DNA of 64,000 nucleotides. It comes from Sphingomonadales bacterium. Its GTDB lineage: Bacteria; Pseudomonadota; Alphaproteobacteria; Sphingomonadales; Sphingomonadaceae. A program made the position numbers and the translations under genes. Under the pieces are notes generated by a model, which had not been told where the DNA came from, ran no database searches, and was given only the letters and a program-made list of their open reading frames with translations. Below, piece after piece: positions 1-64,000 of the stretch (position 1 is the stretch's first letter; each line of letters starts with the position of its first letter). Location: positions 62,001 to 126,000 of the forward strand of contig JANXVZ010000030.1 of assembly GCA_025351405.1 (NCBI GenBank), read 5' to 3'.

Positions 1-192
1 TGCGACAGTTATTACAAAGCCATCCGCGCCGCGACGCCCGCCCAGATCGAAACCATCGACATGGCCCGCCGCGGCATCCACAACGATGCCGCCGAAGCAT
101 TGAAGGACCGGCTCGCGGCAAAGGTCGAGGTCGATTTCGACACCGCGCGCCGGCTGTTCACGCTGATCTGCGTCCTCCACATCAGGGGCTGA
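1..192 (+). CDS. UPF0262 family protein, C-terminal 63 residues (partial)
   Basis: This reading frame enters from the left edge and ends at TGA 190-192. The visible part runs [20 protein letters not shown], then a conserved [12 protein letters not shown] stretch and the ending [19 protein letters not shown], which I recognise as the C-terminus of the UPF0262 family, a small alphaproteobacterial protein of unknown function. The stop is one base upstream of the dcd start, so the two are probably co-transcribed. In many alphaproteobacteria this family sits near murA, DUF2948 and hisD, which fits what follows here. The 5' part lies outside the window. Confidence 0.85.
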
Positions 193-193
193 T

Positions 194-748
194 ATGTCCG
201 TCCAATCCGACCGCTGGATCCGCGAGCAAGCGCTGGCCCACCGCATGATCGAACCTTTTGTCGATCGCCAGACCCGCGAGGGCGTCATCTCCTATGGCCT
301 GTCGAGCTATGGCTATGACGCGCGGGTGTCGGACGAATTCAAGATCTTCACCAACGTCGATTCGGTGACGGTCGACCCCAAGGACTTCCACCCCAACAGC
401 TTTGTCGACAGGAAGACGGATTGCTGCATCATCCCGCCGAACAGCTTTGCGCTGGCGCGGACGGTCGAATATTTCCGGGTACCGCGCGACGTGCTGGTCA
501 TCTGCCTCGGCAAATCGACCTATGCGCGCTGTGGCATCATCGTCAATGTGACGCCGCTGGAGCCCGGCTGGGAGGGCCATGTGACGCTGGAGTTTTCCAA
601 CACGACGCCGCTGCCCGCCAAGGTCTATGCCAATGAAGGCGCCTGCCAGTTCCTGTTCCTGCAGGGCAACGAACCCTGCGAAGTCAGCTATGCCGATCGG
701 GCCGGCAAATACATGGGGCAGCAGGGGGTGACGCTGCCGAAGCTTTGA
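194..748 (+). CDS. dcd: dCTP deaminase
   Basis: Predicted to deaminate dCTP to dUTP in the cytoplasm, supplying dUMP for thymidylate synthesis. The 184-residue protein has the usual length for the family. Recognisable blocks are the N-terminal [13 protein letters not shown], the YGYDARVS segment near residue 38, FVDRKTD near residue 70, KSTYARCGI near residue 113 and the active-site strand [20 protein letters not shown] around residues 124-143, which carries the catalytic glutamate. It ends with the trimer-contact [12 protein letters not shown]. The ATG follows the UPF0262 stop by one base (TGATATG), and the downstream MAPEG gene starts within about 10 bases of the dcd stop, so these form one operon. 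Confidence 0.96.
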
Positions 749-758
749 GGTGCGCGCC

Positions 759-1289
759 ATGCTCGACGCTGAACAACGGGGCGTGGCCCGCGGCGCTGCG
801 GCTGCAGCGGTGGTCGCAGCTTCGGCAATCGGGCTCGGCGTGGCGTTCTGGCCGTTTGCTTATCCGCGAATCGACGCAATCGCCGATCGGCTGCGTTATG
901 CCATCCGTTGCGACCTGTTCGTCGCCGCCTGGCTGGTGCCGATGATAGCCGCCATCGCGACGCTGCGCTTCGGCTCCCCCGCCGATATCGGTGGAAGCGG
1001 CCTGAGCGAGGCGACGCCGCCAGTGCGAAGGGCCCGTGCTGTTCTCGAAAACACGCTTGAGCAGATCGTGCTGGCGATGCCGCTTCACCTCGGTCTCGCG
1101 CTGTTGCTGCCGCTGCGCTGCATCGTCGTGGTGCCGATTCTCGCGGCGCTCTTCGGGCTTGGCCGCGCTTGCTTCTGGGCGGGTTACGCACGCGGTGCGG
1201 CCGCGCGGGCTTTCGGCTTCGGCTTGACCTTCTATCCTGCGGTTGCCGGTTACCTCGTTGCCGCAGCGCTGATTGTGCAGGGGCGATGA
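759..1289 (+). CDS. MAPEG family integral membrane protein
   Basis: A 176-residue, strongly hydrophobic protein. The segment ARAVLENTLEQIVLAMPLHL near the middle is typical of MAPEG proteins (membrane-associated proteins in eicosanoid and glutathione metabolism), where the Asn-Thr-x-Glu pattern lies at the start of a helix. About four transmembrane helices are visible, near residues 12-32, 48-65, 100-120 and 150-173. Bacterial members mostly have unknown substrates. I place the start at ATG 759 because the dcd stop region supplies a TGAGG Shine-Dalgarno eight bases upstream; a GTG at 750 in the same frame would add three residues. It lies 19 bases upstream of murA. Confidence 0.75.
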   Translation: MLDAEQRGVARGAAAAAVVAASAIGLGVAFWPFAYPRIDAIADRLRYAIRCDLFVAAWLVPMIAAIATLRFGSPADIGGSGLSEATPPVRRARAVLENTLEQIVLAMPLHLGLALLLPLRCIVVVPILAALFGLGRACFWAGYARGAAARAFGFGLTFYPAVAGYLVAAALIVQGR

Positions 1290-1308
1290 TGCAGGCTAAA
1301 GGCTGACG

Positions 1309-2581
<1,273 letters not shown>

Positions 2582-2589
<8 letters not shown>

Positions 2590-2986
2590 CGACGAGCGCC
2601 TGACGCTGCTCGGCCAGTCTGCGGAGGACTTGCCGCCGATTTCCGCGCTGTTGCAGGATGCGACCGTGCGCTCGCAGGACATCGCCTTCGACGCGCTGCG
2701 GCGGCGGCTGGTGCTCATGGTCAACCGCTATCGCTGGGAAGCTGGCGGCATGAGCCGGGTGCGCGCCGTCCTGCGCATTGAAACCGTCGGCGCTGTCCAG
2801 CGGTTGCACTGGCCGGCGGGCGAGATGGTGCTCGACCTGCTGGCGTTGCGTCACACCGCCGATTGGCTGGTGCTGACCTTTGCCGGCGGCGCGGCGCTGC
2901 GGGCAAGGGTCGAAGTCATCGAGGTGGTGATGGAGGACGTTGCCGCGCCTTGGCCAACGGCACGGGAGCCGCAGCACGAGGCCTGA
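2582..2986 (+). CDS. DUF2948 family protein
   Basis: A 134-residue protein starting [20 protein letters not shown]. The pattern of an N-terminal acidic stretch, [21 protein letters not shown], then a Val-rich beta-region with [12 protein letters not shown] near the end, matches DUF2948, an alphaproteobacterial family of unknown function nearly always encoded directly after murA. The ATG at 2582 lies inside the end of murA (overlap of eight bases). Nothing in the sequence gives a catalytic motif or a membrane segment. Cell-envelope linkage is inferred only from its neighbour. Confidence 0.85.
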
Positions 2987-3067
2987 ACGAACGGCCCCGT
3001 GCCGCCGATACGGCGTGGCTGCCGCGCCGGAACCCGGCGGCGACAGCTTTACCGTGCGGGTACCCGT

Positions 3068-4069
3068 CTACAGCTTGACCAGCATCTTGCCGGTGTTGCC
3101 GCCCGAAAACAGCCCGGTGAACGCGGCCGGGGCATTCTCCACGCCATCCATGACGGTTTCCTCCCACTTCAGCTTGCCCTCGGCGAGCCAGCCGGTCATG
3201 TCGGCGAGGAACTGCGGCCGCAGGCCGGCGAATTCGATGACGATGAAGCCGCGGATGCGCAGCGACTTGCCGACGACCTGGATGATGTTGCGCGGACCCA
3301 CGGAAGGCGCGACGTCGTTGTAGCCCGAGATCATGCCGCATTCGGCAAAGCGTGCGAACGGCCGCGCCACTTCGATCGCGACTTCAAGATGTTCGCCGCC
3401 GACATTGTCGAAATAGACGTCGATACCCTTGGGCACCGCCGTGCGGACCGCATCGAGCAGGCTGCCGCAGGTCTTGTAGTTGATCGCGTGATCGACCCCG
3501 ACCGAACGCAGCCAGTCGCATTTCGCATCGCTGCCGGCGGTGGCAACGACGGTGCAGCCCTTCAACTTGGCAATCTGTGCGACCACCGAACCGACCGCAC
3601 CGGCGCCGCCCGAAACGAAGACGGTTTCGCCGGCCTTGGGCTGGCCGATTTCGAGCAAGCCGGAATAGGCGGTCAACCCGGGCATCCCGAGCACGCCGAG
3701 AAATGCCTGGTCGGGCACGCTGGCATGCCGCGGGAGCTTTTCGAGCGCGCTGGCGGGCGCAACGAACGCTTCGCGCCAGCCAAACATCGAGGATACCAGG
3801 TCGCCCTTGGCAAAGCCCTCGGCACCCGATTCGACGACTTCGCCGATCGCGCCGCCTTGCAGCGCCTCGCCGATCTGGAAGGGCGGCACATAGCTGGCGC
3901 GGTCGTACATCCGCCCGCGCATATAGGGATCGACGGACATCCAGGTGTTGCGGACCAGCACTTCACCGGCACCGGGCGACTTTACCTCGACGCTGGCGAC
4001 CTCGAAATTGTCAGGGCCGGGCGTGCCGACCGGACGGGACTTCAAACGGATTTCACGCGAAACGGTCAT
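3068..4069 (-). CDS. NADP-dependent zinc-independent MDR oxidoreductase (PTGR/CurA-like)
   Basis: A 333-residue medium-chain dehydrogenase/reductase of the prostaglandin reductase / curcumin reductase type, which uses NADPH to reduce the double bond of alpha,beta-unsaturated carbonyls. The N-terminus has the family signature WMSVDPYMRGRM near residue 43; the nucleotide-binding segment reads VSGGAGAVGSVVAQIAKLKG near residue 150. The structural and catalytic zinc cysteines of alcohol dehydrogenases are absent, as expected for this subgroup. A GGGAG Shine-Dalgarno lies seven bases before the ATG. The gene ends the radA-to-MDR leftward gene string but sits 115 bases after the antiporter stop and has its own 14-bp palindrome upstream, so it may be controlled separately. 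Confidence 0.9.
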   Translation of the reverse strand: MTVSREIRLKSRPVGTPGPDNFEVASVEVKSPGAGEVLVRNTWMSVDPYMRGRMYDRASYVPPFQIGEALQGGAIGEVVESGAEGFAKGDLVSSMFGWREAFVAPASALEKLPRHASVPDQAFLGVLGMPGLTAYSGLLEIGQPKAGETVFVSGGAGAVGSVVAQIAKLKGCTVVATAGSDAKCDWLRSVGVDHAINYKTCGSLLDAVRTAVPKGIDVYFDNVGGEHLEVAIEVARPFARFAECGMISGYNDVAPSVGPRNIIQVVGKSLRIRGFIVIEFAGLRPQFLADMTGWLAEGKLKWEETVMDGVENAPAAFTGLFSGGNTGKMLVKL

Positions 4070-4121
4070 GTCTGCACTCCCAAGGCGCCGTGTGCGGCGA
4101 TAACGCCTGAATAGCTGCAGT

Positions 4122-4135
4122 TGACGCGCGCGTCA
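4122..4135. promoter_or_regulatory. 14-bp perfect palindrome upstream of the MDR oxidoreductase
   Basis: TGACGCGCGCGTCA reads the same on both strands and lies 53-66 bases before the oxidoreductase ATG, in the only sizeable gap (115 bp) between it and the antiporter gene. Position and perfect symmetry are compatible with an operator for a dimeric TetR- or MarR-type repressor. No regulator gene is adjacent, so the assignment is inference. Confidence 0.35.
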
Positions 4136-4184
4136 CCCTCACGAATTGGGGTCTGCCAACGATGCGGCGGCGATGATGCGGGGG

Positions 4185-5999
4185 TCAGGCCTCGGCCGGC
4201 GGGGTATCGAACGGGATCTCGCCGAGCGCACCGGGGTCGAAGGTCATCGCGCTTCGGAACAAGCGATCGGCGCCCGACATCTGGTCGCCACTGCAAAGCT
4301 GCAGGTCGAGGCGTTCGTTGTCGCGGCGCCGGTATTCGGCTTCGATGGCGTCGATGATGGTTTCGGGTGTTTCGAGCGCCGCAAGCGCCTCCCGGCCCAT
4401 ATGGACGGCGCCGTCGAAGACTTCGCGGACCACGGCCTCAACACCGAATTGCCGCAGCGCCAGCCAGTGGACACGGTCATAGGCGCGGGCGAGGATCTTC
4501 AGCTCCGGCCAGGACGCGCGAATGGGGCCAAGCGTGGCTTCGGGGTCGAAAGCGCCATCGGCCGCAAACACCAGCAGGCCGGCGCGCTCGATGCCGGCGG
4601 TGCGCAGGATGTCGATGCGGCGACCATCGCCGTAATAGACGGTGAGACCGAATTTCTGGGCGACATCGATCAGCTCGGGGTCGAGGTCGATCGCGGTGAC
4701 CTCGATGCCGCGCGCCACCAGCATTTGCGAGACCACCTGGCCAAAACGCCCGACGCCGACGACAATGGCGCGGCCCTCCACGGCTTCGGCATGGCTGGCG
4801 GCTTCGGGTCCTGCCGGGTCGGGCCTTTTGGCGCCCCTTGGCTTCAACCGGCTGACGCCGAGAAACAGCAGCGGCGTCAGCGCCATGGATACGGTGACGA
4901 CCGCGCCGAACAACTGCGCGGCTTCGTGGCTGATCAGCAGGCCACGCTCCGCCTCGGCAAACAGCACGAAGCCGAATTCGCCACCCTGTGCGAGCAGCAA
5001 CCCCATCTGGAAGGCACGCAGCACGCCGGTGCCGAACATCTGCGCGAGGATGAAGATGACGCCGGTTTTCACCGCCATCACCGTGATGACGAGAATCACC
5101 ACCATCAACCATTGTTCGCGGACCACCCCGAGATCGAGCGTCATGCCGATTGCCATGAAGAACAGCCCGAGCAAAAGCCCGCGGAAGGGCTCGATATCCG
5201 CCTCCAGGGCATGCCGATATGGCGATTCGGCGAGCATCACGCCGGCAACAAAGGCCCCCAGCGCCATCGACAGGCCGAGCGAGGCCATCAACAACGCGCT
5301 GCCGAGCACCGACAGCAGTGCCGCTGAAACAAACGCCTCGCGGGCGCCCAATGTGCCGATGACGCGAAACAGCGGCGGCAGCAGGTAGCGCCCGGCAAGG
5401 ACCAGCCCCAGCAGAGCCGCCACGGTAAGCCCGGCGGTCTGCCAGCCGGGCAGGGCCGTGGGGTCGGGCACGCGCGAGAGCGCACCGACGATGGTCAGCA
5501 GCGGCACGATGGCGAGATCCTGGAACAGCAGCATCGAAAAGCTGCGCTCCCCGAACGGCGTCGCGGCAATATTGCGTTCGTTGAGCAACTGCATGACCAG
5601 CGCCGTCGATGACAGGCCGAGCGGCAACCCGACGACCAGCGCTGCCTGCCAGCTGAGGCTGGTCATACCCAGCAGCGCGCCGGTCAACGCCAGGCCGCAC
5701 AGGATCACCTGCGCCGCGCCAAGACCGAAGATATCGCCGCGCAGCGCCCATAGTCGCGATGGCTGCAACTCCAGACCGATGACGAACAGCAGCAGTACGA
5801 TGCCGAACTCGGCAAATTTGAGCACCTGCTCGGGGTCGCGCACGAGACCGAGCAGCGACGGCCCGATGATGATGCCTGCCGCGAGATAGCCGAGCACGGC
5901 GCCAAGGCGGAAGCGGATGAACAGCGGGATGAGGACGACGCTCGCCGACAGGAAAACCACGGCCTCGGGCAAAAAAGCCGGGACTTGCGACGCCGCCAA
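4185..5999 (-). CDS. Kef-type CPA2 monovalent cation:proton antiporter with RCK (TrkA-N) domain
   Basis: A 604-residue inner-membrane protein. Residues 1-385 form about 12 membrane helices of the Na+/H+ exchanger fold, including GYLAAGIIIGPSLLGLV and FAEFGIVLLLFVIGLEL near the start and LLLAQGGEFGFVLFAEAE at the end of the domain, all typical of KefB/KefC relatives. After a short charged linker comes a Rossmann RCK domain starting IVVGVGRFGQVVSQML near residue 413, with an acidic residue at the end of the second strand (TAIDLD), indicating NAD(H) binding. The likely role is potassium or sodium efflux coupled to proton uptake. The start is TTG, two bases past the stop of the NifU-like gene; no strong Shine-Dalgarno is visible, so the start is uncertain by some residues. 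Confidence 0.9.
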   Translation of the reverse strand: MAASQVPAFLPEAVVFLSASVVLIPLFIRFRLGAVLGYLAAGIIIGPSLLGLVRDPEQVLKFAEFGIVLLLFVIGLELQPSRLWALRGDIFGLGAAQVILCGLALTGALLGMTSLSWQAALVVGLPLGLSSTALVMQLLNERNIAATPFGERSFSMLLFQDLAIVPLLTIVGALSRVPDPTALPGWQTAGLTVAALLGLVLAGRYLLPPLFRVIGTLGAREAFVSAALLSVLGSALLMASLGLSMALGAFVAGVMLAESPYRHALEADIEPFRGLLLGLFFMAIGMTLDLGVVREQWLMVVILVITVMAVKTGVIFILAQMFGTGVLRAFQMGLLLAQGGEFGFVLFAEAERGLLISHEAAQLFGAVVTVSMALTPLLFLGVSRLKPRGAKRPDPAGPEAASHAEAVEGRAIVVGVGRFGQVVSQMLVARGIEVTAIDLDPELIDVAQKFGLTVYYGDGRRIDILRTAGIERAGLLVFAADGAFDPEATLGPIRASWPELKILARAYDRVHWLALRQFGVEAVVREVFDGAVHMGREALAALETPETIIDAIEAEYRRRDNERLDLQLCSGDQMSGADRLFRSAMTFDPGALGEIPFDTPPAEA

Positions 6000-6001
6000 G
6001 A

Positions 6002-6439
6002 TCAGGCCGCCGTGACGGTGGCGGCAGCCTCTGCCGCGGCAATGGCGGCGTCGAGGCTAAGCAGGATCGATGCGTGGCGGGCCCGGTGCGGACGCGCCGG
6101 GGCGAAGACATCCATGCCCGGCCATGCCGGCGCGGTTTCACTGCGCGCCGCCAGCCAGTCCGCAAGTTCGGCGCGGGCGGCGGCAAGATAGGCAGGATGC
6201 TTGCCGATGATTTCGGCATCGACCAGCGTGGCCGCGGCCTGGCCCAGCGCACAGGCGCGGATTTCCTGCCCGAAGCGAACGACGCGGCCGGCGCTGTCAA
6301 GATCGATGTCGGCGGTAACCTTGCTGCCACACACCGGCGAAACCTTGGTGGCGCTGCCCTGCGCACCGTCGAGTCGCGCGGCGCCGGCGGTGGCAGCGGC
6401 AAGGCGCAGGATGCGAGTATTATAAAGTGTTTCGGACAT
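6002..6439 (-). CDS. IscU/NifU-like iron-sulfur scaffold protein lacking the third cysteine
   Basis: A 145-residue protein with the fold signature of IscU/NifU N-domains: SPVCGSK with Cys37 and EIRACALGQA with Cys63, exactly the positions of the first two cluster ligands in E. coli IscU. Where IscU has His-Cys near residue 105 (IHCSVL), this protein reads RHASILL, so the His is kept (His122) but the third cysteine is alanine (Ala123). Relatives in other sphingomonads are, from memory, similar, so this is a subfamily trait rather than a mutation. It may be a carrier or a protein that no longer assembles clusters alone. No iscS, sufS or hsc genes are nearby. It lies two bases upstream of the antiporter gene. 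Confidence 0.8.
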   Translation of the reverse strand: MSETLYNTRILRLAAATAGAARLDGAQGSATKVSPVCGSKVTADIDLDSAGRVVRFGQEIRACALGQAAATLVDAEIIGKHPAYLAAARAELADWLAARSETAPAWPGMDVFAPARPHRARHASILLSLDAAIAAAEAAATVTAA

Positions 6440-6485
6440 GCCCGTGGATATAGGCGATGCAGGGCGGGCTGGCGAGGGTGCCGGC

Positions 6486-7283
6486 TTAATCCGGTGTCCC
6501 GAACAGATCGTCGCGATACGCCGGCTTGACCAGTGGCTTCACCGCCTCGGGCCATGGCAGCGTGACGAGATAGCTGCCTTCCGAATATGGGCCGGCGACG
6601 TAGGGCGCCAGCAGCACGCGCAATTGCGGGGCGCGGCTGCCCATGCCGCCCCAGGGCAGCAGCGGCTGTTCGGCAAGTTTCGGGCAGGCATCGAAATCGC
6701 CGCCCAGCGTCTGGCCGTTGCGGCGCTGGCCGCGCTCGGCCGCCAGCGCCGCACAGAATGCCGGGCTCAACAATTTGCGGGCGTGCGGCCAATCGCTGAA
6801 CAGGTCGGGCAGGTTGATGGCGCGGTTGCTGCGCTTGTCCCAGATCTTTACATCGTAACCGGTGTTGCCATGGGCGCCGCCGGTATCGGAATAGCTTTCA
6901 TGGGCAAGCGCCAGCAGATGAGGCGTGTCGGCTGCGAGGCTCCAGTCATCGACCAGCGTATGCCGGCGGAAGGGAAAGCCGGCCTTTTTGGCACTGGCGG
7001 CATCGCGCCGCGCATCGGCGCGGGCCTTGCCGGCATCGGCCAGGGCGGTGGCGCGGATGGCGCGCAGCAAACCGGGCGCGGTTGCCGCCTCCGGCGCTGC
7101 ACGCCATCGCCACACCAGCTCCGGCGTCGATTGGCGGATGATCAGGGCCGACGCGGGGCCGATGGCGGTATTCGCTGCGGCGGGCTTGCGCGGCACCGCC
7201 TTGGCGACCACCGGCATCGCCGCTGCGAGCAGAATCCCGATCAACGCCGCCGCAACGCCTGTCCTTGCTCCGTCGCCGGTCAT
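6486..7283 (-). CDS. Secreted DUF3298 (PdaC-type) domain protein
   Basis: A 265-residue exported protein. Residues 1-28 form a signal peptide (MTGDGARTG, hydrophobic AALIGILLAAAMPVV, then AKA). The C-terminal half carries the DUF3298 pattern: HESYSDTGGAHGNTGYDVKIWDKRSN followed by INLPDLFSDW and, near the end, GPYSEGSYLVTLPW. DUF3298 is found with DUF4163 in the polysaccharide deacetylase PdaC and in lysozyme inhibitor-like proteins; its own activity is unknown. The longer open frame upstream runs antisense through cysS and is not coding; the ATG at 7283 is preceded by an AGGGG-rich stretch and begins the signal peptide. It lies 40 bases downstream of cysS on the same strand. Confidence 0.8.
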   Translation of the reverse strand: MTGDGARTGVAAALIGILLAAAMPVVAKAVPRKPAAANTAIGPASALIIRQSTPELVWRWRAAPEAATAPGLLRAIRATALADAGKARADARRDAASAKKAGFPFRRHTLVDDWSLAADTPHLLALAHESYSDTGGAHGNTGYDVKIWDKRSNRAINLPDLFSDWPHARKLLSPAFCAALAAERGQRRNGQTLGGDFDACPKLAEQPLLPWGGMGSRAPQLRVLLAPYVAGPYSEGSYLVTLPWPEAVKPLVKPAYRDDLFGTPD

Positions 7284-7323
7284 TGCCTGCCCCTGTCCTG
7301 GATTCGCTACGTCGCCATGCCGT

Positions 7324-8694
7324 TCAGCCGCGCCGCCATGTCGTGCCGCCGGCGCCGTCTTCGAGAATGATGCCGGCCGCGGCGAGTTCGTCGCGGATAC
7401 GATCGGATTCCGCGAAGTTGCGAGCGGCGCGGGCGGCGGTGCGGGCGGCGACTTGAGCGGCGACCTGGGCGTCGATGTGACCGTCATCCGCGACGACGGA
7501 CGTGCCGAGCCGCCAGGCTGCGCCCGGCGCCATCGTGTCGGCGCGTTGGAAGCCGGGCAAGCCGAGGAAGGCAAGAGATCCTAGCAGCGATTCCGCATCG
7601 CTTTCGATCGCCGACAGCGCGGCAAGCATCGCAGGCGTGTTGAGATCGTCGGCAAGCGCCGCCACCACATCGGGATGCGGTGCTGGTCTTTGGCCACTTG
7701 GGAAGGGTCCGAGCAGACGTCGCCATTTTTCAATCTTTGCCTTGGATTGCTCCAGCAACGTCTCCGTCCACTCCAGCGGCTGCCGATAATGCGCGCTGAG
7801 CAAGGCGAGCCGCAGCACCTCGCCGTGCCAGCCCTGCGCCAGCAGATCTTCCACCGTCACCACATTGCCGAGCGATTTCGACATCTTGCCGCCGTCGCCC
7901 ATGCCGAGGAAGCCATTGTGCATCCAGATGTTGGCCAATGGCGCGCCGTCGTGCGCGCAGGTCGATTGCGCCAGCTCGTTCTCGTGATGCGGGAATTGCA
8001 GGTCGAGCCCGCCGCCGTGAATGTCGATGGTCCGGCCAAGGCTTTGCGCGATCATCGCGCTGCATTCGATGTGCCAGCCGGGGCGACCGCGCCCCCAGGG
8101 CGAATCCCAACCCGGCTGGTCGCCGCTCGACGGCTTCCACAACACGAAATCGGCGGGGCTGCGCTTGTAGGGCGCCACCTCGACCCGGGCCCCGGCGATC
8201 ATTTCGTCCAGTGGCCGGCGCGACAGTGCGCCATAGCCCGCGAACGCCGGCACATCGAACAGCACATGGCCTTGCGCGGCATAGGCATGGCCCTTGGCGA
8301 CGAGCGTGCCGATCATCGCCACCATTTCCGGCACACTGGTGGTGGCATGCGGGGCAAGATCGGGGGCTTCGACGCCGAGCGCGCCCATGTCGGCGAGATA
8401 GAAACCCTCATAGCGCCGGGTGATCGTCTCGATCGGCACATCCTCGGCTGCCGCCCTGGCGATGATCTTGTCGTCGATGTCGGTGATGTTGCGGGCGTAA
8501 ACCACGTGTTCGGCGCCATAGTCATGGCGCAACAGCCGGCGCAGCGTATCGAACACCACCGCCGGGCGGGCATTGCCGATATGGGCGCGGCCATACACCG
8601 TCGGGCCGCAGACATACATGGCGACTCGCGCCGGATCGACGGGATCGAGCTGCTTTTTCGTGCGGCTCAGGGTGTCGTACAGCCGGATCGCCAT
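7324..8694 (-). CDS. cysS: Cysteinyl-tRNA synthetase
   Basis: Class I aminoacyl-tRNA synthetase charging tRNA-Cys, 456 residues, cytoplasmic. The zinc-binding cysteine and first signature appear as [18 protein letters not shown] (Cys29, HIGN at 38-41). A second zinc-site block is WHIECSAMI, the third is [14 protein letters not shown], and the second class I signature is KMSKSLGN near residue 272. The anticodon-binding helical domain follows. The ATG overlaps the stop of the upstream cvpA gene by one base (TGATG), implying coupled translation in a radA-cvpA-cysS string. Confidence 0.97.
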
Positions 8695-9329
8695 CAGATC
8701 TTCGTCGCGGGTGCGGCTTTTTCGGCGTTGTCGAGCAGGCGATCGAGGGCGCTGCGCTGGCCGCTGTCATAGCCTTTGTCGCTGTGGTGGGGCTTGTGCG
8801 GTGTGTCGTTGGTGGCGCTGTCGGGGGCGACGCGCCGGCGTTCCTCGACGAAATCGACCAACTGCCGCGATACCATCGCCAGCGTCGGTGCGGTGCGCGC
8901 CCGGCGCAGCCATTCGGGCGTCGGCTGGCCGGGGTCTATGGTATCGAAGGTCAGGTTGGCGAGCAGGAACAGCAGCGCCGCCCCCAGCACGCCCTTGGCG
9001 GCGCCGAAGCCCAGCCCCAGCACACGATCGATCGGGCCGATGAGCGACGCCTTGGTGCCGCGGCTGACCGAGCCGCCGACGATGCGGACGACGAGGAAGG
9101 CGATGAGGAAAATCACGACGAACGCCATGATGGCGCCGCCCGCCGCCGTTCCGGTCAGCTTGGCGGCGATGAGCTTGCCCGGGGTATAGAAAAATCGCAC
9201 CGCAACGATGCCCGCGACCCAGGCCAGCAGTGATACCACCTCCCCGACAAAGCCCCGTGCCAGCCCCGCCAGCGCCGCGAGCACGACGATGAGGACGACG
9301 ACGATATCGAATGCGGTGAGCGCGGCCAT
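8694..9329 (-). CDS. cvpA: CvpA family membrane protein
   Basis: A 211-residue inner-membrane protein. It starts with four hydrophobic segments (about residues 5-22, 28-45, 63-85 and 103-122) and contains the family-like [19 protein letters not shown] near residue 18. CvpA proteins are needed for colicin V production in E. coli and more generally affect envelope stress and bile resistance; the molecular function is not known. The C-terminal ~70 residues are hydrophilic and charged ([11 protein letters not shown], then [18 protein letters not shown]). It lies 11 bases after the radA stop and shares one base with the cysS start. Confidence 0.88.
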
Positions 9330-9340
9330 GGCCTTGCGGT

Positions 9341-10729
9341 CTAGGGCCGCCCTGCCAGCCGGTCAACGAGGCCGCCGAGCGTTGCCAGTGTTTCCACCTT
9401 CATCGCGCCGCTGGCGGTGCCGATCGGCGCGAAGGCACGGGTGAAGCCCAGCTTGGCGGCTTCCTTCAGCCGCAGCGAAGCGAGACCCGCGGCGCGCAGT
9501 TCCCCCGACAGCGCGACTTCGCCGAACGCCACCGTGCCGGTCGGCACCGGGGTGTCGGTCAGCGCGGAGACCAGCGCCGCCGCCACGGCAAGGTCGGCAG
9601 CCGGGTCCTGCACCTTCAAGCCGCCCGCGACGTTGAGATAAACCTCGTGCATCCCGAACCCCAGCCCGCAGCGCGCCTCCAGCACCGCCAGCAGCATCGA
9701 CAATCGCCCCGAATCCCAGCCGACGACGGCCCGGCGCGGTGTTGCCCCCGATGGCACCTTGACCACCAGCGCCTGGATTTCGCACAGCACCGGGCGGGTC
9801 CCTTCCAGCGCCGGAAAGACGACGGCGCCCGAAACACTGCGGCCGTCCTCGCGTTCGGTGAGGAACAGCGACGATGGGTTGGCGACCTCCTCCAGCCCGT
9901 CGGCCCCCATGGCGAACACCCCGATCTCGTCGGTGGCGCCGAAACGGTTCTTGACAGCGCGCAGGATGCGATACTGGTGACTGCGCTCCCCTTCGAAATA
10001 CAGCACGGTATCGACCATGTGCTCGAGCACGCGCGGCCCCGCCAGCTGCCCGTCCTTGGTCACATGGCCGACCAGCACCAGCGCGCAACCACTGGTCTTG
10101 GCATAGCGGATGAGCTCATGCGCCGAGGCGCGGACCTGGCTGACGGTGCCCGGTGCACCCTCCAGCGTGTCGGAATGCATCGTCTGGATCGAATCGATGA
10201 CCAGCAATTGCGGCGTCTTGCCGGCTGCAAGCGTCGTCAGGATGTCGCGCACCGACGTTTCCGCCGCCAGCGCGACATCGGCGCGGGCAAGCCCCAGCCG
10301 GCGCGCCCGCAACCGCACCTGGTCGGCCGCTTCCTCTCCCGACACATAGGCAACGCCGTGCCCCGCGCGCGCCATTCGGCCGGCGGCCTGCAACAGCAAC
10401 GTCGATTTGCCGATGCCCGGATCTCCGCCGATCAGCACGACCGATCCGGGAACGAGGCCGCCCTTTCCGGCAATGCCGCCAAGCGCGCGATCGAGCTCGC
10501 CGATGCCGGTCGAGAGGCGTTCCGGCAAGACCACTTCATCGGCAAGCGATGCCATCTTGAAGGTCCGCCCGCCGCCGCTGAGCGAATGCTTGGCGGTGAA
10601 CGCCGTCACCACCGGTGCCGCCTCGGCCTGGATGGTGTTCCACTGCTGGCAGTCGCCGCACTGTCCCTGCCAGCGGCTGCTCACCGAGCCGCAGGATTGG
10701 CAGACATAGCGAGTGGCAGCGCGGGCCAT
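9341..10729 (-). CDS. radA: DNA repair protein RadA (Sms)
   Basis: A 462-residue RecA-like branch-migration ATPase acting in recombination intermediates. The N-terminal four-cysteine zinc finger is complete (Cys10, Cys13, Cys24, Cys27). The Walker A motif is GGDPGIGKST at residues 101-110, and the RadA-specific KNRFG motif is present near residue 255, followed by the Lon-protease-like C-terminal domain. The ATG at 10729 is preceded by GATGAGG. A codon TTG sits directly before it but lacks a good Shine-Dalgarno spacing. A strong candidate promoter and an exact LexA-type box lie just upstream, so the gene is probably DNA-damage inducible in this organism. It heads the leftward string radA-cvpA-cysS. 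Confidence 0.97.
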   Translation of the reverse strand: MARAATRYVCQSCGSVSSRWQGQCGDCQQWNTIQAEAAPVVTAFTAKHSLSGGGRTFKMASLADEVVLPERLSTGIGELDRALGGIAGKGGLVPGSVVLIGGDPGIGKSTLLLQAAGRMARAGHGVAYVSGEEAADQVRLRARRLGLARADVALAAETSVRDILTTLAAGKTPQLLVIDSIQTMHSDTLEGAPGTVSQVRASAHELIRYAKTSGCALVLVGHVTKDGQLAGPRVLEHMVDTVLYFEGERSHQYRILRAVKNRFGATDEIGVFAMGADGLEEVANPSSLFLTEREDGRSVSGAVVFPALEGTRPVLCEIQALVVKVPSGATPRRAVVGWDSGRLSMLLAVLEARCGLGFGMHEVYLNVAGGLKVQDPAADLAVAAALVSALTDTPVPTGTVAFGEVALSGELRAAGLASLRLKEAAKLGFTRAFAPIGTASGAMKVETLATLGGLVDRLAGRP

Positions 10730-10744
10730 CAAACCTCATCTCAG

Positions 10745-10785
10745 GAACAGAAACGGAACATAGCGTTGCCGCACGCCCGGCGCAA
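10745..10785 (-). promoter_or_regulatory. radA promoter with overlapping LexA (SOS) box
   Basis: On the minus strand the -35-like TTGCGCC (10785-10779), a 14-base spacer and the -10-like GCTATGTTC (10764-10756) match the alphaproteobacterial housekeeping promoter pattern. The last four bases of the -10 begin an exact GTTC-N7-GTTC repeat (10759-10745), the known LexA recognition motif of alphaproteobacteria. The box ends 15 bases before the radA ATG, so bound LexA would block polymerase. Sequence match is direct; regulation is inferred. Confidence 0.6.
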
Positions 10786-10870
10786 GTCGCGATCGGGGTT
10801 CGCCAATCCGGGTGTTCCCGTTGCCGTGTTCACCGCCTAGACTGATGACCGAAAGGACGGGGCCCAGCCA

Positions 10871-13195
10871 ATGCGCGAGAAGGAATTGCGGCTCGCGCTG
10901 GTCTGTTATGGCGGCGTCAGCCTTGCCGTTTACATGCACGGCATCACCAAGGAGGTGTGGAAACTCAGCCGCGCCTCGATGCGCCGGCGGGCGCCGCCGG
11001 GAACGGTGATGGCACCGGCACGGGACAGCGAAGTCGCCTATGGTGCGCTGCTCGATGCCCTGTTGCCGCACACCGACCTGCGCATCCTCACCGATATCAT
11101 CGCCGGGGCGTCGGCGGGCGGCATCAACGGCATTCTGCTCGCCCAGGCAATTTCGCAGGGCCATGACATGGAGCCGCTGCGCGATCTGTGGCTCGATGGT
11201 GCCGATTCCGACAAGCTGCTCGACCCGGAAGGGGCCTCATCGCGCTTTTCCAAAATGTGGGCGATGCCGCTGATCTGGTATGCCAAGCGCCGCGGCCTTC
11301 CGATGGAAGAAATGCGCGATTCGGCGGCGCGGGCCGAAGCCTCGGCCAAGCTGTCGCGGTTGATGCGGTCACGCTGGTTCCACCCGCCGTTTTCGGGGAA
11401 CAGCTTCACCTCGATGCTCTACGATGCGCTGGCGGCGATGGCGGCGGGGGAGCGCACGCCGCCACTACTTCCCGCCATGCAGCCGCTCGACCTGTTCGTG
11501 ACCGTTACCGATTACCATGGCGCTGCCGAGCGCCTGCACCTGCACTCGCCACCCGAAATCATCGAGAACGAGCACCGCCTGGTCATCGGATTCAACGACC
11601 CTGGCCCCGGCGGCGACGGCCAGCGCCATCTGGGCGACATCGCCGAATTGACCTTTGCAGCGCGGGCGACGGCGTCGTTCCCAGGGGCTTTCCCGCCGGC
11701 GCGTATCGGCGAGGTCGATGCCATCGTGCTGGCCAAGGCGGGGCGCTGGCCGGGGCGGGCAGCATTTCTGCAACGTATCTTCCCGGGTCGCGCCGTGCCG
11801 GAGGCAGCGACGCTGATCGATGGCTCGGTGCTCAACAACCGACCGTTCGGGCCGGCGCTGGAGGCGCTGGCCCGCCGCCCGTCGCACCGCGAGGTGGACA
11901 GGCGCTTTGTCTATGTCGATCCAAAGCCCGGCATGCACAGCGACACCTCGCCCGATGCCATGGCGTTACCGGGGTTCTTTGCCACAGTGCTGCGCAGCCT
12001 TGCCGATATTCCGCGGCAACAGCCTATCAACGACAACCTCGCCGCCATCGACCTGTTGTCGGCGCGGGTGCGGCGGCTGCGCCACGTAGTCGACGGCATG
12101 ACCCCGGACGTCGACGCAGCCATCGCCCGCGCCGTCGGCGGCCGGGTCTTCCTGTTCCGACTGACGCCCGAGCGCCTGTCCGACTGGCGATCACGCACCC
12201 AGACACTCGCCGCGCGTGAAGCGGGGTTCGCCTATGCCGCCTATGGCCAGCTGAAGCTGTCGCAGGTGGTCGAATCGATGGCCGCGACCCTGGCGTTGGT
12301 CGGCGACGGATCGGCGGCGGCAATCGCTGCGGCGATCTGGCGCGAGGTGCGCGCCGACGGCTTCGACATGCCGGCACAGGCGCTGGCACGCGGCGGTGCC
12401 AACTCCGACTATGTGACATTCCTGCGGCGCTTCGACCGCGATTTTCGCATCAGGCGCCTGCGTTTCCTGATCAGGCGGGTCAATACACTCGTCGAAACGA
12501 CCGCGAACGACGCGGCGCGCCCGGCGCTGGAGGCGATGAAGACCGGGTTGTACCAGATCATCGCGCCCTATCTGCACCGCCGGCAGCCGGCGTTCTATGC
12601 CGGGCTTCACGATGTGGCGAGGGCGGCGGTTGGCGCGCCGGCCGCGGCCCTCGCGGCGATGGCCGAGGCGCTCGACCTGCGCAGCCTCGATACCGCCAGC
12701 GACGAGGCGATCGTGGCCCTGTTCGCCAACGGCCTGCCATCGGCGATGCGGCGGTCGCTGCTCAGCGCCTATCTGGGCTTTCCCTTCTTCGACATCGCGC
12801 TGCTGCCCTTGCTGGAAGGCGACGGCACCGATGAGTTCGACGAGATCAAGGTCGATCGCATGTCACCCGACGATGCCTTGTCGTTGCGTGCCATAGGCGG
12901 CGGGGAGTTGAAAGGTTCGCAGCTCAACGCCTTCGGGGCGTTTTTCAGCCGGGCGTATCGCGAGCATGACTATCTGTGGGGCCGGCTGCACGGCGCCGAA
13001 CGGTTGATCGACATTGTCGCATCGGCCTTGCCCGAGGATAGCGCGCTGTCGCCCGCCGCGCTGGCCGAGGCCAAGGCTTCGGTGTTCCGCGCCATCGTGG
13101 CAGCGGAGCGGCCATATCTGAAGACGGCGGCCGAGTTGTGTGATCGTCTCGACGCGGCGATGGCGGGCGGAAACGCTGCGGGATTATCCGTTTGA
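10871..13195 (+). CDS. Large patatin-like phospholipase family protein (TIGR03607 type)
   Basis: A 774-residue protein whose first ~340 residues form a patatin fold. It opens with RLALVCYGGVSLAVYMHGIT; the nucleophile elbow is GASAG with Ser81, and the catalytic Asp lies in LIDGSVLNNRPFG (Asp317). The rest, about 430 residues, is alpha-helical with no motif I can name, and matches the architecture of the long patatin-related proteins of proteobacteria and actinobacteria. No signal peptide or membrane helix is visible, so it is probably a cytoplasmic or membrane-associated lipid acyl hydrolase of unknown substrate. An AAAGGACGG sequence precedes the ATG at moderate distance. Its end overlaps the convergent membrane-protein gene by 12 bases. 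Confidence 0.85.
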   Translation: MREKELRLALVCYGGVSLAVYMHGITKEVWKLSRASMRRRAPPGTVMAPARDSEVAYGALLDALLPHTDLRILTDIIAGASAGGINGILLAQAISQGHDMEPLRDLWLDGADSDKLLDPEGASSRFSKMWAMPLIWYAKRRGLPMEEMRDSAARAEASAKLSRLMRSRWFHPPFSGNSFTSMLYDALAAMAAGERTPPLLPAMQPLDLFVTVTDYHGAAERLHLHSPPEIIENEHRLVIGFNDPGPGGDGQRHLGDIAELTFAARATASFPGAFPPARIGEVDAIVLAKAGRWPGRAAFLQRIFPGRAVPEAATLIDGSVLNNRPFGPALEALARRPSHREVDRRFVYVDPKPGMHSDTSPDAMALPGFFATVLRSLADIPRQQPINDNLAAIDLLSARVRRLRHVVDGMTPDVDAAIARAVGGRVFLFRLTPERLSDWRSRTQTLAAREAGFAYAAYGQLKLSQVVESMAATLALVGDGSAAAIAAAIWREVRADGFDMPAQALARGGANSDYVTFLRRFDRDFRIRRLRFLIRRVNTLVETTANDAARPALEAMKTGLYQIIAPYLHRRQPAFYAGLHDVARAAVGAPAAALAAMAEALDLRSLDTASDEAIVALFANGLPSAMRRSLLSAYLGFPFFDIALLPLLEGDGTDEFDEIKVDRMSPDDALSLRAIGGGELKGSQLNAFGAFFSRAYREHDYLWGRLHGAERLIDIVASALPEDSALSPAALAEAKASVFRAIVAAERPYLKTAAELCDRLDAAMAGGNAAGLSV

Positions 13196-13975
13196 AGCGC
13201 TGGGGACGCCGCCGGCGACGCGACTGGCAACGCAACTGGCAGCCCCGGGCCTTGGCCGCAGCTTGCGCAGGAAATAGCCGATGATGCCGACGCCGATGAT
13301 CGTCGGGATCACCCAGATCGCCGGGTTGAAGGCGTGTTGCGGGAACATCTCGATAAGCCCGACCGACAGGAACGCTGTGTAGCTGGAGATACCCGTGGCC
13401 ACCATCGCCTTCAGGTGTTCCGGCAGCCAGGCGCCGCGGGGCACATCGCGCCGCGACAGGTACCAGAGATAGGTGAAGGTGGTGCCGAAGCCGACAACCG
13501 AAATGCCGATCATCAGCGGCTGGCGAAGTACTACACCCTGGATGGCGCAGTTGGCGCCGGTGACCAGCACCCCCAGTTGCAACGCGATCATGCTCCAGTG
13601 GCGGTTGGCGTCGTGGTGGCGTTTGTTGGCGACCATGACGAGGCCATAGCGCGTCATGCTGATCGTCAGCAGCGCGAGGTACAGCATCATCCAGCCGAAC
13701 AGCCCGCGATACAGCGCTTCGTCGGTCAGTTGTGGATGGTTGGCCAGCGGCGCGTAAAGCGACAGCAGCGCCATGCCCAATGCGCAGAAACCGGCAGAAT
13801 AAACGGCGTTGGCAAAAATCCGCCCCCAGCGACGGTGGGTTTTGCCACCCTTTGCCGCGGCCACTGCCACCCAAAAGCTTCCCAGCGCAGTGACGCCGGC
13901 ACCGATGTGCGCGGCCAGGATAAGCCGGAACAGCAACGGCACCAGCGCCAGCATCGTCGCCGAGTCGCCGTTCAT
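13184..13975 (-). CDS. Seven-helix integral membrane protein, DUF2306-like
   Basis: A 263-residue polytopic protein with about seven hydrophobic segments (near residues 10-38, 55-75, 88-110, 125-145, 150-172, 188-208 and 215-235). The N-terminal LILAAHIGAGVTALGSFWVAV with a histidine in the first helix, and RRWGRIFANAVY after it, resemble DUF2306-type and related heme-protein-like membrane families, but I am not certain of the assignment. An AGGGACAGG sequence precedes the ATG. It is convergent with the patatin gene (12-base overlap) and no functional partner is adjacent. Confidence 0.65.
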   Translation of the reverse strand: MNGDSATMLALVPLLFRLILAAHIGAGVTALGSFWVAVAAAKGGKTHRRWGRIFANAVYSAGFCALGMALLSLYAPLANHPQLTDEALYRGLFGWMMLYLALLTISMTRYGLVMVANKRHHDANRHWSMIALQLGVLVTGANCAIQGVVLRQPLMIGISVVGFGTTFTYLWYLSRRDVPRGAWLPEHLKAMVATGISSYTAFLSVGLIEMFPQHAFNPAIWVIPTIIGVGIIGYFLRKLRPRPGAASCVASRVAGGVPSASNG

Positions 13976-14047
13976 GCCTGTCCCTGCGCCCCCGTCATCG
14001 CCCTATAGTGAGCGATGACCGGCGGGGTCGCAAGCGTGGTCGATGTC

Positions 14048-14695
14048 TCAGACTGCCAACGTCCGGCGACGGCGCATTCCGATGCCAACGAGACCGAACC
14101 CGGCGATCATCGTCATCCAGGTCGCTGTATCGGGCACTGTGCCGAGGCCGATGGTGAAGCCGTGCCAATTCTCGTTGGTGTCGGTAAAGCTCAGCGATGT
14201 GATTGGCCCGCTGAACTTGAGCACGCCATGGACTTCGCCATTGCCGCCGAAGCCGTCGCTGGTGCCGTTGACGTTGAACGCGCCACAGCCCCAATAGCCG
14301 CAGCCCTGGCTGACGACGCTGAAGGCGTGATCGAACTGGACGACGTTGCCGTTCCAACTGGTGAAGGCGAGATAGACGGTGCTGACCGGCTGGCTGAAGG
14401 TGAGCGTTTTGACGCCACCGGCGTTGAGCGCGATGACATCGGTACCGAGCGGGCGGTTGACGAGGCTCTGCGTGTAACCGCCATCAACCCAATAGTCGGT
14501 GCCGGCATTGTTCAACTGCGTGAAGCTGATCGCACCCGAATAGGTGACGCCGACCGCGCCGATGTTGCCGACGACGGTGGTCGCATCAGGTTGCGAGGTC
14601 AGCGTGGCCCATTGCACGGTCACGGCCCCGGCGGCGGTGGCGGCCAGCATGGTCCCGGCGACGGCAAGGCTTGTGGCGAACTTGACGATCTTCAT
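14048..14695 (-). CDS. PEP-CTERM-type exported protein with variant PDTATW motif
   Basis: A 215-residue exported protein. Residues 1-24 are a signal peptide (MKIVKFATSLAVAG ... AAGA). The middle is Gly/Ser/Thr-rich and beta-like (for example SFTDTNENWHGFTIGL), typical of PEP-CTERM surface proteins. The C-terminus is VPDTATW, a hydrophobic helix MTMIAGFGLVGIGM, and a basic RRRR cluster: the sorting tail recognised by the exosortase/EpsH system, except that the usual Pro-Glu-Pro is Pro-Asp-Thr. Such proteins are cut and anchored or released at the outer surface, often with exopolysaccharide. No exosortase gene is in the window. Two cysteines lie close together in GCGYWGCGAF. Confidence 0.85.
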   Translation of the reverse strand: MKIVKFATSLAVAGTMLAATAAGAVTVQWATLTSQPDATTVVGNIGAVGVTYSGAISFTQLNNAGTDYWVDGGYTQSLVNRPLGTDVIALNAGGVKTLTFSQPVSTVYLAFTSWNGNVVQFDHAFSVVSQGCGYWGCGAFNVNGTSDGFGGNGEVHGVLKFSGPITSLSFTDTNENWHGFTIGLGTVPDTATWMTMIAGFGLVGIGMRRRRTLAV

Positions 14696-14740
14696 GATCT
14701 GTTTCCCATGTACGGCCGGCCGAGAACCGGTCAGACATCA

Positions 14741-14758
14741 CATTACGTATCGGTAATG
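14741..14758. promoter_or_regulatory. Inverted repeat upstream of the PEP-CTERM gene
   Basis: CATTAC-N6-GTAATG is a perfect 6+6 inverted repeat centred about 55 bases before the start of the PEP-CTERM gene, in AT-richer DNA than its surroundings. It could be an operator for a helix-turn-helix regulator. The 298-bp gap 14696-14993 otherwise holds the candidate atp promoter and nothing else I can name. Confidence 0.3.
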
Positions 14759-14894
14759 AAGCAAGACTCGTGCCAATTCGTTAACCATTTGACTCTCCGC
14801 GACCCGGCCTGGGCGGCCAATCGCAAAGTGTAAAGCCAGCCGACAGTTTTGGGCCTTTTCGGCTTTGTCGCGCCGCCGCCAGCCTCGCGCTGCC

Positions 14895-14922
14895 TTGCAA
14901 CATGGCAGTGCCCGTGCTAGCC
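14895..14922 (+). promoter_or_regulatory. Candidate promoter of the atp operon
   Basis: TTGCAAC (14895-14901), exactly 14 bases, then GCTAGCC (14916-14922) fits the alphaproteobacterial TTGNNN-N14-GCTA pattern also seen before radA and rpmB. It lies 72 bases before the atpH start codon with no gene between. Confidence 0.4.
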
Positions 14923-14993
14923 GCCCCACGTCTGCCGGACCCGTCCGTTGCGGGCACGTTTCCCATGAACCCCCAGTCGCCGGACCCTGACCC

Positions 14994-15548
14994 TTGGAAG
15001 CACAAACTGGCAGCGCGCAGGGCCTTGGCGGTCGTTACGCGACGGCGCTGTTCGACCTCGCGGTCGGCAGCAAGGCGCTCGATGCGGTCGCGGACAGCCT
15101 TGGCAAGGTGAAGGCCGCGCTGGCGCAATCGGCCGACCTCAAGATGCTCACCACCAGCCCGTTGGTGTCGCGCACTGCCGCCGCCGCCGGCATTGCCGCT
15201 GTGGCGAAGTCGCTGCAGCTCGACACGCTTACGGCCAATTTTCTCGGCGTTCTTGCCGCCAACCGCCGGCTGGCGCAGCTCCCCGCCATCATCCGCGACT
15301 TCACCGCCTTTGCCGCGGCGCGTCGCGGCGAGATCACGGCGCAGGTTACTGCCGCGCACCCATTGACCGCTGCCCAGCAAAAGGCGCTGGCGGCCAAATT
15401 AAAGGCCGGGCTTGGGCGCGACGTCGCGCTCGATGTCACGGTCGATCCCGCCATTCTTGGCGGTCTTGTCGTCCGCGTTGGTTCGCGGATGATCGATTCC
15501 TCGTTGAAGACCAGGCTCGAGTCGCTCGGCCAGGCACTGAAGGGCTGA
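14994..15548 (+). CDS. atpH: F1 ATP synthase delta subunit
   Basis: The 184-residue delta subunit forms the peripheral stalk cap that links F1 to the b subunits. The N-terminal helical domain opens [12 protein letters not shown], and the C-terminal part carries the family signature around [28 protein letters not shown]. The start is TTG at 14994: an in-frame stop lies six bases upstream at 14988-14990 and no ATG or GTG gives a correct N-terminus. No clear Shine-Dalgarno is visible, so the first gene of the operon may be weakly initiated. It is eight bases from atpA. Confidence 0.95.
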
Positions 15549-15555
15549 ACGCACC

Positions 15556-17085
<1,530 letters not shown>

Positions 17086-17096
17086 AGACTGATTGC

Positions 17097-17192
17097 TGTC
17101 ATGCGGGCCAAGGCCTGCGTCCAGCGGTTGCGCCAGAATCGGAAGTCCGCGCCGTGCGGCAAGACTGGATGCCAGCCCGCGCTGGCATGACA
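17097..17192. repeat. REP-like palindromic element between atpA and atpG
   Basis: The 96-bp element is bounded by TGTCATGC (17097-17104) and its exact inverse GCATGACA (17185-17192). The right half contains a perfect 8-bp hairpin, ATGCCAGC-CCGC-GCTGGCAT (17169-17188); the left half contains a GGCC-AA-GGCC stem (about 17103-17118). The sequence style (CTGGATGCCAGC...GGCATGACAG) is that of the repetitive extragenic palindromes scattered through sphingomonad genomes. It ends just upstream of the atpG ribosome-binding region. I saw no second copy in this window. Confidence 0.75.
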
Positions 17193-17214
17193 GGAAGGAA
17201 GAACCAAAGGCATC

Positions 17215-18102
17215 ATGGCAAGCCTCAAAGCCCTCAAGATGCGCATCACTTCGGTGAAGTCGACGCAGAAGATCACCAAGGCGATGAAGATGGTCGCCGC
17301 GGCGAAGCTTCGCCGCGCGCAGGAAGCCGCCGAAGCTGCGCGCCCGTATTCGGAGCGCATGGCGGCGGTACTTGCATCGCTGGGCAGCCGCGTCACCGTC
17401 GGGCCTGAATCACCCCGCCTCCTTGCCGGTACCGGCAGGGACCAGGTCCATCTCCTCGTCGTCATCACCTCGGAACGCGGGCTGGCGGGGGGCTTCAACA
17501 CCAATATCGTCCGGCTCGCCCGCCGCAAGGCCGAGGCGCTGGCTACCGAGGGCAAGAGCGTCAAGCTGCTGCTCGCCGGAAGGAAGGGCCGCGCCGCCTT
17601 CGCGCGCACCCACCGCAACGCCATCATCGCCAACATGGACCTGACCCACGGCAAAAAACTCGCCTTCGCCGAAGCCCAGGCGATTGCCGCCGAAGTCATG
17701 CGGCTGTTCGATGCCGGTGAATTCGATGTCGCGCACCTGTTCTTCTCGCGCTTCCGCTCGGCGCTGGTGCAGGAGCCGACCGAATTGCAGATCATCCCGG
17801 CGGCGCTGCCCGCCGCCGTCGCCGAAGTGACGGCGGGTGCCGTTCCCGCTGCGATCGAATATGAGCCCGACGAGGAGGCCATCCTCGCCGAACTGCTGCC
17901 GCGCAACCTGGGCGTGCAGATTTTCCGCGCCATGCTGGAAAACCAGGCCGGCTTCTTCGGCGCGCAGATGACCGCGATGGACAATGCCACCCGCAACGCT
18001 GGCGATATCATCAATCGCCTGACCATTACCTACAACCGCACCCGCCAGGCCGCGATCACCACCGAGTTGATCGAGATCATCGCGGGCGCCGAAGCCCTTT
18101 AA
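17215..18102 (+). CDS. atpG: F1 ATP synthase gamma subunit
   Basis: The 295-residue rotor shaft of F1. The N-terminal helix reads [36 protein letters not shown], and the C-terminal helix ends [42 protein letters not shown], both classical; together they form the coiled coil inside the alpha3beta3 ring. Length is normal. The ATG is preceded by AAAGG at close spacing and, further up, AGGAAGGA at the edge of the REP-like element. The stop lies 12 bases before atpD. Confidence 0.97.
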
Positions 18103-19569
<1,467 letters not shown>

Positions 19570-19581
19570 TAGGAACCGACC

Positions 19582-19959
19582 ATGGCCGACCTTTTCCACT
19601 TCGAACTCGTCTCTCCGGAGAAGCTGATCTCGTCGGGGAGTGTCGCCATGGTCGTCGTTCCCGGCACCGAGGGCGATTTCGGCGTGCTCCCGGGCCATGC
19701 GCCGCTGATGAGCACGATCCGCCCCGGCGCCATCGCCATCTACGAGGCCGATTCGAACACGCTGACCCGGCGCATCTTCGTTGATGGCGGCTTTGCCGAA
19801 GTCAGCGACAAGGGCCTGACCATCCTCGCCGAATCGGCGATGCCGGTCAGCGATATCGACCCGGCCAAGGTGTCGGTCGATCTTGCTGCGGCGCGTGCAG
19901 CGGCAGACGACACTGCGATTGCGCGGCTGGAAGCGATGCAGGCGGCGACGGTCAACTGA
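19582..19959 (+). CDS. atpC: F1 ATP synthase epsilon subunit
   Basis: A 125-residue epsilon subunit. The N-terminal beta-sandwich is recognisable from [42 protein letters not shown] and [19 protein letters not shown]. The C-terminal helical hairpin is short, ending [20 protein letters not shown], which is usual in alphaproteobacteria where epsilon inhibition is weak. The stop TGA is contained in CTGA, whose CTG is the likely start of the following flavoprotein gene. Confidence 0.96.
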
Positions 19960-21137
19960 GCGCAACCGACGACTACGACGCCATCGTCCTTGGGGCTGGC
20001 GGTGCCGGCCTCATGTGCGCTGCCACCGCCGGGCAGCGCGGCCGCCGCGTCCTCGTCATCGACCATGCCCCCGAAGCCGGACGGAAAATCCTGATTTCCG
20101 GCGGCGGCCGCTGCAATTTCACCAACATCGGCGCCGCGCCCGATCGCTATATCTCGGCCAACCCGCATTTCGCCAAATCGGCGTTGAGCCGCTACACCGC
20201 CAATGATTTCATTGCGATGGTGGGCAAGCACGGCATCGCCTGGCACGAAAAGACCCTCGGGCAATTGTTCTGCGACGGCTCGGCGAAACAGATCGTCGCG
20301 ATGCTGCTCGATGAATGTGAGGCGGGCGGTGTCAGCCTCAGCCTCGGGCAGCCCATCGGCGAGATCGGCCATGCCGACGCCCGCTTCAGCGTCGCCCTCG
20401 GCAACCGCACCGTCACCGCGGCGTCGCTCGTCATCGCCACCGGCGGGCCATCGATCCCCAAGATGGGCGCAACCGGATTTGCCTATGATCTCGCCCGCCG
20501 CTTCGGACTCGGTATCGTCGAGCCGCGGCCGGCACTGGTGCCACTGACGCTCGGCGGCGACGAAGCGCTGTTCCGCGAATTGTCCGGGGTCGCGGCGCCT
20601 GTCATCGCCCGATGCGGCAAGGCGGCGTTTCGAGAGGCAGCCTTGTTCACCCATCGCGGCCTGTCCGGCCCGGCGATCCTGCAGATCTCCTCCTATTGGC
20701 GCAGCGGCGACAGCTTGGGCATCGACTTCCTGCCCGATGCCGCCAGCGGCTGGCTGACCGCTGCCAAGCGCGAGCGGCCGCGCATCGGCGTCCGCCGCCT
20801 GCTCGGGGCGCTGCTTCCCGACCGCCTCGCCGAAGCCCTCGCCGCCCGCCTGGGAATCGATACCGAACTGGCCAATGTTGCGGACAAGCGCCTCGCGGAT
20901 ATCGAGCGCCGGCTATCGGACTGGCGCTTCAAGCCCAACGGCAGCGAAGGCTTTGCCAAGGCCGAAGTCACCATCGGGGGCATCGCCACCGCCGGGCTGT
21001 CGTCGCAGACGATGGCGGCGACCAAGGTGCCGGGGCTGTTCGCCATCGGCGAAGCCGTCGATGTGACCGGCTGGCTTGGCGGCTATAACTTCCAATGGGC
21101 GTGGGCGAGCGGGGTCGCGGCCGGGCAGGCGGTCTAG
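19956..21137 (+). CDS. YhiN/HI0933-family FAD-binding oxidoreductase, probable CTG start
   Basis: A two-dinucleotide-binding flavoprotein of the YhiN family (annotated elsewhere as aminoacetone-oxidase-like), 393 residues if started at CTG 19956. The FAD-binding motif [10 protein letters not shown] lies upstream of the first ATG (20013), so that ATG would cut the Rossmann motif in half and cannot be right. Reading upstream in frame there is no ATG, GTG or TTG close by; CTG at 19956 gives (M)[17 protein letters not shown], as in homologues, and overlaps the atpC stop as CTGA. Further signatures are [16 protein letters not shown], and at the end [27 protein letters not shown]. The exact reaction is unknown. 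Linkage to atpC suggests co-expression by translational coupling. Confidence 0.9.
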
Positions 21138-21150
21138 CGCGTGGCGGGCT

Positions 21151-22305
21151 TCAGCCGGCAAACCCCATCCGCCGCAACCACCCCGTCACCAGCGCCGTCG
21201 CTTCCGCCAGCTTGTCCGGCTGGTACGCATAATAGTGCGTGGCACCCGCGACGGTGTGGATTTCGCGGTCGGTCCGGGAGACGGCGGCATATAGGGCCCG
21301 GGTATGGCTGGGGGTGCAAGCGTCATCGGCGCTGTTGCCGATCACCAGCGTCGGCACCGAGATGCGCGGGCCGCATTTGACGCCGTCGGCGTTCGACAGG
21401 TCATAACTCCACTGGCTCAACCACGATCGCAGCGTGGTGAACCGGCCAAGCCCGCCCGGCGAATCGTTGATCAGCCGCGGGTCGCCAAGGTAGCAGCGCC
21501 CCGGTATGCGATCATTGGGATCAACCGCCGGGTCGAGCCAGCGCGGATCAGCCATGGTGCCATGGACGACAAAGGCGCGTTCGGCGTGCTCGCCTTGGCG
21601 GGACTTCAGCGCGGCGAGGGTATCTTGCGCCCATCGGGTGATGCGGTGGTTGCGGGCGATTTGTCGGGCGCGATATTCGCCGAGGAACGCGTCGGAATAG
21701 GGCGGCTGCGCACACGCCGGATCATACAGGTTCCACTGGGGTTCGCGCCGGGTCGGGTCGTCCTCGTCGATAACCGAGGGGTCTAGCCATTCGGTCAGCG
21801 TCGTGGCGCGGCTGCAATGTGCCGCCAGCAGCATGACCCCGTCCGCCGCCGGCAGTCTTGCGGCAACCAGGTCGGGCGGGTCGCCGGCAGGGGTCACGGT
21901 CAGCCGCGGGTCTTCGGCTTCGGCCTGGTAGAACAACGCCAGGCTGCCGCCGCCCGACCACCCGCCGAGCACCACCCGCGCATAGCCGAGCTTTGTGCGG
22001 GCATGATCGACCCATTTGCCCAGATCGACCGCGACCTTTTCCATGATCAGCGCGCTGTCGTTGTTGGGGTAGCGCGACACCGCGCTGAGCACATGGACCC
22101 CCGCCGCCGCCAGCGCACCCGGCAGCGGCAGGTAGTGCATGATCCCCATCGGGTGCATGAAGATTACCAGCGTGTCCGATGGCGTATCGGGCTTCAGATG
22201 CTGCGCCTGCAACGCCACAACACCGTCTATGCCGCCATAGGTATCCCGCAGGCCGACGCTTTCGCGGAAACCCAGCAGCAGCGGGATGCGGGCATAAAGG
22301 GTCAT
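21151..22305 (-). CDS. Alpha/beta hydrolase
   Basis: A 384-residue serine hydrolase fold protein. The nucleophile elbow is GGWSGGGS near residue 114, a probable oxyanion-region LVIFMHPMG lies near residue 47, the acid is likely Asp in VIGNSADDACTPSHT, and the catalytic His lies in GATHYYAYQPD near the C-terminus. The order and spacing fit the family, but the substrate is not evident. It is translationally coupled (ATGA, 4-base overlap) to the upstream glyoxalase-fold gene, a pairing often seen in ring-cleavage or ester catabolism, but no other catabolic gene is adjacent. No signal peptide is visible. Confidence 0.82.
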   Translation of the reverse strand: MTLYARIPLLLGFRESVGLRDTYGGIDGVVALQAQHLKPDTPSDTLVIFMHPMGIMHYLPLPGALAAAGVHVLSAVSRYPNNDSALIMEKVAVDLGKWVDHARTKLGYARVVLGGWSGGGSLALFYQAEAEDPRLTVTPAGDPPDLVAARLPAADGVMLLAAHCSRATTLTEWLDPSVIDEDDPTRREPQWNLYDPACAQPPYSDAFLGEYRARQIARNHRITRWAQDTLAALKSRQGEHAERAFVVHGTMADPRWLDPAVDPNDRIPGRCYLGDPRLINDSPGGLGRFTTLRSWLSQWSYDLSNADGVKCGPRISVPTLVIGNSADDACTPSHTRALYAAVSRTDREIHTVAGATHYYAYQPDKLAEATALVTGWLRRMGFAG

Positions 22306-22826
22306 GCCCCGCGCTTCTTGGCCGTCCAGCCATCGAGCACGGCGCGGGCGTGGACCGCTTCCTGCGCCATGATCGCATCATGCGCGGCGACCCGGATGGT
22401 GATTTCCAGCGGAAGGCCGTTGGGGTCGTTGAAATACACCGACTGGACAAAGCCATGGTCGATCGGGCCGAAGCACGGCACATCGGCGGCATTAAGCCTG
22501 GCCTGCCACCCGCGCAGCGCGGTGCCGTCGGCGACCTCGAAGGCGACATGGCGGTCAAAGCCATGGACGGGGGTGAAACTGTCCGGCCCCGCCGACGAGG
22601 GCGCATCGAAGAACGCGATGTAGTTGCCGTCGCCCAGCCGAAAGAAGATGTGCACGAACGGGTGCTTGCGGCCCGACCCCGGCTCGCGTTCCTCCTCCAG
22701 CGCGGCGGCGAGCGGCAGCCCGAGCAGGTCTTCATAAAACGCGCGGGTTTGCTCGGCATCGCGGCAACGATGGGCGCTGTGGTGGATGCCTTTTAGCGGC
22801 TGTTGCGCTGCCATGCTGTCTGTCAT
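22302..22826 (-). CDS. VOC (glyoxalase/extradiol dioxygenase fold) family protein
   Basis: A 174-residue vicinal-oxygen-chelate protein. The first beta-alpha-beta module has the metal-ligand-type GIHHSAHRCRDAEQTRAFYEDLLGLPL; the second has FDRHVAFEVAD and SVYFNDPNGLPLEITIRV, where the final Glu is the usual last ligand. The start at ATG 22826 has a GGGGAG Shine-Dalgarno eight bases upstream; a longer frame lacks this. It overlaps the hydrolase start by four bases and is divergent from chrA, 35 bp away. The substrate is unknown. Confidence 0.85.
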   Translation of the reverse strand: MTDSMAAQQPLKGIHHSAHRCRDAEQTRAFYEDLLGLPLAAALEEEREPGSGRKHPFVHIFFRLGDGNYIAFFDAPSSAGPDSFTPVHGFDRHVAFEVADGTALRGWQARLNAADVPCFGPIDHGFVQSVYFNDPNGLPLEITIRVAAHDAIMAQEAVHARAVLDGWTAKKRGA

Positions 22827-22861
22827 GAAATTGTCTCCCCATCCTGCCAGCAGGGAGCAGC

Positions 22862-24184
22862 ATGACACAGGCTTCCACGCAGACCAAAGCCGGTGAATTC
22901 GGCCGCGCCTTCCTCGTCATCGGCTGCCTCAGCTTTGGCGGACCGGCCGGGCAGATTGCCACCATGCACCGCGAGCTGGTCGAAAAGCGCGGCTGGATCG
23001 CTGACGACGTTTTCCTGAAAGCCTTGAATTTCTGCATGCTGTTGCCGGGCCCCGAGGCACAGCAGCTCGCCACCTGGTGCGGCTGGCGGCTGCGCGGCGT
23101 ACGCGGCGGGCTGGTCGCCGGGTTGTTGTTCGTCCTCCCCGGCGCACTGGTGATGGCGGCGCTGGTGGCGCTGTATATCGGCTTCGGGCGGCTCGGCGCG
23201 GTGCAGGCGGTGTTTGCCGGGGTGCAGGCGGCGGTGGTGGCGGTGGTGGCGCAAGCGGTGCTGCGCGTGGCCGGGCGCGCGCTCAAGGACGCCTTTGCCT
23301 GGGGGCTGGCACTGGCGGCGTTCACGCTGATCACCTTGCTCGACCTGCCATTCCCGCTGGTGATTGCGCTGGCGGCACTGGCTGGTGCACTGCGCGCAAG
23401 GGCGGTTACGCCGCGCGAAGCGGCGAGGGCGGCCGACGAGCCGATGCAGGCAAAGCCGGCAAGCTGGCGACATAGCCTGTGGACACTGGCGATCGGCGCG
23501 CTGGTCTGGCTGGCACCGTTGGCGGTCGCGGCGACGCTGCTGGGGCCGGCGCATCCGCTGGTGGCGTTGGGCAATTTCTTTGCGCGGCTGGCAGCCTTCA
23601 GCTTTGGCGGCGCCTATGCCGGGCTGGCCTATGTCGCGCAGGGCGCTGCCGCCGGGCCGGGTTCGGCACTGGGCGGCTGGGTATCGCCGGCGCAGATTGT
23701 CGATGGTCTGGCGCTGGCGGAAACCACGCCGGGGCCACTGGTGCTGGTCTATCAATTCATCGGCGGATTGGCGGGGCAGCACATCCTTGGCGGCTGGGTC
23801 GGTGTCGCTACCGGCATGATATTGGTGCTGTGGCTGACCTTCGCGCCATCGTTCGTCTTCATCTTTGCCTTGGCCCCCCAGCTTGAACGGCTGATGGCGC
23901 GGCCGGGACTGGCGCGGGCGCTGGCGGGCGTGACTGCGGCGGTGGTCGGCGTCATCGCCAGCCTGGGGCTGTGGTTCGCCCTGCATGTCCTGTTCGCCAG
24001 CGTCGGAACCGCGCATATCGGCCCGTTGCGGCTGTGGCTGCCGGGCGGCACCGTCAATCTGTTTTCCGTCGCCATCGCTCTCATCGCCATCGTGCTGTTG
24101 ACGCGTGCCCGCATCGGCATGGTGCCCGTGCTTGCGCTGGCCGGGGGCGCCGGGTTGGCGCGCTGGTTGCTGAACGGCTCCTAA
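22862..24184 (+). CDS. chrA: Chromate efflux transporter, CHR family
   Basis: A 440-residue inner-membrane protein of the bidomain (long-chain) CHR family. The N-terminal CHR domain has CLSFGGPAGQIATMHRELVEKRGWI and LNFCMLLPGPEAQQLATWCGWRL; the second, homologous half has AAFSFGGAYAGLAYVAQG and DGLALAETTPGPLVLVYQFIGGLAG. About ten to twelve helices are visible. ChrA exports chromate using the proton-motive force. The gene is divergent from the VOC gene with only 35 bp between, and is followed after 81 bp by two RcnB-like genes, giving a small metal-related neighbourhood. Confidence 0.92.
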   Translation: MTQASTQTKAGEFGRAFLVIGCLSFGGPAGQIATMHRELVEKRGWIADDVFLKALNFCMLLPGPEAQQLATWCGWRLRGVRGGLVAGLLFVLPGALVMAALVALYIGFGRLGAVQAVFAGVQAAVVAVVAQAVLRVAGRALKDAFAWGLALAAFTLITLLDLPFPLVIALAALAGALRARAVTPREAARAADEPMQAKPASWRHSLWTLAIGALVWLAPLAVAATLLGPAHPLVALGNFFARLAAFSFGGAYAGLAYVAQGAAAGPGSALGGWVSPAQIVDGLALAETTPGPLVLVYQFIGGLAGQHILGGWVGVATGMILVLWLTFAPSFVFIFALAPQLERLMARPGLARALAGVTAAVVGVIASLGLWFALHVLFASVGTAHIGPLRLWLPGGTVNLFSVAIALIAIVLLTRARIGMVPVLALAGGAGLARWLLNGS

Positions 24185-24265
24185 CCAACACTTTCAGAAG
24201 CGGTTCAGCGTCGCTCCGGCATCTTGGCGCCAACCCCGACATGGGGCGCTACAAAGGAGAGGGTA

Positions 24266-24760
24266 ATGCGCAATCTCATTCTGGCTGGCCTTGCCGCGAC
24301 GTTGTTCGCTGGCCCGGTTCTTGCCGATCCCCATTACGGCGAACATGATCGGGGCCGTCACGAAGATCACGAATTCCGTGGCGATGATCGTCGCGATTTT
24401 CGTGATGACCGCCGTGACGACCGGCGCGACGACCGGCGTGACGACCGGCGCGACTGGCACCACGACCGCTACGCCGACCGCCACGATAACTGGCGCCAGA
24501 ATGATTGGCGCTGGAACGGCACGCGCTACCGCGGCCCGGCCTATGCCTATCCGCGGGGCTATGCCTACCAGCCATGGGGCGTCGGCGTTCGTCTCGCGCC
24601 GGCTTATTATGATCGGCCCTACTGGATCGGCAACCCGGGCTATTATCGCTTGCCGGTTGCCGGTTATGGCGCGCGCTGGGTTCGCGTCGGTCCCGATGCG
24701 CTGCTGATCCGCATCGGCGATGGCATCGTCATCCGCGCCGTGCGCGGTCTGTACTGGTAG
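24266..24760 (+). CDS. RcnB-like periplasmic protein with DDRR repeats
   Basis: A 164-residue exported protein: signal peptide MRNLILAGLAATLFAGPVLA, then an extremely charged stretch (about residues 24-70) of Asp/Arg repeats encoded by a 12-bp unit GACCGGCGYGAC repeated about three times, then a Tyr/Pro-rich part, then the conserved end YRLPVAGYGARWVRVGPDALLIRIGDGIVIRAVRGLYW. The C-terminal motif is that of RcnB, a periplasmic protein needed for nickel/cobalt homeostasis in E. coli. An AAAGGAGAGGG Shine-Dalgarno sits just before ATG 24266. It is followed by a stem-loop and a second, shorter paralogue. Confidence 0.85.
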   Translation: MRNLILAGLAATLFAGPVLADPHYGEHDRGRHEDHEFRGDDRRDFRDDRRDDRRDDRRDDRRDWHHDRYADRHDNWRQNDWRWNGTRYRGPAYAYPRGYAYQPWGVGVRLAPAYYDRPYWIGNPGYYRLPVAGYGARWVRVGPDALLIRIGDGIVIRAVRGLYW

Positions 24761-24789
24761 GCAATTGCCGGTGAACCGTTGGTAAGCGT

Positions 24790-24806
24790 TGTTGAAATGT
24801 TCAACA
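24790..24806. repeat. Short inverted repeat between the two RcnB-like genes
   Basis: TGTTGAA-ATG-TTCAACA is a perfect 7+7 inverted repeat. It abuts the terminator-like stem-loop that starts at 24807. It could be a small operator or part of a compound hairpin. Confidence 0.3.
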
Positions 24807-24835
24807 CGGGCGGGGGCTCCACCAGCCCTCGCCCG
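24807..24835 (+). terminator. Stem-loop between the two RcnB-like genes
   Basis: A 12-bp stem with one mismatch, CGGGCGGGGGCT against AGCCCTCGCCCG, around a 5-base loop, followed by TATGGTTTTCAT. It fits an intrinsic terminator with a weak T-tract, or an attenuator, between the first and second rcnB-like genes. Confidence 0.6.
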
Positions 24836-24877
24836 TATGGTTTTCATATGCCAATCTGCAACACAAAAGGACCTTGC

Positions 24878-25255
24878 ATGATGTTGAAGCAATCGATGAC
24901 AGCCTTGCTGGCGGTGGCAACCCTCGCCGGTACGCTTGTCGCCGCGCCGGCGATGGCGCGTCCGGATTGGGACCATGGCCGCCCCGGCTATGGCCATCAC
25001 GACCGCCGCCCCGGCTATTGGAACGGCCGCGCCTATTACCATCCGCGCGGCCTTGCCTATCGGCGCTGGGGCACCGGGCAGATCCTGCCGCGTGCCTATT
25101 GGGGCGGCAGCTATTGGGCGGTGAACGACTGGCGCGCCTATGGCCTGGCGCCGGTTGCCAGCGGCTTTCGCTGGGTTCGCGTCGGCCCCGATGCCCTGCT
25201 GGTCAATGTCCGCAACGGCCATATCCGCGCCACGCGCTATGGCGTTTTCCGCTAG
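24878..25255 (+). CDS. RcnB-like periplasmic protein, short paralogue
   Basis: A 125-residue exported protein with a signal peptide (MMLKQSMTALLAVATLAGTLVAAPAMA) and a His/Arg/Tyr-rich body. The ending VASGFRWVRVGPDALLVNVRNGHIRATRYGVFR repeats the RcnB signature of the previous gene, but the Asp/Arg repeat region is missing. AAAGGA lies six bases before ATG 24878. The last four bases (CTAG) are shared with the convergent ubiG stop codon. Metal-related periplasmic function is inferred from family and position. Confidence 0.8.
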   Translation: MMLKQSMTALLAVATLAGTLVAAPAMARPDWDHGRPGYGHHDRRPGYWNGRAYYHPRGLAYRRWGTGQILPRAYWGGSYWAVNDWRAYGLAPVASGFRWVRVGPDALLVNVRNGHIRATRYGVFR

Positions 25256-26016
25256 GCCGGCACCGCCGTCAGGAAATAATTGATTGAATTGTCCGGGCCG
25301 AGGCGAAAGCCTTGGCCCGGTCGCCATGTCAGCCCGGTCTCACCCGTCACCCGCAGCCCGGCGTTGGTTAGCGCCTCGCGAAGTTCCGCCGGCGTCATGA
25401 ACCGCTGCCAGGCATGTGCGCCACGCGGGATGCTGCGCATGATCATCTCTGCCCCGCCGATCAGCACCGCCCAGCTTCGCGCCGTGCGATTGGGTGTGGA
25501 AAGGATGGCGATGCCGCCAGGCGCAACCATTGTCGCCAGGCTGGCAAAAAAGCTGTCGCGGTCGGCGACATGTTCGACAACTTCAAGGCAGGTGACGATG
25601 TCGAAGCGTTCCCCCGTTGCTGCCAGGGCTTCGGCCGAAACCGCCCGGTAATCGATCGCCAGCCCGCCGGCTGTCGCATGGGCGGACGCTGCCGCGATGT
25701 TTTCCGGTGCGGCATCGATGCCCGTTACCTCGGCGCCCATGCGGGCCAGCGTTTCGGTGACAAGTCCGGCACCGCAGCCGATATCAAGCGCCTTCAGCCC
25801 GGCCAATGCAGAGCGGCTGCGATGATCGAGCCCGAAACGTTCGACCGCGACATCGCGGATAAATCCGGCCCGCAGCGGCGTGATCTTGTGCAACATCGCC
25901 GAACTTCCGCGCGGATTCCACCAGTCTGCGGCCAGATTGCCGAAGAAAGTCGCTTCATCCGCGGAAATGCTGGGGGCGATGCTGTGGGCGATGCTGGGCG
26001 CGCTGGTGGGCGGCAT
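25252..26016 (-). CDS. ubiG: Ubiquinone biosynthesis O-methyltransferase
   Basis: SAM-dependent methyltransferase carrying out both O-methylations in ubiquinone synthesis; 254 residues from ATG 26016. The family-specific DWWNPRGSSAMLHKITPLRAGFI is near residue 31, and the SAM site is ALDIGCGAGLVTE (78-84 DIGCGAG). EVVEHVADRDSFF and GGIAILSTPNRTARSW follow in the normal order. The N-terminus is a short serine/isoleucine repeat (SIAHSIAPSIS) encoded by a small tandem duplication near 25971-26001. It is divergent from lysC, an arrangement common in sphingomonads. Confidence 0.94.
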   Translation of the reverse strand: MPPTSAPSIAHSIAPSISADEATFFGNLAADWWNPRGSSAMLHKITPLRAGFIRDVAVERFGLDHRSRSALAGLKALDIGCGAGLVTETLARMGAEVTGIDAAPENIAAASAHATAGGLAIDYRAVSAEALAATGERFDIVTCLEVVEHVADRDSFFASLATMVAPGGIAILSTPNRTARSWAVLIGGAEMIMRSIPRGAHAWQRFMTPAELREALTNAGLRVTGETGLTWRPGQGFRLGPDNSINYFLTAVPA

Positions 26017-26049
26017 GGAATCTCTCTTGCGCCTGAAAGGCCGCTTTGC

Positions 26050-26078
26050 TTGCCATGATGGCGCTGCGTTTCTATCAG
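26050..26078 (+). promoter_or_regulatory. Candidate lysC promoter
   Basis: TTGCCAT (26050-26056), 14 bases, then TCTATCAG (26071-26078), close to the alphaproteobacterial TTGNNN-N14-(G)CTAN pattern. It lies in the 129-bp gap between divergent ubiG and lysC, 68 bases before the lysC ATG. Confidence 0.35.
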
Positions 26079-26145
26079 ACCGGCAGGTCGTCATAAAGCC
26101 GCCCTGCCGCCGCATCTCCCCATCAAAGGATCGAACCCCTCCGCC

Positions 26146-27393
26146 ATGGCCCGCATCGTCATGAAATTCGGCGGCACTTCGATGGCCGGCACCGAGCGCA
26201 TTCGCGGCGTCGCGGCGCGGGTGAAGCGCGAAGTCGACGCCGGCAACCAGGTTGCAGTGGTCGTCTCGGCCATGGCCGGGGAAACCGACCGGCTGGTCGG
26301 TTTTTGCCGGGAAGCCTCGCCGCTCGCCGATCCGCGCGAATATGATGTCGTCGTCGCGGCAGGCGAACAGATCACTGCCGGCCTGCTGGCCATCGCACTC
26401 CAGGCTGCCGGCCTGCCGGCGCGGTCATGGCTCGGCTGGCAACTCCCGATCCATTCCTCCAGCGCACACAGTGTGGCGCGTATCGAAGGCATCGATACCG
26501 ACGCTGTCATGGCGGCAATGGCGAAGGGCGAAGTGGCGGTGGTGCCGGGCTTCCAGGGTGTCAGCGACGATGGCCGCATCACCACGCTGGGGCGCGGTGG
26601 CTCCGATACCTCGGCGGTGGCGCTGGCAGCGGCGTTGAAGGCGGATCGTTGCGACATCTACACCGACGTCGATGGCGTTTACACCACCGATCCGCGCATA
26701 GTTCCGCGGGCGCGCAAGCTGGCGCGCATCACGTATGAAGAAATGCTGGAACTGGCCAGCGTTGGTGCCAAGGTGCTGCAAACGCGCTCGGTCGAACTGG
26801 CGATGAAGGAAAAAGTCCGGGTGCAGGTGCTTTCGAGCTTTTCGGATGCGCCGGGTACGATGCTGGTGGATGAGGACGAGGATGGGAATACGATAATGGA
26901 ACGCGAATTGATCGCCGGCGTCGCCTATGATCGCAACGAAGCCAAGGTGACGCTGGTTGGCGTGCCGGACAGGCCTGGCGTCGTCGCGGCGATTTTTGGC
27001 CCGCTCGCCGATGCCAACATCAACGTCGACATGATCGTGCAGAACATCGCCAAGGCGGAACGCACCACCGATGTCACCTTCACGGTGCCGCGCACCCAGT
27101 TGCCGCGTTCGCTCGATGTGCTCGACAAGGCGAAGGACAGCATCGGCTTCATCCAGGTCCTGTCGGATGACGCGGTGGCCAAGATTTCGGTCGTCGGCGT
27201 CGGCATGCGCAGCCACGCCGGTGTCGCGGTCACGATGTTCCGCGCGCTTGCCGACCGGGGCATCAATATCCAGGCGATCACCACGTCGGAAATCAAGGTC
27301 AGCGTTATCATCGCCGAGGAATATGTCGAGCTGGCGGTGCGGGTGCTGCACACCGCCTATGGCCTTGATGCGCCGGCGGAGGTGGTGGCTTGA
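26146..27393 (+). CDS. lysC: Aspartate kinase
   Basis: First enzyme of the aspartate pathway to lysine, threonine and methionine; 415 residues. The kinase domain opens ARIVMKFGGTSM, with VVSAMAGETDRLVGF and GRGGSDTSAVALAAALKADRCDIYTDVDGVYTTDPRI further on. Two ACT domains follow from about residue 265 (for example GVPDRPGVVAAIFGPLADANINVDMIVQNI), indicating allosteric control by lysine and/or threonine. Its stop overlaps the next start as TTGA, so translation of the nitronate monooxygenase gene is probably coupled. Confidence 0.96.
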   Translation: MARIVMKFGGTSMAGTERIRGVAARVKREVDAGNQVAVVVSAMAGETDRLVGFCREASPLADPREYDVVVAAGEQITAGLLAIALQAAGLPARSWLGWQLPIHSSSAHSVARIEGIDTDAVMAAMAKGEVAVVPGFQGVSDDGRITTLGRGGSDTSAVALAAALKADRCDIYTDVDGVYTTDPRIVPRARKLARITYEEMLELASVGAKVLQTRSVELAMKEKVRVQVLSSFSDAPGTMLVDEDEDGNTIMERELIAGVAYDRNEAKVTLVGVPDRPGVVAAIFGPLADANINVDMIVQNIAKAERTTDVTFTVPRTQLPRSLDVLDKAKDSIGFIQVLSDDAVAKISVVGVGMRSHAGVAVTMFRALADRGINIQAITTSEIKVSVIIAEEYVELAVRVLHTAYGLDAPAEVVA

Positions 27394-28418
27394 CCCGCCT
27401 CGACAGCCTGTCGGCGCGCGGTCGCGCGTTTCTCGGCAGCCGCCACGCCATCATGGCAGGGGCGATGACCTGGGTTTCGGAGCGCCACCTCGTCAGCGCC
27501 ATCTCCAACGCCGGCGGCTTCGGCGTCATCGCCTGCGGGTCGATGACCCCGGCGCTGCTCGATGCCGAGATCGCCGCCACGCGGGCGCTGACGGACAAGC
27601 CGTTCGGGGTCAATCTCATCACCCTTCATCCCCAGATGGACGCGCTCATCGCCGTCTGCACGCGGCACGGGGTCGGCCATGTCGTCCTTGCCGGCGGCCT
27701 GCCGCCCGGCAGCGCCATCGAGGCGATCAAGGCCGGCGGTGCCAAGCTGATGTGCTTTGCCCCGACTGCCGCACTGGCGAAAAAGCTCGTCCGCTCCGGC
27801 GTCGACGCCATCGTCATCGAAGGGTCGGAGGCCGGTGGCCATATCGGGCCGGTTTCGCTGAGCGTGCTGGCGCAGGAGATCCTGCCGGTCATCACCGAGG
27901 TTCCGGTCTTCGTCGCCGGCGGCATCGGGCGCGGCGCCGCCATTGCCGCCTTTCTCGAGATGGGTGCATCGGGCGTGCAGCTTGGCACGCGCTTTGCCGC
28001 TTCGGCCGAAAGCGTCGCCCATCCCAATTTCAAAAAGGCCTTCTTCCGCGCCTCGGCGCGCGATGCGGTGGCCAGCGTCCAGCTCGATCCGCGCCTGCCG
28101 GTAATCCCGGTGCGCGCGCTGAAAAACGCCGGCGCCGAGGCCTTTACCGCCAAGCAGCGTGAAGTCGCCAACGCCGTCGACCAGGGCGATATGGACCTCG
28201 CTGCCGGGCAGCTTGCCATCGAACATTACTGGGCAGGTGCGCTGCGCCGCGCGGTTGTCGAAGGTGATGTCGAAACCGGATCGTTGATGGCCGGGCAGTC
28301 GGTCGGCATGGTGACGCGCGAACAAAGCGTTGCCGACATCATCGACGAGCTCGTGGCCGAGGCGGAAGCCGCTCTGGCATCGCGGGCGCCGCCGATGCCG
28401 CTGGTCCTGGCCGGATAA
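27390..28418 (+). CDS. Nitronate monooxygenase family FMN protein
   Basis: A 342-residue TIM-barrel flavoprotein of the nitronate monooxygenase / 2-nitropropane dioxygenase-like family. Visible signatures are PIMAGAMTWVS-type opening (HAIMAGAMTWVSERHLVSAISNAGGFGVIA), the class-defining IVIEGSEAGGHIG near residue 145 and FVAGGIGRGAAIAAFLEMGASGVQLGTRF for the phosphate of FMN. The family detoxifies alkyl nitronates or acts as enoyl reductases; the real substrate is unknown. The start is TTG at 27390 overlapping the lysC stop (TTGA). The stop overlaps the ptsP ATG by one base (TAATG). Confidence 0.88.
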   Translation: MTRLDSLSARGRAFLGSRHAIMAGAMTWVSERHLVSAISNAGGFGVIACGSMTPALLDAEIAATRALTDKPFGVNLITLHPQMDALIAVCTRHGVGHVVLAGGLPPGSAIEAIKAGGAKLMCFAPTAALAKKLVRSGVDAIVIEGSEAGGHIGPVSLSVLAQEILPVITEVPVFVAGGIGRGAAIAAFLEMGASGVQLGTRFAASAESVAHPNFKKAFFRASARDAVASVQLDPRLPVIPVRALKNAGAEAFTAKQREVANAVDQGDMDLAAGQLAIEHYWAGALRRAVVEGDVETGSLMAGQSVGMVTREQSVADIIDELVAEAEAALASRAPPMPLVLAG

Positions 28419-30685
28419 TGGCAGCCGTCAACGCCGCGCGCGAGATCCTGCGTCGCCTCCACGAGGTGATGGCCGGGCGTGCCGGCGCTGAAGCCAAACT
28501 TGGCCAGGTGGTGCGCATCGTCGCGCAGGAACTTTCGAGCGAGGTCGCGTCCATCTACCTGCTCCGCGACGGCATGCTGGAACTTTACGCCACACAGGGC
28601 CTTGCGCAGGCTGCGGTCCATGTGACGCGGCTGAGCATGGGGCAGGGCCTTGTCGGCATCATCGCCCAGACCCGCGAGCCGCTCAACCTCGCCGAAGCCC
28701 GCGCCCATCCCGATTTCGCCTATCGCCCTGAAACTGGGGAAGAAAACTACCATAGTTTTGCCGGCGTCCCCATCGTGCGGCGCGAGGCGGCAATCGGCGT
28801 GCTTGGCGTCCAGCACCGCGAGCCGCGCGATTATGACGATGTAGAGATTGAAGCGTTGCAGACCGTCGCCATGGTGCTTGCCGAGCTGATCCACGGCGCC
28901 GGGCTGGTCGATGATGCGCAGGCAGCGCGGGTGCGGGCCGCAAGCTCGGGCCCGGTGCGGCTGCCGGGAATGAAGCTTGTCGACGGCCTCGGCCGCGGTG
29001 TCGCGGTCTTCCATCAGCCGCGCGTCGTCGTCGAGCACACGGTCGCCGACGACGTCGAAGTCGAGCGCGCCCGGGTCTATGCCGCCTTTGCCAAGATGCG
29101 CGAGCAGATCGATTCGATGATGGGCCAGGCCGAATTCACAGCCGGCAGCGACCATCACGAGGTCCTCGAAACCTACAAGATGTTCGCCTATGACGAAGGC
29201 TGGGGCCGGCGCATCAACGAGGCCATCGAGACCGGGCTGACCGCCGAAGCCGCGATCGAGCGGGTCCAGGCCCGCACCCGCGCCCGCATGCGGTCGATCG
29301 ACGATCCGTATCTGCGCGAACGTCTGACCGACCTTGATGACCTGTCGAACCGGCTGCTGCGCATCGTGTCCGGGCAACTGGGCACGGCTGCGGCGCTGGG
29401 CCTGCAGGGCGATACCATCCTCATCGCGCGCAACCTCGGCCCCGCCGAACTGCTCGAATACGACCGACGCATCCTGAAGGGCGTTGTGCTCGAGGAAGGC
29501 AGCCTGACCGCGCATGTCATCATTGTGGCGCGCGCCATGGGGGTGCCGGTGCTGGGCCGCGTCCGTGACCTGTTTGCGCAGGTGGCGGAGGGTGACGAGC
29601 TCATCGTCGATGCGAGCAACGGCGCGCTGCTGGTACGCCCCGTGGCGGCGACCATCCTCAGTTATGAAGCGATGAGCGGGTTGAAGGCGCGGCGCGCCGA
29701 AAGTTTTGCGCTGGTCAAGGACCTGCCTGCCACAAGTCGCGACGGCGTCCGCATCGCCATCCACATGAACGCCGGACTGGCCGAGGACGCCGCCGCCATC
29801 GATGTTACCGGCGCCGATGGCATCGGGCTGTTCCGCACCGAATTCCAATTCCTCGTGTCCGCCACGCTGCCGCGCCGCGAACGCCAGCAGGCACTGTATG
29901 AAAAGGTGCTCGATGCCGCCGGTTCGCGCCCGGTCGTGTTCCGCACCGTCGATATCGGCGGCGACAAGGCGGTGCCATACCTGCTCGATGGCCGCGAACC
30001 TGAAGAGAACCCGGCGATGGGATGGCGGGCGCTGCGACTGGCGCTCGGTCGTGCCGGGTTGATGAAGGTGCAGGCGCGGGCGCTGCTGGAAGCCGGCGCC
30101 GGGCGTCAGTTGAACGTCATGTTCCCCATGGTCAGCGAGCCGTGGGAATTTGCCGAGGCCAAGGCCCTTGTCGAGGCGCAACGGGCGCTGCTGCACCGCC
30201 AGGGGCATCGCTTGCCCGAATCGGTACGATATGGTGCGATGATCGAGGTGCCGGCGTTGATCGAAACGCTCGACACGCTGCTGCCGATGACCGATTTTGT
30301 CTCGGTCGGCACCAACGACCTCACCCAGTTCCTGTTCGCCGCCGATCGTGCCAATCCGCGGCTTGCCGACCGTTACGACTGGCTGTCCCCGGCCATCCTG
30401 CGCGTCCTGCGTCGAATCGCGCGCGCTGCCAGCGCAGCCGGCGTCCCGGCAACCGTCTGCGGCGAAATGGGCGGCCGGCCGCTGGAGGCGCTGGCGCTGA
30501 TGGCGCTCGGCATCGATGCATTATCGATCACGCCCTCCGGAGTCGGGCCGATCAAGGCGATGGTGCGGTCGGCCAATCTGTTGCCGCTGCGTGCCGCAAT
30601 GGGGCAATGGCTCGATGCGCCGGGGGTGGATATCCGCGCGGTGTTGACCGAGGCAGCCGTGGCGCAAGGCGTCGAGCTGGGGTAG
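28418..30685 (+). CDS. ptsP: PTS-Ntr enzyme I (phosphoenolpyruvate-protein phosphotransferase PtsP)
   Basis: The 755-residue enzyme I of the nitrogen-related phosphotransferase system. Residues ~15-160 form a GAF sensory domain (VRIVAQELSSEVASIYLLRDG ... SFAGVPIVRREAAIGVLGVQH). The enzyme I part follows, with the phospho-histidine site in GSLTAHVIIVARAMGVPVLG near residue 362; the usual Ser-His is Ala-His here. The PEP-binding barrel has DGIGLFRTEFQFL, FRTVDIGGDKAVPYL and the signature DFVSVGTNDLTQFLFAADR, then VCGEMGGRPLEALALMALG. It phosphorylates NPr and signals nitrogen/potassium status. It is coupled to the preceding gene by TAATG. Confidence 0.94.
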   Translation: MAAVNAAREILRRLHEVMAGRAGAEAKLGQVVRIVAQELSSEVASIYLLRDGMLELYATQGLAQAAVHVTRLSMGQGLVGIIAQTREPLNLAEARAHPDFAYRPETGEENYHSFAGVPIVRREAAIGVLGVQHREPRDYDDVEIEALQTVAMVLAELIHGAGLVDDAQAARVRAASSGPVRLPGMKLVDGLGRGVAVFHQPRVVVEHTVADDVEVERARVYAAFAKMREQIDSMMGQAEFTAGSDHHEVLETYKMFAYDEGWGRRINEAIETGLTAEAAIERVQARTRARMRSIDDPYLRERLTDLDDLSNRLLRIVSGQLGTAAALGLQGDTILIARNLGPAELLEYDRRILKGVVLEEGSLTAHVIIVARAMGVPVLGRVRDLFAQVAEGDELIVDASNGALLVRPVAATILSYEAMSGLKARRAESFALVKDLPATSRDGVRIAIHMNAGLAEDAAAIDVTGADGIGLFRTEFQFLVSATLPRRERQQALYEKVLDAAGSRPVVFRTVDIGGDKAVPYLLDGREPEENPAMGWRALRLALGRAGLMKVQARALLEAGAGRQLNVMFPMVSEPWEFAEAKALVEAQRALLHRQGHRLPESVRYGAMIEVPALIETLDTLLPMTDFVSVGTNDLTQFLFAADRANPRLADRYDWLSPAILRVLRRIARAASAAGVPATVCGEMGGRPLEALALMALGIDALSITPSGVGPIKAMVRSANLLPLRAAMGQWLDAPGVDIRAVLTEAAVAQGVELG

Positions 30686-30706
30686 CAACCGGCCCGGCCC
30701 CGACTG

Positions 30707-30749
30707 GCGATTGCCAGCGTTTGCGATTGCCAGCGTCTGCGATTGCCAG
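30707..30749. repeat. Three tandem copies of a 16-bp unit
   Basis: The unit GCGATTGCCAGCGTYT occurs at 30707-30722 and 30723-30738, with a third copy cut after GCGATTGCCAG at 30749. It fills the space between the convergent ptsP and YciI stop codons. There are no spacers, so it is a simple tandem repeat. TGGCGATTGCCA within it can form a short hairpin and may aid termination. Confidence 0.85.
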
Positions 30750-30750
30750 A

Positions 30751-31032
30751 CTAGGCCGGCAACACCTTGTGCCAGTTGGTTACAGACCGGCTTTCGAACA
30801 GGCCGACCTGATGGTACGGGTCCTGGGTGGCGAAGGCGACAGCGGCGTCGCGGTCTTCGAATTCGATGATCAGCAGCGATCCCATGGCGCGACCGTCGGG
30901 ACGCAGCAATGGCCCGGCGACGAGGACGGCGTCGCCCATCGCAGTGACATGGGCGAGGTGCGCCGGCCGGGTTGCGCTGCGCAATTCCGCCGAATCGGGT
31001 TTGTCGATGCAGTGAATGGCAAAATAGGGCAT
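30751..31032 (-). CDS. YciI family protein
   Basis: A 93-residue ferredoxin-like-fold protein. It starts MPYFAIHCIDKPDSAELR, then HLAHVTAMGDAVLVAGPLLRPDGRAMGSLLIIEFEDRDAAVAFATQDPYHQVGLFESRSV, which is the standard YciI layout with the conserved His-Asp region and DPY motif. The function of most YciI proteins is unknown; some act as dehydrochlorinase-like enzymes. The ATG at 31032 has AGGACAGG upstream. A longer frame with extra N-terminal residues lacks family similarity. It is divergent from the LrgA/LrgB pair. Confidence 0.88.
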   Translation of the reverse strand: MPYFAIHCIDKPDSAELRSATRPAHLAHVTAMGDAVLVAGPLLRPDGRAMGSLLIIEFEDRDAAVAFATQDPYHQVGLFESRSVTNWHKVLPA

Positions 31033-31096
31033 CGCCGACCTGTCCTGAATATGAACATGGTCTAAGCTGGGAATGGGCCGGGGGGAAGTCACAACT

Positions 31097-31465
31097 ATGG
31101 GCAGTCTGGCCGGAAATCTGCCCGGGGCGGCGCTGTGCTGCGCGCTGGCGACCGCGGGTGACTGGCTCGCGGTAAGGCTCGGGCTGCCCGTGCCTGGTGC
31201 CGTCATCGGACTTGCCGTCTATCTGTTGTGGTTGCTGGCGGGACAACATGTTGCCAGCAGCAGCATCGCCTGGAGCCGGCCGGGCGCGGCGCTGCTGCTG
31301 CGCTGGCTGGGAGCGCTGATCGTTCCGGCCCTGGTCGGGCTGTCGGCATATGCGGCGATCCTGGCCGGGGCGTTGCTGCCGCTGGTGCTGCTGCTCATCC
31401 TCACCACGGTCGCAACCGCACTGGTGACAGCGGGGCTCTACCGGCTGCTGGGCGGGGCGCGATGA
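31097..31465 (+). CDS. CidA/LrgA family membrane protein
   Basis: A 122-residue protein with four hydrophobic segments (about residues 7-24, 31-50, 62-84 and 90-115). GLPVPGAVIGLAVYLLWLL is the conserved segment of the holin-like CidA/LrgA family, and GALIVPALVGLSAYAAIL is the later helix. With LrgB it forms a membrane pair linked to murein hydrolase control and pyruvate/glycolate-type transport. A GGGGGA stretch precedes ATG 31097; a second in-frame ATG at 31073 would add eight residues. Coupled to lrgB by an ATGA overlap. Confidence 0.8.
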   Translation: MGSLAGNLPGAALCCALATAGDWLAVRLGLPVPGAVIGLAVYLLWLLAGQHVASSSIAWSRPGAALLLRWLGALIVPALVGLSAYAAILAGALLPLVLLLILTTVATALVTAGLYRLLGGAR

Positions 31466-32142
31466 TCGAAAGCGCCATCGCTTGCGCCGCGGTGCTGGTC
31501 GCCTTTGCCTTGGCGCGCCGGTTGTCCGACCGCTTCGGTCATCCGCCACTGCTCAGCCCGGTGCTGGTGGCATCGCTGATGGTCGCCGGCGGATTGGCCC
31601 TGCTGCATGTTCCCGTGGCGCAATTCGAGGCGGCGGCCTGGCCGTTGCGCTGGCTGCTCGGCCCAGCGCTGGTGGCGCTGGCAACCGTCATCGCCGGAAA
31701 CGCCGCGATGCTGAAAGGGCGACTGCCGGCGGTGCTGGGCGCGGTGGGTGGCGGCACGGCGTTCGGCATCGGCACGGCGGTAGCGATGGCGCGGATGCTC
31801 GGTCTGGCGCCCGACCTGCGCCAGGCGCTGGCGGTGAAGACCGTCACATCGCCGTTCGCCATCGTCATCATGCGCAGCCTGGCCGGGCCGGTGGCGCTGG
31901 CGGCGGCGCTGGCGGTGCTGACCGGCGTCATCGGCGCGCTGACGGTCATTCCCTTGCTCGGCCGCCTCGGTATCGAAGACCCGATCACCAAAGGGCTGGC
32001 GACCGGTGTCTCATCGCACATCGTCGGTACCGAGGCGCTGGCCAGCCGTGACGCCCGTGCCGGTGCGGCATCGGCGCTGGCAATGGTGCTGACCGGGCTT
32101 TTCGCAGCGCTGCTTCTGCCGCTGGCCTGGGCGGCGACCTGA
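31462..32142 (+). CDS. LrgB family membrane protein
   Basis: A 226-residue polytopic membrane protein. Family segments are HPPLLSPVLVASLMVAG, LGPALVALATVIAGNAAMLKGRLPAVLGAVGGG, AVKTVTSPFAIVIMR (the conserved Lys-x-Val-Thr-x-Pro motif) and KGLATGVSSHIVGTEALASRDARAGAAS, equivalent to the GxxxHxxGT motif. The partner LrgA gene overlaps by four bases. It is convergent with a small secreted protein gene, only three bases away. Confidence 0.87.
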   Translation: MIESAIACAAVLVAFALARRLSDRFGHPPLLSPVLVASLMVAGGLALLHVPVAQFEAAAWPLRWLLGPALVALATVIAGNAAMLKGRLPAVLGAVGGGTAFGIGTAVAMARMLGLAPDLRQALAVKTVTSPFAIVIMRSLAGPVALAAALAVLTGVIGALTVIPLLGRLGIEDPITKGLATGVSSHIVGTEALASRDARAGAASALAMVLTGLFAALLLPLAWAAT

Positions 32143-32145
32143 AGA

Positions 32146-32487
32146 TCAGCGCCGGTTGTGCCGGCCGCGATAGATGCTCGCGCTGGCGCGGTTCTGACGG
32201 GCGTTAATGCGCGCCTGGTCGCGGCGGCTGAAGTTGCCGTCCGATGCAAGCCGCGCCTCGCTACTGTCGATTCGCGCTTCACGCGAATCGAGGCGGGCAG
32301 CCTCGGCGGTGTTGATGCTGCCGTTGGCGGTGCCTGCAGCGATGCGGGCGTCCTGGCGGCTGTTGCGGGTTTCGACCTGCGACAGCCGGCGCTGGCTTGG
32401 ATCGACATCGGCCTGCGCCGCCGTGGCAGCGATTCCGAGCATGGCAGCAACGATGACGGTGGCAAGGGTGGGGTTCGGCATGATCAT
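32146..32487 (-). CDS. Small secreted charged repeat protein
   Basis: A 113-residue exported protein with a signal peptide (MIMPNPTLATVIVAAMLGIAATAAQA). The mature part is highly charged and helical, built from loose repeats rich in Arg, Asp and Ala: SQVETRNSRQDARI, GSINTAEAARLDSREARID, SSEARLASDGNFSRRDQARINARQNRASASIYRGRH. I recognise it as a widespread, unnamed family of small periplasmic proteins (pattern: tAEaArLdxreaxId ... Ar.dq.riN.rqn..S..Iy). Function is unknown. GAGGAG lies close upstream; either ATG 32487 or ATG 32481 could start it. Confidence 0.7.
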   Translation of the reverse strand: MIMPNPTLATVIVAAMLGIAATAAQADVDPSQRRLSQVETRNSRQDARIAAGTANGSINTAEAARLDSREARIDSSEARLASDGNFSRRDQARINARQNRASASIYRGRHNRR

Positions 32488-32586
32488 GGTCTCCTCGCGG
32501 TTGCAGTCTCCGTGTCCGATACGGTTGCGTATGGAATTTCCCCCGGCCGCCGCGCGCACTGGGTTGGTATGGGTTGGTCGTTGCGG

Positions 32587-32616
32587 TTGACCGCGACGCC
32601 CCCTTCCGCTAACAGC
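32587..32616 (+). promoter_or_regulatory. Candidate rpmB promoter
   Basis: TTGACCG (32587-32593), exactly 14 bases, then GCTAACAGC (32608-32616) is the best match in the window to the alphaproteobacterial housekeeping promoter. It would give a leader of about 37 bases before the rpmB ATG. Confidence 0.55.
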
Positions 32617-32634
32617 CGCCGCTTGCAACTGAAC

Positions 32635-32689
32635 AACTGACCGCCAAGGAAGCCAACAATGTCGCGCGTCTGCGAACTGACCGCCAAGG
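32635..32689 (+). repeat. 15-bp direct repeat spanning the rpmB start
   Basis: AACTGACCGCCAAGG occurs at 32635-32649 in the leader, where its end forms the AAGGA Shine-Dalgarno, and again at 32675-32689 inside the gene, where it encodes Glu-Leu-Thr-Ala-Lys-Gly. The copies are 40 bases apart. Confidence 0.85.
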
Positions 32690-32961
32690 GTCGCCAGGTC
32701 GGAAACAATGTTTCCCACGCCAACAACAAGACCAAGCGCACGTTCTTGCCGAACTTGCAGAATGTGACGCTGATCTCGGATGCGCTCGGCCGCTCGGTCA
32801 AGCTGCGCGTCTCGACCAACGGTCTGCGTTCGGTTGAACATGTCGGCGGGCTCGATAACTGGCTTATCAAGACCAAGGCGGAAAAGCTCAGCGATCGCGC
32901 TGCCAAGCTCAAGCGCGAAATCGCCAAGAAGCTCACCGTCGCGGCGACTTCGGTCGCCTGA
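32659..32961 (+). CDS. rpmB: 50S ribosomal protein L28
   Basis: A 100-residue L28, longer than the E. coli protein (78) as is usual in alphaproteobacteria. It starts [34 protein letters not shown], the standard L28 opening, and has [33 protein letters not shown]. The usual rpmG (L33) partner is not adjacent. It has its own good promoter and strong terminator, so it is a single-gene unit. AAGGA lies nine bases before the ATG. Confidence 0.97.
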
Positions 32962-32965
32962 TTTC

Positions 32966-32985
32966 GTTCGGACAGCTGTCCGAAC
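32966..32985. promoter_or_regulatory. 20-bp perfect palindrome after rpmB
   Basis: GTTCGGACAGCTGTCCGAAC is fully self-complementary and begins five bases after the rpmB stop codon. It lies just before the rpmB terminator. It may be an extra RNA hairpin protecting the 3' end or an operator for the next gene; nothing distinguishes these. Confidence 0.4.
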
Positions 32986-32993
32986 CGCACGAT

Positions 32994-33035
32994 CATGAAA
33001 ACGGCGCCGGGCAATGACCCGGCGCCGTTTTCATG
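32994..33035. terminator. Intrinsic terminator of rpmB
   Basis: A perfect 18-bp stem with a 6-base loop (arms CATGAAAACGGCGCCGGG and CCCGGCGCCGTTTTCATG). The GC core is flanked by AAAA on the left and TTTT on the right, so it can work in both directions. It ends 13 bases before the start chosen for the following acetyltransferase gene. Confidence 0.9.
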
Positions 33036-33048
33036 CCATCACCTCCGG

Positions 33049-33669
33049 ATGCCGCACCCGCCGATCGCGACCCGCCCCGCCAGCTCCGCCGATCGGGACG
33101 CAGTGATCGATATCCTGGCGCGCGCCTTTGTCGATGATCCGGCATTGTCATGGCTGTTTCGCGACGTTGCGACCCGGCCGCGGCGGTTGCAGCGGTTCTT
33201 TGCACTGATCACCGCCGCCGATGCCCGTCCCGCGGACTGGACGCTGGCGCTGGACGCGGGCAATCGCCCGGTCGCCGCGGCGTTGTGGCGCCCTCCGGGA
33301 CACTGGGTCATCCCCCGCACGGCGATGGCGCGCAATATCTTGCCGCTGCTGGCGACCTTTGGAACGGTGTTGCCGCGCGCGCTGGCGATGCAGGCACAAA
33401 TCGATAGCCATCACGCCGCCGCGCCGCACTGGTATCTGCAATTCGCCGGCTGCCTGCCGGATGCGCAAGGGAAGGGTTATGGCGGCGCAGCGATTCGCGC
33501 CCGGCTGGCGCTGTGCGACGCACACCGCCAGCCGGCGGCGCTGGAGACTGCGACCCCTGCCAATCTCGGGCTGTACCAGTCGCTTGGCTTCTCGATCAGC
33601 GATGATTACCGCATCAAGGCTGATCGTGACGGGCCAGGCCCGCAGTTCTGGACGATGTGGCGGGCATGA
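33049..33669 (+). CDS. GNAT family N-acetyltransferase
   Basis: A 206-residue acetyl-CoA-dependent transferase. ATRPASSADRDAVIDILARAFVDDPALSWLF opens the fold, and the acetyl-CoA-binding loop is LPDAQGKGYGGAAIRARL near residue 140, followed by [22 protein letters not shown], a typical GNAT end. The substrate is unknown. The start is uncertain: ATG 33049 has a weak Shine-Dalgarno, and a longer in-frame ATG at 32995 lies inside the rpmB terminator stem and is unlikely. The 3' end overlaps the convergent phytase-like gene by 56 bases. Confidence 0.82.
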   Translation: MPHPPIATRPASSADRDAVIDILARAFVDDPALSWLFRDVATRPRRLQRFFALITAADARPADWTLALDAGNRPVAAALWRPPGHWVIPRTAMARNILPLLATFGTVLPRALAMQAQIDSHHAAAPHWYLQFAGCLPDAQGKGYGGAAIRARLALCDAHRQPAALETATPANLGLYQSLGFSISDDYRIKADRDGPGPQFWTMWRA

Positions 33670-34672
33670 GCTCGAACTTCATCAACAGCGTGCGCTGCAG
33701 GCTGCTGAGGTTGTCGTCGCTGACGATATAGACGAACACCCGCGCGCCGTCGCGGCGAAGGGCGAGCCCCTCCATGTTGTCGAGTGTCAGCGGCGGCTGC
33801 AGCCGCGCCAGCTCGCGCGCCTCGAACCGGCTGGCGGTGGCGATGCCGGACATGTCGACCAGGGTGAGAGCCGCGCCAATGCCGCTGGTGTTGAAGCGGC
33901 GGTTGATGACCAGCAAGGTCGATGCATCAAGCGCGACGGCGTCGGTCGGGCTGAAGCCGGCGGGCGCCGTGACGATCACCCGCCGCGATCCTGCAGCCAT
34001 GGTGACGATCGCATCGTGACCGATGCCATCTGCATCGGCATCCTCGCGGATGACGATGCGCACCCCGCCGGGCAACACCGCCATCGCTTCGCCGCCGCCA
34101 TTGGGCCGCCAATCGGCCATGGCGGCAATTCTTTCGGTGGCCACCGGGCGCCGGGTCAACGTCCGGGGCTGGCCGGCGTCGATCCCGGCAAAATGGACGA
34201 GGCGATGGTCCTGTTCGTAGACAATGGTTGCTGCACCGGTTGCGGCGTCCCATTCAAGGCTTTCGCAATCGCCATCCGACTTGCTGGTTGCGGCGCGGCC
34301 ATCGGGGCGCAAAACAGGCGCGATAACAGCATTGTTTACACCGACAAGTTTGCCGTCCTGCTCGACGGTGTCGAACGCAATCCAGTTTCCTGTATCGCTC
34401 AACGCCAACATCCGGTCGCCGCGGCCGGCCCGCAGCGCCGACAGTCCCCCGAACAGCGCGTTCGACGACCGTATCTGGATAGCGCCGCGAAACGCCAGCG
34501 CCCCGATGTGCTCCACCCCCGGGTCATCGCGATCCAACGGCAGTGGCGTCGATGACAGCGGCAGCGCCGACAATGCGGGAACCGCCAGGCTCGGGTCTGC
34601 CAGCACGTCGGCCACTGCCCATCCGGCGAACCCGGCAATCGCCACAAATACGAAAATCCAGCGGCGTTGCAT
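33614..34672 (-). CDS. Exported phytase-like esterase (esterase-like activity of phytase family)
   Basis: A 352-residue exported protein. An N-terminal hydrophobic segment ([25 protein letters not shown]) is a signal peptide or anchor. The body is a predicted beta-propeller: [26 protein letters not shown], then [26 protein letters not shown] and [25 protein letters not shown], which is the layout of the phytase-like PF13449 family. Members hydrolyse phosphate esters or other esters; the substrate is not known. The start is ATG 34672; the longer frame reaches back into the divergent recQ region. It is divergent from recQ, 48 bases away. Confidence 0.82.
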
Positions 34673-34720
34673 GATCTTGCCATAGCAGGCGGGACGCGGA
34701 GCGGCTATCGCTCGCCATCC

Positions 34721-36511
34721 ATGTCTCCCGCCACCGGTCCCCACGAAATTCTGCGCAGCGTCTTCGGCTTCCCGGCCTTCCGGGGGCTGCAGGAAGCGAT
34801 CATCACCGATGTCTGCGCCGGGCGCGACGCGCTGGCGATCATGCCGACCGGCGCCGGCAAGTCGCTTTGCTACCAGATCCCGGCCCTGGTTCGTCCGGGT
34901 TGCGGCCTCATCATCTCACCATTGATCGCGCTGATGGCCGACCAGGTGCGCGCCATGCGGGCGTTCGGGGTGCGCGCTGCTGCGCTCAACAGCCAGTCGG
35001 ACGACAGCGAGGCGACCATCCGCGCGCTCAGGGACGGTGAGCTCGACCTGCTCTATGTCGCCCCCGAACGCGCCAGCATGGAGGGCTTTCGCACCCTTGT
35101 CGCCCGCGCCGAAATTGCCCTGATCGCCATCGACGAGGCGCATTGCGTCAGCCAATGGGGGCATGATTTCCGCCCGGAATATCGCCAGCTGAAATCACTT
35201 TGCGATGCGCTTCCCGGCGTGCCCCGCGTCGCGCTGACAGCGACCGCCGATGTCGCGACGCGCGCCGATATTCTCCAGCAATTGGGCATAGCGCCCGATC
35301 GCATGACAGTCGCGGGCTTCGATCGCCCTAATATTCGCTATGAAGTCCATGGCCGCGACAATGGGCCACGACAGCTCGAAAACTTTCTCGCCACCCAGGC
35401 CGGTCGGTCCGGCATCATCTATGCGCCGACGCGCTCGGCAACCGACAAGATCGCCGCGTCACTGGTCCTCAAGGGCGTCAATGCCCGCGCCTATCACGCC
35501 GGCCTCGACGGGGGCGAACGCGCCCGCAACCAGGCGGCATTCGTATCCGCCGAAGACATGGTCATGGTGGCGACCATCGCTTTCGGGATGGGCATCGACA
35601 AGCCCGATGTGCGTTTTGTCGCCCATGTCGGCCTGCCGAAGTCGATCGAGGCCTATTACCAGGAAACCGGCCGCGCCGGGCGCGATGGCGATCCTGCCGT
35701 CGCCCATCTGATCTGGGGCGCCGAGGATGTCGCGCGTGCCCGCCAGTTCATCGCCCAGGGCGATGCCAGCGACGACCGCAAGCGCGCCGAAACGGTACGG
35801 CTCAACGCGCTCATCGGCTTTCTGGAAACCGCCGGCTGTCGCCGGGTGCCGTTGCTGCAATATTTCGGCGAGCCGCCGCCGCCACCGTGCGGCAACTGCG
35901 ACAATTGCCTGTTACCCCCCGTTCTCGAGGATGCCACCGAAGCCGCGCGCAAGCTGTTGTCGGCGGTATATCGCACCGGTCAGCGTTTCGGTGTCGGTCA
36001 TCTCATCGAAGTGCTGACCGGCAAGCGCAACGAAAAGGTCGCCAAGTTCGGGCATGACAAGCTGTCGGTCTTCGGGATCGGCAGCAACCTTTCCGTCGAT
36101 GGCTGGAAAAGCCTCGCCCGCCAGCTCGAAGCCGGGGAAGCCCTGGTCCGCGACGAGGACCATGGCGGTCTGGTGCTGGGCCCGGCAGCCCGCCCGATCC
36201 TCAAAGGTGATGTCGCGGTCAACATCAAGCTGGTGCCGGAACGCAGCCGCGCCAGCCGGGCCGCCGCATCCACCGCCACCATCGCCGATGACGACCTACC
36301 GATGTTCGAGGCCCTGCGCGCTGTCCGCCGCGAACTCGCCGCCGCCGCGGCGTTGCCGCCTTATGTCATCTTTCACGATTCGACGTTGCGCGCCATGGCC
36401 GCCGCCCGGCCGAAAAGCCTGGACGCGATGGGCCGGATCCCCGGCGTGGGCGCCCGCAAGCTGCAGGAATATGGCGCGGATTTCCTGAAGGTCGTGGCGC
36501 GCGGAGCATAG
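34721..36511 (+). CDS. recQ: ATP-dependent DNA helicase RecQ
   Basis: A 596-residue 3'-5' helicase of the RecF pathway. The helicase core has the aromatic-rich motif 0 ([10 protein letters not shown]), Walker [13 protein letters not shown] (residues 41-52), [17 protein letters not shown] (motif II and the aromatic loop) and the motif V/VI block [36 protein letters not shown] four-cysteine zinc site (CGNCDNC preceded by CR) follows in the RQC domain, and a single HRDC domain ends the protein. The start ATG 34721 matches homologues but has no visible Shine-Dalgarno. Confidence 0.96.
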
Positions 36512-36542
36512 CGAACCGAACGATTTCGACCGCCACCGACAC

Positions 36543-36584
36543 AAAAAGACCGCCGGGGGAACGGATCCCCCGGCGGTCATTTTC
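36543..36584. terminator. Bidirectional terminator between recQ and a convergent gene
   Basis: A perfect 12-bp stem, GACCGCCGGGGG and CCCCCGGCGGTC with a 7-base loop, is flanked by AAAAA on the left and ATTTT on the right. It lies between the stops of recQ (+) and the glycine-rich protein (-) and should serve both. Confidence 0.88.
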
Positions 36585-36592
36585 AGCCGGCC

Positions 36593-37207
36593 TCAGCGTG
36601 GGCAGCGGCCGTTGCGTTCGACGGCGGTCCCGGCGACGGCACCGACACCGGCGCCCAGAATGGTACCAAGGCCGCCGTCATGCCGTTCCGAAATGCCGTT
36701 GCCGATCAGGCCGCCGGCGATGGCACCGATGATGGCACCCGCTCCGGTCGAACGGCACCGGTCATAGTATCCGCCGCCATAGCCACCGCCGTAGCCACCG
36801 CCATAGCTTTGCTGGCTGTAGACGACGCCGCCGCCATAATAGGGCTGGGCGTAACCGTAATAGGGCTGGGAATAACCGCCGTAGTAGCCGCGCGGGTACG
36901 CCGGGCGGTAATAACCGCCGCCATAACCGGGGCGCCCATAATAGCTGCGATCATAACCGTAGCGGGCGTAGCCTTGGCGCCCGTATCCGGCGCGGTCGTA
37001 ATAGCTGCCGTCGCGGTCGCCACCACGATAGCCGCCATGGTCGCCGTCATGATCATGGCCACGATCATAGCCGCCGCGGCCATAACCGCCGTAGCCGGAA
37101 TAACCCTGGCGATCCCCACCGCCCCAGCCGCCACGATCATGATCGTCGGCAAATGCCGGGGCTGCGAGTGTTGCGGCCATCGCGGCAGCGAGAATGAACT
37201 TGTTCAT
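36593..37207 (-). CDS. Exported Gly/Tyr-rich protein with glycine-zipper domain
   Basis: A 204-residue exported protein. After a signal peptide (MNKFILAAAMAATLAAPAFA) comes about 120 residues of Gly, Tyr, Arg and Asp in irregular repeats (GGYGRGGYDRG, YYGGGYG and similar), then a glycine-zipper 2TM domain: CRSTGAGAIIGAIAGGLIGNGI and GLGTILGAGVGAVAGTAVERNGRCPR. Such proteins probably insert in the outer membrane or cell envelope; the function is unknown. GGAG lies eight bases before ATG 37207. It is divergent from another glycine-zipper gene, with a shared 146-bp promoter region. Confidence 0.8.
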   Translation of the reverse strand: MNKFILAAAMAATLAAPAFADDHDRGGWGGGDRQGYSGYGGYGRGGYDRGHDHDGDHGGYRGGDRDGSYYDRAGYGRQGYARYGYDRSYYGRPGYGGGYYRPAYPRGYYGGYSQPYYGYAQPYYGGGVVYSQQSYGGGYGGGYGGGYYDRCRSTGAGAIIGAIAGGLIGNGISERHDGGLGTILGAGVGAVAGTAVERNGRCPR

Positions 37208-37269
37208 CAAACCTGCTCCAATCTGCTGGCGAGCCTGCCAGTTGCCACCCTGATCGCATTAAGGCCGTG

Positions 37270-37292
37270 AACCATTTCTGAATTCAATGGTT
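37270..37292. promoter_or_regulatory. Inverted repeat in the divergent glycine-zipper promoter region
   Basis: AACCATT-N9-AATGGTT is a perfect 7+7 inverted repeat placed roughly midway between the two divergent glycine-zipper genes. It is a candidate operator that could control both. The rest of this 146-bp gap shows no other clear signal. Confidence 0.4.
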
Positions 37293-37353
37293 AGACACTG
37301 TTCATGACGCACGTGGCATAAAGCCGTCATCGTCAAAAAAGGGAGACCACATC

Positions 37354-37647
37354 ATGCGTTCAATCAATCTTCTCGCCATTGCTGCCATCGCCGCTGCCAT
37401 TCCGTCGGTTCCTGCCGCTGCGCGCCACCACCACAACCAGTACGCGTACAACGGCCATGTCTATCGCAGCTACGACCAGTGCCGCGCCGAGAAGAGCCGG
37501 GCTGCAAAGCGTGGCACGGTCATCGGCGCCGTCGCCGGTGGCGCAGGCACGGCCTTGCTCGGTGGCAACCTTGGCGGCTCGCTGCTTGGTGCCGGTGTCG
37601 GCGCGGTGGCCGGCAATGCGATCGGCAGCGGCACCAAGAAGTGCTGA
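37354..37647 (+). CDS. Small exported glycine-zipper protein
   Basis: A 97-residue exported protein. The signal peptide is MRSINLLAIAAIAAAIPSVPAAA, followed by a His-rich start (RHHHNQYAYNGHVYRSYDQCRAEK) and a glycine-zipper domain (GTVIGAVAGGAGTALLGGNLGGSLLGAGVGAVAGNAIGSGTKKC). The two cysteines could form a disulfide across the domain. It is in the same family as the divergent gene, with a glycine-zipper but without the Gly/Tyr-rich body. GGGAG is present nine bases before the ATG. Function is unknown. Confidence 0.8.
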   Translation: MRSINLLAIAAIAAAIPSVPAAARHHHNQYAYNGHVYRSYDQCRAEKSRAAKRGTVIGAVAGGAGTALLGGNLGGSLLGAGVGAVAGNAIGSGTKKC

Positions 37648-37690
37648 TCTGAGGCTTTGAATTAAAGGCGGCGCCGGGTGCTTCGTGCGA

Positions 37691-38626
37691 TCACGAGCAG
37701 CTGGCGCCCCCGAGCACACAAAAGCGCGCGCAGTGCGGATGGTTGAGCGGCACCGGCCGTGATGCCTCCGCCAGCGTCGCACCCAGCTCGAACTGCGCAT
37801 CATAGGCCAGCAGGGTACACGCCAGTACGGCCGCGGCGTCGCTTCCCCGCCGTCTCACCACCATGCGGGATGTCGCGCACATCATCGCTGTTGGTTCGAC
37901 ATCGAGAATGCCCCAGCATGCCGTGGTAATTTCCGGCACATCGGCAGCGGCGTCCATTTCCGGAAACAGCACGAGTGGCGGCGTCGGCAAGCCCAGCCCG
38001 GCAAAAAGCGTGGCGTAGCCGGCCTGTGCGCCGGCTTCGTTCTCGCCCGCCAGCTGCCGGCCGGCGATGGCGATGGCGAAACCGTGCGACGATAGCCAGC
38101 GAATGCCCTCGATCGCGATCGCAAAACTGCCGTCGCCACGCTCTGCATCATGCCGCTGTGCGGTGTAATGATCGAGGCTGACGCGGAAGGTCAGGTGGTG
38201 GCGCGGCAATGCTAGGAGCTCAGCTTCAAGGCGACGCATCGGTCGCATCGCGTTGGTCAGCACCAGCACTTCGAAGCCGTGATCGAGACTGAGGCCGATC
38301 ATTGCCGGCGTCGCGCGGTTCATGAAGGGCTCTCCACCCGTGAAGCCGATCTCCCGCACCGGCAGCGCATCGGCCGCGATCTCATCAAGAAATTGCGCCA
38401 CCTCGGCCAAGGTCAGATATGCCAGCCTATCGTTGCGTGGGGAGCTTTCGATGTAGCAGTTGCTGCAGGCAAGGTTGCACAGTGTCCCGGTATTGAACCA
38501 CAGCGTCGTCAAGCCGTTGAGGGCCACCGACGCGCGTGGCTCTCCCTTGGCAGTGCGCAAGGGGTCGCGGAACTTGGCCGAATCGAGGCGGGGCGCTGCA
38601 ACATGAAAGGGTGACGCTTCGGTGAT
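37691..38626 (-). CDS. Radical SAM enzyme of the arsM cluster, probable ATC start
   Basis: A 311-residue radical SAM protein (if started at ATC 38626). The [4Fe-4S] motif is CNLACSNC; GFTGGEPFMN is the SAM-binding GGE motif, followed by RVSLDHYTAQRHDAERG. The end is Cys-rich (HPHCARFCVLGGASCS), perhaps for a second cluster. It is not the classical ArsS: the CxxxCxxC is present but the DUF3641 tail is not. The first conventional start is TTG 38560, but the frame stays open upstream with residues that look conserved (TEASPFHVAAPRLDSAKFRDP), no ATG/GTG/TTG occurs there, and ATC 38626 has AGGAG eight bases before it. It is divergent from arsM and probably shares its pathway. Confidence 0.82.
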   Translation of the reverse strand: MTEASPFHVAAPRLDSAKFRDPLRTAKGEPRASVALNGLTTLWFNTGTLCNLACSNCYIESSPRNDRLAYLTLAEVAQFLDEIAADALPVREIGFTGGEPFMNRATPAMIGLSLDHGFEVLVLTNAMRPMRRLEAELLALPRHHLTFRVSLDHYTAQRHDAERGDGSFAIAIEGIRWLSSHGFAIAIAGRQLAGENEAGAQAGYATLFAGLGLPTPPLVLFPEMDAAADVPEITTACWGILDVEPTAMMCATSRMVVRRRGSDAAAVLACTLLAYDAQFELGATLAEASRPVPLNHPHCARFCVLGGASCS

Positions 38627-38669
38627 GGTCGTTGCTCCTGCGGCATTTCCCCGGTTCGCGTTGCCGTTC

Positions 38670-38679
38670 TAACCGGTTA
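38670..38679. promoter_or_regulatory. Palindrome in the radical SAM / arsM divergent promoter
   Basis: TAACCGGTTA is a perfect 10-bp palindrome in the 131-bp gap between the two start codons. Around it, on the minus strand, TTGCGAC-N14-GCAAATTTC resembles a promoter for the radical SAM gene. It could be an operator for both genes; no ArsR regulator is encoded nearby. Confidence 0.35.
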
Positions 38680-38757
38680 CTGAAATTTGCCGAGTCCGTG
38701 TAACGTCGCAACGCGTATCTACGGATGAACACAGCAGGGCGTTGGAGCGTTCACCGC

Positions 38758-39810
38758 ATGAATCTCGAGAACAGCCGCAATTATTATGGCCAGGTCCTGC
38801 AAGGTTCGGCCGATCTGCGCACCGATGCATGCTCCACCGCCGAGGCACCCAGTGCGGAAATCCGCGCCGCGCTCGCCCGCGTCCACCCCGACGTTCGCGC
38901 CCGCTATTATGGTTGCGGCTTCATCGCACCCGCCGCCATCGAGGGTGCGCATATTCTCGATCTCGGTTCGGGTGCCGGGCAGGATGCTTATCTGCTGGCG
39001 CAGTTCGTTGGCGAATCAGGGTCGGTAACCGGCGTTGATGCCACGCCGGAACAGTTGGCCATCGCCGATGCGACGCGCGAATGGCACCGCGAGGCCTTTG
39101 GCCATGCGACCTCGAATGTGCGTTTCCTGGCGGGCGACATCGAAAATCTTGGGCAATTGCCCCTCGCGGACGGCAGTTTCGATGTCATCGTGTCCAACTG
39201 CGTCATAAATCTGGTCGCCGACAAGGGTGCGGTGTTTCGTGCCGCCCATCGTTTGCTCAAGCCAGGCGGCGAGCTGTATTTTTCCGATGTCTATGCCGAT
39301 CGGCGGGTACCCGAAGCCTTGCAATCCGACCCCGTGCTGCACGGCGAGTGCCTGTCCGGTGCACTATACTGGAATGACTTCCTGACCATCGCCAAGGCTG
39401 CCGGCTTTGCCGACCCAAGGTTGGTCACCGACCGGCCGCTCGGCATCGGTGACGCCGCGGTTGCCGCTATGGTCGATGGCATCAACTTCTTTTCAGCGAC
39501 ATGGCGCCTGTTCAAGCTGGAAGGCCTCGAACCCGAGTGCGAAGACTATGGCCAGGCCGTGGTTTATCGCGGCAGCGTCGCCGGCCACCCGAAGCGACTG
39601 ATCCTCGACAAGCACCATGTCATCGAGACCGGCAAGGTCTTTCCGGTCTGCGGCAATAGCTGGAAGATGCTCGCCGAATCGCGTTTTGCCCCGCATTTCG
39701 ATTTCATAGGTGATTTCTCGCGGCATTTCGGCATTTTTGCGGGTTGCGGCACCGCGCTGCCCTTCGACACCGCCACGCAAGCCGCCGACACGACGCCGGG
39801 TTGCTGCTGA
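38758..39810 (+). CDS. arsM: Arsenite methyltransferase
   Basis: A 350-residue SAM-dependent methyltransferase predicted to methylate trivalent arsenic. The four family cysteines are present: Cys25 (TDAC), Cys53 (YYGCGF), Cys148 (VSNCVINL) and Cys198 (HGECLSGALYW). Their spacing (28 residues in the first pair, 50 in the second) equals that in the characterised algal ArsM (44/72 and 174/224). The SAM site is ILDLGSGAGQDAYLL. The C-terminal extension ends with GCGTALPFDT and CC, also usual in the family. The start ATG 38758 has TTGGAG before it; an upstream ATG at 38725 has none. Four bases separate it from the epimerase gene. Confidence 0.93.
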   Translation: MNLENSRNYYGQVLQGSADLRTDACSTAEAPSAEIRAALARVHPDVRARYYGCGFIAPAAIEGAHILDLGSGAGQDAYLLAQFVGESGSVTGVDATPEQLAIADATREWHREAFGHATSNVRFLAGDIENLGQLPLADGSFDVIVSNCVINLVADKGAVFRAAHRLLKPGGELYFSDVYADRRVPEALQSDPVLHGECLSGALYWNDFLTIAKAAGFADPRLVTDRPLGIGDAAVAAMVDGINFFSATWRLFKLEGLEPECEDYGQAVVYRGSVAGHPKRLILDKHHVIETGKVFPVCGNSWKMLAESRFAPHFDFIGDFSRHFGIFAGCGTALPFDTATQAADTTPGCC

Positions 39811-39814
39811 ACCG

Positions 39815-40903
39815 ATGCGCATCCTCATCACCGGGGCTGCCGGGCTGATCGGAGGTGAGCTGACCTCGCGCCTGGCGCAGCGCGGCCATGCGGTTACGGC
39901 GCTGGTCCATCGCCGACACGACGTGTTCAACAATGCAGGCGCGCTGGTTGCGTCGCGCCGTCAGGGCAATCCCGCCGCCGGCGAAGTCGTGACAATGGCT
40001 GCCGATGTGCGGGAACCGGGCCTCGGCCTCGCCGGTGTGCCTGCTATCGACCTCGTGATACACGCCGCGGCGATAACCGCTTTCGATGCATCGCCCACGA
40101 TCTATACAGCGGTAAACATCGACGGCACAGCCAATGCTATCGCGCTGGCGGAGTCCACAGGCGCGGCACTGCTGCATGTCAGCACCGCCTATGTCTCCGG
40201 TCTGCGTGATGGCGCCATCCTCGAATGTGAGACCGGACGCGAATTCGTCAACGGCTATGAGGCAAGCAAGGCCGCTGGCGAAGCCCTGGTTCGCGCCGCC
40301 ATGGAGCGTGGCTTGCGCGCAACGATCGCTCGTCCATCCATCGTCGTGGGCGACTGGGAAGGTGGCGTCATCCGCGATTTCGACAATATCTACATGATCT
40401 TCAAGCTGATCGCCGAAGGCCGTGTGCGTGTCCTCCCGGCGGCACCCTGCGCCAGCCTCGATCTGGTACCGATCGACTATGTCTGCAGCGCGCTTGTGGC
40501 GCTTGCCGAGAATATTGACAGCGTAAAGGGGCGCGTTTTCCACCTCGTCGGCAGCGCGCCATTGGCCGTGGCCACTATCGGCGAAGCCATCGCTGCGGTG
40601 CCTGGCCTCGGGGTGCCGTGCTTTGTCGCACCCGAAGCTTTCGCCCCCGAAGCGCTGCCGCCGGTGGAGCGACGCTATCACGCCGCTGCGGCGTCGCTTT
40701 ACACCAGCTACCTCTTGCGCAGTCCGCGTTTCGAAACCGCCAATGCGCGGGCGCTGTTGCCGCCATGCCCGCCGACGGACCGTGCGTGGCTTGGTCGGCT
40801 GCTGGCGCACTGCATCGCCGCAGGCTTCGTAAAGCCCGTGCGCGGTCGACAATCGACGGGCGCGCCGGCCACCACAGGCACTTCATCGGACGTCCGGGTA
40901 TAG
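39815..40903 (+). CDS. NAD-dependent epimerase/dehydratase-like SDR protein
   Basis: A 362-residue extended short-chain dehydrogenase. The Rossmann opening is MRILITGAAGLIGGELTSRL (GxxGxxG), with DLVIHAAAITAFDASP, the catalytic STAYVSG ... YEASKAAGEALV (Ser, Tyr and Lys) and ARPSIVVGDWEGG. The region after residue 230 looks like a substrate domain of the thioester-reductase / sterol-dehydrogenase type as much as a sugar epimerase, so the substrate is open. It starts four bases after the arsM stop and is probably co-translated with it. Its 3' end overlaps the convergent glycosyltransferase gene by 21 bases. Confidence 0.82.
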   Translation: MRILITGAAGLIGGELTSRLAQRGHAVTALVHRRHDVFNNAGALVASRRQGNPAAGEVVTMAADVREPGLGLAGVPAIDLVIHAAAITAFDASPTIYTAVNIDGTANAIALAESTGAALLHVSTAYVSGLRDGAILECETGREFVNGYEASKAAGEALVRAAMERGLRATIARPSIVVGDWEGGVIRDFDNIYMIFKLIAEGRVRVLPAAPCASLDLVPIDYVCSALVALAENIDSVKGRVFHLVGSAPLAVATIGEAIAAVPGLGVPCFVAPEAFAPEALPPVERRYHAAAASLYTSYLLRSPRFETANARALLPPCPPTDRAWLGRLLAHCIAAGFVKPVRGRQSTGAPATTGTSSDVRV

Positions 40904-41608
40904 CTTTGCCAGCGTCTTCGGCCTGATCCCCAAGCCCCAGCGCACGCCGACCTTGAGATACACCCAGTTGGCGCGCCATTCCCCCCAGCGTGCAACGCGG
41001 CGGTCCGAGGTCAAGACAATGCGGTTGACCAGGCGCGTCCGACCCAAGCGCGCCATGCGGACACACAGGTCGGCCTCCTCCATCACCAGCATCGAGGCAT
41101 CGAATCCGCCCACGGTGTTGAAGTCGCGACGCCGAAAGAACATCGCATGGTCCCCAAAGAGCAGCCGGCCGCCGCGCAGGAACAGATGCGGGCGGAACAG
41201 CAGCGGCGCGTACCAGGTCTTGATCCAGTTGTGAAAGCTCGTCACCCAACGGGTCTTTTCCGGCCCGGCAAGGATGGCGGTGAAGCCGGCAAGGTTGATT
41301 CGGGCGTCGGCCATCGTGGCGCGCATCACCGCGATGGCATCATCGGGCAACCACGTATCGGCGTGGAGAATGCAGACAATGGGCGCGATTGTTGCCGCGA
41401 CGCCGGCGTTGCACTGGGCGGCGCGGCCACGGCCGACCCCCAGCACAGCCAGACCGCCGGCACGCGCGATCGCAACGCTCGCATCGCTGCTGCCGCCATC
41501 GACAACAATGATTTCCGCTGGGGCTGGATCGAGTGCTGCGAGACAGCGCAGCAGGCGGGGCAGCGAATCGGCCTCGTCGAGCATCGGGATGACGATGGCG
41601 ACGTCCAT
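40883..41608 (-). CDS. TIGR04283-type glycosyltransferase (arsenosugar-associated)
   Basis: A 241-residue GT-A family-2 glycosyltransferase. VAIVIPMLDEADSLPRLLRCLAAL and IIVVDGGSSDASVAIA are the standard start, ILHADTWLPDDAI holds the DxD-like metal-binding site, and FGDHAMFFRRRDFNTVGGFDASMLVMEEADLCVRMARLG is the acceptor region. The length and these blocks match TIGR04283, which is annotated as an arsenosugar-biosynthesis glycosyltransferase because of its co-occurrence with arsM and arsS. ATG 41608 overlaps the upstream TIGR04282 stop by one base (TGATG). Confidence 0.86.
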   Translation of the reverse strand: MDVAIVIPMLDEADSLPRLLRCLAALDPAPAEIIVVDGGSSDASVAIARAGGLAVLGVGRGRAAQCNAGVAATIAPIVCILHADTWLPDDAIAVMRATMADARINLAGFTAILAGPEKTRWVTSFHNWIKTWYAPLLFRPHLFLRGGRLLFGDHAMFFRRRDFNTVGGFDASMLVMEEADLCVRMARLGRTRLVNRIVLTSDRRVARWGEWRANWVYLKVGVRWGLGIRPKTLAKLYPDVR

Positions 41609-42177
41609 CAAAGCAACTCGGGCCAGCAGGCCAGATCTTCGGGACGATCGAGATCAGCGAGGGTGTCGAGCACCACGGCGCCGCTCAATCGCGCCAAGGT
41701 CGCGGCAAAAACCGTCGACGTACCCCACGCGATATCGATAAACAGTTCTGGCGCCGGTGCCGAGAGGCCGAGCAGCCAGTAGCCGCCATCCTCGGCCGGG
41801 CCGATGACGGCCGGTGCATGTGCAAGCGCTTCGGCGGCGGCCAGAAGATGCCGCGGCAGCAGCCCCGGAATATCGGCCCCGAGCAGCAACACCGGCAGTG
41901 CCTGTGCCGCCCGCGCCAGGCGTGCCCCCAGATCGCCCTCGCCCTGATCGACATAGGCAAGACCATCGCCCAGCCATCCGCGGAAATCGGCGATCGGCGC
42001 CCCCGTCACCCGCACCTCGCAATCAAGACCGCTGGCGCGGACCGTTGCAACCGTCCGCTCCGTCAGCCGGCGGTGGACATCCGCCGCACCTTGCTCGCCG
42101 ATGACAGGAACAAGGCGCGTCTTGGCCTTGCCCGGCGTCGGCCAGCGGGTAAAAAGCGCTACCCTCGGCCTGTCCAA
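41608..42177 (-). CDS. TIGR04282-type (DUF2064) nucleotidyl/glycosyltransferase
   Basis: A protein of about 189 residues in the DUF2064 family (TIGR04282), the second transferase linked to arsenosugar synthesis. RVALFTRWPTPGKAKTRLVPVIGEQGAA is the nucleotide-binding start, then LGADIPGLLPRHLLAAAEAL and AEDGGYWLLGLS, as in cofC/MobA-like nucleotidyltransferases. The start is uncertain: the frame has no ATG, and I use TTG 42177 because it precedes the conserved part directly; TTG codons at 42216 and 42222 are alternatives. It is coupled to the TIGR04283 gene. Confidence 0.8.
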   Translation of the reverse strand: MDRPRVALFTRWPTPGKAKTRLVPVIGEQGAADVHRRLTERTVATVRASGLDCEVRVTGAPIADFRGWLGDGLAYVDQGEGDLGARLARAAQALPVLLLGADIPGLLPRHLLAAAEALAHAPAVIGPAEDGGYWLLGLSAPAPELFIDIAWGTSTVFAATLARLSGAVVLDTLADLDRPEDLACWPELL

Positions 42178-42232
42178 CGCTGCCGAGTGCTGCTCACGGA
42201 CGGGCGGGAGCGGCAACGACAAGGCCGGGCGA

Positions 42233-44089
42233 TCAACGCCGGCCGCGACCGGCGGTCTTGCCTTCGGTCTCGAACAGGTTCGCGAGTTGATCGATGATGG
42301 TACCGCCAAGCTGTTCAGCGTCCATGATCGTCACGGCCTTGGCGTAATAGCGCGTCACGTCATGGCCGATGCCGATGGCAATGAGTTCGACCGGCGATCG
42401 ATTCTCGATGACCTTGATGACCTGGCGCAGGTGGCGTTCGAGATAGTTGCCGCTGTTGACCGACAGGGTCGAATCATCGACCGGCGCGCCATCGGAGATC
42501 ACCATCAGGATACGGCGATCCTCGCGCCGGGCCATCAGCCGGTCGTGCGCCCATAACAATGCCTCGCCGTCGATATTTTCCTTGAGCAGGCCTTCGCGCA
42601 TCATCAGCCCAAGGTTCTTGCGGGCGCGGCGCCATGGTGCATCGGCCTGTTTATAGACGATATGGCGCAGGTCGTTGAGCCGGCCGGGCTTTGCGGGGCG
42701 ACCGTCGGCGAGCCACTTTTCGCGGCTCTGGCCACCCTTCCATGCGCGCGTCGTAAAGCCCAGTATCTCGGTCTTTACAGCGCATCGTTCGAGGGTGCGG
42801 GCCAGAATGTCGGCACAGATTGCGGCAATCGAAATCGGCCGCCCCCGCATCGATCCCGAATTGTCTATCAACAGTGTCACCACCGTGTCGCGGAACTGGG
42901 TGTCGCGCTCGACCTTGTAGCTGAGCGCATAGGCCGGGTTGGTGACGATGCGCACCAGCCGCGCCGCATCGAGCAAGCCCTCCTCCTGGTCAAAATCCCA
43001 GCTGCGATTCTGCTGTGCCATCAGACGGCGCTGCAGGCGGTTGGCCAGCTTGGTCACGGCCGATTGCAACGGGATCAATTGCTGGTCGAGATAGCCGCGA
43101 AGTCGGGTCAGTTCCTCGGCATCGCACAGGTCTTCGGCGCCGACAACCTCGTCATTCGCGGTCGTATACGCTGTATAGTCGAAGTTGGACGGCAGGTCCG
43201 ACATTGGCAGATTGGGCCGCCAAGGGCTCATGCCTTCCTGACCGTCCTCACCCATTTCGGCTTCGGAGACCATGTCGGTGTCCATCTCGACGTCGCGCTG
43301 TTCCGACGATTCAGGATCGTCGGACGACTCCTCTGGCCGGGTTTCGGTGGATTGGTCCTGTCCACCGGCATCCTGCTCGGCTTCCTCGCCCTCTTCGCCG
43401 GGCTGGTTCTCGTCCTCCTGCTCGTCGCTCTCCTCGCCCTCCTCGGGGTCGGCATCGGGATCGACGCCAAGGCCAAGGTCCGACAGCACGCGGCGCATAA
43501 CCTGGGCAAACGCCGCCTGGTCGCCCTGGGTGTCGACAAGGTCGTCGAGATGTCCGCCAGCCTTGGCCTCGAGGTCGCCGCGTACCAGGTCGACAGCATT
43601 TTCGGCGGCAGAGGGAATGGGCGCGCCGGTCAACCGTTCGCGCACCAGCAGGCCGAGGGCCGTGGCCAGCGGCACCTCGTCAGCGCTCCGGGCCCGCACG
43701 ATCGGGTCGGCACGAACACGCATCTCGGTCATGCGATCGAGATTCTTGGCGACCCCGAGCATTTCGGATGATCCCAGCGCCTCGATGCGAGCCTGCTCGA
43801 CAGCGTTCCAGATATCGCGCGCCACCCCGGCTTCGGGTTGGTCGAGCCCATGCAATTTGGCATCATGATGGCGCCGGCGCAGCGCAAACGAATCGGCCCA
43901 GCCGCGCACTTCGGCGACCTGCTCCGCCGGCAGCGCCCGGCCCGGCTGCGGAACCCGCGCCTGGTCGCCGAAGCACGATGGCTTGTCGGCGGTATATGCG
44001 ACATCGATATCGGGCGCATGGCCGAGCGCACGCAGCGTTGCAGCAACGGCCTGCCGGAAGTCTTCGATAGGGTTTTCGGGCTGGCTCAC
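42233..44089 (-). CDS. cobT: CobT-type cobaltochelatase subunit (VWA protein)
   Basis: A 618-residue protein. The N-terminal ~220 residues include the helical CobT region ([18 protein letters not shown]), followed by a very acidic linker (about residues 218-280: [18 protein letters not shown] ... ) and the CobT/VWA domain with the MIDAS motif [17 protein letters not shown] near residue 410. With CobS and CobN it forms the aerobic cobalt chelatase, but no cobN or other cob gene is here. The start is GTG 44089, five bases after the cobS stop. A role as the VWA partner of a MoxR-type chaperone is possible. Confidence 0.88.
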
Positions 44090-44094
44090 CGGGG

Positions 44095-45093
44095 TCAGCG
44101 CTTGCCCTTCACCGCGACGCTTTCCGGAAGCTCCTCGCCGAACACGCGCTGGTAATATTCGGCGACGATACCGCGCTCGGCCTCATCGCATTTGTTGAGG
44201 AAGCTCAGGCGGAAGGCAAAGCCGATGTTGCCAAATATGGTGGCATTCTGCGCCCAGGTGATGACCGTGCGCGGGCTCATCACCGTCGAGATGTCGCCGC
44301 CGATGAAGCCGGCCCGCGTCATGTCCGCCACCTTGACCATGTTGGCGACCTGCTTGCGTCCCGCTTCGGTGTCGAAGCGCTTTTCCTTGGCGACGACGAT
44401 CGCCGTTTCGGTGTGGTGCGGCAGGTAGTTCAGCGTCGAGACGATGTTCCAGCGGTCCATCTGGCCCTGGTTGATCTGCTGGGTGCCGTGATAAAGCCCG
44501 GTGGTATCGCCAAGTCCCACGGTGTTGGCCGTCGCGAACAGGCGGAAATACGGATTGGGCCGGATAACGCGATTCTGGTCGAGCAGGGTCAGCTTGCCGT
44601 CGGTTTCCAGCACGCGCTGGATGACGAACATCACGTCCGGCCGCCCGGCATCATATTCATCGAAGACGAGTGCAGTCGGCGTCTGCAGCGCCCAGGGCAG
44701 CAGGCCTTCGCGGAATTCCGTGACCTGGTGGCCATCGCGCAGCACGATGGCGTCCTTGCCGATTAGGTCGATGCGGCTGATATGGCTGTCGAGGTTGATG
44801 CGGACGCATGGCCAGTTCAACCGCGCCGCGACCTGCTCGATATGCGTCGATTTGCCCGTGCCGTGATAGCCCTGGATCATCACCCGGCGGTTGAAGGTAA
44901 AGCCGGCGAGGATGGCCAGGGTCGTATCCGGGTCGAACACATACGAAGGGTCGAGGTCGGGAACGCGCTCGTCGGCCTGGCTGAATGCCGGCACCTTCAT
45001 GTCGATATCGACACCGAAAACCTCGCGGGCGTCCACCGTCATGTCGGGGGCGTCGAGGGCGGTCTGGGAAGCTTTGGACATTGCTGTAGCCAC
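44095..45093 (-). CDS. cobS: CobS-type AAA+ ATPase
   Basis: A 332-residue AAA+ ATPase of the CobS family. [23 protein letters not shown] is the CobS-specific N-terminus. The Walker A is GYHGTGKST near residue 75, Walker B is [13 protein letters not shown], and the sensor region is [23 protein letters not shown]. The start is GTG 45093 (GGAG eleven bases upstream); ATG 45081 would shorten it by four residues. The gene lies five bases after the J-domain gene and five before cobT, so the three form one operon. Confidence 0.92.
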
Positions 45094-45098
45094 GGGTG

Positions 45099-45665
45099 TC
45101 AGGACTCCGTCTGGAATGCGGATGCGTTCTTCAAGTGCGTATAGGCGTTGACGACGGCCTGCAACTTTCCTTCCTGCGACCGGTCCCCGTCATTGCTGTC
45201 AGGGTGGTAACGCCGGACGAGGCGTTTATAGGCCCGTCGGACATCGCCGGCAGTGGCAGAATCGCCCAGGCCGAGCACGCCCAGGGCCTGGGCATCACCG
45301 AATGCCGCCCAGCGCTTGGGCGCTGCCGCAGCGCGCTTGTCGTGCGGGAACAGGTCATGGGCATCGCCAAAGGTGAAGGCCTTGCCGTTGGTGGCACGTT
45401 CCCATCCCGCGAGGGGGGATTGCGCCTCGATGATCTCGTCGGGGCTGAGGCCGTCGAAGAAATTGTAGCGGGCGTTGAAGGCGCGAACATGTTCGAGGCA
45501 CAGGAACTGCCAACCGGCCTCGCTGCCCGGCGCACGGTTCGACAACGGCGCACGGAACTCACCCTCGGCGGCGCAGCCGGGGTGGTCGCAGCGCGTCGGC
45601 TCGGGGCGCTCGACGCGGCCGTGCAGTCGGCCGGGGCGGCGCGGAGAAGGGTCTGGCTCGGGGAT
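45099..45665 (-). CDS. J-domain (DnaJ-like) protein, probable ATC start
   Basis: A protein of about 188 residues. The C-terminal J domain has the key HPD motif ([33 protein letters not shown]). The N-terminal part carries [11 protein letters not shown], two cysteine pairs (CDHPGC and FLCLEH) and [11 protein letters not shown], as in the alphaproteobacterial J-protein always found before cobS. No ATG occurs in frame between the divergent bolA start and the conserved part. ATC 45665 has AAGGA seven bases upstream; TTG 45752 would overlap the bolA start and lacks a Shine-Dalgarno. It probably recruits DnaK or serves the CobS/CobT pair. Confidence 0.8.
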
Positions 45666-45731
45666 GGCGTCATCCTTGGGTGTATGGGCTTGTTCGCCTA
45701 TAGATGGCTGCGAACGCGCGAAAGGGTGAAG

Positions 45732-46007
45732 ATGGGTATTGTCGCCACACAAATCGAGACGCGGCTGCGTGCCGCACTGCATCCCGACAGCCTTGCCATC
45801 ATCGACGACAGCGATCTGCACCGCGGCCACGCCGGGCATGATGGCAGTGGCGAGAGCCACTTTACCGTGCGCGTGACCGCCGCGAGCTTCGCCGGCCAGT
45901 CTCGCGTTGCGCGGCAACGCGCGGTTTACCGGGCGCTGGGCGACATGATGGCGCCGGGCGGTGTCCATGCGCTGGTCATCGACGCCAAGGCGCCCGGCGA
46001 GGCGTGA
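45732..46007 (+). CDS. BolA family protein
   Basis: A 91-residue BolA-fold protein: ETRLRAALHPDSLAIIDDSDLHRGHAGHDGSGESHFTVRVTAASFAGQSRVARQRAVYRALGDMM, then GVHALVIDAKAP. The histidine in the DLHRGHAG loop and the conserved His near the end (VHAL) are the ligands used when BolA pairs with a monothiol glutaredoxin in a [2Fe-2S] cluster. AAGGG lies before the ATG. It is divergent from the J-domain gene, and its stop overlaps the next start as TGATG. Confidence 0.92.
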   Translation: MGIVATQIETRLRAALHPDSLAIIDDSDLHRGHAGHDGSGESHFTVRVTAASFAGQSRVARQRAVYRALGDMMAPGGVHALVIDAKAPGEA

Positions 46008-47110
46008 TGCGCGCCCTGGTCGCCAGCCTGCTGCTCGCAATCGTGCCGGCCACTGCCGTCGCGGCTCCGTCGACCACTGCGACGCAGCGTGTCGGCAACC
46101 TTGACGGCGTCGCCGTTGTCGACCGGCTCGACGCATCGGAATTGGCGCCGGGCCAGGTTCATCGCTTCTGGTTCCGTGCCGGCGAGAGTGCGATCGCGCA
46201 GGGCTGGTATGTTCCGGTCATTGTCGTGCGCGGCGCGCATCCCGGCCCGCGGCTGCTGCTCACCGCGGCAATCCACGGCGACGAACTCAACGGTATCGAT
46301 GTCATCCAGCAACTCGTGGCCGGCATCGATCCCGCAAAGCTTAGCGGCACCGTCATCGCCGTGCCGGGCCTCAACACTCCGGGGCTCCTCCACAGCACGC
46401 GCGAATTTGTCACCCGCGACGACCACGCCGCCGACAATCTCAACCGGCTGATGCCGGGCGACCCGGACGGCGGCGCCGCGGCGGCCTATGCGGCACGTTT
46501 GTGGCGCAACCTGCTGCGGCCCAACACCGATACGACGATCGACCTCCACACCCAGTCGCGCGGCACCGCCTATGTGCTTTATGCCTTTGCGTCCAACGCA
46601 CGGGCGCGGCGTATCGCGGAGCTTATCGGCCCCGATGTCATCAAGCTCGACCTGGGCGTCAAGGGCACTGTCGAGAACGAGATGGTTCGCGACGGTGTGC
46701 CGGCGATCACGCTGGAGCTTGGCGCGCCGGAGGTTTTCGACACCGCCATGGTCAAACGCGGCGTGGCCGGCATCCGCAACGTCATGCACGAGATGAAGAT
46801 GCTGCCCGGCGGCGCGACGTTACCCGTGACGGGGCTTTATGGCGCGACGTTCACCGGCAATGCCCTGACGCAGGTCGAGGCGCCGCGCGCCGGTTTTGCA
46901 CGGTTGCTGGTGCCGCTGGGCAGCACAGTCACCAAGGGCCAGCCGATCGCCACCATTTCCGATGCGTTCGGCCGAATCACCGACACGATCGCGGCGCCGA
47001 GGGCCGGTGTGGTAAACACCGTTTTCACCGATCCGCGCCGCGAAGCCGGCAGTGTCGTCGCCCGCATCGTCTATTGGTCGGATGATCCTGCCTGCCGCGA
47101 CGGCTGTTGA
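46007..47110 (+). CDS. Exported succinylglutamate desuccinylase/aspartoacylase-like (M14) protein
   Basis: A 367-residue protein with a signal peptide (MRALVASLLLAIVPATAVAA). The zinc site of the AstE/AspA group of the M14 fold is visible: LLTAAIHGDELNGID (His and Glu ligands) and TIDLHTQSRG (His ligand); the likely general base is in ITLELGAPE near residue 245. The C-terminal ~100 residues form a beta-barrel-like part with biotinyl-like features (LVPLGSTVTKGQPIATISD). It may hydrolyse N-acyl amino acids in the periplasm. It is coupled to bolA by one base; no functional partner is evident. Confidence 0.85.
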   Translation: MRALVASLLLAIVPATAVAAPSTTATQRVGNLDGVAVVDRLDASELAPGQVHRFWFRAGESAIAQGWYVPVIVVRGAHPGPRLLLTAAIHGDELNGIDVIQQLVAGIDPAKLSGTVIAVPGLNTPGLLHSTREFVTRDDHAADNLNRLMPGDPDGGAAAAYAARLWRNLLRPNTDTTIDLHTQSRGTAYVLYAFASNARARRIAELIGPDVIKLDLGVKGTVENEMVRDGVPAITLELGAPEVFDTAMVKRGVAGIRNVMHEMKMLPGGATLPVTGLYGATFTGNALTQVEAPRAGFARLLVPLGSTVTKGQPIATISDAFGRITDTIAAPRAGVVNTVFTDPRREAGSVVARIVYWSDDPACRDGC

Positions 47111-47193
47111 GCGACCCTGTCACGATGCCCGGCGCGATGCGTATCGAGGTTGCCAATCCGCTGCACAGGCGATACGCCGCGTTCCGCACCGTC

Positions 47194-47265
47194 GCCGGAT
47201 TAGCTCAGCGGTAGAGCAGCGGTTTTGTAAACCGAAGGTCGGGGGTTCAATCCCCTCATCCGGCA
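47194..47265 (+). tRNA. tRNA-Thr (anticodon TGT)
   Basis: A full cloverleaf folds: acceptor stem GCCGGAT/ATCCGGC (7 of 7), D-arm GCTC-AGCGGTA-GAGC, anticodon loop TT-TGT-AA, and T-arm GGGGG-TTCAATC-CCCTC with one G-T pair. The anticodon stem has one mismatch at the top (G-A). The anticodon TGT reads ACA, threonine. The 3' CCA is not encoded: A is the discriminator, followed by CCG. It lies alone between two protein genes, 84 bases after the M14-like gene. Confidence 0.95.
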
Positions 47266-47375
47266 CCGTGCAGGCCGGGTCGGGCAAGGTCTGCAAATGC
47301 CGGGCGGCACCAGCGCTGCCACCATCGCGTGTGCCGACGAGCCGACACCATGAAGCGCGACGACAAGCGGCCGGT

Positions 47376-48167
47376 TCACGCCTCGGACCCGAATGCGAAG
47401 GCGTCCATGCGCAGGATCCCGTGGGTCGTGCTGGCGTGCAGATGCCGGCCTGGCGCGCCCTGACCCGCACCGAGCGCCACGAACAGCGGCATCAGATGCT
47501 CTTGCGTCGGGTGGTTGCGCCGTGCCTCGGGTGCTCGCTGGCGATAGGCGAGCAAATCCTCGACCCGCCCAGCCTCGATGGCGCTGGTCATCCAGTCGGC
47601 GAAACGGTCGACCCATTGCGGGGCCGGCGCATGCAGTGCGTTGTAATATTCGCGAAAACTCGAAAGATCATGTGTGAAGCTGCCGGAGCCGACGATCAGC
47701 ACACCCTCTTCGCGCAACGGGGCGAGCAGCTGCCCGAGGTGGAAATGATGTTCGGGGCCGGCATCGGGCTGGATCGACAGCTGGACCACGGGCACATCGG
47801 CCAACGGATACATGAGACGCAGCGGAACCCATGCGCCATGGTCGAGACCACGGACCGGGTCACGCTGCACCATGCTGCCTCCCGCCTCGAGCAGACCGAC
47901 GACGCGCTCAGCCAGCCATGACGAGCCGGGTGCAGGGTAGCGGATGGTGTAAAGCTCGGCCGGAAAACCGTGAAAGTCGTGGATGGTCGCGTTGACCGCC
48001 GCAGTGGTGACCTGTGGCACCGCCGTCTCCCAATGTGCCGAGACCATCAGGATGGCGCGGGGCTTTGCCTCGAAACGGTCGGGCAAATGCTCGAGGAAAG
48101 CCCGCGCCGGCGCATCGGTCAGGGGAAAGGTCGGGGCGCCGTGAGAAACGAAAAGGGCGGGAAACAT
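47376..48167 (-). CDS. DODA-type extradiol ring-cleavage dioxygenase (YgiD-like)
   Basis: A 263-residue class III extradiol dioxygenase of the 4,5-DOPA-dioxygenase type. FVSHGAPTFPLTDAPA has the first metal His (His9), VSAHWET the second, and HDFHGFPAELYTIRYPAPG follows; LDHGAWVPLRLMYPLADVPVVQLS is another conserved block, with SGSFTHDLSSF later. These are the metal ligands and catalytic His of the family. Substrate is unknown; catechol-like compounds are expected. The start is ATG 48167. It does not sit with other ring-cleavage genes. Confidence 0.9.
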   Translation of the reverse strand: MFPALFVSHGAPTFPLTDAPARAFLEHLPDRFEAKPRAILMVSAHWETAVPQVTTAAVNATIHDFHGFPAELYTIRYPAPGSSWLAERVVGLLEAGGSMVQRDPVRGLDHGAWVPLRLMYPLADVPVVQLSIQPDAGPEHHFHLGQLLAPLREEGVLIVGSGSFTHDLSSFREYYNALHAPAPQWVDRFADWMTSAIEAGRVEDLLAYRQRAPEARRNHPTQEHLMPLFVALGAGQGAPGRHLHASTTHGILRMDAFAFGSEA

Positions 48168-48273
48168 AGGGACCCCATTGTTGAAGCCAACTTTTGGACC
48201 CTGCGAAAAGCTATAGCGACCTCAGAAAACCGGCGACCAGCTATGCGAATCCGCAGAGTCCACCGCTGATGAC

Positions 48274-48840
48274 CTAGACAACGGGCGGCGAAAATCGCTT
48301 CACCCACGCCGCAACAGCGGTGATGAAGCTGTCGACGAAGGTTTTGCCCGACCCTTCGGCCAGCGCGCCCTTGTCATCGAACAGGGCTGCCGAATGGCCG
48401 ATATAGGCCTCTGGCTGTTGCAGCGTCGGCATGTCGAGAAATACCAGGCTTTGCCGCAGATGGTGGTTGGCACCGAACCCGCCCAGCGCACCAGGCGATT
48501 GGGACAGGATTGCCGCCGGCTTGCCCGCCCAGACGCTGGCGCCATAGGGACGCGAGCCGACGTCGATGGCGTTTTTGAGCGGCGCCGGGACGGACCGGTT
48601 GTATTCCGGCGTGATGAATAGGATGCCGTCCTGTGCCGCAACCGCCGCCCGAAACGCTGTCCACGCCGGCGGAGTCTCGGCTTCCCTGTCAGGATTGTAG
48701 AGCGGCAGGTCGCCGATCTCGATGATCGTGAACCGTCCGCGATCGCCGCCGAGCTGCTGGATCGCGTTGCCGAATTTCCGGGTCAGGCCGCTTGCCTGGA
48801 GACTGCCGACCAGGATGCCGATCGCGGGATGTTTCGTCAT
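48274..48840 (-). CDS. NADPH-dependent FMN reductase
   Basis: A 188-residue flavodoxin-fold reductase (ChrR/YieF-like). KHPAIGILVGSLQASGLTRKFGNAIQQL is the phosphate-binding loop, ILFITPEYNRSVPAPLKNAIDVGSRP the FMN-contact loop, and KPAAILSQSPGALGGFGANHHLRQSL the late beta-strand region. Members reduce quinones, chromate or azo compounds with NAD(P)H. AAGGA lies eight bases before ATG 48840. No neighbour suggests a specific substrate; chrA lies 24 kb away. Confidence 0.9.
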   Translation of the reverse strand: MTKHPAIGILVGSLQASGLTRKFGNAIQQLGGDRGRFTIIEIGDLPLYNPDREAETPPAWTAFRAAVAAQDGILFITPEYNRSVPAPLKNAIDVGSRPYGASVWAGKPAAILSQSPGALGGFGANHHLRQSLVFLDMPTLQQPEAYIGHSAALFDDKGALAEGSGKTFVDSFITAVAAWVKRFSPPVV

Positions 48841-49029
48841 GTCTTGTTCCTTCTCAACACTGAATGACACTGGGCTTGTTGGCTGGCGACCGCTTGAAGG
48901 CCGACCGGCGGATACACCCCGGATGGTCGATTATCACGGCAAGAGTGTGGTGCAGGTGGCTTGATCGCACGCATCTCTGCTAACCTGGTGGCATAAGGAC
49001 CGTGGTCCGCCAACGAGGAAAGCCTTTTC

Positions 49030-50397
49030 ATGTTTCGCAGCGTCAACCCCGCAACCGGCGACCAGATCGCGACCTACCCCGAGCTGACTGCGGCCGAGGT
49101 GGAATCACGGATCGCCAAGGCGGCCGCCACCTACCGCATCTGGCGTAACAAGCCGATTGCCGAGCGCGCCGCGCTGCTCGAACGGCTGGCCGAGCAATAT
49201 GACGCCAACAGCGAAAGACTGGCGACGATGGCGGTCGAGGAGATGGGCAAGACCTTCAAGTCGGCGTTGGCGGAGGTGCAGAAATGTGCCGGGGCGTTCC
49301 GCTATTATGCCCGCAACGGCGCTGCCATGCTCGAGCCGAAGATCATCGCGACGGCGAACGGTGGCTCGGCGGAAATGCGTTACCTGCCGATGGGGACGGT
49401 ACTGGCGATCATGCCCTGGAACTTCCCCTACTGGCAGGCGGTGCGCTTCCTCGCGCCGACGATTCTTGCCGGCAATGTGGGATTGCTCAAGCACGCCAGC
49501 ATCGTTCAGGGCGTCGCCGGGCTGATGGAGGAGATGGTGATCGCCGCCGGCGCTCCTGACGGGTTGTTCCAGAACCTCGCGATCAAATCGGACAAGGTGG
49601 CTGCGATCATCGCCGATCCGCGCATTGTCGCGGTGACGCTGACCGGCAGCGAGGGCGCGGGGCGCGCCGTCGCCGGGCAGGCGGGCCATGCGCTCAAGAA
49701 GGTCGTCCTCGAGCTTGGCGGATCGGATCCGTTCATCGTCATGCCGTCGGCCGATCTCGATGCCGCGGTCAAGCAGGCCGTCACGGCGCGCATCCAGAAC
49801 AGCGGCCAGTCATGCATCTGCGGCAAGCGGATGATCGTCCACGCCGATGTCTATGATGCGTTTCGCCAGAAGTTTTCGGCCGCGATGCAGGCGGTCAAGG
49901 CCGGCGACCCCACCGACCCGGCAACCGACATGGGGCCGCTTTCGAGTCTGGAGCAGCGCGACACCGTTCTGGAGCAGTTGACCGTCGCGAAGGCGGCGGG
50001 CGCGACGCTGTTGTTCGGCGGTGAAGCGCTGCCGGGCAAGGGGGCCTATATGTCCGCCGGGATTCTCGTCGACGTGCCCTTTGAAAGCGACCTCATGGCC
50101 GAGGAGATTTTTGGCCCGATCGCGATGCTGTTCAAGGCGGAGGGTATCGACGACGCGATTCGAATCGCCAACGCGATCCCCTATGGGCTCGGCTCCTCGG
50201 TCTGGACGAACGACAGTGCCGAGCAGGAACGTTTTGTCCGCGATATCGAAGCGGGGATGACCGCGATCAACCAGGTGCTGGCCTCCACGCCGGAAGCGCC
50301 GTTCGGTGGCATCAAGGCATCCGGGCATGGCCGGGAACTCGGCAGCCACGGGCTGCACGAATTCATGAACCTGAAGACGGTCATGCGCGCCGGCTGA
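49030..50397 (+). CDS. NAD(P)-dependent succinate-semialdehyde dehydrogenase (YneI/Sad type)
   Basis: A 455-residue aldehyde dehydrogenase. MPWNFPYWQAVRF is the substrate-tunnel segment, TLTGSEGAGRAVAGQAG the cofactor region, LELGGSDPFIVMPSADLDAA holds the general-base Glu, and NSGQSCICGKRMIV carries the catalytic Cys near residue 262. EEIFGPIAMLF and the ending PFGGIKASGHGRELGSHGLHEFMNLKTV fit the short (455-460 residue) SSADH subfamily. It likely oxidises succinic semialdehyde to succinate. GAGGAAA precedes the ATG by about ten bases. Confidence 0.92.
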   Translation: MFRSVNPATGDQIATYPELTAAEVESRIAKAAATYRIWRNKPIAERAALLERLAEQYDANSERLATMAVEEMGKTFKSALAEVQKCAGAFRYYARNGAAMLEPKIIATANGGSAEMRYLPMGTVLAIMPWNFPYWQAVRFLAPTILAGNVGLLKHASIVQGVAGLMEEMVIAAGAPDGLFQNLAIKSDKVAAIIADPRIVAVTLTGSEGAGRAVAGQAGHALKKVVLELGGSDPFIVMPSADLDAAVKQAVTARIQNSGQSCICGKRMIVHADVYDAFRQKFSAAMQAVKAGDPTDPATDMGPLSSLEQRDTVLEQLTVAKAAGATLLFGGEALPGKGAYMSAGILVDVPFESDLMAEEIFGPIAMLFKAEGIDDAIRIANAIPYGLGSSVWTNDSAEQERFVRDIEAGMTAINQVLASTPEAPFGGIKASGHGRELGSHGLHEFMNLKTVMRAG

Positions 50398-50443
50398 GGC
50401 GTGTTGCGTGGAGCGGTCCCGCCGCTCCCGCGGATGGCGCGGC

Positions 50444-51052
50444 TCAGCGAGCCCGCGCCACGGCCTCGCGGACGAGCACGACGCGGTCCTGGCCGAAATA
50501 CATGTCGTCGCCGCCGACAAAGAATGTGGGCGAGCCGAAGCCGCCGCGTTCGATCACTTCTTCCGTGTTGGCACGCAACCGTGCCTTCAGCGCGGGGGTG
50601 TCGGCGGCTTCCAGCGTCGCTAACGGATCGAGTCCCGCGGCCACACAGGCCGACGCCAGAACACCCGCGTTGGAAATATCGCGGTCCTCACCCCAGTACA
50701 GCTTGAACACCGCCCGGGCGAAAGCCTCGCAAACCCCGGCATCATCGGCGATCAGGCAGGCGCGCATCGCCTTGGCGGAATTGACCGGAAAGACGCTCGG
50801 TGTCCATTTGATCGCCAGCCCCGAGCGGCGGATCCAGTCGTGCATGTCCTTGGAAAAATAGCGCGCCTTGGGGACGATCGGCTTTGACCGCATTTCATAG
50901 ACCGATGGATTGACGCTGTTGAACACCCCGCCGACGAGGAACGGCCGGTAGCGGATGGCAAAGCCGTCCTCCCGCGCCGCCGTTACCAGCGCTTCAAAGC
51001 CCAGGTAGGTCCACGGGCTGGAGCAATCGAAAAAGAATTCGACCGCAGTCAT
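50444..51052 (-). CDS. 2-hydroxychromene-2-carboxylate isomerase-like, DsbA-fold protein
   Basis: A 202-residue thioredoxin-fold (DsbA/kappa-GST) protein. VEFFFDCSSPWTYLGFEAL is the family start, with Ser in place of a catalytic CxxC (SSPW), then YRPFLVGGVFNSVNP, KARYFSKDMHDWIRRSGL, and RGGFGSPTFFVGGDDMYFGQDRV at the end. The glutathione-dependent isomerase of naphthalene degradation is the reference; many members act on other compounds. ATG 51052 overlaps the purB stop by one base (TGATG), so it is co-expressed with purB, an odd pairing. Confidence 0.88.
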   Translation of the reverse strand: MTAVEFFFDCSSPWTYLGFEALVTAAREDGFAIRYRPFLVGGVFNSVNPSVYEMRSKPIVPKARYFSKDMHDWIRRSGLAIKWTPSVFPVNSAKAMRACLIADDAGVCEAFARAVFKLYWGEDRDISNAGVLASACVAAGLDPLATLEAADTPALKARLRANTEEVIERGGFGSPTFFVGGDDMYFGQDRVVLVREAVARAR

Positions 51053-52353
51053 CAGCCGCCGAACACCCGCGCAAAGATCGTGTCGACATGCTTCAGATGA
51101 TAGCCAAGGTCGAACAGGTCCTCGAGTTGCGCCACCGGCAAATGCGTGGTCACCTCCGGGTCGGCCTTCAACAGATCGAGCAGTTGCAACTTGCCGTCGG
51201 CTTCCCACACTTTCATGGCGTTGCGCTGGACCAGGCGATAGCTGTCCTCGCGGCTGGCGCCGGCCTGGGTGAGCGCGAGCAGGATGCGCTGCGAATGGAT
51301 GAGGCCGCCCATCTTGTTGAGGTTGGCGAGCATTCGCTCGGGATAGACCAGCAGCTTGTCGATGACCCCGGTCAGCCGGAAAAGCGCGAAATCGAGCGTC
51401 ACCGTTGCATCGGGCCCGATCATGCGCTCGACCGACGAATGGCTGATATCGCGTTCATGCCAGAGCGCGACATTCTCGAGCGCCGGCGTGACATAGCCGC
51501 GAACGAGGCGAGCAAGGCCGGTCAGGTTTTCGGTCAGCACCGGGTTGCGCTTGTGCGGCATGGCGCTCGAACCCTTCTGGCCCGGCGCGAAATATTCCTC
51601 GGCTTCAAGGACTTCGGTTCGCTGCAGATGGCGGACCTCGGTCGCCAACCGCTCGACCGAGCCGGCGATCACGCCGAGCGTGGCAAAGAACATCGCGTGG
51701 CGATCGCGCGGGATGACCTGGGTGGACACAGGCTCGATCGTCAGCCCCATCGCCTTGGCGACATGGGCTTCTACGGCGGGATCGATGTTGGCGAAGGTGC
51801 CGACCGCGCCCGAAATCGCGCAGGTGGCAATTTCCTCGCGCGCCAGTACCAACCGGGCGCGGCATCGGTCGAATTCGGCATAGGCCTGGGCCAGCTTCAA
51901 TCCAAAGGTCGTCGGCTCGGCATGGATGCCATGGCTGCGGCCGATGGTCGGCGTGTCCTTGTATTCATACGCCCGGCGCTTGATGGCGGCGAGCAAGCCG
52001 TCGACATCGGCGATGAGAATGTCGGCGGCACGCGCCATCTGCACCGACAGGCAGGTGTCGAGCACGTCCGAACTGGTCATGCCCTGGTGGACGAAGCGCG
52101 CCTCCGGGCCGACATGTTCGGCAAGGTTGGTGAGGAAGGCGATGACGTCATGGCGGGTTTCGCGTTCGATCTCGTCGATGCGCTCGACGTCGAATTTTCC
52201 GCGTTCCCACACCGCTTTGGCGGCATCCTTGGGCACGACGCCCAATTCGGCGAGGGCATCCATGGCATGGGCCTCGATCTCGAACCAGATGCGAAAGCGG
52301 GCTTCGGGTTCCCAAAGGGCAACCATCTCGGGGCGTGAATAGCGTGGGATCAT
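51052..52353 (-). CDS. purB: Adenylosuccinate lyase
   Basis: A 433-residue enzyme of the fumarase/aspartase superfamily, acting twice in purine synthesis (SAICAR to AICAR, and adenylosuccinate to AMP). MIPRYSRPEMVALWEPEARFRIWFEIEAHAMDAL is the family start, FVHQGMTSSDVLDT, TIGRSHGIHAEPTTFGLKLA and the signature GSSAMPHKRNPVLTENLTGLAR follow, with EVREHLQR-type ATEVRHLQRTEVLE and a C-terminal FDLGYHLKHVDTIF. Longer frames upstream lie in the priA leader and are not coding. Its stop is shared with the isomerase start. Confidence 0.97.
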   Translation of the reverse strand: MIPRYSRPEMVALWEPEARFRIWFEIEAHAMDALAELGVVPKDAAKAVWERGKFDVERIDEIERETRHDVIAFLTNLAEHVGPEARFVHQGMTSSDVLDTCLSVQMARAADILIADVDGLLAAIKRRAYEYKDTPTIGRSHGIHAEPTTFGLKLAQAYAEFDRCRARLVLAREEIATCAISGAVGTFANIDPAVEAHVAKAMGLTIEPVSTQVIPRDRHAMFFATLGVIAGSVERLATEVRHLQRTEVLEAEEYFAPGQKGSSAMPHKRNPVLTENLTGLARLVRGYVTPALENVALWHERDISHSSVERMIGPDATVTLDFALFRLTGVIDKLLVYPERMLANLNKMGGLIHSQRILLALTQAGASREDSYRLVQRNAMKVWEADGKLQLLDLLKADPEVTTHLPVAQLEDLFDLGYHLKHVDTIFARVFGG

Positions 52354-52428
52354 GTGCGGGGCGTTAGCACGGGGTTGCGGCGCGGCAAAGCGGTGGCGCA
52401 GACGGCAGTGCGCCCCTAAGTCAGGCCT

Positions 52429-54600
52429 GTGACGTCTCCGCCATCCGTTCGTGTCATCGTCTTCCAGCATGGGCTGGGGGCGCTCGACTACGCCGTGCCG
52501 CCGGGGATGGTGCTCGCACCGGGGGACGCGGTGGCAGTGCCGCTGGGGCCGCGGACAATCATCGGTGTCGTGTGGGAACGCGAACGGCTCGCCGGCAAGG
52601 ACGTGCCGGCAGGGCGATTGCGTCCGGTGTCGCAAAAACTCGCTCTCCCGCCGCTGGCGGCCCCGCTGCGCCGGCTAACCGAATGGGTGTCGGACTATTA
52701 TCTCAGCCCGCTGGCAGGCGTGCTGCGCATGGTCTGGCCATCGGTGGCATTCCTGGGGGAGCGGGCGATCACCGAATATCGCCTCGGCGGCGCCGTGCCG
52801 GTACGGATGACGCCGGAGAGGACCCGGGCGCTGGAACGGCTGGAGGGCCGGCAAGGGACCGTGCGCGACCTTGCCCAGGCGGCGGGAGTAACCGACGCGG
52901 TGATACGTGGCCTTGTCAATGCCGGCACGCTGCTTGCCCAGATTGTCGGTGCCGATACACCGCCTGCGGTGCCCGACCCCGATCATGCGCCGCCGCAACT
53001 GGAGGCGGCCCAGGCCGCTGCTGCGCGGGAAATGTCGGATGCCGTGGCAGCGGGCGGCTTTGCGCCCTTCCTGCTCGAAGGGGTCACCGGCTCCGGCAAG
53101 ACCGAAGTCTATTTCGAAGCGATCGCCGAAGCGCTGCGGCGTGGCGGCCAGGTCCTGGTGCTGCTGCCGGAAATCGCGTTGACGGCGCCATGGCTGGCGC
53201 GTTTTGCCGCTCGCTTCGGCTGCCAGCCCGTGGCGTGGCACAGCGACCTGAAGGCCAGCGAGCGCCGCGCGGCGTTCGTCGCCATCGCGGATGGTCGCGC
53301 CAGGGTGGTTGTCGGCGCGCGCTCGGCGCTTTTTCTGCCATTCACGGATCTGAGGTTGACGATCGTCGACGAAGCCCATGAAACCAGCTTCAAGCAGGAG
53401 GAGGGCGTCCACTATCACGCCCGCGATGTCGCGGTGATGCGGGCGCGGGAGGAAGCCGCGACTGTCGTCCTCGCCACTGCCACCCCGGCGATCGAGACGC
53501 GCGTGCAGGCGGCGCGCGGCACCTATCGCGCCCTGTCGCTGCCGGCGCGCTTTGGCGGCGCGGTCATGCCGGCGATCAGCCTTGTCGACCTGCGGTGCAC
53601 ACCGCCGGAACGCGGCAACTGGCTCAGCCCGCCACTCGCCGCGGCATTGACGGCAACGCTGGCGCGCGGCGAGCAGGCGTTGCTGTTTCTCAATCGTCGT
53701 GGTTATGCGCCGCTGACGCTGTGCCGGCACTGTGGCACGCGCATCCAGTGCCCCAACTGCACCGCCTGGATGGTCGAGCATCGGTTGTCGAAGCGGCTCG
53801 CCTGCCATCATTGCGGCCACCAGACACCGGTGCCGCCGGCCTGCCCGGAATGCGGCGAGCCCGACGCGCTGGTCGCCTGCGGCCCGGGCGTCGAGCGTAT
53901 CGCCGAGGAAGTGGCGCGGCGCTGGCCCGAAGCGCGGGTGGCGCAGGTGACGTCGGACACCGTCTATTCACCGGCACGGGCGGCAGCGCTGGTGGCGGCG
54001 GTCGAAGCCCGCCAGATCGATGTGCTGATCGGCACCCAGATGGTGACCAAGGGCTATCACTTCCCGGAGCTGACGCTGGTGGGGGTCATCGATGCGGACC
54101 TGGGGCTGTCGGGCGGCGACCTGCGTGCTGCCGAACGCAGCTTCCAGCAGGTGGCGCAGGTGGCGGGGCGCGCCGGGAGGGCGGCGAAGCCCGGCAGCGT
54201 GCTGATCCAGACCCACCAGCCCGAGGCACGGCTGATGCAGGCGCTGGCGAGCGGCGATTCGGAGGCGTTCTATGCGGCGGAAACCGAGGCGCGGCGCGAC
54301 CTGGCGCTGCCCCCGTTCGGCCGGCTGGCGGCGATCATCGTGTCGAGCGAGGACGCGGCCGCCGCGCTGGCGACGGCGCGCGCGCTCGGCAAGTCCGCCC
54401 CCACCATCGACGGATTGAGCGTGCTCGGCCCCGCCGCCGCCCCGCTGGCGATGTTGCGCGGGCGCTACAGACAGCGGCTGCTGGTGCAGGCGCGACGCAC
54501 CCTGGCGCTGCAGAACATCGTGCGCGAGTGGCTGGAGCGCGTGCCCGTGCCGGCCAGCGTGCGGGTCGTGGTCGATGTGGACCCCTACAGTTTCGTGTGA
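52429..54600 (+). CDS. priA: Primosomal replication restart helicase PriA
   Basis: A 723-residue 3'-5' helicase that reloads the replisome at collapsed forks. The N-terminal 3'-end DNA-binding domain runs to about residue 110, a winged helix follows, then Walker A GVTGSGKTEVYFEA near residue 218 and DEAHETSFKQEEGVHYHARDVAV. The zinc-binding part has CRHCGTRIQCPNC ... CHHCGH ... CPECG, eight cysteines in total. QMVTKGYHFPELTLVGVIDADLGLSGGDLRAAERSFQQVAQVAGRAGR completes the helicase motifs. The start is GTG 52429, matching homologues. It is divergent from purB with a 75-bp gap. Confidence 0.97.
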   Translation: MTSPPSVRVIVFQHGLGALDYAVPPGMVLAPGDAVAVPLGPRTIIGVVWERERLAGKDVPAGRLRPVSQKLALPPLAAPLRRLTEWVSDYYLSPLAGVLRMVWPSVAFLGERAITEYRLGGAVPVRMTPERTRALERLEGRQGTVRDLAQAAGVTDAVIRGLVNAGTLLAQIVGADTPPAVPDPDHAPPQLEAAQAAAAREMSDAVAAGGFAPFLLEGVTGSGKTEVYFEAIAEALRRGGQVLVLLPEIALTAPWLARFAARFGCQPVAWHSDLKASERRAAFVAIADGRARVVVGARSALFLPFTDLRLTIVDEAHETSFKQEEGVHYHARDVAVMRAREEAATVVLATATPAIETRVQAARGTYRALSLPARFGGAVMPAISLVDLRCTPPERGNWLSPPLAAALTATLARGEQALLFLNRRGYAPLTLCRHCGTRIQCPNCTAWMVEHRLSKRLACHHCGHQTPVPPACPECGEPDALVACGPGVERIAEEVARRWPEARVAQVTSDTVYSPARAAALVAAVEARQIDVLIGTQMVTKGYHFPELTLVGVIDADLGLSGGDLRAAERSFQQVAQVAGRAGRAAKPGSVLIQTHQPEARLMQALASGDSEAFYAAETEARRDLALPPFGRLAAIIVSSEDAAAALATARALGKSAPTIDGLSVLGPAAAPLAMLRGRYRQRLLVQARRTLALQNIVREWLERVPVPASVRVVVDVDPYSFV

Positions 54601-54659
54601 TTGCTTCGTTGGCGGCCTGCGCTATGGCTGGCCCCATCGGTTGTTACGGAGTCGATGCG

Positions 54660-55160
54660 ATGCATGCCAACGGCTTCGATGCCGACAACGACCTGCGCCT
54701 TGTCGAATATCGCGACGACCTGGCGGGCGACTTCCACAGCATCAACGCCGAATGGATCGAGGCCATGTTCAGCATGGAGGCCAATGATCGACACATCCTC
54801 GAAAATCCGCGCGCGGCGATAATCGATCGTGGCGGCGTCATCCTGTTCGTGGAGGCCGGCGGGCTTGGCATCGTCGGTGCTTGCGCGCTGATGCGCGTCG
54901 ATGACGGCTGTTTCGAACTGACCAAGATGGGCGTGCGCCAATCGGCCCGGGGCCGCAAGGCCGGCGAGTATCTGCTGGCGCGTGTCCTCGATCGCGCCCG
55001 CGCCATGCAGGTGCAGACATTGTACCTGCTGACCAACAGCAAATGCGCCGCCGCCGTGCACCTGTATGAAAAGCTGGGGTTCGTCCACGACGACGCGATC
55101 ATGCAACGCTATGCCGGCCGCTATGCCCGGTGCAACGTGGCGATGTCATTCCCGTTATAG
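54660..55160 (+). CDS. GNAT family N-acetyltransferase
   Basis: A 166-residue protein. DLRLVEYRDDLAGDFHSINAEWIEAMFSMEANDRHILENPRAAI begins it, and the acetyl-CoA site lies in ELTKMGVRQSARGRKAGEYLLARVLDRARAMQVQTLYLLTNSKCAAAVHLYEKLGF, a clear GNAT signature with Arg-x-x-Gly-x-Gly degenerated to RGRKAGE. The substrate is unknown. CGGAG lies eight bases before ATG 54660. A 59-bp gap separates it from priA. It is convergent with the DUF885 gene. Confidence 0.85.
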   Translation: MHANGFDADNDLRLVEYRDDLAGDFHSINAEWIEAMFSMEANDRHILENPRAAIIDRGGVILFVEAGGLGIVGACALMRVDDGCFELTKMGVRQSARGRKAGEYLLARVLDRARAMQVQTLYLLTNSKCAAAVHLYEKLGFVHDDAIMQRYAGRYARCNVAMSFPL

Positions 55161-55170
55161 CCGTGCCGGA

Positions 55171-55185
55171 TGGGACATGGTCCCA
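55171..55185. terminator. Weak stem-loop between convergent genes
   Basis: TGGGAC-ATG-GTCCCA is a perfect 6-bp stem between the stops of the GNAT (+) and DUF885 (-) genes. No T-tract follows on either strand, so it may act with Rho or only as a 3'-end hairpin. Confidence 0.35.
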
Positions 55186-55210
55186 CCCGGGCAAGGCCGC
55201 AGGGCCGCCG

Positions 55211-57052
55211 CTACGCCGCCTTGACCCGGGCGATCATGCGATCGACGACGCCGGGTAGGACGGTCAGCGGCACGCCGCCGGTTTCGACCAGCGCATCGTT
55301 ATAGTCGCGCACATCGAACCTGGCGCCGAGCGCTGCCTGCGCGCGGGCCCGCTGGCGCAGGATTTCGTTGTGCCCGACCTTGTAGCCGCAGGCTTGTGCC
55401 GGCGACGCGCAATAGCGGTCGATTTCGCTGGTGACGGCCCCGCGCGCCCGCCCGGTTTCGGCAACCATGGTGTCGATGGCCTTTTGCCGGGTCCAGCGCA
55501 TGGCGTGCATGCCGGTATCGACGATCAACCGCACGGCGCGGAAACGCTGCGCCTGCAGATAGCCCAGCCGCCCGAACGGATCATTGGCGTACAGGCCGTT
55601 TTCATCGACCAGTTGTTCGGCATACAGCGCCCAGCCTTCGACAAAGGCGTTGAAACCGAGAAGATTGGCCATCGGCGACACCGCCTCCGGGTGTTCGGCG
55701 AGATAGGCGCCCTGCCAGGCGTGGCCGGGGATGGCTTCATGTGCGGTCAGCGACGACAGCGTCCATTGCGGCCAGAACCCCATGTTCTTGAGGTTGATAT
55801 AGTAGATCGCCGGGCGTGAGCCATCGACCGCGGCGAAGTTCATGTAGCCGAGTCCGGCGCCGTCCTGGATATCGATCGGCACGCGCTTGACCCGTACATC
55901 GGCCTTGAGCCCCAGCTTCGACACCTTGGGCAGCAGCGGCCGGATCGCATCGATGCGACCCTGCACATAGGCGATCACGGCGGCACGGCCGGCATCCGAA
56001 TCGGGCTGCAGGAACTTGGGGTCGGCGGTCAGCGCGGCGGTACGCTCCCCGACGGTGCCCTTGTTCAGCCCCTGCGACCGCAGGATCTTGTCCATCTCGG
56101 CCTCGATCATGCGGTTCTGCGCGACGCCGGTGGCGTGGATCTCGGCGGCGGTCAGGCTGCTCGTCGTCTGGCTGCGGAGCAGATACTGGTAATAGGCCTC
56201 ACCATCGGGAAGTTTCCAGACGCCGGCATCATCGGTGCTCTTGAGCGCCTTCAACGCCGCCATCTGGCGATCGAGCGCCGGGTAGATCATGCCGCTGACG
56301 ATGGCGGTGGCGCGGGCGGTCGGGTCGGGCAGGCCGAGCTTTTTGGCCCGGCCGGCGATCGAGCTGACAAAGCGCGAGTCCGCTGCCGGCACCTTGCGAA
56401 GCTCGGCCTGCTGGCCAAGCGTGTTGGCGAGGACAAAGCTGGGCGGCACGACACCCTTGGCGGCATCGGCATTGATGCGCGCCGTCTCGTCGTCAAAACT
56501 CTTGGAAACCTGCTCCAGACGGCTGAAATAGGCGTCGGCACCGGCGGCATCCTCGACGCGATGGTAACTGTCGAGGAATTCGGCGGCCTGCGAATAAACA
56601 CCGTTTTGCTGGCTGACCACATAGGGAATGCCCCCACCGGTTCCGGTGTAGCCATAGCCGAAGCGTTCACCCTGCCTGGCAATATCGAAGGCAAAGGCCG
56701 CCGAATCGTAATTGTTGATGTCCTGGCCCCGCAACCGCGCGCGCGGGATGCTGGCAAGCAGCCTGGCCGATGTTTCGGTTACGCGGCGATCCTCGGCCTC
56801 GCCGGCGGGGGAGCCATCGCTGAGTTTGGACGCCAGCCCGGCGTTGGCACCGCGATCGAGGCCCAGCGTCGTCGCCGTTTCGGGGGAACGCTGCAACAGA
56901 TTGTTGGCGATGACCTTGAAGGCCGCCGCCAGTTCCGGATCGCCTGCGGGTGCCGCGGTGGCGGCGCGCAGCGCGGTCGGGATGGCGGCAAACGCGGTGC
57001 CGGCCGCGGCGCCGCCCAACAAGGCACGGCGCGAAGCTTCAAAATTCAACAC
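55211..57052 (-). CDS. Exported DUF885 (M1/M32-like zinc peptidase-type) protein
   Basis: A 613-residue exported protein. The N-terminus has an SRR motif followed by ALLGGAAAGTAFAAIPTAL, a twin-arginine-like or Sec signal. The DUF885 domain fills the rest. HEAIPGHAWQGAYLAEH near residue 440 is an HExxxH-type zinc site, and FNAFVEGWALYAEQLVDENGLY gives the downstream Glu ligand. DUF885 proteins are thought to be metallopeptidases. GGGGAG lies seven bases before GTG 57052 (reads MLNFEASRR); a TTG at 57067 is the only longer alternative. No neighbour gives the substrate. Confidence 0.87.
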   Translation of the reverse strand: MLNFEASRRALLGGAAAGTAFAAIPTALRAATAAPAGDPELAAAFKVIANNLLQRSPETATTLGLDRGANAGLASKLSDGSPAGEAEDRRVTETSARLLASIPRARLRGQDINNYDSAAFAFDIARQGERFGYGYTGTGGGIPYVVSQQNGVYSQAAEFLDSYHRVEDAAGADAYFSRLEQVSKSFDDETARINADAAKGVVPPSFVLANTLGQQAELRKVPAADSRFVSSIAGRAKKLGLPDPTARATAIVSGMIYPALDRQMAALKALKSTDDAGVWKLPDGEAYYQYLLRSQTTSSLTAAEIHATGVAQNRMIEAEMDKILRSQGLNKGTVGERTAALTADPKFLQPDSDAGRAAVIAYVQGRIDAIRPLLPKVSKLGLKADVRVKRVPIDIQDGAGLGYMNFAAVDGSRPAIYYINLKNMGFWPQWTLSSLTAHEAIPGHAWQGAYLAEHPEAVSPMANLLGFNAFVEGWALYAEQLVDENGLYANDPFGRLGYLQAQRFRAVRLIVDTGMHAMRWTRQKAIDTMVAETGRARGAVTSEIDRYCASPAQACGYKVGHNEILRQRARAQAALGARFDVRDYNDALVETGGVPLTVLPGVVDRMIARVKAA

Positions 57053-57117
57053 AGGCAATCTCCCCAAAAGAATACTGGTAAGGCGTCACGGCCGGGGTGT
57101 TCAAGGTTGAACTGCGG

Positions 57118-58617
57118 TCAAACCGCGCCCGAAACATCCTGCCCGCGCAGCCCGCGTGCAAACAGCAGGCGGTCGTCGCCCTTGAAGCCGAAACGCCAGA
57201 CGATGCCGCCGAATATGCCCAGGATCACCACCAGGCCCAGCGTCAGTTGCAGCGGCTCGGGCAACCGCATGATCAGCAGACCGGCGGCAAACGCCGGCAA
57301 CGCCGCAAACAGCATCACCCAGCGCCAACCCGCCACGGCAAAGCCCAGCAGCCGCGCCAGCAACCGCGATTTGGCCACCGACAGCAACAGCGCCGATATG
57401 GCGAGACCACCCGCGGCACCAACGCCACCAAAGCGCGGCACCAGTGCCAGGCTCGCGGCGACCTGGACAACGATTCCGGCCAGCGACCACATCAGGTTGG
57501 CATGGCGTGCGACATAGATCAGCGCCGATTCGGCCACCGCCGCCTGCGCTGCCAGCAATTCGGCCGCCAGCAGCACCGCCAGCACCAATGCGCCGGACGC
57601 GAACACCGGCCCGAACAGCCCCATCCCGGCCTTGCCTGTCAGCCCGAGTGCCAACACGACGCCCAACTGCGCCGTGCCGACCCAGAAGCTGACCTGACGG
57701 ACGTGCGACGCGACCTTTTCGATGCGCCCGCCGGCCAGGTTGGTGGTCAGCACCGGTGCCAGGATCGGGTCGAAGCTCGATTTCAACCGCTGCGGCAGCG
57801 ATGCGATCTGTTGCGCGACATAATAGATGCCGACGACTTCGGCACTGGCGAAGCGCCCCAGGATGAAGATGTCGATGCGTCGCGCCCCCCATTCGGCGAT
57901 ATCGGCCCCCGCCAGCGGCAGGTTTTCGCGGGCCAGCTGCAGCATTCGGCCGGGGTGGGGTCGCCAGCCATGCGGCAAGCCGAAACTGCGCAGGCACGGC
58001 ACCAGCGACACCAGCGCCGCCACCACCATGCTGGCAAGATAGGCGATGATGAGGCCGTCGGGCTTCCATGCGGTGAACGCCAGCGCCGCCGCAACGATGC
58101 TCAGCACCCAGGGTTCTGCGACCGAACGCGCCCGCACGGTTGCGGCAATATCATGCCGGAATGCCAGCGCCGCGAGGCACAGGTCGGATGTGACGATCGC
58201 CACCGCGATCAATGCGAACAGGTGGTCGAGCCCCGAAATATCGCCGTTAGGGAAGACGATCTGCGGCACCGCGACGAGCAGCGCTGCCCCCAGCAGCGCG
58301 CCCCCCACCGACAGCAGCAGCCCGTCGGCCACGGCGTGCGCTTCGGGCTGCCCACCGCGTGCCAGCTCGACAGCGAGCCCGCGCTTCAGCCCGACCAGCG
58401 CGAACGCCGCCATCAATTCCACGACCATCGTCGCATAGGCAAAACGGCCCAGTGCATCGGCACCGTACATTCGCCCGGCGATGAACAGGAACGGCAGCCG
58501 CGCCAGCAAGCGCAGCAAATAGCCGAAAAAACTGGTGCGACCGCCGCGCGCCAGTGCCGCTGTTTCGGCAGCCGTTACGCCGGCAGCGTCTCCGGCAATG
58601 TTGTCAGCCGCCGACAT
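57118..58617 (-). CDS. Lipopolysaccharide/polysaccharide flippase (Wzx/MATE-like MOP superfamily)
   Basis: A 499-residue polytopic protein with about 12 to 14 helices. ARGGRTSFFGYLLRLLARLPFLFIAGRMYGADALGRFAYATMVVELMAAFALVGLKRGLA is a typical N-terminal pair of helices of oligosaccharide flippases, and GRFASAEVVGIYYVAQQIASLPQRLKSSFDPILAPVL is the central conserved part. It presumably moves lipid-linked oligosaccharide or glycan across the inner membrane. It overlaps the 3' end of the flavin reductase gene by 14 bases. The start ATG 58617 has only a weak Shine-Dalgarno. galU, three genes upstream on the same strand, supports a surface-glycan role. Confidence 0.85.
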   Translation of the reverse strand: MSAADNIAGDAAGVTAAETAALARGGRTSFFGYLLRLLARLPFLFIAGRMYGADALGRFAYATMVVELMAAFALVGLKRGLAVELARGGQPEAHAVADGLLLSVGGALLGAALLVAVPQIVFPNGDISGLDHLFALIAVAIVTSDLCLAALAFRHDIAATVRARSVAEPWVLSIVAAALAFTAWKPDGLIIAYLASMVVAALVSLVPCLRSFGLPHGWRPHPGRMLQLARENLPLAGADIAEWGARRIDIFILGRFASAEVVGIYYVAQQIASLPQRLKSSFDPILAPVLTTNLAGGRIEKVASHVRQVSFWVGTAQLGVVLALGLTGKAGMGLFGPVFASGALVLAVLLAAELLAAQAAVAESALIYVARHANLMWSLAGIVVQVAASLALVPRFGGVGAAGGLAISALLLSVAKSRLLARLLGFAVAGWRWVMLFAALPAFAAGLLIMRLPEPLQLTLGLVVILGIFGGIVWRFGFKGDDRLLFARGLRGQDVSGAV

Positions 58618-59101
58618 GCACGCGCCGGTAGCGCCCATGCAGGTATAGCAGTGCCTCGCGTTCGTGCGCCCAGCCGAGCCGCGTCACCCGGCCGACGATG
58701 ATGCGATGGTCGCCGCCATCATGATCGGCGTGGAGCGTGCAGGCGAAAGCGGCCTTGGCGGCGGACAGCACGGGCAAGCCTTCCCATTCCTCCCAATCGG
58801 CGTCGGCGAAGCGATCGACGCCCTTTTTGGTGAACCGGTCGGCGACTGCCTGGCCATCGAGATCGAGAATATTGATGGCGAAGCGCCCGGTCTCGCGCAG
58901 CGTCGGCAGCGCCGAAGCACCAAGGGCCGGGCAAAACAGCACCAGCGGTGGGTCGAGCGACACCGAGGTGAAGCTGTTGGCGGTCAGGCCCATCCGCTCG
59001 CCACCGGTGCTGCGCCCGGTCACGACGGTGACGCCGGTGGCGAAACACCCAAAGGCATCACGAAGGGTGCGGGGCTCGAAGGGGGGTTCGGAAGCTATCA
59101 T
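58604..59101 (-). CDS. Flavin reductase family protein
   Basis: A 165-residue FMN-binding split-barrel protein. LRDAFGCFATGVTVVT, GLTANSFTSVSLDPPLVLFCPAL, GRFAINILDLDGQAVADRF and ACTLHADHDGGDHRIIVGRVTRLGW are the standard blocks of NAD(P)H:flavin oxidoreductases that supply reduced FMN to monooxygenases. No oxygenase partner is adjacent. It shares 14 bases with the flippase gene, a fusion of transcripts rather than of function. Confidence 0.93.
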   Translation of the reverse strand: MIASEPPFEPRTLRDAFGCFATGVTVVTGRSTGGERMGLTANSFTSVSLDPPLVLFCPALGASALPTLRETGRFAINILDLDGQAVADRFTKKGVDRFADADWEEWEGLPVLSAAKAAFACTLHADHDGGDHRIIVGRVTRLGWAHEREALLYLHGRYRRVHVGG

Positions 59102-59172
59102 CGCGGCGAACCCCTAAGCCTTGTGGCCGTGCGGTCAATGTCTCTGGTGTGGGTCCGTGGGGTGGCGGGTGA

Positions 59173-60051
59173 TTAAAACCGCTGTGCGTGCAGCCATTCG
59201 CGGACGGCGGGGCCGATGTCGTCGCGTTCCAGCGCCAGAGCGATATTGGCGGTGATATGCCCGGCCTTGTCACCGCAATCGAAGCGCGTGCCGGTGAAGG
59301 TCAGTGCGTTGAACGGCTGCACGCCGATCAATTCCGCCATCGCATCGGTCAACTGGATCTCGCCGCCGGCGCCGCGCTTGCCTGCCGCCAATATGTCCAT
59401 GACTTCAGGCTGCAGGATGTAGCGGCCGACAGCCGCCAGCCGCGACGGAGCCTGGCCGAGCGGCGGCTTTTCAACCAGGCCCTTGACCTCGGTCACAAGG
59501 CCATCGGTCGCGCCTGGCGAAACGATGCCATAGCGATTGGTGTGATCGTCGGGGACTTCCAGCACCGCGATGATATTGCCGCCAAGCCGGCGATAGGCGT
59601 CGTGCATCTGCCGGAGGCACGGCGCTTCGGGCTGCCAGAGCAATTCGTCGGCGAGCAACACGGCGAAAGCGTCTCCACCGATGAGGTGCCGTGCACACCA
59701 GACAGCGTGGCCAAGCCCCAGTGGCTCCTGCTGGCGGACGCAGGTGATCTGGCCCGGTCGCAACTGGGTATCGGCCAGCACCGCCAGCTCGGCGGTCTTG
59801 CCCTTGGCGGTCAGGTTGGCGACCAGTTCGCTGGCGACATCGAAATAATCCTCGATGGCGTGCTTGCCGCGTGCCGTGATGAAGATCATGCGCTCGATGC
59901 CGGCGGCCAGCGCCTCATCGACGGCATATTGCAGCAACGGCCGATCGACGACCGGCAACATCTCCTTGGGGACCGCCTTGGTCGCGGGCAAAAAGCGCGT
60001 GCCCATGCCGCCGACCGGAAAAACCGCTGTAGTGACCGGCTTGATCGTCAT
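59173..60051 (-). CDS. galU: UTP-glucose-1-phosphate uridylyltransferase
   Basis: A 292-residue nucleotidyltransferase making UDP-glucose. TTAVFPVGGMGTRFLPATKAVPKEMLPVVDRPLLQYAVDEAL is the canonical start, LGLGHAVWCARHLIG and VLLADELLW contain the UTP and metal contacts, and VEKPPLGQAPSRLAAVGRYIL the sugar-phosphate site. UDP-glucose feeds exopolysaccharide and LPS, fitting the flippase nearby. The start is ATG 60051 with GGGAA upstream; the 123-bp leader holds the 28-bp tandem repeats. A longer frame is non-coding. Confidence 0.95.
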   Translation of the reverse strand: MTIKPVTTAVFPVGGMGTRFLPATKAVPKEMLPVVDRPLLQYAVDEALAAGIERMIFITARGKHAIEDYFDVASELVANLTAKGKTAELAVLADTQLRPGQITCVRQQEPLGLGHAVWCARHLIGGDAFAVLLADELLWQPEAPCLRQMHDAYRRLGGNIIAVLEVPDDHTNRYGIVSPGATDGLVTEVKGLVEKPPLGQAPSRLAAVGRYILQPEVMDILAAGKRGAGGEIQLTDAMAELIGVQPFNALTFTGTRFDCGDKAGHITANIALALERDDIGPAVREWLHAQRF

Positions 60052-60100
60052 CGCGTTCCCATGATGTAAAATTGCGCCTGCAGCGGCATTAACAGCCAAT

Positions 60101-60182
60101 GCGGCTATATGGCTGCATCACAGCCCATGCGGCGATATGGCTGCATCACAGCCCATGCAGCGATATGGCTGCATCACAGCCA
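60101..60182. repeat. Three tandem 28-bp repeats between lysA and galU
   Basis: Units at 60101-60128, 60129-60156 and 60157-60182 differ by one to three bases (each starts GCRGCKATATGGCTGC and ends in ATCACAGCC). Each can form a small GC(A/G)GC...GCTGC hairpin. The third unit includes the lysA stop codon (60174-60176) and its last two residue codons, so the array looks like repeated duplication of the 3' end of lysA into the galU leader. Confidence 0.9.
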
Positions 60183-61439
60183 CGGCGCCCGGGTGTCGAG
60201 CGCCAGCATCGCGGCCGGCTGGTTGCGTTCCGACACCACGGCCCAGCGGTCGCCGCTGACCATGACTTCGGGGACCAACGGCCTCGAATTATAGGTGCTC
60301 GCCATTGTTGCGGCATAGGCCCCGGCGGTCATGAAGGCGATGCGGTCCCCCGTGGTAACACTTTCGATATCGCGGTCGTCGGCAAAGGTATCGCCGCTTT
60401 CGCATACCGGGCCGACGACGGTGGCGACCATGCGATCGGCCCGCGGACGCAGCGTACGAATGTCGTGCCAGGCACCGTAAAGCGACGGGCGGAGCAGGTC
60501 GTTCATGCCGGCATCGGCGACGACGAAGGTCTTGGTGGTGCCCGCCTTGACGAGGATGACGGTCGAAACCAGCACGCCGGCATTGCCGACGATCATGCGG
60601 CCCGGCTCGAACAGCAGCCTGGCGCTCCAACCCCTGGTGGCGCGTGCCACCATCGCTGCATAGGCCGAGGGCAGTGGCGGTGCGGGCTGGTCGGCGCGGT
60701 ACGGCACCCCAAGGCCGCCGCCGACATCGATGCGGGTGACAGGATGGCCGGCGGCCCGAAGGCCATCGGCCAGCGCGCCCAGCCGCACGATGCACGATTC
60801 GATGGGCGACAAATCGGTCAACTGGCTGCCTATGTGCGCCGCGACGCCAACCGGATTGAGCGAAGCATGACCCGCTGCCATCACGAACGCCGCATGGGCA
60901 CGCTCGATCGGGATGCCGAACTTGCTGTCCTGGCCACCAGTCGAAATCTTGGCATGGGTGCCCGGTTCCACCGCCGGGTTGACGCGGATGGCAATATCGA
61001 CACGCGCATCGTGCGCCGCCGCCACCTCGGCGAGCATGGCGATCTCGGCCTCGGACTCGACATTGAACTGGAGGATCCCCGCCTCGATTCCCGCCGCCAT
61101 TTCGTGCGGCTGCTTGCCGACGCCCGAGAATACGATCCGATTGGCCGGCACCCCTGCCGCCAGCGCCCGCGCCAGCTCTCCGCCGGATACCACATCGGCA
61201 CCGGCACCCAGCTTTGCCAGCGTCGCCAGCACCGACAGGTTGGGGTTGGCCTTTACCGCAAACGCCACCAGCGGGTCGCCATCGCCAAGCCCGGCCACCG
61301 CTTCGGCAAACACCTTGTAGTGCCGCTCGATCGTCGCGCTGCTGTAGCAATAGAACGGCGTCCCGACCCGTTCGGCAAGGGCCTCCAGGCTGACATCCTC
61401 GGCGTGCATGACGCCGTTGCGAATTTCAAAATGGTCCAT
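60174..61439 (-). CDS. lysA: Diaminopimelate decarboxylase
   Basis: A 421-residue PLP enzyme converting meso-diaminopimelate to lysine. The PLP lysine is in FAVKANPNLSVL (Lys63), followed by GADVVSGGELARAL, FSGVGKQPHEM, HIGSQLTDLSPIE, IDVGGGLGVPY and EPGRMIVGNAGVLVSTV, then CESGDTFADDRDIESV with the catalytic cysteine. Its stop lies in the third 28-bp repeat. The lptM-like gene ends 71 bases before its start, and argH precedes that, so argH-lptM-lysA run together. Confidence 0.96.
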   Translation of the reverse strand: MDHFEIRNGVMHAEDVSLEALAERVGTPFYCYSSATIERHYKVFAEAVAGLGDGDPLVAFAVKANPNLSVLATLAKLGAGADVVSGGELARALAAGVPANRIVFSGVGKQPHEMAAGIEAGILQFNVESEAEIAMLAEVAAAHDARVDIAIRVNPAVEPGTHAKISTGGQDSKFGIPIERAHAAFVMAAGHASLNPVGVAAHIGSQLTDLSPIESCIVRLGALADGLRAAGHPVTRIDVGGGLGVPYRADQPAPPLPSAYAAMVARATRGWSARLLFEPGRMIVGNAGVLVSTVILVKAGTTKTFVVADAGMNDLLRPSLYGAWHDIRTLRPRADRMVATVVGPVCESGDTFADDRDIESVTTGDRIAFMTAGAYAATMASTYNSRPLVPEVMVSGDRWAVVSERNQPAAMLALDTRAPWL

Positions 61440-61510
61440 CAGTCCGTCCCCCTGGCACGAAGCGGGCAGTTGCCGTCGGAGGCTCGTGAGATACGGATCA
61501 CCACGCCAGC

Positions 61511-61771
61511 CTAGCGCTCGCTCGGCGGCGGCAGGTTGAAGCGATCGTCGGCGCGCTTCTGGGCATTGCCACTGCCATCATCGACACGGCTCGGTTGCGA
61601 TTGCGGCGGCAGCTTGAGCATGGATTCGGGCGCGGGTGCGACGGCGGCCTGTGCGGGCTTGACCGGGGCGTGGCGCGGCGGAACCGGGGTCAGATGGCCT
61701 TGCTTGCCGCAAGCGGCGAGCGCGAGGGCGGGGACAAGGGCGCCGAGAAGGGCCATCGTGCGCACGTTCAT
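61511..61771 (-). CDS. LptM-like small lipoprotein
   Basis: An 86-residue lipoprotein: [21 protein letters not shown] is a lipoprotein signal with lipobox (cysteine at residue 21), followed by [18 protein letters not shown] and a Pro/Ala-rich tail. Small lipoproteins of this kind next to lysA/argH are the LptM (YifL) family, which helps mature the LptD outer-membrane LPS translocon in E. coli. Its start overlaps the argH stop by four bases (ATGA). Confidence 0.8.
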
Positions 61772-63162
61772 GCCAGTCGCTCCCGCGCTGCCGCCACTGC
61801 CGCCCGGACATTTGCCGGCGCGGTGCCGCCGAAACTGGTGCGGCTGGCGACCGATGCCTCGACCGACAGCACGTCGCGCACTGCCGGCGTTATCCGCGCA
61901 TCTATCATGGCCAGCGTCGCATCGCTCAGCGCGTCGAGCTGGCAGCCCGCCGTCTCCGCTGCCTTGACCGCACGTCCGGTGATGTCGTGCGCCTCGCGGA
62001 ACGGCACGCCGGCTTCACGCACCAGCCAGTCGGCAAGGTCGGTTGCGGTGGAAAAGCCTGCTGCGGCGGCTGCCCGCATCCGTTCCGGCTGGAAGGCCAG
62101 GCTTTCGACCATGCCGGTCATTGCCGCCAGCATCAGCGCCAGCAGGTCGTGCGCCGCAAAGACCGGTGGCTTGTCGTCCTGCATGTCCTTGGCATAGGCG
62201 AGCGGCAGCCCCTTCATTGTCGCCGCCAGCCCGGTAAAATGCCCGAGCAACAGCCCCGAATGACCGCGCACCAGCTCGGCGGCATCGGGATTGCGCTTTT
62301 GCGGCATGATCGATGACCCCGTCGACCAGGCATCGGGCAGTTTGACGAAACCATAGGCGGGCGTTGCCCAAAGGATGATCTCCTCGGCTAGCCGCGACAG
62401 GTGCAACCCGGTCAACACCGCCGCCGACAGGTAATCCAGCGCGAAATCCCGGTCCGAAACAGCGTCGAGGCTGTTGGCCATCGGGCGATCGAACCCCAGG
62501 GCCCTGGCCGTCATCGCCCGGTCGATGGGGAAGCCGGTGCCGGCCAGCGCGGCGGCGCCCAGCGGCATCTCGTTCAACCGCCGCGCCGCATCGGCAAAGC
62601 GCGAGCGATCGCGCGCCGCCATCTCGACATAGGCCAGCAGATGGTGACCAAGCGTGACCGGCTGCGCCACCTGGAGATGGGTGAAGCCCGGCATGATGGT
62701 GCCGGCGTGCTCCTCGGCGCGCACCAGCAGCGCCTGCGCCAGCGCCTTCAGCCCGGCATCGGTTTCGGCACAGGCACGGCGCACCCACAGCCGGAAATCG
62801 GTCGCCACCTGGTCGTTGCGCGATCGCGCCGTGTGCAGGCGACCCGCCGCCGGGCCGACGATCTGCGCCAGCCGGGTCTCGACGTGCATGTGAATGTCTT
62901 CGAGCGCGATATCCTCGACCAGGCCGCCGCCGGCATATTCGGCGGCGATCGTCGCCAGCCCTGCCAATATCGCCTCGGCATCGGCTTGCGGCACGATCCC
63001 CTGCGCCGCCAGCATGGTGACATGGGCTTGCGAGCCGAGGATGTCCTCTTGCCACAGCCGCTTGTCGGTGCCGATCGAGGCGTTTATCTCACGCATCACA
63101 GCAGCGGGGCCGCCGCCGAAACGGCCGCCCCACAACGGATTGGATGATGGCGTGTCGGAAAT
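61768..63162 (-). CDS. argH: Argininosuccinate lyase, probable ATT start
   Basis: A 464-residue arginine-biosynthesis enzyme of the fumarase superfamily. [42 protein letters not shown] is the family start, [19 protein letters not shown] the substrate loop, [22 protein letters not shown] and the signature [19 protein letters not shown] are intact. The reading frame starts [13 protein letters not shown], and homologues read MSDTPSSN: ATT 63162 has AGGAG exactly seven bases upstream. The only ATG is 25 codons further up (63237), inside the signal peptide of the divergent TlpA-like gene, without a Shine-Dalgarno. The start region overlaps the divergent gene by 11 bases. Confidence 0.92.
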
Positions 63163-63715
63163 CGCAAAGCTCCTGCTGCTGGGCGTCGTCGCATCGTGCC
63201 TGAACGGCTGTGGGTCGGGCGATAAGGGAAAGGCCATCGCCTCGCAAGCGAGCGGCGCGGCGGAAGCGGCAGAAGCCCCGGTGCTCAACCGCATCGACCG
63301 AAGCCACGCCGGGCAGTCGGCGCCGGTCGTGGCATTCGAAGTGCGCGGCGGCGGCAAGCAGACGCTCGCCGATTTCAAGGGCAAGCGCGTGCTGGTCAAC
63401 CTGTGGGCGACGTGGTGCGCCCCCTGCATCGCCGAAATGCCCGAGCTTGATGCGATGGCCGGTGCGCGGCAGGGCAAGCTGGCGGTGTTGCCGATCAGCC
63501 AGGACATGGAAGGCTGGCGTGTCGTCGACAAGTTCTTTGCCAAGGCCAGGTTCAAGACGCTCGAGCCGCGGCTCGATCAACCGGGCAGCCTTGCCGAGGC
63601 GTTGAAGGCCAAGGGCCTGCCGATGTCGGTGCTTTACGATGCGCAGGGCCGCGAAGTCTGGCGCGTCGCCGGGGTGCTGAAATGGCGGTCACCGGAGGTG
63701 GCGGCGGCTTTGTGA
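63152..63715 (+). CDS. TlpA-like periplasmic thioredoxin lipoprotein
   Basis: A 187-residue membrane-anchored thioredoxin-fold protein. The N-terminus ([20 protein letters not shown]) has two possible lipobox cysteines (16 or 20). [37 protein letters not shown] holds the redox-active Cys-Ala-Pro-Cys (residues 89-92), and [18 protein letters not shown] and [21 protein letters not shown] complete the fold. It likely reduces periplasmic disulfides or assists cytochrome maturation. The start is GTG 63152; it overlaps the divergent argH start by 11 bases. Confidence 0.9.
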
Positions 63716-63843
63716 AATAGGCGAAGGCCCGGGCAAAGCCCGTGCTGGCGTCGGCCGGGTTGGGCGGGGGAAGGTCCCGCCGCCCCGCCGGCCGTGCTTG
63801 CGCCTGTCGGCGCGCAGCTTTGCTGCACGCTCGCGGCGCTGCG

Positions 63844-64000
63844 CTAGTGGTTCATCGCGTCGAAGAAATCCTTGTTGGTCACCGAATCCTTCATCTTGTC
63901 CAACAGGAATTCGACCGCGTCGACCGTGCCCATCTGCATGAGGATGCGGCGCAGCACCCACATTTTGGACAGCGTCGCCTTGTCGACCAGCAGCTCTTCC
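63844..64000 (-). CDS. rho: Transcription termination factor Rho, C-terminal part (partial)
   Basis: The last 52 residues of Rho are visible, running off the right edge: LLVDKATLSKMWVLRRILMQ, then MGTVDAVEFLLDKMKDS and TNKDFFDAMNH before the stop TAG. These are the conserved end of Rho, a hexameric RNA helicase that ends transcription at many untranslated RNAs. No intrinsic terminator is seen in the 128 bp between this stop and the TlpA-like gene. The rest of rho lies beyond the window. Confidence 0.93.
   Translation of the reverse strand, partial: EELLVDKATLSKMWVLRRILMQMGTVDAVEFLLDKMKDSVTNKDFFDAMNH

Follow-up and report, generated by a model that had tools for sequence, protein, structure and literature searches.

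The expected arsenosugar gene unit comprises ArsM, an adenosylating radical SAM enzyme and a TIGR04282/TIGR04283 pair. The locus studied here raises the question of what such a unit may do when arsS is missing and another radical SAM gene takes its place. In the window, which is the whole 64,000-nt stretch of DNA that was analysed, this gene set was found with a non-ArsS enzyme in the position of ArsS. On the evidence presented below, the block probably represents an alphaproteobacterial arsenosugar-type organoarsenical pathway in which a distinct radical SAM family (rSAM) does the job of ArsS.

Layout of the block and its methyltransferase

Five adjoining genes, all intact and with no internal stops in their open reading frames, occupy positions 37691-42177 (Table 1). 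A sequence-only reading had proposed that they form one block, and this was upheld, as they lie together and recur as a conserved unit in genomes of the family. The reading had also observed correctly that none of the five encodes an arsenate reductase or an efflux pump. The region between the divergent rSAM and arsM genes presumably carries the promoters of both, judging from the gene layout. Conserved rSAM residues run on upstream of the TTG at 38560 to ~38614, a stretch with no standard start codon. The SDR gene starts 4 bases after the arsM stop, and the ATG of the TIGR04283 gene overlaps the stop codon of the TIGR04282 gene by one base.

Table 1. Coordinates of the block genes and flanking features in the window.
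Feature	Position	Strand	Details
Glycine-zipper protein (left flank)	37354..37647	+	Edge marker of block; outside pathway
rSAM (radical SAM enzyme)	37691..38560	-	289 aa from TTG at 38560
rSAM/arsM divergent intergenic region	38561..38757	.	Basis: gene layout
arsM, arsenite methyltransferase	38758..39810	+	350 aa; Cys 25, 53, 148, 198; C-terminal CC
SDR-family oxidoreductase (thioester-reductase/epimerase-like)	39815..40903	+	PF07993 120.6 bits, PF01370 75.8 bits
TIGR04283-type glycosyltransferase (GT2)	40883..41608	-	TIGR04283 181.2 bits (cut-off 182)
TIGR04282-type (DUF2064, CofC-like) transferase	41608..42177	-	TIGR04282, PF09837 102.5 bits; TTG start taken, uncertain
cobT, cobaltochelatase subunit (right flank)	42233..44089	-	TIGR01651 855.4 bits; outside pathway

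The block is here an insert between the glycine-zipper gene and cobT. In genome G072 (locus L191), matches to these two genes lie ~175 bases apart and the five block genes are absent between or near them, and cobT had no match in any of the 39 family rSAM loci. A compositional island was considered and rejected, as the GC content of the block (0.63-0.67, against 0.62-0.69 around it) gave no firm sign of one; third-position GC of the block genes (0.71-0.81) fell on the low side, inside the spread of the other window genes.

The TIGR04282 protein scored 175.9-176.9 bits, above its family cut-off of 134, and the TIGR04283 protein fell 0.8 bits short of a cut-off that was reached in only 4 of 149 family genomes. 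The SDR protein scored 104.6 bits against TIGR01746, under the cut-off of 213.

ArsM matched the solved arsenite methyltransferases 5evj (343.5 bits, over residues 18-345 of the 361-aa reading) and 4fr0 (270.2 bits). Its four family cysteines, as previously claimed, are present and aligned with those of both structures, and they were invariant in all 23 block ArsM sequences compared. Their spacing had been called exact, which needs correction: in the alignments the intervals are 28/95/50 in the window ArsM, 28/96/50 in 5evj and 28/102/50 in 4fr0, so that the middle one differs. The protein scored below the cut-offs of NF038099 (AsSugarArsM; 89.8 bits, cut-off 400) and NF008823 (PRK11873; 171.3 bits, cut-off 263), as did the long ArsM lying near a true ArsS in locus L155 (92.2 and 180.8 bits, respectively). 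The ArsM counts given below refer to long ArsM at E 1e-40; short forms such as that of L151 are missed by this search, except in 21 genomes searched with NF008823.

The radical SAM enzyme compared with ArsS

The rSAM protein matched PF04055 with 55.9 bits and carries the motif C28-x3-C32-x2-C35 together with six C-terminal cysteines. Residues C28, C32, C35, C215, C228, C248, C277 and C281 were invariant in 54 sequences, and C288 was retained in at least 90% of them. The AlphaFold2 model (mean pLDDT 89.3) resembled BlsE (Z 19.6, residues 15-288), SkfB (Z 18.7), SuiB (Z 18.4) and MoaA (Z 17.2); ArsS was not among the 50 fold matches listed, which tells nothing either way. These features point to a member of the radical SAM superfamily with a predicted twitch/SPASM-type fold, in which the CX3CX2C motif and the cysteine-rich C-terminal part are predicted to bind clusters.

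The absence of arsS reported by the sequence-only reading was borne out. Against TIGR04167 (ArsS) the rSAM reached 64.2 bits, far below the cut-off of 300, over residues 15-164 and hence the N-terminal half only, and none of the 149 family genomes encodes a protein reaching that cut-off. DUF3641 (PF12345), the C-terminal domain of ArsS, was not matched in the window rSAM at E 0.01 or in the distant rSAM of L171 at E 1, whereas the ArsS of L151 gave 192 bits. In profile comparisons (hhalign) the radical SAM cores of rSAM and ArsS aligned at 98.6 and 98.8% over ~175 columns. Homology over the whole length was rejected, as only the cores align and the C-terminal halves alone gave at most 7%, with no significant similarity, a point against rSAM standing in for ArsS. 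A forced global alignment (99.6%) places the C-terminal cysteines in register; because of that low value for the halves alone, a common layout (MC ... C ... C-x2-3-C ... G-[AS]-S-C) is no more than suggested. The best NCBIfam match of rSAM was the Rv1681-family radical SAM (NF049973; 104.8 bits over residues 18-171, cut-off 380), and it did not extend over the whole length. Judged by sequence, rSAM is not ArsS but a distinct radical SAM family. The substitution noticed in the window recurs across the Alphaproteobacteria and also beyond that class, in 5 of the 299 phylum genomes.

Distribution of the block genes

Among the 149 family genomes, rSAM and TIGR04283 were found in an identical set of 43. 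The block genes are associated beyond chance (ArsM versus rSAM, Fisher p 7e-19, without phylogeny correction), and the block constitutes a conserved accessory unit. In five genera of mixed state (g1, g41, g68, g72, g78) rSAM and TIGR04283 shift jointly, and in G001 and G095 the block genes are dispersed over three sites and all retained. A disulfide reductase was present in 31 of 39 family loci when any similar reductase in the same stretch was counted (E 1e-8), while clustering gave 26 of 40. The 39 loci exclude the window and three genomes with short contigs (G022, G018 and G037), the last two of which were examined separately. MTA phosphorylase shared a stretch with rSAM in 15 of the 39, and the window genome encodes it elsewhere. 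As a block-specific marker it was rejected, with one copy in all six genomes tested, block or no block.

The behaviour of arsM itself gives room to another explanation, in which the product of the core unit (rSAM, TIGR04283, TIGR04282 and SDR) contains no arsenic and is, for instance, a modified sugar or nucleoside, arsM being either an accessory or an independent detoxification gene. Sixteen of the 43 rSAM/TIGR04283 genomes of the family lack this ArsM, and in 15 of these (G022 and G010 being incomplete) a second search with NF008823 gave at most 60.1 bits, compared to 171 for the window ArsM. On the rSAM tree (n=40) its presence changed 10 times, at least 6 of them on well-supported branches, and was hardly clustered, with 55 of 500 shuffles equally low. 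The pair rSAM and TIGR04283 is acquired or lost as one, and arsM more freely. A wider scan of rSAM relatives covered the best 80 of at least 589 stretches (E 1e-3), 58-77% identical and from many alphaproteobacterial orders; at least three (L075, L086, L104) appear to repeat G068, G087 and G121, so that the two sets overlap. TIGR04283 occurred in 23-24 of these 80 loci, depending on the query. Some wider loci (L079, L108, L112, L120, L122, L148, L205) encode an importer of the phosphonate type together with a phosphoesterase, with no arsM in the stretch. Locus L150 (Sphingomonas oligophenolica S5.1) likewise showed no arsM over the 20.9 kb examined. Locus L074 (Parasphingopyxis marina GrpM-11) has rSAM, the reductase, arsM, the SDR and MTA phosphorylase in the stretch examined, where neither transferase was found. 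The sequence-only reading had staked its case on the transferases and rSAM not occurring mostly without arsM elsewhere, and the outcome was mixed: arsM lies near rSAM in 22 of 39 family loci, the 16 family genomes above lack it, and of the 80 wider loci, many of which are on short contigs, 11 had arsM nearby, one of these arsM hits (L099) being only 37% identical.

Several observations weigh against an arsenic-free product. This ArsM occurs in 27 family genomes, every one of which also possesses rSAM and TIGR04283. At phylum scale (299 genomes, E 1e-40), ArsS was found in 114 genomes and rSAM in 22, never both together, and rSAM fills the genomic place of ArsS. TIGR04283 occurred in 138 of these genomes, alongside rSAM or ArsS in 121, and it accompanied rSAM in 21 of 22 genomes. 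Long ArsM was present in 30 (9 with rSAM, 17 with ArsS, 4 with neither). Other counts of this set speak against the arsenosugar-type reading: 17 TIGR04283 genomes have neither rSAM nor ArsS (3 of them in the class of the window), TIGR04283 was missing in 15 with rSAM or ArsS, and long ArsM was present in 26 of the 138 TIGR04283 genomes, short forms such as that of L151 being uncounted. The presence of the transferases is tied more closely to rSAM or ArsS than to arsM. Outside the class, two genomes have arsM adjoining an rSAM of 37-39% identity, with a gap of 32 bases (G155) or 80 bases (G248). Organisms lacking arsM could, in addition, take methylated arsenic from outside. We consequently consider an arsenic-free product to be unlikely.

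ArsM acts alone in many bacteria, and Acr3 was not found in the whole window genome at E 1e-40, as would suit a methyltransferase working by itself in detoxification beside neighbours that are there by chance or hitch-hiking. In the 149 genomes, however, rSAM and TIGR04283 have identical distributions within which all ArsM genomes fall, and the genes are retained even where dispersed, which renders this explanation very improbable. The arsinothricin cluster of Burkholderia gladioli (arsQ, arsM, arsL; PMC8552651) is also defined by a radical SAM gene beside arsM, but ArsL, reported there to transfer an aminocarboxypropyl group, is described in that source as having 428 aa and three conserved cysteines and is set apart by this description from the shorter, 289-aa rSAM with nine cysteines and a predicted twitch/SPASM-type fold; no ArsL name occurs in the best 25 of 48 families matched by rSAM, and the block combines two sugar-type transferases with the lack of an arsQ-like permease. 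On these descriptions an ArsL-like function seems very unlikely.

A candidate arsenosugar-type pathway

The partner genes connect the arsenosugar-type reading of the block to the ArsM-ArsS pathway, in which ArsS is described as adenosylating arsenic (PMC12159101, citing Cheng 2021). Twenty ArsS loci, picked by eye for spread from the 114 ArsS genomes, were examined; TIGR04283 occurred in 6 and arsM in 7, in the same stretch, which counts against the arsenosugar-type reading. One of them (L155) contains arsM, TIGR04282, TIGR04283, a VTT-disulfide reductase fusion, ArsS and MTA phosphorylase, and the rSAM locus L171 contains a TIGR04282-like gene, TIGR04283, arsM, rSAM, a VTT protein and a disulfide reductase. 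Some loci of either kind thus share arsM, both transferases, the disulfide reductase, the VTT protein and MTA phosphorylase, in addition to the alignable CX3CX2C core of the radical SAM enzymes. The two systems differ in the radical SAM protein, with its low ArsS score and lack of DUF3641, and in the SDR: 34 of the 39 family loci with rSAM contain one, while none was matched among the 20 ArsS loci. The sequence-only reading had also suggested a new methylated, glycosylated arsenical. As ArsS loci contain these same partners, it is simpler to expect an arsenosugar of the same kind. That reading was therefore partly supported: the ArsS swap is real, and a new product does not follow from it.

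In the proposed pathway, ArsM would use S-adenosylmethionine to methylate arsenite to trivalent dimethylarsenic, as its family and conserved cysteines suggest. The rSAM may then cleave S-adenosylmethionine and attach the 5'-deoxyadenosyl group to the methylated arsenic in the manner of ArsS, a role proposed because of where its gene lies and which fold class it belongs to; the product would be 5'-deoxyadenosyl-dimethylarsine (C12H18AsN5O3, calculated [M+H]+ ~356.07). An MTA-type phosphorylase would take off adenine and leave an arsenic-bearing ribose phosphate, after which the TIGR04282 and TIGR04283 proteins might see to the activation and transfer of sugar units, and an oxidation state might be altered by the SDR; these last roles are guesses. 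Radical SAM adenosylation followed by adenine loss is also the logic of the HpnH-HpnG type in hopanoid synthesis. The order of steps is the same, by analogy only, and rSAM scored 38.5 bits against HpnH (cut-off 225). Among the open-licence papers listed in literature searches, none linked the rSAM family to arsM or arsenosugars in its title or abstract opening.

A stronger proposal, which we regard as doubtful, is that the rSAM family arose separately as a second enzyme for arsenic adenosylation (or for forming another carbon-arsenic bond), replaced ArsS in Alphaproteobacteria, makes an arsenical absent from ArsS strains and, where arsM is lacking, acts on methylated arsenic imported via phosphonate-type transporters. 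Under this proposal, that arsenical might be reduced or linked to a lipid, as the extra SDR and a neighbour resembling a lipid hydroxylase would hint.

The suggestion that the block serves biosynthesis over plain detoxification is helped by the partners held in common with ArsS loci and by the low frequency of the Acr3 pump, which was found in 6 of 43 family genomes with the block and in 50 of 106 without it. This low overlap suggests that organoarsenical production may stand in for arsenite pumping. If the arsenosugar-type reading is true, such chemistry would not be bound to ArsS, there would be a second radical SAM route to the carbon-arsenic bond, and ArsS-based surveys would overlook a likely counterpart in Alphaproteobacteria, which bears on the question of which organisms produce organoarsenicals in water and soil.

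The five-gene block and its putative insertion site

The five genes that the sequence-only reading had grouped, encoding a radical SAM enzyme (rSAM, 289 aa), ArsM, an SDR protein and TIGR04283- and TIGR04282-type transferases, were all intact and lay where it had placed them. The rSAM gene (minus strand) and arsM (plus strand) are divergent, with a gap of 197 bases counted from the TTG at 38560, and the arsM stop is 4 bases from the SDR start; the TIGR04282 and TIGR04283 genes are both on the minus strand, with a stop/start overlap of one base. No ATG, GTG or TTG was found in the rSAM frame between the conserved residues upstream of the TTG and the preceding stop, and the gene may use a non-standard start codon, or the sequence may be in error here. 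The block adjoins recQ and cobT-cobS, with ATP synthase, aspartate kinase, lysA and argH genes farther out, all ordinary core genes. A family scan covered 30 window proteins, and none of the 25 outside the block matched an arsenic-named family at the thresholds used.

In the family genome G072, homologues of the flanking genes are ∼175 bases apart with no block between them, while four of the five block genes (all except arsM) lie ∼320 kb away. The block therefore behaves as an insert at the window site, with loss in G072 as the alternative in this single comparison. In G020 and G106, the other sampled genomes of the genus, recQ and glycine-zipper genes were not found adjoining cobT, and rSAM, TIGR04283 and ArsM were all absent.

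Coordinates of the features observed in the window and in the compared genomes and plasmids
Location	Position	Observation
Window	37691-42177	five-gene block
Window	38560-38614	upstream of rSAM; residues conserved in relatives extend past the TTG start
Window	47376-48870	DOPA-dioxygenase-like LigB gene (175.7 bits, cut-off 233); adjoining gene of the FMN-reductase family (PF03358), no NCBIfam match at E 1e-5
G072:C1	624029-625882	cobT homologue, one TAA within the matched stretch
L041, rSAM locus	13781-14584	fatty-acid-hydroxylase-family gene, weakly OlsE-like (ornithine lipid hydroxylase; 66 bits, cut-off 475)
L155, ArsS locus	6276-8417	single 713-aa frame that joins a VTT membrane domain to a disulfide reductase
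L204, Marinobacter adhaerens HP15 plasmid pHP-187	10001-10871	rSAM match (38% identity, two pieces); no gene listed there in the PLSDB table; set among chemotaxis and symporter genes; arsM not matched in the stretch
L205, Roseomonas haemaphysalidis plasmid p546-1	6013-18395	rSAM homologue (65% identity) in a larger set: TIGR04282, two DUF547 proteins, second radical SAM protein, phosphonate-type ABC importer, phosphoesterase, VTT protein, disulfide reductase; arsM not found within the stretch

Protein families and the place of ArsS

ArsM is similar to solved arsenite methyltransferases (343.5 bits for 5evj), and its four family cysteines are present and invariant in 23/23 block sequences. Their spacing, described earlier as exact, is slightly off, the second-third interval being 95 vs 96 and 102 in alignments to solved enzymes. 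The TIGR04282 protein scored above its family cut-off and the TIGR04283 protein 0.8 bits short. Against the profile of ArsS, the known arsenosugar radical SAM enzyme, rSAM scored 64.2 bits (cut-off 300) with the match confined to its N-terminal half, and no DUF3641 domain was found in it; judged by sequence, it is not an ArsS member. Its predicted structure (mean pLDDT 89.3) resembles twitch/SPASM-type radical SAM enzymes over nearly the full length, the best match being BlsE (Z 19.6, rmsd 3.4, 242 residues), and three plus six cysteines are conserved.

ArsS was not detected above cut-off in any of the 149 family genomes. In a scan of 299 phylum genomes (E 1e-40), ArsS was present in 114, none from the window's class, and rSAM in 22: 17 of that class (56-67% identity, a range setting aside the window's own genome, which is counted in the 17) and five outside it (37-39%). 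No genome (0/299) carried both. The earlier observation is sound, and its central point, that the place of ArsS is taken by a different radical SAM protein, is confirmed and holds well beyond the window's genome. TIGR04283 occurred in 138 of the 299 genomes, 121 of them also with rSAM or ArsS and 17 with neither; 15 had rSAM or ArsS and no TIGR04283. The long ArsM was found in 30, accompanied by rSAM in nine, ArsS in 17 and neither in four (81-93% complete).

Two ArsS loci (L155, L162) and two distant-rSAM loci (L171, L175) have overlapping gene sets, drawn from arsM, TIGR04282, TIGR04283, a VTT protein, disulfide reductase, MTA phosphorylase and DUF547; the L155 fusion supports a functional link between the VTT protein and the reductase. 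As TIGR04283 was nearby in 6/20 ArsS loci and arsM in 7/20, co-occurrence at the level of whole genomes carries more of the shared-partner argument than gene neighbourhoods do.

A proposed arsenic role and its alternatives

Within the family, rSAM was found in 43/149 genomes (42 full, and one contig-edge fragment in G037), and TIGR04283 above 150 bits in exactly those genomes, with 86 bits the highest score elsewhere. Window-type ArsM occurred in 27, every one within the 43. Among 39 rSAM loci examined, the stretch held SDR in 34, TIGR04283 and TIGR04282 in 33 each, and disulfide reductase in 31; arsM was present in 22 of these loci and close to rSAM in 11/80 wider loci. Less frequent in the 39 were a fatty-acid-hydroxylase-like gene (16) and MTA phosphorylase (15). 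Even where the block genes are spread over three sites, as in G001 and G095, none is lost, and across the family the genes behave as a conserved unit. A lipid-linked product is conceivable from the recurring hydroxylase-family gene.

On the rSAM tree, arsM presence changes 10 times, at least six of them by well-supported branches. Fifteen of the 43 genomes carry the rSAM/TIGR04283 core with no ArsM by either search, and the sixteenth without the window type (G099) has a different ArsM. Either such arsM-less carriers use methylated arsenic from other organisms, or the core has an arsenic-free function. The phosphonate-type importer PhnD was found in 6/80 wider loci and in L205; such importers by arsM-less rSAM genes would fit uptake of an organic arsenical or an oxyanion, and equally of a phosphorus compound. 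PhnD/PhnE-type importer genes and a metallophosphoesterase were observed close to rSAM in L079, L108, L112, L120, L122 and L148.

The Acr3 efflux pump, absent from the window's genome, was found in 56/149 family genomes, 6/43 with rSAM vs 50/106 without (Fisher p 1.5e-4, uncorrected for lifestyle, kinship and genome size, each of which could be a source of this rarity).

A new product, as previously suggested, does not follow from the presence of rSAM in the place of ArsS. ArsS is described as adenosylating arsenic in oxo-arsenosugar formation (PMC12159101), and the equivalent genomic place of rSAM suggests, by analogy, that its reaction may be equivalent to that of ArsS.
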